Source of the DNA: Bacteroidales bacterium
GTDB taxonomy: Bacteria; Bacteroidota; Bacteroidia; Bacteroidales; UBA932
Assembly: GCA_017934185.1 (NCBI GenBank)
Contig: JAGBJY010000053.1
Coordinates: forward strand, 1-40,605
Length of the DNA: 40,605 nt
Reading direction: 5' to 3'
In this document: piece after piece, positions 1 to 40,605 of the stretch
How positions within the stretch are numbered: the stretch's first letter is position 1
How the letters are laid out: every line of letters starts with the position of its first letter
The notes under the pieces: model-generated
Told to the model about the DNA's origin: nothing
Seen by the model: only the letters and a program-made list of their open reading frames with translations
Database searches by the model: none
Position numbers and translations under genes: made by a program

Positions 1-33
1 CGAAATGAGAGGATGGTAACAAATGGAAGTAAA

Positions 34-141
34 TTATGTCTCCTTGCCCCATGTCTTTCCAAACGGCTTCTTGTTAACAACCGCGGTTAGAGCTATGCCG
101 TATCCCATTTTCAGTAGTGTATGGTATGCCAGGAACGGCAT
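34..141 (-). CDS. possible small protein, 35 residues
   Basis: A short leftward ORF begins with ATG at 141 and ends with TAA at 36-34. The product starts MPFLAYHTLLKMGYG and ends KPFGKTWGKET, so it is basic at the C-terminus with a mildly hydrophobic first half. The main support is position: a good -7 box lies at 182-175 on the same strand, which would give a leader of roughly 25-30 nt. I recognise no family. It could equally be the untranslated leader of a gene to the left of the window. The plus-strand ORF across the same bases has no comparable promoter and looks spurious. Confidence 0.3.
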   Translation of the reverse strand: MPFLAYHTLLKMGYGIALTAVVNKKPFGKTWGKET

Positions 142-174
142 GAGCTCAACCAAAAGCGTTATCACAACGCGGTG

Positions 175-206
175 CAAAGGTAGTTTTGAAAGATTGCCAA
201 AAGAAA
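175..206 (-). promoter_or_regulatory. Bacteroidota-type promoter, leftward
   Basis: Reading the minus strand, TACCTTTG at 182-175 matches the -7 consensus TAnnTTTG exactly. A TTTC at 206-203 sits 20 nt upstream as an approximate -33 element (consensus TTTG). It would drive the small ORF at 34-141 or something beyond the left edge. Confidence 0.45.
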
Positions 207-386
207 TAATCGGGTACTACAACCAACACCCCATAATTTAAGGGAGGGATACGCCTTCCATCCCCTTAAAAAACCACAACTTCCAGCTGAATCCGTTGAT
301 TATAAACCAAATACCGGCCCTAAAGATTTCCTAAAAAAAACTTCTCGAGAGTGCCTGGATTATTCGGATTATTCCCATGAAATTAC
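207..386. other. intergenic DNA without a recognisable gene
   Basis: Between the leftward promoter and the promoter of the first AAA/nuclease gene I see no convincing ORF or RNA gene. A weak inverted repeat lies near 240-268 (AAGG...GGGAT and ATCCCCTT around a short loop, followed by six A on the plus strand). It lacks the T tract expected of a terminator in either direction. Confidence 0.4.
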
Positions 387-394
387 TAATTTTG
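387..394 (+). promoter_or_regulatory. -7 promoter element of the first AAA/nuclease gene
   Basis: TAATTTTG matches TAnnTTTG and lies 20 nt before the ATG at 415, giving a predicted leader of about 10-15 nt. The -33 position holds only a partial match (TTCG at 363-366, 20 nt upstream). The paralogous gene at 37734 has a similarly placed TAACTTGC, and both leaders share the word GAATC. Confidence 0.4.
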
Positions 395-414
395 CACTTG
401 AATCTATTGCGCCT

Positions 415-1983
415 ATGGGACTTTTTATCAATAAGGGGAACGATGGCTTTCAGCAAAGCCGCAACGGTGAGTACGTGGACAAGTCCGGACTCATCGGCTT
501 CATGAACTCCGTGCTGAACACGGAGCATCAGTACGTTTGTGTTACCCGTGCACGTCGTTTTGGCAAAACCATCGCGGCCAAGATGCTGTATGCCTACTAT
601 GACAAATCCTGTGACTCCCGGGCGCTGTTTGAAGACCTGGAGATAGCTACGGACCCTACTTTTGAACAGCATCTGAACAAGTACCCGGCTATTTATCTGG
701 ACATGACCGATTTCACTTCCAGAGGCTTATCGGCCGAAGATTTTGTAGCCACCGTAGAAAAGACGCTTTGCAGGGAACTCCAGACCGTTTGGCCGGACAT
801 TCAGTATTCAGACGCCTCCTCCCTTCCTTTCTCTTTGGTAAATATTGCCCAAGCCACCGGGGAAAAGTTCATTTTTATCATCGATGAATGGGATGCGCCG
901 CTGCGGGAATTCAAGGGAAACGATGTGGTGGAGAAGGAATGGGTGGGCCTTCTAAGGTCCATGTTCAAATCGGCCACGGTGCAAACGGCCTTTGCAGGGG
1001 TGTATATTACAGGCATTCTGCCCATCGTCCGCTACAACACCCAATCGGCCTTGAATAACTTCCAAGAGTATAACCTCATTACTCCGAAAGTAATTGGCAA
1101 GTATCTGGGTTTCACCGAGGAAGATGTTAAAAACCTGTGTGAGAAGCATCACATGCCCTTTGAACAGATGGAAGCCTGGTACGACGGATATCAGTTGGGG
1201 CGCATGGGGCATATTTTCAATCCCAACTCTGTAATGAGCGCCATCCGCAACCGGGAATTCTTGAGTTATTGGGCGGCTACAGGCGCCGGGAACGAACTTG
1301 TTCCTTACCTCAGTTACGAACTGCGGGAAGACGTTCAGCTCCTCCTTGCCGGAGAGAGCATTTATGTGGACACCTATTCTTTTGATAACAGACTTGGCGA
1401 TATTGACACACGCGATAAACTGTTCACGGCCCTCATCCACCTTGGATACCTCTCCTATGACGGCAGGAAAGCACGCATCCCCAATTTGGAACTGATGCTC
1501 TATTTTGGCAGCAGTATCAAGCGGGCCAATCTTGGCGGACTCACCCATGTACTGAGCCGCTCAGAAGAAGTGCTGGACTCAATTCTGGCAGGAAAATCTG
1601 ACCGCGTTGCCGCTCTTCTTGCCTTGAGCCACGACGACATTTGCGGCGCACAGGAATACAATTCAGAGCAGGGTCTGTACACCACCCTTCGCGAATCTCT
1701 TTTCTTTGCCCATCAAGACTACATCTTCCACCGGGAGTATCCCAGCGGCAAAGGATTCGCCGACCTGGTGCTCATTCCCCGGCCGGGGCACAACCTGCCC
1801 GCCCTTGTAGTGGAACTCAAATACGACAAGGATGCAGCATCGGCCATTGACCAGATAAAAGAGCGCAACTACCCGGCCAAAATCCAAGAATACAGTGGCG
1901 AGGTGCTCCTGGTGGGTGTCAATTACGACAAAGACACCAAGGAGCACCAGTGCAGCATTGAATCCTTCTCAAATCTCCTTTAG
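415..1983 (+). CDS. AAA-ATPase-like / PD-(D/E)XK nuclease family protein (DUF1703 type), copy 1
   Basis: This 522-residue protein has the layout of the large gut-bacterial AAA-ATPase-like plus DUF1703 family. The N-terminus carries the family's start region (EYVDKSGLI) and a P-loop-like motif RRFGKT with K51. The Walker B strand is FIFIIDEWD (D157, E158). The C-terminal restriction-like fold shows GFADLVL (D450) and VELK (E467, K469), the PD-(D/E)XK catalytic pattern. All key residues are intact. The family is very common in Bacteroidales genomes in multiple copies, and its biological role is not established; defence and mobile-element roles have been suggested. It is 523 residues in its paralog at 37734-39305, with catalytic motifs at the same residue numbers in the N-terminal half. 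Its 3' end overlaps the convergent regulator gene by 15 nt. It is monocistronic with its own promoter. Confidence 0.85.
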   Translation: MGLFINKGNDGFQQSRNGEYVDKSGLIGFMNSVLNTEHQYVCVTRARRFGKTIAAKMLYAYYDKSCDSRALFEDLEIATDPTFEQHLNKYPAIYLDMTDFTSRGLSAEDFVATVEKTLCRELQTVWPDIQYSDASSLPFSLVNIAQATGEKFIFIIDEWDAPLREFKGNDVVEKEWVGLLRSMFKSATVQTAFAGVYITGILPIVRYNTQSALNNFQEYNLITPKVIGKYLGFTEEDVKNLCEKHHMPFEQMEAWYDGYQLGRMGHIFNPNSVMSAIRNREFLSYWAATGAGNELVPYLSYELREDVQLLLAGESIYVDTYSFDNRLGDIDTRDKLFTALIHLGYLSYDGRKARIPNLELMLYFGSSIKRANLGGLTHVLSRSEEVLDSILAGKSDRVAALLALSHDDICGAQEYNSEQGLYTTLRESLFFAHQDYIFHREYPSGKGFADLVLIPRPGHNLPALVVELKYDKDAASAIDQIKERNYPAKIQEYSGEVLLVGVNYDKDTKEHQCSIESFSNLL

Positions 1984-4764
1984 GAAGTCGGCCAGGGATT
2001 GCTCGGGCGGTAAGCCCAGTTTGCTTTTGATGCGGTAGCGGGCCGACTCTGCGCCCCTCTGGGTGATGTTCATAATGGAAGCCACCTCACGGTTGGCCAT
2101 GCCCATTTTCAGGTAGGCACAGTAACGGAGGTCTGTTTCCGTGAGCACGGGACAGCGTTCTTTGAGGCGGGAGAGGAAATTGTCGTAGGCCAGATTGAAC
2201 TTGTTCTCAAAAACCGGCCAGTCAAAGTCTGAATACATTTGCGAATCTATGAATTCGCTGATTGCACGGTAGTCTTTGTCCGGATAATCCTTTCCCAAAC
2301 GGTCTTTCTGCTCCTGAAGGGTCTGTTTGATGCGCAGCAGCGTCTCGTTCCAATGGAAGGCGGTCATGGCCCGCTGCGCCAGTTCCGTGTTCAAGGCCTT
2401 CATCTGCTCCTGGTGCAAGCTGGTTTCCATTTGGCGGATGAGGCTCAGATGATGGGACTGTTTCCGGTAGTAGATAAACAGAAAGAGGACGGTAACAAAA
2501 AGCAGCGCCAGCAGCCAATACAGCACAATCATGGGGGCCGACCTGCGCCAGGGAGGGCGTATCTCAAAGGCACAGGAACAGCTGCTCAAAACCTTCCCCT
2601 CCAGGGAAAGCGCCTCTATGGTAAGCGTATAGCGCCCCTCCCGCAAATGGGTGAGGCTTATCTGAGGAGTCTCTCCCAGGGGCTCGAAAAAGCCCTCACG
2701 ACGGCCTTCGTCAATCCGGTAACGGAAAGTAGGATGATAGAGAAGCCCGAAACGGGGATAGGCAAAGCCGATGGAAAGGTGACGGTTCTTCCAGGGAACA
2801 CGGATGGGCCGCTCCGGAGAGAAAAGGCTGTCCCGATGATTTTCTAAATCCTGCCCCACAAAGCGGGAAAGCCGGATGGGCTCCGTCTTCCGCTCCACCA
2901 CCCCGCCGGGCGGCAAACTGCACAGTGCCAGGCTGTTTTCCTGAAGAAAAAGATAGCGGTTTTCCTGCAAGGGCACAACGGGCCGATAGCCGTCCGGATT
3001 CATCCCGCCCAGCAGTTGCCGGGAAATGCGCTGGATCACCTGAAGGCTGTCCCCCTCCTCGCGCACAAACAGAATGCCTCCTTCATAATGGAAAGCATAG
3101 TCATCCTTGCCAAGAGGGTCTATGAGCAGGGCGTCCTTGCAGGCCAGCAATCTGTCATAGGGAACAATGCAGTTATCCAGATTGTCGTAGGTGTAAAAGC
3201 CGGACCTCCCGCTGGAAAAGACCGCACGGCTATGGAAGCGGCCCAGCGTTACCGGAGGAATGGGCGTGGGCCCCAAAGCATCGAAAACTTTATCGGAAAC
3301 CACCCGGCTAAGGCCTGCATCCAGTTCAAGGCGGTGAAGGCCCCCGTACATTTCCCTGACCCATACGGCCCCGTCGGCATCAATGACCATGCTCCGCACG
3401 GGAACGGAGAAGGAAGCAAGGGGATGCTTGTACACCCACTTTCCGTCTTCTTTCAAGTACACGCATAGGCCCGAATAGGTGCGCTGAAGCAGCACTTCCC
3501 GGCCGCCGATAAAGCCTTTGGCCATTTGGGCTCCGCCGCTGACCGGGCACACCGGACGGGCACTGTCGGGGAAAATCTCATAGGTGTAACCTCCCGTTCC
3601 GCAGAAAAGCTGCTCCCCGTCACTGTACAAATCCATGACATTGGCCGGTACAGAGGGCACCTGCTCCAGGGCCCCAAGCGCCGTAAAATCTTCCGAGAAC
3701 ACCCCGCGGAACAGGCCCCGGCTGGTGCCCAGATACAGATAAGGCGCCTTGTAAGCCGCCGTATTCAGCGTTCCGTACTGGGCCTGGAAAGCCTCACTGT
3801 GCCAGACCAGTGCACTCAGAGAGAGTTTTGCAAGGCCTTTTCCCAGGGCCAGCCAAACATTTCCGCAGGAATCCATCTCCACAGAGAAAACCTGGTCGGA
3901 GAGAAGATCCTCATCCCTGGCACTGAACCTCAGTTTAAGCCGGCCTTCCGGAGAAAGCACGAATACCCCCCCCAGGTGCGTTCCTACAATAAAATCGCCG
4001 GTGAGGGGATTCAGCAGCACTTGCCGCACTACGGTTTCTCGGAAAAGGGCATCGGCCTCTGTGGGGAAGGGGGCCAGACGGTCTCCTTCCTGTATGAAAA
4101 CCCCCTCCCGGTAGGTGAACAGATACTTTGTACCGTCCGGGGCCGTTACCATATCGGCCAGGGGGCTGCGGAAAGGCGCTTCCAGGTAGGGGCTGAAGCC
4201 GCTGTCACCGGCATCCAGCACATGCAGGCCCTCTCCCCGCAGCCACACCAGCAGCTGTCCGCTGTCCAGCACCTGCGGAGACATGATGAAAGAGGGCGTC
4301 CTGAATGTTGTAAGCTTTTCTGAATCAAAGACATGAATAGCATGGAAGGCATGGAAGAGGATGCGGTTTCCCTGCTTCAGGATGGTCCAGATTTCGTCGG
4401 TCTGGAGCTGGTCTTTGGGAAGGCCGGCCGACAAAGAGTGATACTGCAACGCCCCGCCGGAAGAGCGGGTCCAGTAACCGAATTCGCGGATGCCGCCCGT
4501 ATAGACACGCTCGCCGTCGACCAGGATGGAATACACCGGGCTGCCGGCCGGAAGGCCGCTTAATTCCCAATGATAGCCGTCGTAACGGAGAAGGCCATCA
4601 TTGTTTCCAACCAGGATTTCTCCACAGCTGCTTTGCGCCACCGCCCAATTCTGTGAAGCCGCCTTGTAGGTTTCCTTACTGAAATTTTCCGTGGGAGGAC
4701 GGAACGTGAACTGCGCCTGCAGCGTTGCGGCCAAAGAAAGCAAAAGGAGCAGGTGGTGTCCCAT
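1969..4764 (-). CDS. membrane-spanning sensor/HTH transcriptional regulator with propeller ectodomain
   Basis: This 931-residue protein has a signal peptide (MGHHLLLLLSLAATLQAQ) and a long periplasmic part with beta-propeller-like repeats (for example VGNNDGLLRYDG and YLGTSRGLFRG). A Y_Y_Y-like Ig domain follows at about residues 660-740 and a single transmembrane helix at about 745-768. The cytoplasmic part is helical and ends in a LuxR-like helix-turn-helix from residue 874 (LTETDLRYCAYLKMGMANREV). There is no histidine kinase or receiver domain, so it is a one-component relative of the hybrid two-component systems of Bacteroidales that sense glycans. It is the last gene of a minus-strand run, 5 nt after the small secreted protein, and follows a GH2 gene, so a carbohydrate signal is a reasonable inference. 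A G8 tract interrupts its coding sequence at residues 264-266. Confidence 0.8.
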   Translation of the reverse strand: MGHHLLLLLSLAATLQAQFTFRPPTENFSKETYKAASQNWAVAQSSCGEILVGNNDGLLRYDGYHWELSGLPAGSPVYSILVDGERVYTGGIREFGYWTRSSGGALQYHSLSAGLPKDQLQTDEIWTILKQGNRILFHAFHAIHVFDSEKLTTFRTPSFIMSPQVLDSGQLLVWLRGEGLHVLDAGDSGFSPYLEAPFRSPLADMVTAPDGTKYLFTYREGVFIQEGDRLAPFPTEADALFRETVVRQVLLNPLTGDFIVGTHLGGVFVLSPEGRLKLRFSARDEDLLSDQVFSVEMDSCGNVWLALGKGLAKLSLSALVWHSEAFQAQYGTLNTAAYKAPYLYLGTSRGLFRGVFSEDFTALGALEQVPSVPANVMDLYSDGEQLFCGTGGYTYEIFPDSARPVCPVSGGAQMAKGFIGGREVLLQRTYSGLCVYLKEDGKWVYKHPLASFSVPVRSMVIDADGAVWVREMYGGLHRLELDAGLSRVVSDKVFDALGPTPIPPVTLGRFHSRAVFSSGRSGFYTYDNLDNCIVPYDRLLACKDALLIDPLGKDDYAFHYEGGILFVREEGDSLQVIQRISRQLLGGMNPDGYRPVVPLQENRYLFLQENSLALCSLPPGGVVERKTEPIRLSRFVGQDLENHRDSLFSPERPIRVPWKNRHLSIGFAYPRFGLLYHPTFRYRIDEGRREGFFEPLGETPQISLTHLREGRYTLTIEALSLEGKVLSSCSCAFEIRPPWRRSAPMIVLYWLLALLFVTVLFLFIYYRKQSHHLSLIRQMETSLHQEQMKALNTELAQRAMTAFHWNETLLRIKQTLQEQKDRLGKDYPDKDYRAISEFIDSQMYSDFDWPVFENKFNLAYDNFLSRLKERCPVLTETDLRYCAYLKMGMANREVASIMNITQRGAESARYRIKSKLGLPPEQSLADFLKEI
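3966..3973 (-). repeat. G8 homopolymer inside the regulator gene
   Basis: Eight consecutive C on the plus strand (G on the coding strand) encode the Gly-Gly of HLGGVFV. Gain or loss of one base would shift the frame about 28% of the way into the sensor/HTH protein and remove its DNA-binding domain. Confidence 0.9.
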
Positions 4765-4769
4765 AGGTG

Positions 4770-5150
4770 TTACTGCTTAAGTTTCTGAACAAAATCCTTG
4801 GAAGCCTGCGACATGGGCAAAAACTGCTTTGAAGCCCGTACCCAGGCATCGGTGTCATCGGCCCCGACGCCTTTGAGGGGGAAAACCTGGCTGACGTCCC
4901 CGCTGGCGAGCTTGAGATCCAGGGTGAGGGCTATCTGGGCAATGCTGCCGGAGGTTTCCATGCGGTCGGTCACCGTAGCGTCTGCTACAAGGGGGACATC
5001 GGCGAGGCCGGCGCCCTTGAGCATGGCTTCCAGCCTGGGCCTGAGCACCTTCACGGCATCGGCCGGAATGCTTTCGCCGAAGCTGATGTTCTGGGCAGCG
5101 GCCCCCAAAGCCAGCAGGCCCAGCATTAGAGACAGAACAATTCTTCTCAT
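4770..5150 (-). CDS. small secreted protein of unknown function
   Basis: This 126-residue protein has a clear Sec signal peptide (MRRIVLSLMLGLLALGAAAQ) and no lipobox cysteine, so it is probably periplasmic. The mature part is about 105 residues of alternating helix and strand character and ends in a basic helix (FLPMSQASKDFVQKLKQ). I do not recognise the family. The start is fixed by coupling: its ATG overlaps the stop of the GH2 gene as ATGA, and it lies 5 nt before the regulator. The tight spacing suggests it belongs functionally with the GH2 enzyme or the regulator, for example as a periplasmic accessory, but that is inference. Confidence 0.7.
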   Translation of the reverse strand: MRRIVLSLMLGLLALGAAAQNISFGESIPADAVKVLRPRLEAMLKGAGLADVPLVADATVTDRMETSGSIAQIALTLDLKLASGDVSQVFPLKGVGADDTDAWVRASKQFLPMSQASKDFVQKLKQ

Positions 5151-6979
5151 AAGCTTTCTATCACTTCCCTGTTAATCTTATACAAGGCCTCGGGGGCCAT
5201 CTTAGTCACGGCGCGGTCGTAGGTCATGAGGCCGTTCACCTCAATTTCCACGTCGGTGGTCTGGGTGTACACCGCTGCCGATACGCCGCCGGGGATGGTT
5301 TCCTTGAGCTGCCGCGCATACTCGCGGTACTGCTCCAGCACATCTTCCGAAGATTGGTACTGGACATAGCCCCAGTTGCGGTCCGGCTGCCAGAGGTGTC
5401 CCTCCACGGCCCAGCCGATGCCGCCGTACTCGCCCAGTACGTCAATTTGCGTGCCGGCGGAAGTGAACTTCATGTGCGGATCCGGGTAATTGTGGCTGTC
5501 AAAAATATCTCCGGCCCCCTTGTAGGAATTGCCGCCGGAAGCTGCATTCACCAGCCGGGAAGGGTCATGTTCCTTGGTGAAAGCCACCACGTCGTAGGTG
5601 TCAAACTGCGCCCAGGCCTCGTTGAAAGGAACCCACACCACTACGGAAGGGAACACCTGCTGCTGGGCAATAATCTCGGCCCACTCCTTATAATAATTGG
5701 CCTTGGCCGACGGGGTAAGTTTTGAATCATCCTCCGCCGTAGCCCACTGCCACTGCTGCCACTTGCTGCCGCAATGAGCACTGAGGGAAGGCATGTCCTG
5801 CCACACCAGCATGCCCAGACGGTCGCACCAGTAATACCAGCGGGCGGGCTCCACCTTGATGTGCTTGCGAATCATGTTAAAGCCGAAGGCCTTGGTCTGC
5901 TCAATGTCGTACTTGAGCGCCTCGTCCGTGGGGGCGGTATAAAGGCCGTCGGGCCACCAGCCCTGGTCCAGCGGGCCGAATTGGAAGTAAGGCTTCCCAT
6001 TGAGGGAAAGGCGTTTATGCCCGGTGTCGTCCCTCATTTCGGCCACCTCGCGGAAGGCGGCGTAGCCCCGGACCTTGTCCAGCGTCTTTCCCTCACGCTT
6101 CAGGGTAAACTCCAGGTCGTAGAGGAAGGGTTCTTCCGGGCTCCAGCGGCGGACATCGGCCGGAGCAAAAAGGGCCGTGCCGTCCTGGACGTCCACTTCC
6201 TGCTCCTGGACAAGCGCGCCCTGGGAAAGCAGCCGGATTTGCACTTTGTCGCCGGGCCGGGCGTTTTCCACCATAGGGGTTACGGAGAGCTCCGATGCGC
6301 CACGGGTGGGAACGGCCGAATAATGCGTCAGGCGGGTCTCCGAGGCCACCGGTTCCAGCCACACCGTCTGCCAGATGCCGCTCACGGGGGTATACCAGAT
6401 GCCGGAAGGCCTGGAAACCTGCTTGCCGCGGGGCTGCTCGTCGTTGTCGGTAGCATCCAGCACCTTCACCACCAGCCGCTGCAGGCCCTTGGGCTTCAGA
6501 TAAGGGGTAATGTCAAAGCTGAAAGCCGTATAGCCGCCGGTGTGAAGGCCCACCCGCTGGCCGTTCACCCAGACTTCGGCACTCCAGTCCACCGCCTGGA
6601 AGTTCAGCAGAATCTGCTGCCCTTTCCACGCACGCGGCAGGCGGAAATCTTTCCGGTACCAGAGGGCCTCATCGGCCGAAATGTGCTTTCCAACGCCGGA
6701 GAGGGCCGATTCCAGCGCAAAAGGTACCAGGATTTGGCCGTCCGGAGCCTCAGGGCATTCCTCCGCTTGGGGGCGGATGGCATAGTCCCACAGGCCGTTG
6801 AGCGAAAGCCACTGCTCCCGCACCAGTTGCGGGCGGGGGTATTCCGGCAGCGGGGCCGAAGGGTCCACCTGGGCAGCCCACCGGCTCATGATATGGTCAC
6901 CTACAGGAGCCCAGGTGGTCTCGCTCTGGGAACAGGCCGCCATCAGAAGCAGCGCGGCCAGAAAAAGGGTGCGTTTCAT
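5147..6979 (-). CDS. glycoside hydrolase family 2 lipoprotein
   Basis: This 610-residue GH2 enzyme is exported as a lipoprotein (MKRTLFLAALLLMAACSQ, lipobox LMAAC). The order is the N-terminal jelly-roll sugar-binding domain (WLSLNGLWDYAI, then WYRKDFRLP and WVNGQRVG), an Ig-like sandwich, and a TIM barrel. The acid/base is E454 in WVPFNEAWAQ and the nucleophile is E517 in VLGEYGG, so it should be active. GH2 members of this size are exo-acting beta-glycosidases (galactosidase, glucuronidase, mannosidase); substrate cannot be read from the sequence. It starts 2 nt after the malY stop and overlaps the next gene by 4 nt. There is no SusC/SusD pair in the window, so this is not a classical polysaccharide utilisation locus. 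Confidence 0.88.
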   Translation of the reverse strand: MKRTLFLAALLLMAACSQSETTWAPVGDHIMSRWAAQVDPSAPLPEYPRPQLVREQWLSLNGLWDYAIRPQAEECPEAPDGQILVPFALESALSGVGKHISADEALWYRKDFRLPRAWKGQQILLNFQAVDWSAEVWVNGQRVGLHTGGYTAFSFDITPYLKPKGLQRLVVKVLDATDNDEQPRGKQVSRPSGIWYTPVSGIWQTVWLEPVASETRLTHYSAVPTRGASELSVTPMVENARPGDKVQIRLLSQGALVQEQEVDVQDGTALFAPADVRRWSPEEPFLYDLEFTLKREGKTLDKVRGYAAFREVAEMRDDTGHKRLSLNGKPYFQFGPLDQGWWPDGLYTAPTDEALKYDIEQTKAFGFNMIRKHIKVEPARWYYWCDRLGMLVWQDMPSLSAHCGSKWQQWQWATAEDDSKLTPSAKANYYKEWAEIIAQQQVFPSVVVWVPFNEAWAQFDTYDVVAFTKEHDPSRLVNAASGGNSYKGAGDIFDSHNYPDPHMKFTSAGTQIDVLGEYGGIGWAVEGHLWQPDRNWGYVQYQSSEDVLEQYREYARQLKETIPGGVSAAVYTQTTDVEIEVNGLMTYDRAVTKMAPEALYKINREVIESL

Positions 6980-6981
6980 AT

Positions 6982-8160
6982 TCAGTAAGATTCAAATCCG
7001 TCTTTAAAGCGCTGCAGTCCGTCCAGAAGGCGGGTGCGGGGACAGGCAATGTTCAGGCGCCCGAAGCCTTCGCCGGCCTCTCCGTAGATGGTTCCGGTGC
7101 TCAGCACCAGGCCGTGGTTCACCCTCAGATGCGCTGCAAAACGCTCGCTGAAGCCTTCCAGAGGCTCATTTTGGTGCAGCGCCGCGCGGCAGTCCAGCCA
7201 CATGAGATAGGTGCCTTCCAGCGGGAGCACGTTCACCTGCGGCAACTCGTCTTCCAGGAAGCAGCTTACCGTGCGCGCGTTATGATAGAGGTAATTGCGC
7301 AGGGCATCCAGCCAGGCCCCGCCTTCATTGTAGGCAGCCTGGAGGGCGGTGACGCCAAAGACGTTCACGTCGCAGCACTCGTTGTCATTGATGGCGCGGT
7401 CCATCTTCCTGAGGATTTCAGGGTCGGCCGCAAAGATATTGGCAATCTGGATGCCGGCCAGGTTGAACGCCTTGGTGGGAGAGATGCAGCTCACGGAATG
7501 CATCACATACTGCTGCGGGAGCGTTGCCCAGGGGGTGTAGTCGTGCCCGGGGTAGGTCAGTTCGCAGTGAATCTCATCGGCCACCACAAAAACGCCGTTA
7601 CGGTGGCAGATTTCGGCCATAAGGAGGAGCTCTTCCCGCGTCCAGACGCGTCCGGCGGGGTTGTGGGGGTTGCAAAGGAGGAACACCCGCGCCTCCTTGG
7701 CTTTGGCTTCAAAGTCGTCCCAGTCCACGATATAGGCGCTGCCGGTGTACTTGAGGGGGCTCACCAGCTGCTCACACTTGTTGTTGCGGATGGCCGGGAA
7801 AAAGGCGTTGTAACAGGGCGTTTGCACCAGCACCTTGTCTCCGGGCACGGTCATGGCCTTGATGGCGGCGCTGTAGGCGGCAATCACGCCCGTTGTGGGC
7901 ACAATGTTCTCCCGGCCGATGCCTTCCCAGCCGTGCCGCTCACGGAACCATCGGTCCATGGCGGTGAAATAATCGTCCGGCACCAGCTCATAGCCGAAGA
8001 CCCCGTGGTCCAGCCTCTTTTGCAGGGCCGCCTTGATTTCGGGGGCGGTTTCAAAATCCATATCGGCCACCCACATGGGCAGGGTGCCGGGATAAAGGTC
8101 CCATTTGACGCTTTCGGTGCCGCGCCGGTCGGGAGCAGTGTCAAAGTTGTACAATTTCAC
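6982..8160 (-). CDS. MalY/PatB-type PLP-dependent C-S lyase (cystathionine beta-lyase family)
   Basis: The product is a fold-type I PLP enzyme of the MalY/PatB branch, converting cystathionine or cysteine conjugates to a thiol, pyruvate and ammonia, or acting as an aminotransferase-like enzyme. Visible family signatures are WVADMDF near the N-terminus, LCNPHNPAGRVW, VVADEIHCEL (PLP aspartate) and SPTKAFNLAG, where K230 is the Schiff-base lysine. I chose GTG at 8160 as the start because VKLYNFD is where the family begins and it gives 392 residues, the usual length. An upstream ATG at 8220 would add 20 unconserved residues and an 80-nt overlap with the gene before. With the GTG start the overlap with the DUF3737 gene is 20 nt. 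It is cytoplasmic. Confidence 0.87.
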   Translation of the reverse strand: MKLYNFDTAPDRRGTESVKWDLYPGTLPMWVADMDFETAPEIKAALQKRLDHGVFGYELVPDDYFTAMDRWFRERHGWEGIGRENIVPTTGVIAAYSAAIKAMTVPGDKVLVQTPCYNAFFPAIRNNKCEQLVSPLKYTGSAYIVDWDDFEAKAKEARVFLLCNPHNPAGRVWTREELLLMAEICHRNGVFVVADEIHCELTYPGHDYTPWATLPQQYVMHSVSCISPTKAFNLAGIQIANIFAADPEILRKMDRAINDNECCDVNVFGVTALQAAYNEGGAWLDALRNYLYHNARTVSCFLEDELPQVNVLPLEGTYLMWLDCRAALHQNEPLEGFSERFAAHLRVNHGLVLSTGTIYGEAGEGFGRLNIACPRTRLLDGLQRFKDGFESY

Positions 8161-8986
8161 AGTCGGCAGGTTGTTTGATATTCTGGTCCAGGATAATTTC
8201 GCCGATGGAGCCGGCCTCAATGCGACCGCTGCGGGGATTCTTCACGGAAGGGATGTGGCCGATAACCTTGGCCTGAACGGAGCTGTACTCGAAGGCCAGG
8301 TCGGCATCCTCCAGGAAGGTGCAGTCTTCCAGAACGAGGTTCTCACAGTAGCACAGCGGCTGGCTGCCGCCGATTTTGCAGCGCACCAGGCGAAGGTTTT
8401 TGGAGTACCAGGCCAGGAATTCGCCGTTAATCACAGAGTCATACACTGTGATGTTTTCACTCTCCCAGAACGCATCTTTGGTCTGAAGATTGGCATTGCG
8501 GATAACCGCGTTCTTCACATACTGGAAACTGTAGTTGCCATGGAGCTCATAGCCGTCAATATCCACATTCTCGCAGTGCATGAAGATGTAATTGGCATCG
8601 GCCGTGTACACATTCCGGAGCCTCAGGTTGCAGCTGTCCCAGAAGGTTTCCTGGGCCATGGGCATGCGCACATTCTCCAGATACACCCCGTCAATGCGGC
8701 GGAACATCTTGGGCGCCTCCACCAGGGTGTCGTACATCTTGCAGTCGCGGGTGTACCACAGCGCTGCGCGGGCACCTTCCCGGAAAACGCAGTTTCTCAC
8801 GGTGAATCCGCCGCACTCCCAGAACGGGTACTTGCCACTGAATTCGCAGTTAACAGCCTCAATATTAGCCCCCTCCTTGAGAGAAGATTCCCCGGGGCCG
8901 ATTTTCACGTTCTCCAGGCGCAGCCCGCCACGCTCTGCATACAGCGGCCGCTCCCCTTCGAAATATTGGTCTTTAATTGTTTTCAT
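8141..8986 (-). CDS. DUF3737 family beta-helix protein
   Basis: The 281-residue protein matches the DUF3737 family start (MKTIKDQYFEGERPLY). It is built from short strand repeats with recurring aromatic and cysteine positions (FWECGGFTVRNC, FWDSCNLRLRNV, FWESENITVYDS, CYCENLVLEDC), as expected of a right-handed parallel beta-helix. It has no signal peptide. Function is unknown. Its closest neighbour is the MalY-type lyase, whose start lies inside its 3' end, so the two are probably translated together. The -7 box at 9000-8993 leaves only about 6 nt before the ATG, so the mRNA may be nearly leaderless. It is the first gene of the minus-strand run ending at 1969. Confidence 0.82.
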   Translation of the reverse strand: MKTIKDQYFEGERPLYAERGGLRLENVKIGPGESSLKEGANIEAVNCEFSGKYPFWECGGFTVRNCVFREGARAALWYTRDCKMYDTLVEAPKMFRRIDGVYLENVRMPMAQETFWDSCNLRLRNVYTADANYIFMHCENVDIDGYELHGNYSFQYVKNAVIRNANLQTKDAFWESENITVYDSVINGEFLAWYSKNLRLVRCKIGGSQPLCYCENLVLEDCTFLEDADLAFEYSSVQAKVIGHIPSVKNPRSGRIEAGSIGEIILDQNIKQPADCEIVQL

Positions 8987-8992
8987 ACTCTA

Positions 8993-9000
8993 CAAATATA
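8993..9000 (-). promoter_or_regulatory. -7 promoter element before the DUF3737 gene
   Basis: TATATTTG on the minus strand matches TAnnTTTG. Only 6 nt separate it from the ATG at 8986, so transcription would begin at or within a couple of bases of the start codon. No good -33 TTTG is visible 19-20 nt upstream. Confidence 0.4.
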
Positions 9001-9031
9001 CTCATTTTTTCTCAGAAAACACCATGCAGTG

Positions 9032-9066
9032 TGCACGAGGGTCCACGCAATGGACCTTCACGAGCA
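9032..9066. repeat. dyad repeat unit 1 (GGTCCA-N5-TGGACC)
   Basis: The core is a perfect 6-bp dyad, GGTCCA (9040-9045), CGCAA, TGGACC (9051-9056). It sits within longer imperfect arms (TGCACGAGGGTCCA and TGGACCTTCACGAGCA). It is a diverged direct copy of the unit at 9082-9118. Confidence 0.75.
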
Positions 9067-9081
9067 AAACAGGGGGCAAAA

Positions 9082-9118
9082 TGCGCGTGAGGGTCCAAGC
9101 CATGGACCTTCAAGCGCA
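9082..9118. repeat. dyad repeat unit 2, 16-bp hairpin arms
   Basis: The arms TGCGCGTGAGGGTCCA (9082-9097) and TGGACCTTCAAGCGCA (9103-9118) pair at 14 of 16 positions around the 5-nt loop AGCCA. The centre lies 52 bp from that of unit 1, about five helical turns, so both dyads face the same side of the DNA. The pair lies upstream of the DUF3737 promoter. It could be an operator pair or a REP-like doublet. Confidence 0.75.
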
Positions 9119-9153
9119 CTTTCCGTCGCGGTTGGGCGTTGTGGAGCGGACGG

Positions 9154-9195
9154 AAAAAAGTTTCCGGGGCCTTTTTTCAGGTCCCGGAAACTTTT
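9154..9195 (-). terminator. rho-independent terminator of groESL
   Basis: AAAAGTTTCCGGG (9156-9168) and CCCGGAAACTTTT (9183-9195) form a perfect 13-bp stem with a 14-nt loop. On the minus strand the stem ends in a run of six T, 57 nt after the groEL stop codon. It has a shorter T run on the plus strand and may be partly bidirectional. Confidence 0.85.
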
Positions 9196-9215
9196 ATTCC
9201 GGACGCGCGTGGGGC

Positions 9216-9242
9216 GAGATGCCGATCAGGTCGGGCATGACG
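9216..9242. repeat. short palindromic repeat, 3' side of groEL
   Basis: GAGATGCCGATCAGGTCGGG followed by CATGACGG is a variant of the palindrome found twice before groES. Compared with those copies the stem pair T-A is replaced by G-C, a compensating change, and one C is missing from the left arm. It lies between the groEL stop and the terminator. Confidence 0.7.
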
Positions 9243-9251
9243 GCACGCAGG

Positions 9252-11143
<1,892 letters not shown>

Positions 11144-11173
11144 AGTATCATATATTTTAGTGTTTCGTTTTGA

Positions 11174-11219
11174 GATTCCCGATCAGGTCGGGAATGACGC
11201 CGATCAGGTCGGGAATGAC
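11174..11219. repeat. tandem short palindromic repeats, 5' side of groES
   Basis: The first copy contains the perfect dyad ATTCCCGA-TCAGG-TCGGGAAT (11175-11195). The second (11199-11219) repeats CCGATCAGGTCGGGAATGAC with a truncated left arm. Read on the minus strand the unit begins GTCATTCCCGACCTGATCGG, a GTCA-palindrome-TCTC architecture shared with the copy after groEL and with two GC-richer copies inside pbpC. Confidence 0.8.
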
Positions 11220-11297
11220 AATGGCAAATTATCAAGGGGCGTGCCATGGCCGGATATCTGCCATTTTGTCAGCCGATGTTATTTCAGGAAAAAGTTG

Positions 11298-11305
11298 TAG
11301 CTTTG
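11298..11305 (+). promoter_or_regulatory. -7 promoter element of the A2M-pbpC operon
   Basis: TAGCTTTG matches TAnnTTTG and lies 36 nt before the ATG at 11342, giving a leader of about 30 nt. A TTTG at 11265-11268 is too far upstream (29 nt) to be a normal -33 box, so only the -7 element is supported. Confidence 0.4.
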
Positions 11306-11341
11306 TAAAAACAAGCAATGAAGTAACAACAACCCTAGAAT

Positions 11342-14300
11342 ATGAAACAACTTCGTCTCATGATGGCAGCCGCCATGCTGCTGGCCGCCTGCAGCCCCAA
11401 AGCGCCTGTCAAGGAACCGTCGGCCCAGGAATTTGCCCCTTACGTGAAAGCGTTCACCGGCGGAATGGTGGCGCAGGATGCCGAACTGCGCGTGGACCTG
11501 ACGCAGGACGTGCAGGGGGGCACGGAGGCCGCCAGCCTCTTCAGCTTCGAGCCGCCGGTAGCCGGGACGGCACGGTGGAACAGCGCTTCATCGGCCAGCT
11601 TCCTTCCGGCCGAGGGTGCCCTGAAGCCGGGAAAGCGCTACAAGGCCAGCTTCCATCTGGAAAAGCTGTTCCCCGGAGCGCCCTGCTTTGATTATCCGCT
11701 GCTGGTGAAAAGCAGCGCCCGGAGCGGTGTCATTGCCATAGAAGACAACGGCCGGCCGTTCCATGTGCAGCAGCTCGCCCTCAAGGACGGGCGCATAGAC
11801 GTGGTGCTGTCCAAGGCCCCCGCCAATGCCCAGCTGAGGGGCCTGGTGGAAGTGGAAGGGGCGGCCCGCAGCTACACCCAGGTGCAGGACAGCCTCCTTT
11901 CCGTGTTCTTTGAAGGACGCTCCGGCGACCTTACCCTCACCCTGGATGCGGGCCTGAAGAGTGCCGATGGGGTCACCCTGGGCAGCTCCTTCCGCCACAC
12001 CTTCCCGCAGCAGGAGCAGGTGCCGGCCGTGGAAATTCCCCTCAAGGGGAGCATCCTCCCGGAAAAGGACAAGTTCTGGCTCCCTTTCCGCGCCGTGAAC
12101 CTGAGCGCCGTGGAAGTGATGGTGGTGAAAATCTATGAGAAGAACGTCCTTATGTTCCTGCAGGACAATAATTTGGCCAGTGGAGGCAGCGAGCTTCGCC
12201 GAAGCGGAAGGCTGGTCTGGCGCGGCGACGTGCAGCTGGACCCTTCCAAGGACCTGCACCAGTGGAACGAGCACAGCATAGACCTGAGCGGCCTCATGAA
12301 AAAGGAACCGGGCGCCATTTACCGGATCAAGCTGCGTTTCCGCCAGGACCAGTCGCTGTACGGGGGCAAAGCGCCGATGGTGAACCCCTCGGCCCCCGGC
12401 GGCAAGCCCGGCGAGGCCGACCAGGCCACCTGGGACAAAGCCAGCAGCTACTACTGGGACAACGACTACGACTGGGAGCACTACTCCTGGGAGGAGGCCG
12501 ATGACCCCACCAAAGCCTCCTTCTACATGGACAGCGACCGCTTCCCGGTGGTGCAGCTGCTCTCCAGTGACATCGGCCTCATGGCCGAATATGCCGCCGG
12601 GCCGGAGTTTTGGGTCACCGCCACGGACCTCGTCACCGGCGGTCCGCTCTCCGGCGCTCAGATAGAGGTATACGATTACCAGCTCCAGCGCCTGGCCAAG
12701 GGGAAAACCGACAGCAAGGGCCTGGCCTCCTTTACGCTGGAACACAAGCCCTTTGCCGTGGTGGCCAAAGCCGGCGGCAGCACGGCTTACCTGAAAACCA
12801 CCGGCGGTGAGGAGCGCTCCCTGAGCCGCTTTGACGTGGGCGGGGAAAGCCTCCAGAAGGGCCTCAAAGCCTTTATTTACGGCGAGCGCGGCGTCTGGCG
12901 CCCCGGCGACACCCTGCACGTGAACCTGCTGCTGAATAAGCCCCTGCCCGAAGGCCATCCCATCACCCTGGAACTGTACACCCCCGAAGGCCAGTTCCAC
13001 ACCCGGCAGGTGCAAAAGGGCACGGACGGCTTCTTCTGCTACGACATCCCCACCAAGGAAAGCGACCCTACCGGCTACTGGAGCGCCACTTTCAAGGCCG
13101 GCGGCAGCGTTTTCCAAAAGACCCTGCACATTGAAAGCATCAAGCCCAACCGCTTGAAAATCAGCACCCAGTACCCCGAAGTGCTGGAGGCCGGAAAGCG
13201 CCTGCAAGCCCGCATCGGCGCCCAGTGGCTCTCCGGCGGAGCGGCCGGCGGTGCCCGGGCCCATGCCCAGCTCACGCTGCGGCGCATGAAAGGCTCGCCG
13301 TTCAAAGATTTTGCCGACTACAGCTTCAACAACCCCGCCTCCCAGTTCCAGGAGGCCCAGAGCAGCCTGTTTGAGAGCTGGCTGGACGGAGGCGGCAACG
13401 CCGATGTGCAGCTTACCCTCCCCGAAGCCGCCCACGCCCCCGGCATGCTGGAAGCCTTTGTGCTCACCTCCGTGGAGGAAAAAGGCGGCGACGAAAGCTT
13501 CACCACTCAGACCCTTCCCTTCTCCCCCTATTCGGCCTATGTGGGCATCAAAAACCTGACAGCCGATTACCTGGAGACCGACAAGCACCACAAGATTGGG
13601 GTGGCCGTCGTGGACCCGAAAGGCCGTCCGGTGAAAGGCCATGCGCTGGAGTATGCCCTCTACAAAGTGGGCTGGAACTGGTGGTGGGACAGCCCCGACG
13701 CCAGCCTGGACGCCTATGTAAACGGCTCTTCCGTAAAGCTGGTCCGCAGCGGAAAGCTCACATCGGCCACCCAGGACGTGTTTGTGGACGTTTACGCCAC
13801 GCGCGAAGAATGGGGCCGATACCTCCTGCTGGTGCAGGACAGCGTTTCCGGCCATATCAGCGGGAAAACCTTCCTGGTGGACTGGCCCGACTATGAGGGC
13901 CGCGCGAGCCGGCGGGACCCTGAAGCGCTGACCATGCTCAGCTTCTCCACGGACAAATCGGCCTATGCCGTGGGCGACAAGGCCACCGTCTATATTCCGG
14001 CCGCAGAAGGGGCCCAGGCCCTGGTTTCACTGGAAAACGGCTCGGGCGTGCTGCAGCGCGAATGGGTGAAACTCTCCGGCAGCGATACGCCCTGGAGCTT
14101 TACCGTTACCCCGGAAATGGCGCCCAATATTTACGTGAACATTACCCTCCTGCAGCCTTACGGACATACGGGCAACGACCTTCCCATCCGCCTGTACGGC
14201 GTGCAGCGCGTCCTGGTGGAAAACCCCGCGTCCAAACTGCAACCGCTTATTCAGATGCCCGAAAAACTGCATCCGGAAGAAGCCTTTACCATTAAGGTGA

Positions 14301-16369
14301 GCGAGCGCAGCGGCAAAGCCATGACTTACACCCTTGCGCTGGTGGACGAGGGCCTGCTGGACCTGACGGCCTTCAAGACGCCAGATCCCTGGAGCCGGAT
14401 GTTCCGTCCGGAGGCCCTGGGCGTGAAGACCTGGGACCTGTACGACAATGTGATTGGCGCCCGAAGCGGAAAACTGACGCCGCTTGGGGCCATCGGCGGC
14501 GACGAGGACGCCGTTCGCAGCGCCCGCCAGGACAGACGCTTCAATCCGGTGGTGATTGCCCTGAAACCCAGGACGTTAAAAGCCGGAGGAACGGACGTGG
14601 TTACCCTGAAACTCCCGCAGTATGTGGGCAGCGTGCGCGTGATGGTGGTGGCCGCCCACGAAGGGGCTTTCGGCAGCGCGGAAAAGACCGTGCCGGTGCA
14701 GTCGCCGCTGATGGTGATCAGCACCCTGCCGCGTCAAATAGGCTGCGGCGAAGAATTTACCCTGCCGGTGAACGTCTTTGCCCTGGAAGAAGGGGTGAAA
14801 GAAGCCACGGTTTCCGTAGAGGCCGACGGTCCGGTGAAACTGCTGCAAACCCGGGAAAAAGTGCGCTTTGACGGCCCCGGCGACCAGCTGGTGTACTTCC
14901 GCGTGAAGGTGGCCGATGAAGAAGGCGTGGCGCAATTCAAGGTATCGGCCTCCGGCGGCAGCCATAAAGCCGGCGAGGAGCTTTCGGTGCCGGTGGTGAA
15001 CCCCAATCCGCTGCTTACCCTGGTGGAACGCCTGAGTCTGAAGGCCGGGGAAAGTCGCCGGGTGAACCCTCAAGACCGGGTGCAAGTGACGGGCTATCCC
15101 GCACCGGACATGCAATCCCTCTTTACGGAAATGCGCGACTACTCCTACGACTGCTCCGAGCAGCTGAGCGCCCGCGGCCTGGTGCTGGTGAACCTGCTGC
15201 CGCAGCTCAGTGAGGCCGATGCCGCCACTGCCCGCGAATTGCTGCCCGAGCTCATTGCCCGCCTGTATGCCCGCCAGTGCGCCGACGGCGGCTTCAGCTA
15301 CTGGGGTGGCGGGCAGTCCGACTCTTGGGTGTCTTCCATGGCCGGCGCCCTGCTCTCACAGGCCTCCAAGGCCGGTTTTGAAGTGAATGAGGGCGTAGTA
15401 AAAGCCTGGACTCTCTACCAGCAGAAGCTCTCGCAGGCCTACAGGGTGGCCGGCAGTTCCCTCTTTACCCAGGCCGATGAAGCCTTCCGCCTGTATTCCC
15501 TGGCAGTAGCCGGCACCCCTTCCCAGGCCGGGATGAACCGCCTGCGCGAAGCCGGCTCCCTCGCGCCCCAGGCCAAGTGGCTCCTTGCCAGCGCCTATGC
15601 CCTGAGCGGCAAGGCAAGCACGGCCGCCGGCATTCTGGACGGCGCCGAGCGCGATTTCCCGGAATACACGCCTTATAACCTTACTTACGGAAGCGCCACC
15701 CGGGACCGTTTTGCCGCCCTGGAAGCCCTGGTGCTTTGCGACCGGATGGCCGAAGCCGTGTCCATGGCCCAGCCGCTGGAGCACAGGAGACTTTCTACCC
15801 AGGAAGCCGCCTTTGCCGCCCTGGCTTACGGACGGCTGTGGGAGAAGCTGCCCACGAAGGAGGTTTCCACCACGCTGGAGGATGGCCTGCTCACCAACAC
15901 CAGTTCAGGGCCCGTGTACGTAACCCTTTCCCAAACCGTCAGGACGTCACCGCTGGCGGCTTCCAACGGTTTGTCCGTGGAGGTGAAATACGTGGATGCC
16001 GAGGGCGCCACGGTGAACCCGTCGGCCTTGAAACAGGGCACGCGCTTTAGCGCCGTGATTAAAGTGCAGTCCCTGCAGGCAGGCAGGGACCTGGAGAACC
16101 TGGCGCTCAGTTTTGCCGTGCCTTCCGGCTGGGAAATCATGAACGAGCGCATGGCAGGCGCCGCCGAGGGCTACGACCACAAGGACATCCGCGACACCGC
16201 CGTGCGCTGGTACTTTGCCCTCCCGGCCGGCCGCTACAAGAGTTTCACCGTGCAGCTGAGGGCCGCTTATGAAGGCCGGTATGCACTGCCCGCCACCGTG
16301 TGCGAGGCCATGTACGAGCCCACGGTGAACGCCTCTACCGCCGCCGGGGTGGCCGCTGTGAAGCGATAG
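11342..16369 (+). CDS. bacterial alpha-2-macroglobulin lipoprotein with thioester motif
   Basis: This 1675-residue protein has a lipoprotein signal (MKQLRLMMAAAMLLAACSP; lipidated C17) and the length and order of bacterial A2M: MG domains, a bait-containing middle, and a thioester domain with CSEQ (C1271-E1273-Q1274). The thioester domain is followed by alpha/alpha-toroid segments (ARQCADGGFSYWGGG). A2M traps attacking proteases by bait cleavage and covalent thioester capture in the periplasm. Further family signs are VYIPAAEGAQALVSLENG, TYTLALVDEGLLDLT and the terminal receptor-like region ending YEGRYALPATVCEAMYEP. The pbpC start codon is 3 nt after its stop, the well-known A2M/PBP1C arrangement, which fits a role in protecting the cell when the wall is breached. 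The intact CxEQ distinguishes it from thioester-less paralogs. Confidence 0.93.
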   Translation: MKQLRLMMAAAMLLAACSPKAPVKEPSAQEFAPYVKAFTGGMVAQDAELRVDLTQDVQGGTEAASLFSFEPPVAGTARWNSASSASFLPAEGALKPGKRYKASFHLEKLFPGAPCFDYPLLVKSSARSGVIAIEDNGRPFHVQQLALKDGRIDVVLSKAPANAQLRGLVEVEGAARSYTQVQDSLLSVFFEGRSGDLTLTLDAGLKSADGVTLGSSFRHTFPQQEQVPAVEIPLKGSILPEKDKFWLPFRAVNLSAVEVMVVKIYEKNVLMFLQDNNLASGGSELRRSGRLVWRGDVQLDPSKDLHQWNEHSIDLSGLMKKEPGAIYRIKLRFRQDQSLYGGKAPMVNPSAPGGKPGEADQATWDKASSYYWDNDYDWEHYSWEEADDPTKASFYMDSDRFPVVQLLSSDIGLMAEYAAGPEFWVTATDLVTGGPLSGAQIEVYDYQLQRLAKGKTDSKGLASFTLEHKPFAVVAKAGGSTAYLKTTGGEERSLSRFDVGGESLQKGLKAFIYGERGVWRPGDTLHVNLLLNKPLPEGHPITLELYTPEGQFHTRQVQKGTDGFFCYDIPTKESDPTGYWSATFKAGGSVFQKTLHIESIKPNRLKISTQYPEVLEAGKRLQARIGAQWLSGGAAGGARAHAQLTLRRMKGSPFKDFADYSFNNPASQFQEAQSSLFESWLDGGGNADVQLTLPEAAHAPGMLEAFVLTSVEEKGGDESFTTQTLPFSPYSAYVGIKNLTADYLETDKHHKIGVAVVDPKGRPVKGHALEYALYKVGWNWWWDSPDASLDAYVNGSSVKLVRSGKLTSATQDVFVDVYATREEWGRYLLLVQDSVSGHISGKTFLVDWPDYEGRASRRDPEALTMLSFSTDKSAYAVGDKATVYIPAAEGAQALVSLENGSGVLQREWVKLSGSDTPWSFTVTPEMAPNIYVNITLLQPYGHTGNDLPIRLYGVQRVLVENPASKLQPLIQMPEKLHPEEAFTIKVSERSGKAMTYTLALVDEGLLDLTAFKTPDPWSRMFRPEALGVKTWDLYDNVIGARSGKLTPLGAIGGDEDAVRSARQDRRFNPVVIALKPRTLKAGGTDVVTLKLPQYVGSVRVMVVAAHEGAFGSAEKTVPVQSPLMVISTLPRQIGCGEEFTLPVNVFALEEGVKEATVSVEADGPVKLLQTREKVRFDGPGDQLVYFRVKVADEEGVAQFKVSASGGSHKAGEELSVPVVNPNPLLTLVERLSLKAGESRRVNPQDRVQVTGYPAPDMQSLFTEMRDYSYDCSEQLSARGLVLVNLLPQLSEADAATARELLPELIARLYARQCADGGFSYWGGGQSDSWVSSMAGALLSQASKAGFEVNEGVVKAWTLYQQKLSQAYRVAGSSLFTQADEAFRLYSLAVAGTPSQAGMNRLREAGSLAPQAKWLLASAYALSGKASTAAGILDGAERDFPEYTPYNLTYGSATRDRFAALEALVLCDRMAEAVSMAQPLEHRRLSTQEAAFAALAYGRLWEKLPTKEVSTTLEDGLLTNTSSGPVYVTLSQTVRTSPLAASNGLSVEVKYVDAEGATVNPSALKQGTRFSAVIKVQSLQAGRDLENLALSFAVPSGWEIMNERMAGAAEGYDHKDIRDTAVRWYFALPAGRYKSFTVQLRAAYEGRYALPATVCEAMYEPTVNASTAAGVAAVKR

Positions 16370-16372
16370 CCT

Positions 16373-18664
16373 ATGCTGCGCACGGTTCGGGGGGCTTTTT
16401 GTGCTCAGATTCGCTCTTCGCGCACGAATTACAGCCATTTCGTGCGCGGAGGGTCTGGAAACCAGGGTCCGAGCACGGAAAGTGGGGGTAATGGTGCCCG
16501 AACCTCTTTTCCGCGCACGGTTTGGGGGCTAATTGTGCTCGGTGCCGAATGCGTTCTGCTGCTGGCCTGGGTGTTCTGCGTGCCAAGGGAGCTGTTCAAG
16601 GGCGTCCCCTACGCTACCGTAGTGGAAAGCGCCGAGGGAGAGCTCCTGGGGGCGCGCATTGCCGATGACGGGCAGTGGCGTTTTCCGCCTTGCGACACGG
16701 TGCCGGAGCGTTTTGCCACCGCCCTGGTGCAGTTTGAAGACCGGCAGTTCTGGTGGCATCCGGGCGTGAATCCCGTGGCGCTGGGGCGGGCGGCCGTGCA
16801 GAATGCCCGGGCCGGCCATGTGGTGAGCGGCGGCAGCACCCTCACCATGCAGGTAATCCGCCTTTCCCGCGGGAAGGAGCGCACCCTATGGCAAAAGCTC
16901 ATCGAGGCCGTGCAGGCCACTTCCCTGCAGCTGCGCACCCCCAAGCGCCGGATTCTGGCGCTCTACGCCTCCCACGCGCCCTTCGGCGGCAATGTAGTGG
17001 GGCTGGAGGCTGCCGCATGGCGCTATTTCGGCCGGCCACCCTCAGAACTGTCCTGGGCTGAGGCCGCCACTTTGGCCGTGCTGCCCAATGCCCCGGCGTC
17101 CATCCACCTGGCCCGCGGCCGGGAGGAATTGCTGGCCAAGCGCAACCGCCTGCTGAGCCGCCTCCTGGAGCATGGGGACATAGACCCGGAAACCTACGCT
17201 GCCGCACTGGAAGAGCCCCTGCCGGCCGAACCCCTGCCCCTCCCCTCCTGGGCTTACCACTATGTAGAAGCCGCGCCCAAGGGGCAGCGCAGCCGCACCG
17301 GCATCCGATTTCCGCTGCAAAAAGCCGTGGAAAATTTGGCCGGGCGACGCTCCGACGAACTGGCGGCCGAAGGCATCGCAGACCTTGCCGTAGTGGTGAT
17401 GGACAACCGCTCCGGAGCAGTGGTTGCCTATGTGGGGAACGCTTCCATCGGCCGGAAACGGCCCGGCGTGCAGGTGGACATTGCCCACTCCCCGCGCTCT
17501 ACGGGCAGCATCCTCAAGCCTTTTCTCTACGAGGCCGCCCTGGAAGAGGGCGTGATTCTGCCGCGGACCCTGCTGCCGGACGTGCCGGTGAACCTGGGCG
17601 GATTTGCCCCGCAGAACTTTGACCGGCAGTTCTATGGCGCGGTAGCCGCCGACGAAGCCCTTTCCCGCAGCCTGAACGTGCCGGCCGTGTTCCTCCTGCG
17701 GCGCTACGGCGTGCCCAAATTCCACGCCCTGCTCCAGCATCGCTACGGGCTCACCACCCTCACCCGCTCTTCCGAAACCTACGGCCTGTCGCTCATCCTC
17801 GGCGGCGGGGAAGGCCGGCTGGACGAAATCACCGCGGCCTATGCACAAATGGCGCGCGCCGTCACCCCCGGCACCGACCGGGGGTCTCTTGCCACTTGGT
17901 ACACCCTGGAGGCCCTGAAGGAGGTGAACCGCCCCGACGAACTGGACTGGCGCCTCATCGGCTCCGTGCGCAAAGCCGCCTGGAAAACCGGCACCAGCTA
18001 CGGCTTCCGCGACGCCTGGGCCGTGGGCATGACGCCCCGCTGGACCATCGGCGTGTGGGCGGGGAATGCCGAAGGGCAGGGCGTGCCGGGGCTTGTAGGC
18101 GCCCGAACCGCCGGGCCTGTGCTGTTTGACGTGCTGAACCTGCTACCGGAGGATGAGGGCTGGTTCGTCACCCCCGGCCCCGACCGGGGGTCTGTATGGG
18201 CCCAAGTCTGCCGGCAGTCGGGCTTCCTGGCGGGCCCTGAGTGTGAGGAGCCGGAGGACCTCCTCATTCCATCGGCCGGGCTGGAGAGCGAACCCTGTCC
18301 CTACCACCGCGGCGGCATCTTCACACTGCCGCCGGCCATGGAGTGGTACTACAAGCCCCATCATCCGGAGTACAACGGTGCGCCCAGAGGGACAGCGAAG
18401 CGTAAGGAACTGGAATTCATCTACCCCAGCTGGGGCACCACCCTCACCCTGCCGCGGCAGATGGACGGCGCGGTGGAGGGCGCTGTGTTCCGCGTGGCGC
18501 ACCACCGGACCGACGCCCGCCTGTGGTGGCACCTGGACGGCGAATATCTGGGCGAAACCCGCTTCCAGCACGAACTCCGCCTGGCCCCCGCCCCCGGAAA
18601 ACACTTCCTCACCGTGGTGGACGAGGACGGCAACAGCGCCAGCGTGGCGTTCAATGTAAAATAG
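16373..18664 (+). CDS. pbpC: penicillin-binding protein 1C, bifunctional transglycosylase/transpeptidase
   Basis: This 763-residue class A PBP polymerises and crosslinks peptidoglycan at the outer face of the inner membrane. The transmembrane helix is at about residues 51-70. The GT51 domain shows QFEDRQFWWHPG with catalytic E122 and GGSTLTMQVIRL. The transpeptidase has STGSILKP (S379, K382), SLN (S433-N435) and KTGTS (K538). A C-terminal BiPBP_C domain spans about residues 680-763. Residues 1-57 are encoded by a hairpin-rich repeat cassette and are absent from typical PBP1C. An in-frame GTG at 16535 (residue 55) is the only later start before the helix, but it would leave no positively charged N-terminus. 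Two 28-bp palindromic repeats lie in frame at 17861 and 18167. The gene is coupled to A2M. Confidence 0.93.
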   Translation: MLRTVRGAFCAQIRSSRTNYSHFVRGGSGNQGPSTESGGNGARTSFPRTVWGLIVLGAECVLLLAWVFCVPRELFKGVPYATVVESAEGELLGARIADDGQWRFPPCDTVPERFATALVQFEDRQFWWHPGVNPVALGRAAVQNARAGHVVSGGSTLTMQVIRLSRGKERTLWQKLIEAVQATSLQLRTPKRRILALYASHAPFGGNVVGLEAAAWRYFGRPPSELSWAEAATLAVLPNAPASIHLARGREELLAKRNRLLSRLLEHGDIDPETYAAALEEPLPAEPLPLPSWAYHYVEAAPKGQRSRTGIRFPLQKAVENLAGRRSDELAAEGIADLAVVVMDNRSGAVVAYVGNASIGRKRPGVQVDIAHSPRSTGSILKPFLYEAALEEGVILPRTLLPDVPVNLGGFAPQNFDRQFYGAVAADEALSRSLNVPAVFLLRRYGVPKFHALLQHRYGLTTLTRSSETYGLSLILGGGEGRLDEITAAYAQMARAVTPGTDRGSLATWYTLEALKEVNRPDELDWRLIGSVRKAAWKTGTSYGFRDAWAVGMTPRWTIGVWAGNAEGQGVPGLVGARTAGPVLFDVLNLLPEDEGWFVTPGPDRGSVWAQVCRQSGFLAGPECEEPEDLLIPSAGLESEPCPYHRGGIFTLPPAMEWYYKPHHPEYNGAPRGTAKRKELEFIYPSWGTTLTLPRQMDGAVEGAVFRVAHHRTDARLWWHLDGEYLGETRFQHELRLAPAPGKHFLTVVDEDGNSASVAFNVK
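16378..16542 (+). repeat. hairpin-rich repeat cassette at the 5' end of pbpC
   Basis: Two near-identical words bracket this segment: copy A at 16378-16408 and copy B at 16513-16542, both reading GCGCACGGTT, C or T, a G run, CT, then TTGTGCTC. They differ by one G and a few bases. Between them lies a perfect 10-bp hairpin (CGCGCACGAA 16419-16428, TTCGTGCGCG 16439-16448) and a second imperfect hairpin (GTGCGCGGA...TCCGAGCAC). The reading frame stays open throughout, so the cassette encodes pbpC residues 3-57. Confidence 0.75.
17861..17888 (+). repeat. in-frame palindromic repeat in pbpC, copy 1
   Basis: The unit runs GTCACCCCCGGC, then ACCGACCGGGGGTCTC, and contains the dyad ACCCCCGG / CCGGGGGT. 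It encodes VTPGTDRGSL and differs from copy 2 at only 2 of 28 positions. It falls after AAYAQMARA, in a loop of variable length in PBP1C proteins. Confidence 0.8.
18167..18194 (+). repeat. in-frame palindromic repeat in pbpC, copy 2
   Basis: The unit runs GTCACCCCCGGC, then CCCGACCGGGGGTCTG, and is read in the same frame as copy 1 to give VTPGPDRGSV. It sits after the GWF that precedes the VCRQSG segment, outside the catalytic motifs. Confidence 0.8.
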
Positions 18665-18698
18665 AACAATAACCAGTCCGACTTTGCCAGACTCGGGG

Positions 18699-20567
18699 CT
18701 ACTGCGGAGGGGTTACAATCCAGTTGGTTGGGATAGCGACAACAAGGCTATTCCCGCGGGGATATGTAGTATTTGGATTCCTGACGAACTCACAACTGCT
18801 TGTATTGGGCACATCATCCAGCCACTTGTTAAAGACTGACCACGCTGAGACCACGGTCCACTGCCCTAATTTATCGGGAGAAGGCGCGGCAGAGTCATCA
18901 TAGACCTTTGTGTCCGGATTCGTTCTGCTATTCATCTGCTCCTGAGACACTTCAAGGAGACATTTCACATATCCAATGGCTTTGCAATGACGGAATATGG
19001 AAAAGTAGCATCCGGCAGCAGGCTCCCGAGCCAGAAGGTCGGGCCCCGCTTTAAGCTTGTAGCAATTGAAAAACATGTTCATATAGCAGCAAGGAGCCAG
19101 AACCGTTGCAGGCAGAAGATCTGCGGGCACCGTTTCAAGATTTTGGCAGTCATAGAACATTCTGCGATAACAGGCCAGAGCCAACCCGGTCTTCGGCAAA
19201 AATCCATCCGGAACAGTCAACAGGCCCTTACAGCCGTAGAACATGGAATCGTAGCAGCGTTCAGTAAGGGGGGCGTCTCCCAGCACAAGGTTATCCAGTT
19301 TGGTTATTCCTGTGCATCCCTGGAACATCTCGAAATAGCAGCCTGTACTCAGGGTGGTTGCCGACAATTTCAGTGTTTTCCCGGGGTCCTCTGACAGCAG
19401 GAGCCAGGATGCGTTGTAAAAAGCCCTTTGGAAGGCAAAATCGGCCTCAATCACCTTCTTGGCCTTGTACTTCTCGTTGCACATGAGGAACATAAGGTCA
19501 CCGTAGACATAACTGGCCTTGTTCACGGAGAGGAGGCCGCTGCTGTTTCCCGTATGCTGATAAGTGGTTCCCTTGCCACGGAAATAGACTTTGTCCCCGG
19601 CACTGGTGAGCGTTATCTTCCTTTCATAGTTTTTCCAGTCATACCCGTCCAGACTGTACTGGATGCCGTTGTTGGTGGCCTTATTGAAGGTAACCTCGGT
19701 AGAGGGCTGAGTGGCTTCCACCGTCAGGTAATCCTGCATAAAAGTAGCGCGCTGGAAAGTATAGTAGGAACTGGCCGCCAGCGTATTGTCGTTCATCCTC
19801 AGAACCAGATCTTCTTCCTCTCCGTCTTTCCTGAGAACCAAACCGGCGCCGCTTAAAGCAGTATTTCCGGCAAAACCTGCCACCCATGAGGCTTCAATGC
19901 CCCCATCCTCCTCTTCCCGGGTTTCAAAAGAACAGGAATACAACTCTGTTCGCGCCTCGGCATTGTCATACGCATTGTAAAGTGTTGCCCTGTAGCGGGT
20001 CCCGGACTCCACCTGGTCCTCATCAAATTGAAAACTGAAAACCAGGAAAGAAGATTGCTGGCTCAAGGTAAAGTGCAAATCCCCAAATTTTCCGGAAGCG
20101 GTAAAATGGCTCAAACTACGCACCGCTTCCTTCAGCGATGTTGCCTTTTTCCCGCCATAGTCTATACCCGACAACTTTCCGCCCTCAGAAACGTGAATCT
20201 CATCGTCCCGCCCTACAAGCACCAGCGATACTCCGGTAGCGGCCACCGGTGAAAAATCCTCGGCGCACGTAAGCTCTCCCTCAAAGAAGGCCAGGGTTTT
20301 ACCGGCATCGCTCGCCTGCGAAAGGGAAAGGAAACCATACATCTCGCCTCCCTCGCTCTCCAGGTAAATCTGGTCTCCGGCCTCAAATACATACTTCAGA
20401 TTATCATCAACCGTAGCCCGGGTACCGGCATCGGCCTCAACCGTGGCCCGATAATGCACGGTTTTCTGAAGGGGCGCAGGTTCCACCACTCCCGGTTCAG
20501 GCTCCTTGGCGCAAGATACCACAAGCAGCACAAAGGGCAAGATATATTTGAGTACAGCTTTCATCAT
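18699..20567 (-). CDS. fimbrial-operon lipoprotein with BspA-like CY..MF repeats
   Basis: This 622-residue lipoprotein has a lipobox ending at C19 (LLVVSC). The N-terminal half begins VHYRATVEADAGTRATVDD, typical of fimbrillin-like proteins of Bacteroidales. The C-terminal half contains five repeats starting at C410, C438, C466, C494 and C520 with the pattern CY-x2-MF-x2-C and a mostly 28-residue period, often followed by VPxxLLPxT. This resembles the leucine-rich, BspA-like surface repeats used in adhesion. It is the last gene of the nine-gene fimbrial operon and overlaps the preceding gene by 4 nt (ATGA; a second ATG in frame follows directly). A likely role is a surface-exposed tip or ligand-binding component; that is inference. 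Confidence 0.75.
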   Translation of the reverse strand: MMKAVLKYILPFVLLVVSCAKEPEPGVVEPAPLQKTVHYRATVEADAGTRATVDDNLKYVFEAGDQIYLESEGGEMYGFLSLSQASDAGKTLAFFEGELTCAEDFSPVAATGVSLVLVGRDDEIHVSEGGKLSGIDYGGKKATSLKEAVRSLSHFTASGKFGDLHFTLSQQSSFLVFSFQFDEDQVESGTRYRATLYNAYDNAEARTELYSCSFETREEEDGGIEASWVAGFAGNTALSGAGLVLRKDGEEEDLVLRMNDNTLAASSYYTFQRATFMQDYLTVEATQPSTEVTFNKATNNGIQYSLDGYDWKNYERKITLTSAGDKVYFRGKGTTYQHTGNSSGLLSVNKASYVYGDLMFLMCNEKYKAKKVIEADFAFQRAFYNASWLLLSEDPGKTLKLSATTLSTGCYFEMFQGCTGITKLDNLVLGDAPLTERCYDSMFYGCKGLLTVPDGFLPKTGLALACYRRMFYDCQNLETVPADLLPATVLAPCCYMNMFFNCYKLKAGPDLLAREPAAGCYFSIFRHCKAIGYVKCLLEVSQEQMNSRTNPDTKVYDDSAAPSPDKLGQWTVVSAWSVFNKWLDDVPNTSSCEFVRNPNTTYPRGNSLVVAIPTNWIVTPPQ

Positions 20568-23500
20568 AGTCCACCTCCATCTTTAAGGCCGCCGTTACCG
20601 AAGCCGATATCACCGCCGGCATCCTCAAGCGTACCATGGAAGCCCCGCAGGACGATACGCGTAATTACAATATCCTGGTTGTAAGGAGCATCCATCACCA
20701 GGCGTCCGCTGGTCGTTCCCCAGGGAAGGCTCCAGCAATATTCATAATTGTTGCCCGGGTATCCATAGTAGACACTTCCGTCCGGAGAGGAATCTACTGT
20801 AGCATCACGCGGTTTCAGGGGCGTAGTGCCATCCACGTAATAGAAAATATGGGCGTAATACAAGTAAAAATCATTGTTGGGCGTCTCCAGATTGGCACGC
20901 AATTCATAATGTCCTCCGGAGGGGAGTACAATGCCGTTGGAAGCTCCGTGGCGACGGATGGTCTTGCCGTTACTGGCGGTAATGGAAAAAGTAAAAGTCC
21001 GTTTGATATCGTTTTCCGTCTTTTCTTCACTGAAACTGTTGCGGTTATCGGCAATGAAAGCATTCCAGTTTGCGGCCGTGGAAAGCTCCCAATTATAGAG
21101 GGTGCCCCAGAAACGGGGAGCCGTAACGGTTTCTTCTACGTAGCCCGCCGCTGCGATTGTGATGGACACCGGATTGGCGGCTCCATCCGCAGTTGTTTCA
21201 AACCACTTTTCCCTGTAGTGATCCAGGGCGGCAGGGTCCAGACTCCCGCCATTGTTCCAGTTATTGGGCTTGCTTACACCGGAAACAGCCGGAACGGAGA
21301 GATTGATTTTATCTTCCGCCGTAAATTGGTAACTGTCAGGGTCGGTATAATAACCCACCAGCAGCTTACGGCCGGAAGTGGAAATGACATGGCCATAGGC
21401 CACATTGGAGAAATTACCGCCACTGCCTGTATGAGTGGTTTTCCCGCCGCTTGTGGCACTGTAAGGCACCGCCTCGTCCATAATCTTCATGTCCTTGAAG
21501 TGCCAGGGAGTCACGGTCAGCGGTTCGTAGGGAAGGGCCCGGGAGGTAAGTGTAATGGATACAGCTCCGTCGGAGACCGTGGTCTTGAGCTTAAAGGTCA
21601 TGAGCAGCGCTGAGGGATCAAAGTAGTAATTCCCCTCAGCATCCTGTTGGATGGCATCGTCGGCGGGTTCCAACCCTTGCAAATCCAGATATACCCGCTC
21701 AAAGCCCTGCGAGGAAGCGAGAAGGCTGGCCACCGCCTGTACTTCACGGCCCGCTTCGCAAGGGATGGACGTGGTAAAATGCCCTCCGGTGAAGGTCATA
21801 TAGGTTTCAAAACGCGTAGAAGCATCCAAAAAATACTTGTTGGCCACCAGAACTCTGGTTTCACTGGCTTCGCAATTGGTCTTGAAATAGGAGGAGAAGG
21901 TACGCCAGCGGGTTTCCTCCTCAAAATCATACTCTACTGTAAGGGCGTTATAGTCCTCCCAGCTGAGGGTGCGCTCAAACTGGAAAGCCGGTTTTCCGGA
22001 ATTGGAAAGGGAGGTGCCGGAAAGCACGGGCATATTGATGTCTTTCGTATTGTCCGGCGTGAGCGTAAGGGACTCCGGCTCCAGTGTGAAAACCAGAGGG
22101 AACATGGACTGTGGCAGTCCGTCGGGGATGCTCACATCGACAACCTGTTCCATCCCGGTCTGGCGCAACACCTTGTCATGTTTGCAGCTTACGCGCATCT
22201 CCTGCCTGGGCTGTACAGTAATAACGATGTCCCGATACAGCGGAGATTCCTTAGCCCCCTCCTTATTGCAAAGGATGCGGAGCGTCTGCGTCCGTGAAAC
22301 GTTTTGCCCGTCATCGGAATCTTTCAGCTTGAAGGAGAGGGTGCGCCAGCCGTAGTTGTCCCGGGCCGAATTCATCTCCGGCTCACCCAGGACAATGTCC
22401 GTAAGGGCCCCCACATCGGTAGGAAGCAACTCATAGGTGACACTCCCCCTTTCAATGTTCGGCGTGGGATTACTGCTGGAAACATTGTCATAGAAAACCA
22501 CATAGAGGGCATCCTGGTGTTCCTCGCCGGCAATAAAGGTCTTGGAAAGCCAGGGATCCACCCGCATGCGCCGCGTTCCGTCAGATATATCCTGCAAATG
22601 TTTGGCGTTCACATCGGCCGATACATCGGCACTACCGGCCGATGCTGCCGCCGATTTGGGGTTGTTGTGTCCGCGGGCGGTAATCTTGTCTATCTCAATT
22701 TTGTATTTGAAATTCCGGTAGATGGGATAATAAACCCCCTCGTTCATCAGGTCAATCTTGTAGAAGCAGTCTACACCGCCGGCCGCCTTTTCTTCGTCAG
22801 TGAGCGCCGAGTCGTCATCCCGACAATACGTACCGTAGACAATGACATAAGTGGGCGGAATGAGCCCCTGCGGGGCCGGACGCTCGTATAAGTACACCGC
22901 TTTCTCTAAATCCGGATCCAGGGATGCGTCATAAGTCCCCTCCTGGAACTCATCAAAACGGGCATCATACTTCACGACCCCGTTGGTGCCGTCGATAAAA
23001 TCCTGGATTTCCGGAACAGTGTCGTCAAATTCGGTGCCTTCCGGAAGATTGCCTCCGTACACATACGTCCCGTTCGCATCAAACAAGTCATCAAAATCCT
23101 TCTTCTGGTAGTCGGAAATCCAGCCGGTACGGCCACCGTATGGGACAAGCGTCCCTTTTTTGGGGACATTCACGACGGCATAACTTTTGGGCGTAAAATT
23201 GGACGTGGGCGAATTCCTGAGGATAATCTTGGACCAGTTTCGGACAAGGGCAATACCGTCAGCGGGGAAAAAGGCCTTGGTCTCATCGCTGATGACATAC
23301 GGGTCACTGGCATTGGTACGGGGTGTATAACCGCCTTCCCCATCGGGTTTAACGTATTCGCCATCCACCTGCAGGGCCGTTATTTCCGGTAGGCTGATCA
23401 TCTGCCAGAAGGCCGTTTCCTCGTCTCCCAGGAGGTTGGGTAGCACTTCCCTATCGCGGCCCGTCCGGATAGAAATGGGGCCGTTCCCAAGGAAATGGAT

Positions 23501-23890
23501 GGTTCGGGGCGTATTGGAAAGTTTGAGGTCGGCCTGGAAAACATAAGCATCCACCTCTTTATCAACTTTCACCTCATTCCTATGACTGTCTTCCACCGTA
23601 AATGAATGCACCTCCCGGGTTTGGGAAACAAAGGTGGCATTGATATATTCCTTGAAATAGCCGGAACCGCCAAAGATAGCCAGATACATCCTGTCTGTGT
23701 TCAGATGGGACTCCTCGCCCAAGGCTTTGGTGGCGGTTTCCGTATCGCAAAGTACCGAGAAAGTGACCCTCACCCGGCCGTCAGGCGCTCCGTCATCCTC
23801 TTCGCCAGCTGGTACGAAATCCACTTCCCGCGCACAGGAAAGCAGCGCCAGGAGCAGCAACGAGAAGATATGAAGGAAGTGCTTTCTCAT
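20564..23890 (-). CDS. large fimbrial accessory lipoprotein (DUF4906-like)
   Basis: This 1108-residue lipoprotein has a lipobox ending at C19 (LLALLSC). The N-terminal region has the fimbrial pattern VRVTFSVLCDTETATKAL, MYLAIFGGSGYFKEYI, and resembles DUF4906 proteins found in Bacteroidales fimbrial loci; I could not confirm this by alignment. The middle contains several predicted Ig-like segments (YKIEIDKITARGHNN, TVQPRQEMRVSC). The extreme C-terminus is a beta-rich domain (SGRLVMDAPYNQDIVITRIVLRG) that could be a carbohydrate-binding or discoidin-like module. Its ATG overlaps the stop of the preceding gene as TAATG and its own stop overlaps the next start. It is probably a tip-proximal adhesin subunit. 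Confidence 0.7.
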   Translation of the reverse strand: MRKHFLHIFSLLLLALLSCAREVDFVPAGEEDDGAPDGRVRVTFSVLCDTETATKALGEESHLNTDRMYLAIFGGSGYFKEYINATFVSQTREVHSFTVEDSHRNEVKVDKEVDAYVFQADLKLSNTPRTIHFLGNGPISIRTGRDREVLPNLLGDEETAFWQMISLPEITALQVDGEYVKPDGEGGYTPRTNASDPYVISDETKAFFPADGIALVRNWSKIILRNSPTSNFTPKSYAVVNVPKKGTLVPYGGRTGWISDYQKKDFDDLFDANGTYVYGGNLPEGTEFDDTVPEIQDFIDGTNGVVKYDARFDEFQEGTYDASLDPDLEKAVYLYERPAPQGLIPPTYVIVYGTYCRDDDSALTDEEKAAGGVDCFYKIDLMNEGVYYPIYRNFKYKIEIDKITARGHNNPKSAAASAGSADVSADVNAKHLQDISDGTRRMRVDPWLSKTFIAGEEHQDALYVVFYDNVSSSNPTPNIERGSVTYELLPTDVGALTDIVLGEPEMNSARDNYGWRTLSFKLKDSDDGQNVSRTQTLRILCNKEGAKESPLYRDIVITVQPRQEMRVSCKHDKVLRQTGMEQVVDVSIPDGLPQSMFPLVFTLEPESLTLTPDNTKDINMPVLSGTSLSNSGKPAFQFERTLSWEDYNALTVEYDFEEETRWRTFSSYFKTNCEASETRVLVANKYFLDASTRFETYMTFTGGHFTTSIPCEAGREVQAVASLLASSQGFERVYLDLQGLEPADDAIQQDAEGNYYFDPSALLMTFKLKTTVSDGAVSITLTSRALPYEPLTVTPWHFKDMKIMDEAVPYSATSGGKTTHTGSGGNFSNVAYGHVISTSGRKLLVGYYTDPDSYQFTAEDKINLSVPAVSGVSKPNNWNNGGSLDPAALDHYREKWFETTADGAANPVSITIAAAGYVEETVTAPRFWGTLYNWELSTAANWNAFIADNRNSFSEEKTENDIKRTFTFSITASNGKTIRRHGASNGIVLPSGGHYELRANLETPNNDFYLYYAHIFYYVDGTTPLKPRDATVDSSPDGSVYYGYPGNNYEYCWSLPWGTTSGRLVMDAPYNQDIVITRIVLRGFHGTLEDAGGDIGFGNGGLKDGGGL

Positions 23891-26514
23891 TACTCCAAAT
23901 CTCCCAGATAATACGTGGCGCGCTTATCTTCGGGAAGCCGGTCATTGTACCGGTCCCAATACCAGGAGTCGTATACGCAGCGGGCCAGGGCCATGCTGTT
24001 TTCATTCGCCGTCGTAAAACCGCCGCTGCCGCCGTTGACGAGTCCGTTGGCCGACCAATAATTGCCGGAACCGAACAGCGTCACGAAATCCTGCTTCTGC
24101 AGGCTGGCGATAAATTGAATCTCCGCCGCCGTAGGAAGGCGCCAGCGGCCGGCGGGATAGCCGTCTTCCTGGTAGGTGGCACATTTGTAGTAGGCCGAAC
24201 TGTAGGGGGCATTGCCATATTCCATGCCACCGAATTTGGAGGCCACGCGATAGGAAGGGGCTACCATATTGCGGGTGCGGGCGGAACTTTCTGTAGGGCG
24301 GTAATTGGTAAGGTATCGTTCCTCCCCGGTAACAATATCTTTACCGGGGCTGAGGACAATCTCATCGGACCAACCCGGCTCGCCGTCCCGGATGACATAC
24401 CCCTCCGGGTTTTCTTCCAGCACATAGCCGCTTTCTTTCAGGTTTCCCTGTCCGTTGAGCACCGGATCCGGAGCAGCAGTACGGGGGTCCCCAATCACAT
24501 AATTGCCGCCTTCCGGCAAAACGGTTACCGTAATGTTATAAATGTTCCGGTTACCACCGGTAAAGTTTACCGTCCGCCATTGCAGCCACCTCAGGGCCTG
24601 ATTGGTTGCGTTATTGGTGTTTTCAGTCCATCCGGCATACCCGTGGGTCCTCAGTTCCTTCTCCGTAAGGTCAAATTGGCCGAGTCCTCCGTCTTCAGCC
24701 TTCCGGCTCCGGCACTTACCGTCAATCAGGACATAGCCCAGATGCGCGTAGTTGCGCCATGGGTTCTCGTTCTTGATGGAATTCTCCCCTTCGTCATTGA
24801 GGGCGCCGGAACTGGGGTCGGAATTCTGCTCGGCAAAGATAAACATGGCCGGATACTGGATAACGGTGTCCCGTTGGGTGTAGGTCTCGCCGGCATTGTC
24901 GGCGTGGGCGATGGAAATGATGGCCGTATAGGGCGAGTAGTCAAAGGTGGCGCTGGAAACCTTATTGTCAATGGCGTGATTGAAGACAATGGCCGAGCCA
25001 TTATCCGTGAACCACCCGCCATACTGCTCCTCGCCATACACCAGATAATAGGTGCCTTCCCCGTATAACTTGTCCGTTTCGGTATAGATGCCCTGAGGAT
25101 CGGGAGCCCCCACCTTGCGGAGCGGAACACCACCAATGCTTGCCGCGCTTGTGGACTTGCCATAATAAGGACGCGTGACGCTCACTACCTGAAAATCAAT
25201 GGGGTGGGAGGTAGTGTAATGCATGGCCACTTCCGTCTGGTTGTGCAGTTCGTACAAAGTCTGGTCTACGGAAAGATAGCGGGCATTGCCGATGTTGGCA
25301 TGTTTGACCACCACGTTCTTGTCCTGCCAGTAGTTGATATAGAAGCCGATGGGATTCACATTCACCGCCGCATCCTCAATATCGGCCCCCAGCATACCCA
25401 CATTCACGTCGTAGTGGTACCAGTTGTTCCTAAGGAAATAGCCGTCGTTGGGGAGCAGAATCTTGTAGTAGAACTCTTTCTTGGCGTAGCTGATGACGTT
25501 GTTCTGGTCTTCCTCCCGCTCCCAAGGCAAAACCAGCTTCAGATACGGCTCCCGGGTGTTGCCTGTCTCCTGGCCCACTTTCCAATAGCGGGGATAGGTA
25601 TACATGGGATAGGTGTTGAAGAAGCCATCGGCACTCTTGTCAAAAACCCGCCTGTAGGTGATGTTGGCATCGTTTCCCTGGGCCTCGAAGAAATACATGG
25701 GGTTGTTCTGGTAGGACAGGAATTCCGGGCTGTCCACCCCGCCCTCGGTCCCGGCCGGAGTCCCGGACAGGTTGACATTGGAAACGCCGTCCACCAAAAA
25801 GACGCGCATCTCTTCAAAACAGGGCTTCCAAACCTCCATGATGGTTTCCTGCGTTTCATCATCCACCCTTCCGGTACTCAGCTGCACATACTCATCGGCC
25901 TTGATGCCGACGGTGATCTTGCTGGCGTAGCGTTTGACATCAATCCGTCCCTGTGCAACCAGTTTCCGGGAACGGCCGGCCAGGGTTATGTCGGCCTGGC
26001 CGCTCATGATGAAACGGTCCTGCCGATGGTTGGAAGGAGAAACAAAATCCGTATTCACCACGATGGCCTGAAGGGCAGGAAGGGAGGTGTTGCCGGCCAA
26101 TTCCAGCGCGTTCAGCGCTGTCCTGGGCCCGTTCACAAGGGCGAACACCGTTGCCACTTCCGTACCGGAAACCGCGGGAAAGATGAGGTTCACCTGGTTG
26201 CTGTTAAGGTTCAGCAGGAAGTTCTTGTAGTCCATCGCACTCTCCTCCAAGTCCACCGGGACATGAAGGGCGGCCGGAGCCGCAGTGTTTCCCCCGGGAT
26301 AGAAATAGAAATCCACCCAGTCTATCTGGCTTTCATGATAGGCCCGCACGGGGTCTGCCGTGGGCTGTTCATCGGCCTTGGTTTCCGGAGACTCGTCACA
26401 GACAATGGTCACTTCCACGACGGGTCCGTCCCACACCTCCTCCATAGGCTCACGGGAGCAGGAAGCGCAGACAAGCAGCAGCAACGCCAAAAGATATGAA
26501 AGCCTACAGCGCAT
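23890..26514 (-). CDS. fimbrial accessory lipoprotein with FISUMP-like C-terminus
   Basis: This 874-residue lipoprotein has a signal peptide with two candidate lipobox cysteines (C16 and C19 in LLLVCASCS). The N-terminal half has the minor-fimbrillin pattern (DFYFYPGGNTAA, IFPAVSGTEVATVFALVN, and a beta strand pair RIDVKRYASKITVGIKA). NWYHYDVNVGMLG followed by VNPIGFYINYW closes the pilin-like part. The last 120 residues (YSSAYYKCATYQEDGYPAGRWRLPTAAE, then GNYWSANG and NSMALARCVYD) resemble the Fibrobacter-type major-paralogous (FISUMP) or lectin-like fold, which often sits at the tip of surface structures. It is joined by 1-nt overlaps to both neighbours. Confidence 0.72.
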   Translation of the reverse strand: MRCRLSYLLALLLLVCASCSREPMEEVWDGPVVEVTIVCDESPETKADEQPTADPVRAYHESQIDWVDFYFYPGGNTAAPAALHVPVDLEESAMDYKNFLLNLNSNQVNLIFPAVSGTEVATVFALVNGPRTALNALELAGNTSLPALQAIVVNTDFVSPSNHRQDRFIMSGQADITLAGRSRKLVAQGRIDVKRYASKITVGIKADEYVQLSTGRVDDETQETIMEVWKPCFEEMRVFLVDGVSNVNLSGTPAGTEGGVDSPEFLSYQNNPMYFFEAQGNDANITYRRVFDKSADGFFNTYPMYTYPRYWKVGQETGNTREPYLKLVLPWEREEDQNNVISYAKKEFYYKILLPNDGYFLRNNWYHYDVNVGMLGADIEDAAVNVNPIGFYINYWQDKNVVVKHANIGNARYLSVDQTLYELHNQTEVAMHYTTSHPIDFQVVSVTRPYYGKSTSAASIGGVPLRKVGAPDPQGIYTETDKLYGEGTYYLVYGEEQYGGWFTDNGSAIVFNHAIDNKVSSATFDYSPYTAIISIAHADNAGETYTQRDTVIQYPAMFIFAEQNSDPSSGALNDEGENSIKNENPWRNYAHLGYVLIDGKCRSRKAEDGGLGQFDLTEKELRTHGYAGWTENTNNATNQALRWLQWRTVNFTGGNRNIYNITVTVLPEGGNYVIGDPRTAAPDPVLNGQGNLKESGYVLEENPEGYVIRDGEPGWSDEIVLSPGKDIVTGEERYLTNYRPTESSARTRNMVAPSYRVASKFGGMEYGNAPYSSAYYKCATYQEDGYPAGRWRLPTAAEIQFIASLQKQDFVTLFGSGNYWSANGLVNGGSGGFTTANENSMALARCVYDSWYWDRYNDRLPEDKRATYYLGDLE

Positions 26515-28052
26515 CAGGGCAGTACAAAATAGTAAATTTGGTCAATGGTCTCCGATGCCCCCGGGATTTCCCGCTCGTTGATAAAAGCCTTGAACGCCAG
26601 CGTAATCATTTTTCCTGAACTTTCACCTACATAGTCCTCATTCTTATCCACATAGATGTCAATGCGCCCCTTGTCCTTGTCGGGGTTAATGTTGGCCTCC
26701 TGACTCTCTGATTCGCCCATCGTCACCTTGAAAGCATTCGTGGCTCCGGTAGTGGCCTCCACCGGAATCACCTGCAGCTGCCCTCCCTTGGGCGTTGCGA
26801 CATAAAGATAGGCCCGCGCCGCCTGATGGGGCTTGAGATAGACATAGAAATTGTCCTTGACGCCCGTGGAAACAATTCCGCTTACCGTACTTCCATCCAC
26901 TTTCAGTTTATCCGTGACCATCAGGGAGGAAACAGAAAAATCTATGGTGAACTTGTTCCAGTCCCAGGGTATGGCCGATACGGTGAGTTCCAACGTACGT
27001 CCGCTTACATAGTACGCATAGAGCGTCCAGGTATGGTTGCGGGCAAAATCGCCCGGAGCGTTCATGGAGAAGGAAACCGTTTTGTATTCAGGCTCATCAT
27101 CCCCCTTTTGGACATGATAACAGACCGTCCCCGTGAGGGCTTTGTCGCTCTCCCTCAAATAAATGGCACCGGTTCCCGCCTGCGTAAGATACCCCCCTTC
27201 AATACCGTCTTGAATCAAGCGCTCATAAGTAGGGCCGTCCTGCCCGGCGTAGGTATAGCGTTCGGGCGACACTGTGGAGGCAACGGCTCCGGGACCTTCC
27301 GTTATCATGGTAGAAGCAACATAACCATCCCCCTGCCGGATGGCCGCACCGTTTTCGGAAAAGACCTTTTCGTTCACAGGAATCCGGTCCCCGTCCAATT
27401 CAATCCGGTCAATATAGACTTTCTCCAACTCGCCTTCCTCCGCTTCCGTGTACATCTGGCTAAAGACATAGCGGAGCTTGGACACAGCGCGGGAGATAGG
27501 GACGGTCCCGACGCTCAGCGACGGTTCTTCGCCTTGGATAGAGAGATGCGTACGCACCCCGCTCATAGGAAGACCGCCCTCCGGGACAACCGTCCATTGC
27601 TGCTGAGGGCCGAAAAATCCTTCGCCGAAAAAGGCGCCGCTCACCTCATTCCAGTCCGTGCTGGCCCGCAAACCCTCCTTTCCGATGGACGCGGCATTCA
27701 CCAGGACATAGACATCGATATCCGGACGTTCCAGGGCAAAGGACGAAGGAACGGGCAGCGTGTACCGGCGCACCGTCCCGCCTTTCGGGAAATCCCCGTC
27801 CGCATCCAGCTGCAGGGAACGGACAAAAGCATGGTTATCGCTCCGGAAAATCCACAAGCTCAAATCATAGATGGCATTTTCCCTATCCGAAGCCGGCACC
27901 TCCCCCACATCGGCCTTGGTGACCATGGGGGCGGGAAACTCCAGGGTAATCCCCAGTTCCGGACAAGCGGGCGTGTCAGAGAGATTGTCGTAGATACACG
28001 AACTCACCAGAGCCCATCCCAGCAGCAGCAATATGACCTTCTTCCAGTGCAT
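26514..28052 (-). CDS. minor fimbrial subunit-like lipoprotein
   Basis: I place the start at ATG 28052, not the longer frame to 28181, because MHWKKVILLLLGWALVSSC is a proper lipoprotein signal (C19) and this ATG forms the TAATG overlap used throughout the operon. The 512-residue product begins ITLEFPAPMVTKADV and shows the fimbrillin-like segments YDLSLWIFRSDNHAFVRSL, VYVLVNAAS, SRAVSKLRYVF and SMNAPGDFARNHTWTLYAYYVSG. It ends in an extra beta domain (IDQIYYFVLP). Type V pilins are exported as lipoproteins, cleaved and assembled by strand exchange. This one is most likely an accessory or tip-connecting pilin of the Mfa3/Mfa4 or FimC/FimD kind; exact assignment needs structure comparison. Confidence 0.72.
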   Translation of the reverse strand: MHWKKVILLLLGWALVSSCIYDNLSDTPACPELGITLEFPAPMVTKADVGEVPASDRENAIYDLSLWIFRSDNHAFVRSLQLDADGDFPKGGTVRRYTLPVPSSFALERPDIDVYVLVNAASIGKEGLRASTDWNEVSGAFFGEGFFGPQQQWTVVPEGGLPMSGVRTHLSIQGEEPSLSVGTVPISRAVSKLRYVFSQMYTEAEEGELEKVYIDRIELDGDRIPVNEKVFSENGAAIRQGDGYVASTMITEGPGAVASTVSPERYTYAGQDGPTYERLIQDGIEGGYLTQAGTGAIYLRESDKALTGTVCYHVQKGDDEPEYKTVSFSMNAPGDFARNHTWTLYAYYVSGRTLELTVSAIPWDWNKFTIDFSVSSLMVTDKLKVDGSTVSGIVSTGVKDNFYVYLKPHQAARAYLYVATPKGGQLQVIPVEATTGATNAFKVTMGESESQEANINPDKDKGRIDIYVDKNEDYVGESSGKMITLAFKAFINEREIPGASETIDQIYYFVLP

Positions 28053-29932
28053 TATTCCATGATTACTGTTACGGGAGTGGACAAAATCCAACTGACTTTG
28101 GTCTGAAGCCCCAGGGTAAGCTGGGGGACACCCAAATCCGGAATGGCGCAGTGGGCATTTTCCAAGGTGGTTACCTTGCACTTCACCGTAGTTATCCGGT
28201 CTTTCAGGAAAACGCTGTTAAACGCTGCATTTTCCGGCAGGTCCAAGCTTCCGGTAAGGTAGAAGCGGTGCCCGGGAAGGATACGTCCTTCGGCACCATA
28301 GAATGTTTTACCGGTATTGTTTTCGAACTCCAAACAGATATAAACGGTTTGATTCTCAGGTGTTTCCAGAGACAATACCCGAAAATCCGGCAGCGTCTCC
28401 TCCTCATAAGGCTTAAGGAAAACACCGGATACCTGGCTGTCATACAGAAAGTACTGGGCACTTTCCGTATCGGGCGTAAAATCATACTTTTGCGGATACT
28501 GGCAGCCGATGATCACCCCTTTGAGGGGGAGATGGTCGCCGCTGGCATCCACCAGCGTATAATCCAGCCCGTCATTGTCCTGGAGCTGCCCCGAGGCCGC
28601 TTGAACGGTAGCTTTCAGCATGCCCACGGCATATTCCAGGGTATTCTCAACGGCAACAGCTTTGGTTTCTACCGTGACCGGGCCATCTGTATAGTGGGAA
28701 AGGATGCTTTCCCAGGTATGCTCCCCGGAGTAGTAGCCCAGGACTTCGTCACTGGTGGAAGATACCAGGGGGGAATTGGCATAATAGTACAAAGCCGGCG
28801 GAAAACAGAAGCGGGAAATGGGAGCCATGCCGTCCAGGCCGCTTTCCAGCGGCACCACATAACCCGAAGGGGTCCAGCGCACCGCAGCCGCACCGGAAGG
28901 AAGGCCGTATGACTCGGGGTAAGACGAAGTGGCGGAATTCCGAAACACAACACTCTTGTCTCCGGTAATCGCAATGTTTTCACAGGCCGAAAATTTATCC
29001 TTGATGGCTTGGCAAAGGCCGTTGTACAAATCTTTATACTGCAAAACGCTTCCGTCCTCTTGCTTATATGCCGTATAAAAACTACCGTTCTTTTCGACCT
29101 CATACGCAAGGGTGTTCTGGCTTTCATAAGCGTCTATGGTACGATAAAGCGTAGTGAGCAGCGCCTCTACATTGCCGCCGGAACCGGGCATCAGCTTCCC
29201 TTCCTCCGTAACGGCCGAATAGCAGCTGCGAAGGTTTTCATCCCCAATCTCCGAATTCCAATTCACGGTCACCGTTGTGGGCTCACCGCCATTGTAGGTA
29301 ACGTTTACAGCATAGGAAACGCCAAAAAAAACGTCATTGAGGGCCGAAACGATGTCCCGGGTAGCAGCAAGCGCCTGGTTTCCCGAAGGCAGCATTGCAT
29401 CCGGGCTAAAGCCGAAATCCGCGGCAGTAAACATCGTGCTGCGGTAGAAGTTTTCCGATTCCACAAGGGACCCGTTCACCTGCCGGTCTGCCACCGAGCC
29501 GGAGACCTTGTTACCGGCCCTCCGGGCTTTCCCATAGAGTAGCGCCGAAGCGCAGCGACGAGGCAAATAAACATCTTGCGTAAAATACAAGACTTCCTCT
29601 CGGGAAGCCCTGGGAGATACCAGCGCAGGGAAATAGACGGTGCCGGACAAAGGGGCGTCACCCGGAGAAACGGCACTCCGGGAGGCAAAAGGCAAGAGGC
29701 GAAGATCGGCAATGCCGCGGAAACGTCCCTCCTCGTCCCCCATTTCGGTGATGAGGTCTACATTGGCCTTGGTCACGCGTCCTTCTCCAAGGGTGAGACT
29801 CATACGCACAGGCTGGGTGGCCTCTGTAGCCGTACCCATTTCCTCCGTCTGCTCCCTACCACAAGACACCAGGCCTGCCGATGACAGGGTCACCAGCAGG
29901 AAAAACAATGCCATATGCCTGGTTCTCAACAC
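28052..29932 (-). CDS. fimbrial major-subunit-like lipoprotein, paralog C
   Basis: The start is GTG at 29932, overlapping the anchor gene stop as TAGTG; an internal ATG at 29914 is the alternative. The 626-residue lipoprotein (lipobox LVSC, C24) is the shortest of three paralogs, the others being at 30949 and 33410. Shared landmarks are FRGIADLRLLPF near the N-terminus, SALLYGKARRAG, FCFPPALYYYANSPL, LQDNDGLDYTL, LKGVIIGC, VYICLEFENNTG, FYLTGSLDL and the C-terminal VFLKDRITTVKC with IPDLGVPQLTLGLQ. It is separated from the other two by the anchor gene, suggesting an older duplication or a distinct role such as a base or tip subunit. Confidence 0.78.
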   Translation of the reverse strand: MLRTRHMALFFLLVTLSSAGLVSCGREQTEEMGTATEATQPVRMSLTLGEGRVTKANVDLITEMGDEEGRFRGIADLRLLPFASRSAVSPGDAPLSGTVYFPALVSPRASREEVLYFTQDVYLPRRCASALLYGKARRAGNKVSGSVADRQVNGSLVESENFYRSTMFTAADFGFSPDAMLPSGNQALAATRDIVSALNDVFFGVSYAVNVTYNGGEPTTVTVNWNSEIGDENLRSCYSAVTEEGKLMPGSGGNVEALLTTLYRTIDAYESQNTLAYEVEKNGSFYTAYKQEDGSVLQYKDLYNGLCQAIKDKFSACENIAITGDKSVVFRNSATSSYPESYGLPSGAAAVRWTPSGYVVPLESGLDGMAPISRFCFPPALYYYANSPLVSSTSDEVLGYYSGEHTWESILSHYTDGPVTVETKAVAVENTLEYAVGMLKATVQAASGQLQDNDGLDYTLVDASGDHLPLKGVIIGCQYPQKYDFTPDTESAQYFLYDSQVSGVFLKPYEEETLPDFRVLSLETPENQTVYICLEFENNTGKTFYGAEGRILPGHRFYLTGSLDLPENAAFNSVFLKDRITTVKCKVTTLENAHCAIPDLGVPQLTLGLQTKVSWILSTPVTVIME

Positions 29933-30930
29933 TATATATCAACCGGAATTTCAAGGCCGGGATTCCAGTCCAGTGTAACGGAAACGGCTACCGTGGGATC
30001 GCCCGGATACACCTGACCGTTTTCCCGCGCTTTGGCCTTCAGTACCTTCAACTCGCCGGCGCGGAGCGGTTTGGACAAGCCCAGGATGGTCTCGGTCACC
30101 TTCCCGTCGGGAAGGGTGGCATAGACCTTATATTGCCACAGGGAATGGTCTGCGGCCTTGCTGGGCGAAGGCTCCCGTGAAGGGAAATTCACTGAGGCAA
30201 AACAACGTGTCCCGGATGCAGGGAGCACCAGTTCATCGGCCCGCAGGACAGGGGTGTAAGAGAAATGGTACACACTGTCGCAAACGTCAAAACCTGTAGC
30301 AAAACCGCTCAGGAAGACCTTGATGTCTTTCAAGTGACTGCCCAGCGTATCCACCACCAGGGCTGTGGCACAATTGGCTATGTACAGGCGCACATCAAAC
30401 TGCTGGTCCTGGCCCTCCTTGACGTCCATGGGCAGCCGGGCGGTGAAGATACCGGAACGGTGGGGGAAAAGGGTATCGGCCACCTCCTGCACCAGGCCGG
30501 CCGTATGGCAGCGCTGGGTGTCTTGCAGCCGAACCCTTTCATTGCCCGACAGGTTGGCCAGCGCCAGATGCATGTATTTGCGCACGGGAATATACAGGGT
30601 GTAACTGGACTGGTTGGCATCCATGATATGGGTTTCATGGTGCAAACGCGTGGAATCTTCCACTACATCGTAGAATCCCAAGTCCACATCATGGGCAAAG
30701 TCCGTAAAAATGCCTTCCAGGTAGGTCTTGAGGGCATTGCTTACCGTTATGTCCGCCGCCAGGGAAAGCTGGGTCTGGAGCTCCGTGGTCATGTTGGTGA
30801 CCAGCCGGAGCTCATAATCAATGGTGTAGTCCGTTTCGCAGTCGCGCAGATCCTCGTCCACCAGGCCGCAACCCGTGAAGGCAGCGGCCAGGAGGACCCA
30901 AAGAATGATATGCTTTACTGCGCAGCGCAC
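29932..30930 (-). CDS. Mfa2/FimB-type fimbrial anchor lipoprotein
   Basis: The 332-residue protein has a lipobox ending at C21 (AAFTGC) followed at once by GLVDEDLRDCE, the short acidic EDLxxC motif that marks Mfa2/FimB anchors. Segments typical of the family include YTIDYELRLVTNMT, SSYTLYIPVRKYMHLALANLSG and the closing LDWNPGLEIPVDI. In Porphyromonas the FimB/Mfa2 anchor stays lipidated in the outer membrane and limits pilus length. This gene is the only anchor candidate of that type here. It lies 18 nt after paralog B, and its stop overlaps the next gene. Confidence 0.82.
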   Translation of the reverse strand: MRCAVKHIILWVLLAAAFTGCGLVDEDLRDCETDYTIDYELRLVTNMTTELQTQLSLAADITVSNALKTYLEGIFTDFAHDVDLGFYDVVEDSTRLHHETHIMDANQSSYTLYIPVRKYMHLALANLSGNERVRLQDTQRCHTAGLVQEVADTLFPHRSGIFTARLPMDVKEGQDQQFDVRLYIANCATALVVDTLGSHLKDIKVFLSGFATGFDVCDSVYHFSYTPVLRADELVLPASGTRCFASVNFPSREPSPSKAADHSLWQYKVYATLPDGKVTETILGLSKPLRAGELKVLKAKARENGQVYPGDPTVAVSVTLDWNPGLEIPVDI

Positions 30931-30948
30931 GATGCCGGATTCAATTAA

Positions 30949-33387
30949 TTAGATACCCCCCCCCATTTCTACCTCGAAGGCCAGGCCGGGCGTCCAGGTC
31001 ATATCGATGGACAGGCCCAGGGAAATCTGGCTGGAACGGAGGTCCGGAACGGTAACGTAAGCATGCTTGAGTGCATCTTCGCCCAGCATGAGGTCGGCGG
31101 TGGTGATGTAATCCTGCATGAAAACGCGCGGGGCGTTGACGGTTTCGCCGGTGGAAGGATTGAAGGGCGGATAGCAATAGTACTCGCGGCTCAGGTCGGT
31201 GAAGGCGGAACCATTGTCTTCACGGGCTTTGTTAACGGCAGATGCCAAATCCAGCTTGCCCAGCAGGTAGAAGGTGCCGCCCTTGCGGATGAGGTTCATC
31301 TCTCCCCAGAAGTCTTCATCGGTTTTGTTCACGAGTTCAAGGCCCACATACACATCGGACTGTTCATCGGCAGGCTTGGTGGCGTCGTAATTGTCCCACA
31401 CCATGGTGTAAATGGGTTCCGTAGTAGCACCCACCTTATAGGTAGTGGTAACCTTGTCAAAAATCATTTTGTCAAAAGCGTTGCCGGTATAATCCACGCC
31501 CGTGAACTTTCCTGTTGCTTCATCATAGCCATATTCCGACGGTGTAACCGTTTTAGGCCTGCGGGTATAGGACCAGTCCACGACGTCGGCCACACCGCCC
31601 ACAATCACTCCCGTGACAAAGATGCCCTTATCGGCCTCTGAATAGGAAGTGGAGATAACGTTATCCTCCTCTCCGGGATGCAGGACGGAATTGTTGTCCT
31701 TAAGCGAACCGTTCCGGAATTTGACGGTTGAGGCCAGCAGCGCCGTACCGTAGTTTACGTTGTTCACCATGGCTACGCTGCGGGTGTCGGACTTGACGGC
31801 TGCGTTGTTTTCCCAGCCGGCCCACTGGCCCTCGTTGTTCCAGTTGCTCACGGAAGCGGGATAGTCGTTCTCCTTCTTCTCCACTGAAGACACACGCAGG
31901 GGAGAGTTGCCAAAGTACATGAGCTCCGGCGGGTAGCGGTAATTGGCAATGGGGAAAGTGGCGTCTCCCATGCCGTAAGCCGGAATGTCTGTTATGTAAC
32001 GGAACTGGTCTACTTTGTTCTGGGCAGTCTGCACATCGCAGGTCATGATGGAAGCGCCCTTGGGAAGGCCCACGTTCACCGGGAACCCATCTTCCTGCGT
32101 ACCGTTCATGAAATAGCTGCCGTCAAAATAGGTTTCGATATTGGATTTGTTCGCGTTCCACGTGTCCGGAGAGCAGGCGTTGGAAATGTTGGTGACAAGG
32201 GTCGAAATATCATAAGTTCCGTCGCTGTTTTTCAGGAAATTGAGGCCGTTTCCGTTATCCATTGCCATAAACGTGTCCATCCGTTCCAAAATCTGCTGCG
32301 CCAAAAGCTTGGCAGCCACCTCTTCCCAACCGGTGGGCCCGCCGTCGGCCACGCGTTCCACAACCGCGTGCAAATCCTGCAGCACCCGAATCACGGCCGA
32401 GGCACTGCCGGCACGCAGCTCTTTGAGCGTACCGCTGGACTGAATGGTGGTGAGTTCATTGTAAGCGTATCCCAGAACTTCGGCCAGAGGGGCCAGGGAC
32501 ATGGGCGTGCCGTTTTTCGTTGTCACCACCGAGTTGGGATTGGTAGCGTCACTGGTGTCGTAGGCATACTTGTACATGGTGCCCAACTGTTTCCAGGACA
32601 GTTCCCCGGCATGATAGGAATAAGTTTCCCCTTCCACCACGGCGGAGATGCCGTCGGTAGGGGCGGGCACCTCATCGGCCAGCTGCTCTGCCACCGTTTC
32701 ATCGGGCTGGGGCCACCAGAAGCCATAGCTCCTGTCTTCAGTACCTGTAGAATGATCCCAGAAGGTATTCTCATTCACCAGGCCGGCCACGGTCAGGTAA
32801 GTGAAAAAGGTAGAGAAAAAGAAAGTGCCGGCATCAAAGGCCCCTTGACTGGACAGACGGGACACCAGGGAGAACTTGATGGAGCTGAGGTCCGTAACGC
32901 TGCCTTCCAGGGAAACCGCTCCCTGCAAATCGTCGGAAACGGTCTTTTTGGCTTTGCCGTACAGCATCACCACATTGGTGCCCAGCGGCAGGGCCAGCTC
33001 CAGGGTGCGGGAAGAACTGGAAGCGGTCACCGCACCGGCCGGGAAAAGGTCTCCCAGATTGTAGTCGCGGTCGGCGGCAATCACGGTACCGTCGGCTTTG
33101 TAGGGCGATTTGAAGAACGCCCCGCCCTCAGCGGGTGCATCCAGTGAATAGGACACCAGGTGCACAGCCTCCATGCCAAGGAAAGGATTGTCCTTCTGGA
33201 CAAACTCCGCCGTGGTCTTGGTATCCTTTCCGGTAGCGGTGGAAACGTTGAGGACAAACTGCGTTTTCACGGTGCCTGACTCGGGATCAAAGCCCGGGCT
33301 GGGGACAACGGGCGTTTCTGTTTCCCGGTAGCAGGAAACCAGCACCGCAAATGCCATAAGGCCGAAGAAAAACAAATTGCGTTTCAT
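30949..33387 (-). CDS. fimbrial major-subunit-like lipoprotein, paralog B
   Basis: This 812-residue lipoprotein (MKRNLFFFGLMAFAVLVSC, C19) is related along its length to the 33410 and 28052 products. Landmarks are TQFVLNVSTATGKDTK, FLGMEAVHLVSYSLD, NVVMLYGKAKK, RYPPELMYFGNSPLRVSS, LKDNNSVLHPG, GVIVGG, VYVGLELVNKT, GTFYLLGKLDL, APRVFMQDYITTADL and VTVPDLRSSQISLGLSID. The large size and paired genes suggest that A and B together form the shaft. The last codons contain a G9 tract (30956-30964) giving MGGGI. The gene lies 22 nt after paralog A and 18 nt before the anchor. Confidence 0.8.
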   Translation of the reverse strand: MKRNLFFFGLMAFAVLVSCYRETETPVVPSPGFDPESGTVKTQFVLNVSTATGKDTKTTAEFVQKDNPFLGMEAVHLVSYSLDAPAEGGAFFKSPYKADGTVIAADRDYNLGDLFPAGAVTASSSSRTLELALPLGTNVVMLYGKAKKTVSDDLQGAVSLEGSVTDLSSIKFSLVSRLSSQGAFDAGTFFFSTFFTYLTVAGLVNENTFWDHSTGTEDRSYGFWWPQPDETVAEQLADEVPAPTDGISAVVEGETYSYHAGELSWKQLGTMYKYAYDTSDATNPNSVVTTKNGTPMSLAPLAEVLGYAYNELTTIQSSGTLKELRAGSASAVIRVLQDLHAVVERVADGGPTGWEEVAAKLLAQQILERMDTFMAMDNGNGLNFLKNSDGTYDISTLVTNISNACSPDTWNANKSNIETYFDGSYFMNGTQEDGFPVNVGLPKGASIMTCDVQTAQNKVDQFRYITDIPAYGMGDATFPIANYRYPPELMYFGNSPLRVSSVEKKENDYPASVSNWNNEGQWAGWENNAAVKSDTRSVAMVNNVNYGTALLASTVKFRNGSLKDNNSVLHPGEEDNVISTSYSEADKGIFVTGVIVGGVADVVDWSYTRRPKTVTPSEYGYDEATGKFTGVDYTGNAFDKMIFDKVTTTYKVGATTEPIYTMVWDNYDATKPADEQSDVYVGLELVNKTDEDFWGEMNLIRKGGTFYLLGKLDLASAVNKAREDNGSAFTDLSREYYCYPPFNPSTGETVNAPRVFMQDYITTADLMLGEDALKHAYVTVPDLRSSQISLGLSIDMTWTPGLAFEVEMGGGI
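30956..30964 (-). repeat. G9 homopolymer at the 3' end of pilin gene B
   Basis: Nine consecutive C on the plus strand cover the codons for MGGG just before the stop. With ten G the protein would end GGGYLIN, with eight G it would end GGVSN. All three frames stop within a few codons, so slippage would only alter the C-terminal residues. Confidence 0.9.
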
Positions 33388-33409
33388 AGGTATCTATTTT
33401 TACTAATTA

Positions 33410-35713
33410 TCAATTACCCCCTAAAAAAACTTCTTCATACTCAAGTCCCTGTTTCCACTTGATATCTACCGAAAGCCCCAGGGTAAGGGAACTGGCCCTG
33501 AGGTCAGGTACTGTCAAATAGGCGTACTTCAAAGAGTTAGGACCGAACTTGAAGGTGACGCTGGTCTTGTAATCCTGCATGAACACGCGGGGAATGCCGA
33601 CGTAAGTACCTCCATCGTAGAGATACGGTGGAATCTCAAAACCGTCTTCAAAGGAGAACGCCTCGGACTTGGTAGGATCCAACTCACCGATGAGGTAGAA
33701 ATAACCATCATTACGGATGAGATTAAAGTTCCCGTAAAAATCCACGCCGGTTTTGTTTTGGAATTCCAAGGCTACATAGACTTTGTCCTGACCAAAATCC
33801 CCGGGATTCCTTGAACCATACCCGCCCGCACTGTAATTGTCAAAAACCACCGTATAGTTGGGGGTGAAACCGGAGCCGTTATCCTTTTTGACCTGTTGGC
33901 TGGTGACGGCTTTGTCATAAATGAATCCTGTTATCTTTTTGCCGGCGACAGGATCGCTGATGGGGAGGAAATCCCAGCCCACATTCTGGGTCTGGCCGCC
34001 CACTACGATGCCCGTCAGCAGGAAACTTCCGTCGCCAACGGCAATCTCCCTATCCGGCTCGTCATCGGCATTCAGGTCGCCTCCGGCAAGCCGGTTCTGC
34101 ACGGCATGGTTGTTATCCTTGAGGTGGGGATTGGCATAGCCCAGAACCTCCGAAGAGTACCCCACTTTGGTCTCCAGCATGGACACGCCATAGCGGATGG
34201 GATATTTCATGGCCACGCTGTGTGTTGTGGACATGACATGGGTGCCCGTCCAGTCGGCTTTGCCGTCCTTTTCCGCACTCCATTTCGTCTCATTTTTCCA
34301 ATCTGCCACGGATTCGGGATAATCGGCGGTAACATGCTCCAATGCGGAGGTGCGCAGGGGAGAGTTGCCAAAATACAGAAGTTCCGCGGGATAGTAGTAA
34401 CTCTCTGCGGAATAACCTTCGTCGGCATCGCCGGGAATACCGCCCACTTCACTGGTATTGAAATACTTGGGGTAGTAGAAATAATAGTTGTCCTGGTCGA
34501 AGTTCATGTACGCAGCCCCGCGCATGGAATTATAATTATCGGGGAACTCCTTAGGGAGTTTGGTGCCGATGGCTGTAATCTCCCCGGATGTGGGCATACA
34601 CGCAAGCGCTGCCGCGTTATCGGGCCAATAAACGTCTGCGCTGTAGGTTTGATTATTATACTCACCCCCAATCAAATGAGCTGCAATTTCGGAAACCGAC
34701 TTGAAATTCACGCCCGTTACCGGAGAGCCGTTGGTAGGAAGGGACTCATAAGAAAAATAGATCCCCAGACGTTCGCTTACTTTCTCGGCAAATGCTTTGG
34801 CCACGGTCTCGGCCCTCGACAGCGGCGCAGCGCAGCGGACGGCATTGATGACAGACCACAAATCCTGCACAATGCGCAGTGTGGCCTCGCCGGAACCGGC
34901 ACGGAGCTCGGTGGCGCCGTCCTGAACATACCGGATGTTCACCATCTCCCTGTACAGATGGCCCAGCCGCTCTTCCAGGGGATACTGGTGCTTGCCGGAC
35001 TCCACGGGGCTCATTCCGCTGTCCGCCTCCTGATCGGGCTTATAATACATGGACCACCAAAGTTGAGAGAATTCTTCCTCTTCTCCGACAGCAAAGCCGC
35101 CTGCGGTAATGGCAGACTTGACATCCGCTGCTGTCATGCTGGTATTCATAATTACGGTGAGAATACCGGCAATGAGTTTTTCCATGGCATAGAAACCCGT
35201 CGCGTCCTGCAGGCGTTTTCCCAGCTGGAAATTGGCGGAGCCTACCGTTTCCTTCACCTCATACTTGTCCAGATGGCCATAATAATCGTATGCCGTAAAA
35301 ACATCCTTTGCACCGCCCTGTGGTGCCCTTCCGTACAGAAGCAGCGTATTGGTCTGCAGGGGGAGGGACATCTCTACGACACGCCGGGGACCGGTACCGG
35401 CAGGCACCAGCTGAGCAAGGTCATACACCTTGGGAGCCGTAGCATCCGCTTTCAGGATTTGTCCGTCCTGATCCAGGACATACGTCATCAGTTTGGCGTC
35501 CGTAATGCCGCGGAAAGAAGGCGATTCTCCTTCCTGCACGGCGTCGGCTGCCTGTTTGGTACGGGCCGAGGAGGTGGCAACATTGAACACGAACTGTGTG
35601 TTCACCTCTTTCACGCCGGAATTCCCCACTTCCAACTCATTCCGTTGGCAGCCCGAGAGCGCCAACGCAGCCGCCAATGCAGCAAAAAGTGAGATTTGTT
35701 TTACGTTCATCAT
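33410..35713 (-). CDS. fimbrial major-subunit-like lipoprotein, paralog A
   Basis: I choose ATG 35713 (or 35710 directly after it) over the frame opening at 35737, because it places the lipoprotein signal MMNVKQISLFAALAAALALSGC (split here as MMNVKQISLF and AALAAALALSGC; C22) at the N-terminus and leaves a 13-nt gap after the DUF3575 gene. The product is 767 residues. Shared landmarks with paralogs B and C are NTQFVFNVATSSART, FRGITDAKLMTYVLD, LLLYGRAPQGG, YYPAELLYFGNSPLRTS, LKDNNHAV, GIVVGG, VYVALEFQNKTG, GYFYLIGELD, PRVFMQDYKTSVTF and VPDLRASSLTLGLSVD. The arginine in FRGI is a candidate processing site, as gingipain-type cleavage after arginine matures such pilins. It is first of the pilin genes, so probably the most abundant. 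Confidence 0.8.
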   Translation of the reverse strand: MMNVKQISLFAALAAALALSGCQRNELEVGNSGVKEVNTQFVFNVATSSARTKQAADAVQEGESPSFRGITDAKLMTYVLDQDGQILKADATAPKVYDLAQLVPAGTGPRRVVEMSLPLQTNTLLLYGRAPQGGAKDVFTAYDYYGHLDKYEVKETVGSANFQLGKRLQDATGFYAMEKLIAGILTVIMNTSMTAADVKSAITAGGFAVGEEEEFSQLWWSMYYKPDQEADSGMSPVESGKHQYPLEERLGHLYREMVNIRYVQDGATELRAGSGEATLRIVQDLWSVINAVRCAAPLSRAETVAKAFAEKVSERLGIYFSYESLPTNGSPVTGVNFKSVSEIAAHLIGGEYNNQTYSADVYWPDNAAALACMPTSGEITAIGTKLPKEFPDNYNSMRGAAYMNFDQDNYYFYYPKYFNTSEVGGIPGDADEGYSAESYYYPAELLYFGNSPLRTSALEHVTADYPESVADWKNETKWSAEKDGKADWTGTHVMSTTHSVAMKYPIRYGVSMLETKVGYSSEVLGYANPHLKDNNHAVQNRLAGGDLNADDEPDREIAVGDGSFLLTGIVVGGQTQNVGWDFLPISDPVAGKKITGFIYDKAVTSQQVKKDNGSGFTPNYTVVFDNYSAGGYGSRNPGDFGQDKVYVALEFQNKTGVDFYGNFNLIRNDGYFYLIGELDPTKSEAFSFEDGFEIPPYLYDGGTYVGIPRVFMQDYKTSVTFKFGPNSLKYAYLTVPDLRASSLTLGLSVDIKWKQGLEYEEVFLGGN

Positions 35714-35726
35714 ATACAAATTTGTT

Positions 35727-37406
35727 TTACTCTTCATTCATTACTTCCTTCCATGCCTCCCACTCTTTCCGGGCAGGGCCGTAAACGGCGGCGCCTTCCA
35801 GGTTGCGGGAAGCGGCGTCGGAACCCAGGGCGGCAGCACGCTGCAGCAGCTCCAGGGCCTGGTTTTCCAAAGACTCGTCCTTGCCGTCAAGGGCGGTGAA
35901 ATAGCAGGCAATGCCGTAGGCGTTCATGGCTTCGGCATCGGAGAGGGCGCGGGCGCGGAGGGCCTCATCGGCCTCAATGGCCTTGACGGCCTCCGGGTAG
36001 CGCTTTGCTTTCAGGAGCGCCATCACTTCCCCGTTGAACCGCTCGGTGGCCGGGTCTGGCGCGGCGCCGTAGTACACGCGGATGTAGCCCGCGTTGCGCT
36101 GGTTAGCCAGCAATTCGGCGGCTACCTTCTTATATAAAGCTTGATGGGTTTTCAGGCGTTTTTCCCTAAGGTCCGGCTCCGGGAGCGCCAGGATGCCCTC
36201 CAGCGCGTCAATTTCCTCGGCGCTGAAACCTTCCGGACGGGCCGATACCTGCTCACGGAACCAGTCCCAGGCTTCTCCCTTGCCGATGGTTTCGAACAGG
36301 CGGCGGCTTACCCCGGTGCGGGCGCTGAGCTCCCGGGCCACGGCACGGGCGCGGCGTACGGAGAGGCTGTCGTTGCGTTCCTGCGGCCCTTCGATGGAGG
36401 AGAGGCCCACGATGGAGACCAGGACTTCGTCCGTGCGCTCATCGGCACAAAGGGCCGACAAGGCCGTGGAGAGGGCCTCCAGCGTGCGGCTGTTATCGGC
36501 CAGTTCCGGCGCAAGGACATCGCTGTCTACGGGGAAGCGGACAGAGAGGATGCTGTCGATGCCGGGGCGGGTCTGGTAATCCAGCGGACGGTATTTTTCG
36601 ATGGGAACCACCCAGTTATTCTTCCGGGCCAGGCGGTCGCCGGTGGTTTCAGGGGCTTTCACGTCCCTGAGTTGTACTACAAAGGCCACGGGCGGGGTGA
36701 GCACGGTGAGGGTATCGCGGCCGCTCACCATCACATAGTTCCCCGGCTGCGGCCGTTTGTCCCTGGCCACGGGATTCCACGCCAGGTTCAGGCCCAACTT
36801 GGGCACCACGGCGGGTTTTCTCACCTCCCCGGTCTTGGTGCCGCAATGGGCGCAGTCATAGCGGTCGTAGGCGGCAAGGCCTCCCGCCACGCCGGCCTCG
36901 GCTTCCAGGCGGATGTGCTGGCCCAGCCAGACGCTGTAGCCAAAGAGCAGGCCGCCGGCCCAGTAAGAGCCCTGCACACGGCTATCCTGCGTTTCCGGAT
37001 ACAGCCCCAGCGGGAACCGGACATTGCCCACGTTGAAGTGGGTGTAGAGGGCATCGGCCCCAACAAAAAAGCCGTCGTACACCTGCTTGAAGTAATACCG
37101 TGCCTCCGGGACAACGGCGAAATTGCGCCAGTGGCGGGTGTTTTCCACGTTCTCATTGTCCCAGAACAGCCAGCGGGGCCAGGTTTTGAGGCCGCCGCTC
37201 ACATTCAGGCTCACATGTTTTCCCACAGGAAATTCCAGGCCGATATTAGGCTCGGCCGCACCATCCCAGAGAAGATTGGTACGCAAAGACATCCCCGCCC
37301 AACTCTTTCGGGTAGAGTCAGGGGATGCCGTCTGCGCCGCCGGAACGGGCGTAGCCATTCCAAGCGTAAATAAAGCGGCAACGAGAATTGCAAATAATCG
37401 CGCCAT
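35727..37406 (-). CDS. DUF3575 / OmpA-like outer-membrane protein of the fimbrial operon
   Basis: This 559-residue protein has a Sec signal peptide (MARLFAILVAALFTLGMATP) and no lipobox. The N-terminal 200 residues match the DUF3575 pattern (SLRTNLLWDGAAEPNIGLEF, split RTNLLWD and GLEFPVGKHVSL; ARYYFKQVYDGFFVG), a predicted outer-membrane beta-barrel. An OmpA-like peptidoglycan-binding domain follows at about 290-375 (ILSVRFPVDSDVLAPELADN, SSIEGPQERNDSLSVRRARAV), then a helical TPR-like tail. DUF3575 genes often open Mfa-type fimbrial clusters in Bacteroidales, probably as part of the assembly or anchoring platform. It is the first gene of the operon, with the promoter and G9 tract upstream. 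Confidence 0.85.
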   Translation of the reverse strand: MARLFAILVAALFTLGMATPVPAAQTASPDSTRKSWAGMSLRTNLLWDGAAEPNIGLEFPVGKHVSLNVSGGLKTWPRWLFWDNENVENTRHWRNFAVVPEARYYFKQVYDGFFVGADALYTHFNVGNVRFPLGLYPETQDSRVQGSYWAGGLLFGYSVWLGQHIRLEAEAGVAGGLAAYDRYDCAHCGTKTGEVRKPAVVPKLGLNLAWNPVARDKRPQPGNYVMVSGRDTLTVLTPPVAFVVQLRDVKAPETTGDRLARKNNWVVPIEKYRPLDYQTRPGIDSILSVRFPVDSDVLAPELADNSRTLEALSTALSALCADERTDEVLVSIVGLSSIEGPQERNDSLSVRRARAVARELSARTGVSRRLFETIGKGEAWDWFREQVSARPEGFSAEEIDALEGILALPEPDLREKRLKTHQALYKKVAAELLANQRNAGYIRVYYGAAPDPATERFNGEVMALLKAKRYPEAVKAIEADEALRARALSDAEAMNAYGIACYFTALDGKDESLENQALELLQRAAALGSDAASRNLEGAAVYGPARKEWEAWKEVMNEE

Positions 37407-37474
37407 TATAGTCTTAATCGTTTTTCCTCTCTTTCAATACGTTACCTCTCTGGGAGAGATACTGATTTAAATGG

Positions 37475-37482
37475 CAAAGTTA
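37475..37482 (-). promoter_or_regulatory. -7 promoter element of the fimbrial operon
   Basis: TAACTTTG on the minus strand matches TAnnTTTG and predicts a leader of about 60 nt before the ATG at 37406. The -33 position has no TTTG; it falls at the edge of a G9 tract 22 nt upstream, so the promoter may need that tract at the right length or an activator. Confidence 0.5.
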
Positions 37483-37504
37483 TATATTTTTCTGTTACAG
37501 TGTA

Positions 37505-37513
37505 CCCCCCCCC
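37505..37513 (-). repeat. G9 homopolymer next to the fimbrial promoter -33 region
   Basis: Nine C on the plus strand, read as G9 in the direction of transcription, end 22 nt upstream of the -7 element. With the usual 19-20 nt spacer the -33 element would consist of the last G and the following TAC. Confidence 0.9.
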
Positions 37514-37676
37514 GAATTTTTTCTTCTTTTTTCGGTTTTGCCCCGTTATCGGCCCTGTTGTGTAAACCACTCACAATCAACCAATTGAGCAAAAAAGGTA
37601 CCGAAAAAATCAGTACCGTTTCCGTCAGGGCCAAAGTTCCGGTAGCTTACCTGGAAAGGTAATTTAGACTACGTGA

Positions 37677-37708
37677 CTTGCTTTTCTCCCGTCCTTTTGC
37701 TAACTTGC
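37677..37708 (+). promoter_or_regulatory. probable promoter of AAA/nuclease copy 2
   Basis: CTTG at 37677-37680 and TAACTTGC at 37701-37708 are separated by 20 nt and resemble TTTG and TAnnTTTG with one mismatch in the first and two in the second. The start codon follows 25 nt later. A similar arrangement precedes the paralog at 415. Confidence 0.35.
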
Positions 37709-37733
37709 GAGACTGAATCATCGAGGTCATCGC

Positions 37734-39305
37734 ATGGGAATTTACATCAATATCGGCAACAGCCGCTTTCAGAGTATCCGCAACAGTGAGTATGTGGATA
37801 AATCCGGGCTTATTGCCATCGTGAACGGCACGCTCTCTACGGAGCGCCGGTTCAGTTGTGTGTCGCGGAGCCGGCGTTTCGGCAAATCCATGGCGGCCAT
37901 CATGCTTTGCGCCTACTATGACCACTCCTGCAACTCCCGAGAGCTGTTCCTGGACCTTGACATCGCCAGGGATCCGTCTTTTGAGAGGCACCTGAACAAG
38001 TATCCGGTACTCTATTTGGATATGACGGCCTTCGTGACCAAGTATCACGATGACCCCACCATCATTTCCCGGATAGATGCCCAGCTGAGGGAAGATGTAT
38101 CCCAGACCTACCCGGCGGTGGAAACCCGGGAAGGAGACGACCTGATGGACCTGCTGGTCCGCATCACGGCCCGTACACAGGAGCGCTTCATTTTCATCAT
38201 TGACGAATGGGATGCCATCTGCCGGGAATTCAAACCTGGCAGCCAGGCAATGGACATGTACGTGAATTGGCTGCGCCGCATGTTCAAGGACATATCGGGA
38301 AAGGATGTATTCGCCGGTGTGTACTTGACCGGCATTCTGCCCATCAAAAAGTACAAGACCGAGAGCGCCCTCAATAATTTTACAGAGTACTCCATGGTGG
38401 ATCCGCGAAGGATGGCGGCCTACTTCGGCTTTACCCAAGAGGAGGTCAAGGCGCTAGCCGTAAAGTACGGGATGGACTTTGAGGAACTTCAGCGCTGGTA
38501 CGACGGTTACCAGATTGGAGCCCAGCCGTCCATGTTCAATCCCAATTCCGTAATGCAGGCACTTGACAGCGACTGGTGCACCAGCTATTGGGGAAAGACA
38601 GGGTCGTACGAGGCCGTTGCAGCCTATATCAAGATGAATTTTGACGGGCTGAAGGACGATATCATCTACATGCTTGCCGGCGGCCGCTGCAAAGTGGACA
38701 CCACCAAGTTTCAGAACGACATCTCCATCGTCCAAAGCCGGGATGATGTGCTGACGGTGCTTATCCATCTGGGATATCTGTCCTTTGACCGGACCGTCAG
38801 CGAGTGTTACATCCCTAACCGGGAAGTCTGGATGGAAATGAAAAGCGCCGTAGAAGACACGGACTGGACACCCGTGGTGAAGGCACTCCGCGCGTCAGAG
38901 ACGCTTTTGCAGGCCACGCTGGACGGGGATGCCCGGGCAGTCGCGTGCGGGGTGGATGCAGCCCACGACGAGAACACCAGTATCCTGAGCTACAATAACG
39001 AGAATTCCTTAGCCTGCGTACTTAGTATCGCTTATTACGCAGCCCGCAATAATTACCTTATGCACCGGGAACTTCCTTCGGGGAAAGGCTTTGCCGATAT
39101 CGTTCTCTACCCACGGAAGAACGTGGATTCCCCGGCCGTTGTACTGGAGCTCAAGTTTGACAACAGCGCCGACAGCGCCATTGAACAAATCAAACGAAAA
39201 GAATACCCCGCCAAACTGGCCGACCATAGTGGTAATCTCCTGCTGGTGGGCGTTGCCTATGACCGAAAGACCAAGCAGCACAGCTGCGTGATTGAGAGGG
39301 CATAA
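37734..39305 (+). CDS. AAA-ATPase-like / PD-(D/E)XK nuclease family protein (DUF1703 type), copy 2
   Basis: This 523-residue protein is colinear with the product at 415-1983. It has RRFGKS with K51, FIFIIDEWDAIC with D157 and E158, the shared YDGYQIG...MFNPNSVMQAL segment, and the C-terminal nuclease motif GFADIVL (D455) with LELK (E472, K474). The first residues MGIYINIGNSRFQSIRNSEY align with MGLFINKGNDGFQQSRNGEY of copy 1. Catalytic residues are intact in both. The two copies are diverged enough that they are not a recent duplication. Its stop lies 11 nt from the convergent GDPD stop. Function is unknown, and its proximity to the fimbrial operon may be coincidental. Confidence 0.85.
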   Translation: MGIYINIGNSRFQSIRNSEYVDKSGLIAIVNGTLSTERRFSCVSRSRRFGKSMAAIMLCAYYDHSCNSRELFLDLDIARDPSFERHLNKYPVLYLDMTAFVTKYHDDPTIISRIDAQLREDVSQTYPAVETREGDDLMDLLVRITARTQERFIFIIDEWDAICREFKPGSQAMDMYVNWLRRMFKDISGKDVFAGVYLTGILPIKKYKTESALNNFTEYSMVDPRRMAAYFGFTQEEVKALAVKYGMDFEELQRWYDGYQIGAQPSMFNPNSVMQALDSDWCTSYWGKTGSYEAVAAYIKMNFDGLKDDIIYMLAGGRCKVDTTKFQNDISIVQSRDDVLTVLIHLGYLSFDRTVSECYIPNREVWMEMKSAVEDTDWTPVVKALRASETLLQATLDGDARAVACGVDAAHDENTSILSYNNENSLACVLSIAYYAARNNYLMHRELPSGKGFADIVLYPRKNVDSPAVVLELKFDNSADSAIEQIKRKEYPAKLADHSGNLLLVGVAYDRKTKQHSCVIERA

Positions 39306-39316
39306 AAGAGTTTCAC

Positions 39317-40237
39317 TCAACGTCCTTCACAGGACGGAGGTGGAAGTAGCGGACGTAGCACCTCTATGAGCCGGTCGGGGTAATTGGAGATGATGGCTTC
39401 CACCCCGCAATCGGCCATGCGGCGAATTTCGGCGGGGTCGTCCACGGTCCAGGGAACCACCTTGATGCCGCGCTCATGGCAGTAGGCTACGTTTTCGGGG
39501 GTCACCACCTCATGGTTGGGGCTCCACCACTGGGGCGTGAAGCTGATGCTGGAAAGGATGTCCTCGATATTGTCTTCGTCCTCCGTGAGGAAGGAAAGGA
39601 TGACCTCGGGCCACTTCCCATGGATATACTCCAGGGCGCGGTGGTCGAAGGTCTGGACGATGAGCCGGCTGCCCAGGTTTTTGCCCAGCAGCAGGGGGAT
39701 GCAGGTGTCGCAGAAGGTCACATAGTCCGGCCAAAGCGTACCCTCACCTTCGCCGGCGGCCGATTTTATCTCAATGTTGTAGTTTACGGGCTTGAGGCCG
39801 ATTTCAGCGGCATAGGCTTCGGTGAAATCAATGAGGTCCGATGCCAACGGCTTCACTTCGGCCAGTTTTTTCTGCTGAGGCCAGCGCTCCACGAAGCGCA
39901 TGCCCACGTCGTACTTGAGGATGCTGTCGTACGGCATGGTATAGAGGTACTCCTTGGGGTCATCGGCCTGGATGAGCGTTCCGTCCGGACGGGTGGAGTA
40001 ACGCGGATGGAAGTAATTGTCGTGGGATACCACCACCTTGCCATCGGCGCTTAACTGAAGGTCAAACTCAAGGGTGTTGATTTGCCTGAGGTCCAGGGCG
40101 TTACGCATGGCGCTCACGGTGTTCTCCGGCATGAGTCCGGCACCGCCACGATGCGCCTGAAGGTCTATCTGCGGGGTTTCAGTACAAGCCGACAGCACCA
40201 CTGCGGCAGCGGCAAAAAGGGTAAGAATCTGTTTCAT
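39317..40237 (-). CDS. glycerophosphodiester phosphodiesterase lipoprotein
   Basis: This 306-residue enzyme hydrolyses glycerophosphodiesters to glycerol 3-phosphate and an alcohol. The GDPD motifs are complete: HRGG (H29) with MPENT (E38), LEFDLQLS (E57, D59 metal ligands) and VVVSHD (H72, general acid). Later barrel strands show NIEIKSA, IVQTFDH and the C-terminal VVPWTVDDPAEIRRM typical of the fold. The signal MKQILTLFAAAAVVLSAC carries a lipobox (C18), so it acts at the membrane, on the periplasmic side or cell surface. It is a single gene with a -7 box at 40271-40264. Confidence 0.92.
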   Translation of the reverse strand: MKQILTLFAAAAVVLSACTETPQIDLQAHRGGAGLMPENTVSAMRNALDLRQINTLEFDLQLSADGKVVVSHDNYFHPRYSTRPDGTLIQADDPKEYLYTMPYDSILKYDVGMRFVERWPQQKKLAEVKPLASDLIDFTEAYAAEIGLKPVNYNIEIKSAAGEGEGTLWPDYVTFCDTCIPLLLGKNLGSRLIVQTFDHRALEYIHGKWPEVILSFLTEDEDNIEDILSSISFTPQWWSPNHEVVTPENVAYCHERGIKVVPWTVDDPAEIRRMADCGVEAIISNYPDRLIEVLRPLLPPPSCEGR

Positions 40238-40263
40238 TAAGCCAGGTTATTAGTTTCTTAGCG

Positions 40264-40271
40264 CAAAGATA
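40264..40271 (-). promoter_or_regulatory. -7 promoter element of the GDPD gene
   Basis: TATCTTTG on the minus strand matches TAnnTTTG, 26 nt before the ATG at 40237. A TTTG lies only 13 nt upstream, too close for a standard -33 box. The element is 9 nt from the tRNA promoter, which points the other way. Confidence 0.45.
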
Positions 40272-40280
40272 CAATTATTT

Positions 40281-40311
40281 TTTGCAAATTCCGGAAATCT
40301 TTCTACCTTTG
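40281..40311 (+). promoter_or_regulatory. promoter of tRNA-Val
   Basis: TTTG (40281-40284), a 19-nt spacer and TACCTTTG (40304-40311) match the Bacteroidota housekeeping promoter exactly. The tRNA begins 15 nt after the -7 box. This is the best promoter in the window and a useful standard for judging the others. Confidence 0.8.
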
Positions 40312-40326
40312 CAGTCCCGTTTTTGA

Positions 40327-40401
40327 GGGCGGTTAGCTCAGCTGGTTCAGAGCACCTGCCTTACAAGCAGGGGGTCACTGGTTCGAATCCAGTACCGCCC
40401 A
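40327..40401 (+). tRNA. tRNA-Val, anticodon TAC
   Basis: The 75-nt sequence folds as a complete cloverleaf: acceptor GGGCGGT with ACCGCCC, D stem GCTC/GAGC, anticodon stem CCTGC/GCAGG around the loop CTTACAA (anticodon TAC, reading GTA and other valine codons), and T arm ACTGG TTCGAAT CCAGT. The discriminator is A at 40401, and CCA is not encoded in the gene. Confidence 0.97.
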
Positions 40402-40410
40402 CTTAGTGGA

Positions 40411-40452
40411 AATCAAGCACTTACAGGTTTCTGTAGGTGCTTGATTCCGTTT
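40411..40452 (+). terminator. rho-independent terminator after tRNA-Val
   Basis: AATCAAGCACTTACAG (40411-40426) and CTGTAGGTGCTTGATT (40431-40446) form a 16-bp stem with one G-T pair and a GTTT loop, followed by CCGTTTTA. It begins 10 nt after the tRNA. Confidence 0.8.
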
Positions 40453-40476
40453 TATGGCCGGCCTGGCGTGAAGGGG

Positions 40477-40605
40477 TTAAAACCGGCTCACCAGCGGCGC
40501 GGGGCCGGAGGTGTTGGCGCGGTAGTGGGGGGCGTAGAGGGACTCGATGGTGACGGCGGGGGCGTGGAAAACACCGGCGCGGGTAACAAAGAAGTCCTCA
40601 CTGAC
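40477..40605 (-). CDS. C-terminal end of a second alpha-2-macroglobulin-like protein (partial)
   Basis: The minus strand is open from the window edge to a TAA at 40479-40477 and encodes 42 residues beginning VSEDFFVTRAGVFHAPAVTI and ending LVSRF. The segment RAGVFHAPAVTIESLYAPHY matches the closing strands of bacterial A2M proteins (GxFHAPxxxxExMYxPxxRA) and is comparable with YEGRYALPATVCEAMYEP at the end of the A2M at 11342-16369. The rest of the gene lies outside the window, so the call rests on this tail alone. Codon use is strongly GC-biased, like pbpC. Confidence 0.6.
   Translation of the reverse strand, partial: VSEDFFVTRAGVFHAPAVTIESLYAPHYRANTSGPAPLVSRF

Follow-up and report, generated by a model that had tools for sequence, protein, structure and literature searches.

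Rickettsia offers the best-known cases of palindromes that are translated as part of a protein; in that genus they have been called selfish DNA in protein genes. The 40,605-nucleotide stretch of Bacteroidales DNA analysed here (the window) carries two such palindromes in a single gene, which raises the question of how they came to lie there and whether they belong to an element that spreads. In a pattern search of the window, for which shuffled sequences gave an expectation of 0 matches, they were recovered at 17861-17886 and 18167-18192 of the forward strand. The features concerned are as follows.

16373..18664 (+): gene for a PBP1C-like bifunctional penicillin-binding protein (Pfam Transgly, Transpeptidase and BiPBP_C), the carrier of both repeats
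17861..17887 (+): repeat copy 1, the 26-nt form plus T, with a GTC tag, an 8-bp stem and a 6-nt loop
18167..18193 (+): repeat copy 2, the 26-nt form plus T, with the CC/GG stem type of copy 1
11174..11198 (-): repeat of the 25-nt form that lies between genes, in no long coding frame
11199..11219 (-): a further, truncated copy immediately beside the intergenic one (from the sequence; direct repeat family D3)
9252-10874: Cpn60 chaperonin gene, neighbour of the intergenic palindrome

An initial annotation made from the sequence alone had described two in-frame palindromes 306 bp apart in pbpC, and both were present with the predicted peptides: copy 1 encodes VTPGTDRGS (residues 497-505) and copy 2 encodes VTPGPDRGS (residues 599-607) in the same frame. 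Compared as 28-mers (17860-17887 and 18166-18193, spacing 306 bp), the copies differ by one mismatch and are 27/28 identical, not 26/28 as first stated. The suggestion that both sites lie where loop length varies agreed with the lengths in relatives and with an AlphaFold model of the protein (31 sequences, mean pLDDT 81.5), in which insert 1 is predicted to be exactly the coil 497-505, with one helix (483-496) before it and another (506-514) after it, and insert 2 to lie in a coil ending at the start of strand 607-613. The related extragenic palindrome said to accompany groESL was found at 11174-11198 (-), adjacent to the Cpn60 gene. An Rfam search of the window returned only a tRNA, and no Rfam family matched the repeats. 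Of 101 genomes of the genus, 100 had a match to the PBP1C-like protein, paralogs counted in; in one relative (L140) PBP1C is 55% identical. Beside the PBP1C gene, a 622-amino-acid ORF at 18699-20567 (-) had no Pfam match at E <= 1e-10.

The genome from which the window comes (G000; 2.13 Mb in 62 contigs, 85.8% complete) was searched with the pattern GTCANNCCCG-N2-20-CGGGNNTC, using the reversed pattern as a control. This genome-wide consensus search, which the initial annotation had called for, gave 53 matches, both intergenic and in frame within genes, against 0 for the reversed control, and the two PBP1C copies are ordinary members of this dispersed family of hairpin repeats. The copies measured 26 nt (27/53), 25 nt (25/53) or 24 nt (1/53), with loops of 6 nt (27/53), 5 nt (25/53) or 4 nt (1/53). 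The base preceding GTC, which is itself fixed by the search pattern, was C in 36 copies, T in 12, G in 3 and A in 2 (n = 53). Eight contiguous stem pairs, part of them fixed by the pattern, were intact in 50/53, and the two variable stem bases were complementary in 49/53. The tail was C followed by T in 44/53 copies, so that CT stands beside the stem, and in all five close opposed pairs (5/5) the GTC tags lay inside.

Within the genus, 73 of 101 genomes had at least one match, 30/101 had at least 10 and 28/101 had none, with copy numbers of 0 to 81 per genome; since the reversed control gave up to 2 matches per genus genome, single matches may be due to chance. In a sample of 149 genomes of the order, nearly all of them belonging to other families, 8 matched, and only the window's own genome had many (52); others included G267 with 3 copies and G341 with 2. 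This sample contained one other genome of the window's genus, with zero matches. Separately, two genomes of the order's family f22 (G221 and G335) contained repeats of the GTCATCCCCGCGAAAGCGGGGATC type, with 11 and 19 matches; in the window's genome the pattern search that recovered them gave a single match, which had a different sequence.

To assign copies to genes we scored the codon usage of their flanks with thresholds of our own, calling a copy genic if both flanks were coding-like and edge if one side was strongly coding-like. In the own genome, 29/53 copies were genic, 12/53 edge and 12/53 apparently intergenic. The 29 genic copies fell into 23 ORFs, each with a Pfam family over the cut-off, and the short gene names used here are our reading of the Pfam domains. 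The hosts include ATP synthase gamma (AtpG), IleS, riboflavin kinase, GcpE, a MutY-like glycosylase, LpxK, DNA polymerase I (PolA), UvrD/PcrA, MutL, a tRNA methyltransferase-like protein, an amino-acid kinase with two sites and an alpha-2-macroglobulin with two facing pairs, among others; we take some of these genes to be essential. By our reading of the spans, a single Pfam match clearly crosses the insert in 8/23 ORFs, and in the remaining ORFs the insert often lies between or beside Pfam domains. The hairpin repeat adds about nine amino acids to loops of many genes and leaves the frame unbroken. The window's macroglobulin gene was considered as the empty partner of the repeat-bearing one on contig C12 and was discarded, as BLASTP gave no match between them.

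Elsewhere in the genus, the genic share among the copies examined was 5/30 in G028 (30/42 examined), 6/22 in G054 (22/81), 2/5 in G005 (5/17) and 0/35 in G039 (35/52). Because this share is lower than in the own genome, intragenic life is a trait of some lineages and not of the repeat as such.

Genic copies in the own genome kept 8 bp of stem in 27/29 cases and complementary variable pairs in 26/29. Four different frames were used within genes for each length form, and these were not used equally. Among 42 genic copies from four genomes, frame +0 (V-x-P-G-x-D-R-x-S) accounted for 15/20 copies of 26 nt (p = 1.8e-7) and frame -1 (I/M-P-G/D-Q-x-G-x-D) for 15/22 copies of 25 nt (p = 2.5e-5), under a null in which all open frames are equally used (one fifth for the 26-nt form, one quarter for the 25-nt form). 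When the own genome was taken alone and each ORF contributed a single copy, the 26-nt bias held (9/13, p = 0.0002) and the 25-nt bias was not significant (4/10, p = 0.22). The two forms tend toward opposite orientations in genes, and in each phase the tag forms a whole codon. We read this phase bias as sorting by protein tolerance.

Orthologs of three host genes (IleS, GcpE and the methyltransferase) were compared in relatives, using for each the 30 best loci from 200 genomes searched. In IleS, 24 of these 30 best rows lacked a recognised repeat, and 23/24 had a loop of 4-5 residues (for example VPGAE or TGREE), L218 having nine. Three filled rows carried a CGTC-type repeat and three another repeat-like peptide, namely CHSERSEE (L210, L214) or STSLEMT (L231). 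A tree of the same 30 rows calculated without the loop required at least 6 changes of repeat state, and every filled row had an empty sister. The own IleS, with a loop of 11 residues vs 5 in its sister, pairs with the empty L203 (89% identical, support 87); the other filled/empty pairs were L209/L213 (support 87), L215/L217 (100), L210/L212 (98), L214/L211 (94) and L231/L229 (98). In the one solved structure aligned, IleRS 8c8u, 8 residues are absent at the insert. The right border of the insert merged into similar host DNA (GAATC) in some rows.

The GcpE and methyltransferase loops resembled that of IleS, with still more kinds of insert. After the DIY motif, the TrmB-like methyltransferase loop ranged from 11 to 93 residues in 30 rows including our own (L262-L291) and held several unrelated insert sequences. 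Empty orthologs were found for IleS, GcpE and PBP1C, and repeat positions differed between relatives. Relatives have both empty and filled sites, and insertion recurs at the same loops; their records are mostly MAGs, none near enough for a strain-level empty/filled pair. Insertion of exactly 27 nt did not hold up, since net gains varied and were not exact multiples of nine residues, and insertion therefore goes with local loss or replacement.

For PBP1C, 117 loci gave 103 distinct proteins and a 98-row tree, five rows with partial or broken frames being omitted (L148, L151, L155, L156 and L157). Repeats were labelled by peptide patterns of our own, of which a few non-family ones are doubtful (e.g. 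L062, L090). With all labels, the minimum number of changes on the tree was 9 for site 1 and 11 for site 2; with the CGTC-type family alone it was 3 and 7. CGTC-type inserts were restricted to one 42-row clade. The alignment for empty sites that the initial annotation had suggested showed different loops, most of them shorter, in those of the compared orthologs that lack the DNA repeat. None of these encoded the same peptide at both sites through unrelated codons, and the genome held many further copies. The PBP1C loops are hot spots like the IleS loop, filled by several unrelated repeats.

Several of those other repeats can be described. At PBP1C site 1 of L156, L083 and L147, repeat units encode AKS-x-LFAPG-like peptides; L083 shows GGGGCAAAA...TTTTGCCCC arms, and L156 has seven units in tandem. 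A second in-frame repeat family, TGTCATTCTGAGCGNAGCGAAGAATCT, encodes CHSERSEES and occupies sites in PBP1C (L082, L103, L091, L151), IleS (L210, L214) and GcpE (L246, L242); in GcpE of L242 the reading frame of the TGTCATTCTGAGCGNAGCGAAGAATCT repeat is a different one and gives VILSEREES, a peptide similar to the LSEREE host motif of empty relatives. PBP1C also contains in-frame tandem arrays, of GTETGSAVPERPKNTRS-like units at site 2 of L134 and of VMAGTEQP units at site 1 of L086.

The orthologs also bear on the origin of the two window copies. At site 2 of L085, L087 and L189, the peptide E-M-P-x-x-x-G-x-D...G-G-V-T-P-G-x-D-R-G-A represents a facing pair, and its right half, VTPG(P/S)DRGA, follows the facing half in DNA nearly identical to that of the window. 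Left halves persist at site 2 of L084 and L094, with scraps in L082, L103 and L093; site 1 of L082 and L103, the window's sisters, holds a different repeat. Site 2 of the window most likely preserves one half of an old facing pair, which decayed differently from lineage to lineage. The CC/GG stem common to both window copies was absent from the other 26-nt matches of the own genome. Two orthologs had intact hairpins at both loops, the window's own (CC/GG) and L086 (TGG/CCA), and site 2 of L086 also holds a TG/CA-type copy. Because the window copies share a stem unique among these 26-nt matches and both L086 sites hold TGG/CCA-type copies, site 2 was probably the source from which site 1 arose by copying or conversion. 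Other species have the site-2 sequence too, as one half of an insert made of two repeats. For these reasons the two PBP1C copies probably do not stem from separate insertion events; one copy would have been inherited and the other copied locally.

We consider it very probable, taking the explanation as a whole, that the repeats are copies of a dispersed, REP-like palindrome with a CGTC tag, which has increased in number in part of the window's genus. The unit is about 27 nt long and its GTC tag (or the complement GAC) forms a whole codon in most genic copies, so that an insert lengthens the gene by about nine codons without introducing a stop. A copy that lands in a surface loop or linker would be tolerated and persist, and other copies would presumably be purged, leaving the observed reading phases. 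Inserts would later decay by in-frame deletion or be overwritten by other repeats in the same loop. We infer that the inserts are neutral for the protein and that copying took place locally between the two PBP1C loops. We also entertain, tentatively and as something that we would not expect to hold, the idea that the loops are recurrent landing pads on which unrelated families land repeatedly, forming a genus-wide engine of loop diversification and not tolerated junk. The roughly 27-nt unit would then supply whole codons, with the persisting orientation and phase giving a turn-like peptide.

The palindromes had been proposed to be a mobile or self-spreading element. The dispersed family and the empty sites in relatives agree with part of this proposal; self-spreading is not supported in the form given, since no repeat-flanked transposase was found among the Y1_Tnp loci inspected. 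Spread presumably occurs by copying that depends on the hairpin, perhaps with a Y1 transposase acting in trans. TnpAREP enzymes are described, in the part of the source used here, as cleaving REPs in single-stranded form, at a CT next to the stem (PMC8266576), and because CT is present in 44/53 copies, a Y1 enzyme may act in trans.

It may instead be that these repeats, like GTAG REPs, are moved by a dedicated RAYT-type (Y1) transposase, encoded in the genus, an explanation that we regard as possible yet doubtful. The CT after the stem matches the TnpAREP cleavage site as given in that part of the source (PMC8266576), Y1_Tnp matches were found in 78/101 genus genomes (70 over the Pfam cut-off), and at least 10 copies were present in 27/78 genomes with Y1 vs 3/23 without (rank-sum p 0.005). 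However, the rank correlation between Y1 and copy number, which ignores completeness and kinship, was weak (rho 0.18, p 0.07), and G001 and G014, both incomplete assemblies, had 22 copies and no Y1 match. None of five Y1 loci in repeat-bearing genomes (three in the own genome, one each in G028 and G065) was flanked on both sides by the repeat; those of G028 and G065 each had one copy nearby and had been chosen for nearness. Y1 loci of G044 and G096 were also unflanked, and carry little weight since these genomes have no repeat copy. A Y1_Tnp-like ORF of the own genome (L198:1169-2137 (-)) has long palindromes on either side, at 1093-1179 and 2845-2909, which share the core ATTGCTTACTGTTTTT and are unrelated to the CGTC-type repeats.

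Somewhat less probable is that no current spread takes place, and that an ancestral insertion is now undergoing decay and exchange through old inheritance and local gene conversion only. Recognisable halves of one facing pair occur at PBP1C site 2 in several related species, both orthologs with intact hairpins at the two loops share the stem type between loops, and parsimony counts alone cannot separate gain from loss. However, each filled IleS row has an empty sister, the inserted families differ and at least 6 separate changes are needed, and copy number ranges from 0 to 81 within one genus.

REPs have been proposed to serve, among other roles, as gyrase or nucleoid sites, and the genic copies could reflect a function of this kind, as selected RNA or DNA structures such as mRNA hairpins. 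Genic copies too keep stem pairing with changes on both arms (26/29 complementary at the variable pairs), and REPs have been proposed as RNA elements in the text drawn on here (PMC3733652). We consider this explanation unlikely: repeat positions are not conserved between relatives, the pattern is missing from 28/101 genus genomes, covariation is also expected if variant elements spread by copying, and the window repeats match no Rfam family. Chance or convergence of Pro/Gly-rich turns that look palindromic in a GC-rich genome has a negligible probability, although both PBP1C sites are coil in the model and variable in length among relatives, since shuffles and the reversed pattern gave 0 vs 53 real matches and so contradict chance or low complexity as a source, the same DNA occurs between genes and in four frames per length form within them, and empty PBP1C relatives have other short loops.

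Protein-coding palindromes here show the behavior known from Rickettsia in a gut genus that is uncultured and that offers many species, sister sequences with empty sites and more than one repeat family at a single loop. Such natural replicates can be used to study the spread of the repeats, the kinds of protein site that take up nine new residues and the possible neutrality of the inserts. They also provide material for a question posed in the 2013 paper, as far as its text is used here: what moves CGTC-tagged REPs (PMC3733652). A literature search restricted to open-licence papers found no report of this case.

Among known systems, GTAG REPs and REPINs with their RAYT are similar in being short tagged hairpins, single or in opposed pairs, with CT beside the stem. 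They differ in that the tag here is GTC (as searched), no flanking RAYT was found at the Y1 loci inspected and in-frame genic copies are common in the own genome. The comparison with Rickettsia palindromic elements (RPEs) drawn in the initial annotation appears largely right, judging from in-frame copies in 23 ORFs and from empty orthologs: in both cases, palindromes lie in frame in unrelated, often conserved genes and are absent from orthologs (here IleS, GcpE and PBP1C). However, phylum and lifestyle differ, and the repeats here are about 27 bp or facing pairs vs 105-146 bp for classical RPEs as given in the portion of the source consulted (PMC2229807).

The closest relatives of the repeat are probably the CGTC-tagged REPs, which in the part of the paper used here have an unpaired CGTC (or TGTC/CCTC) tag, an 8-9 bp stem and a loop of 4-5 nt, with exceptions (Di Nocera et al. 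2013; PMC3733652). The same text reports them from five phyla, Bacteroidetes included, places intragenic copies in repair and tRNA-synthetase genes, gives no known dedicated transposase and equates Rickettsia RPE-4 and RPE-6 with CGTC-4 and CGTC-1 (PMC3733652). The view that such repeats have no precedent has to be given up, as CGTC-tagged REPs, some intragenic, are described there, and Bacteroidetes are one of the phyla from which CGTC repeats are reported (PMC3733652). Our repeats share GTC preceded by C or T (48/53), the 8-bp stem and a loop that is short; they too are numerous, form opposed pairs and occur inside genes, and no flanking transposase was found at the Y1 loci inspected. In contrast to CGTC families 1-4 as that text presents them, the tail is C then T (44/53) and not CCA-like, and tags lie inside in 5/5 pairs, where the paper has tags-outside pairs predominating and the reverse rare (PMC3733652). 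About half of the loops here are 6 nt, and more than half of the copies in the own genome are intragenic, whereas most REPs are intergenic in the paper's account (PMC3733652). By tag and stem the repeat is a member of the CGTC super-family, and we class it as a variant outside the four families because it departs from them in its tail, in how its pairs are oriented and in its strong intragenic share.
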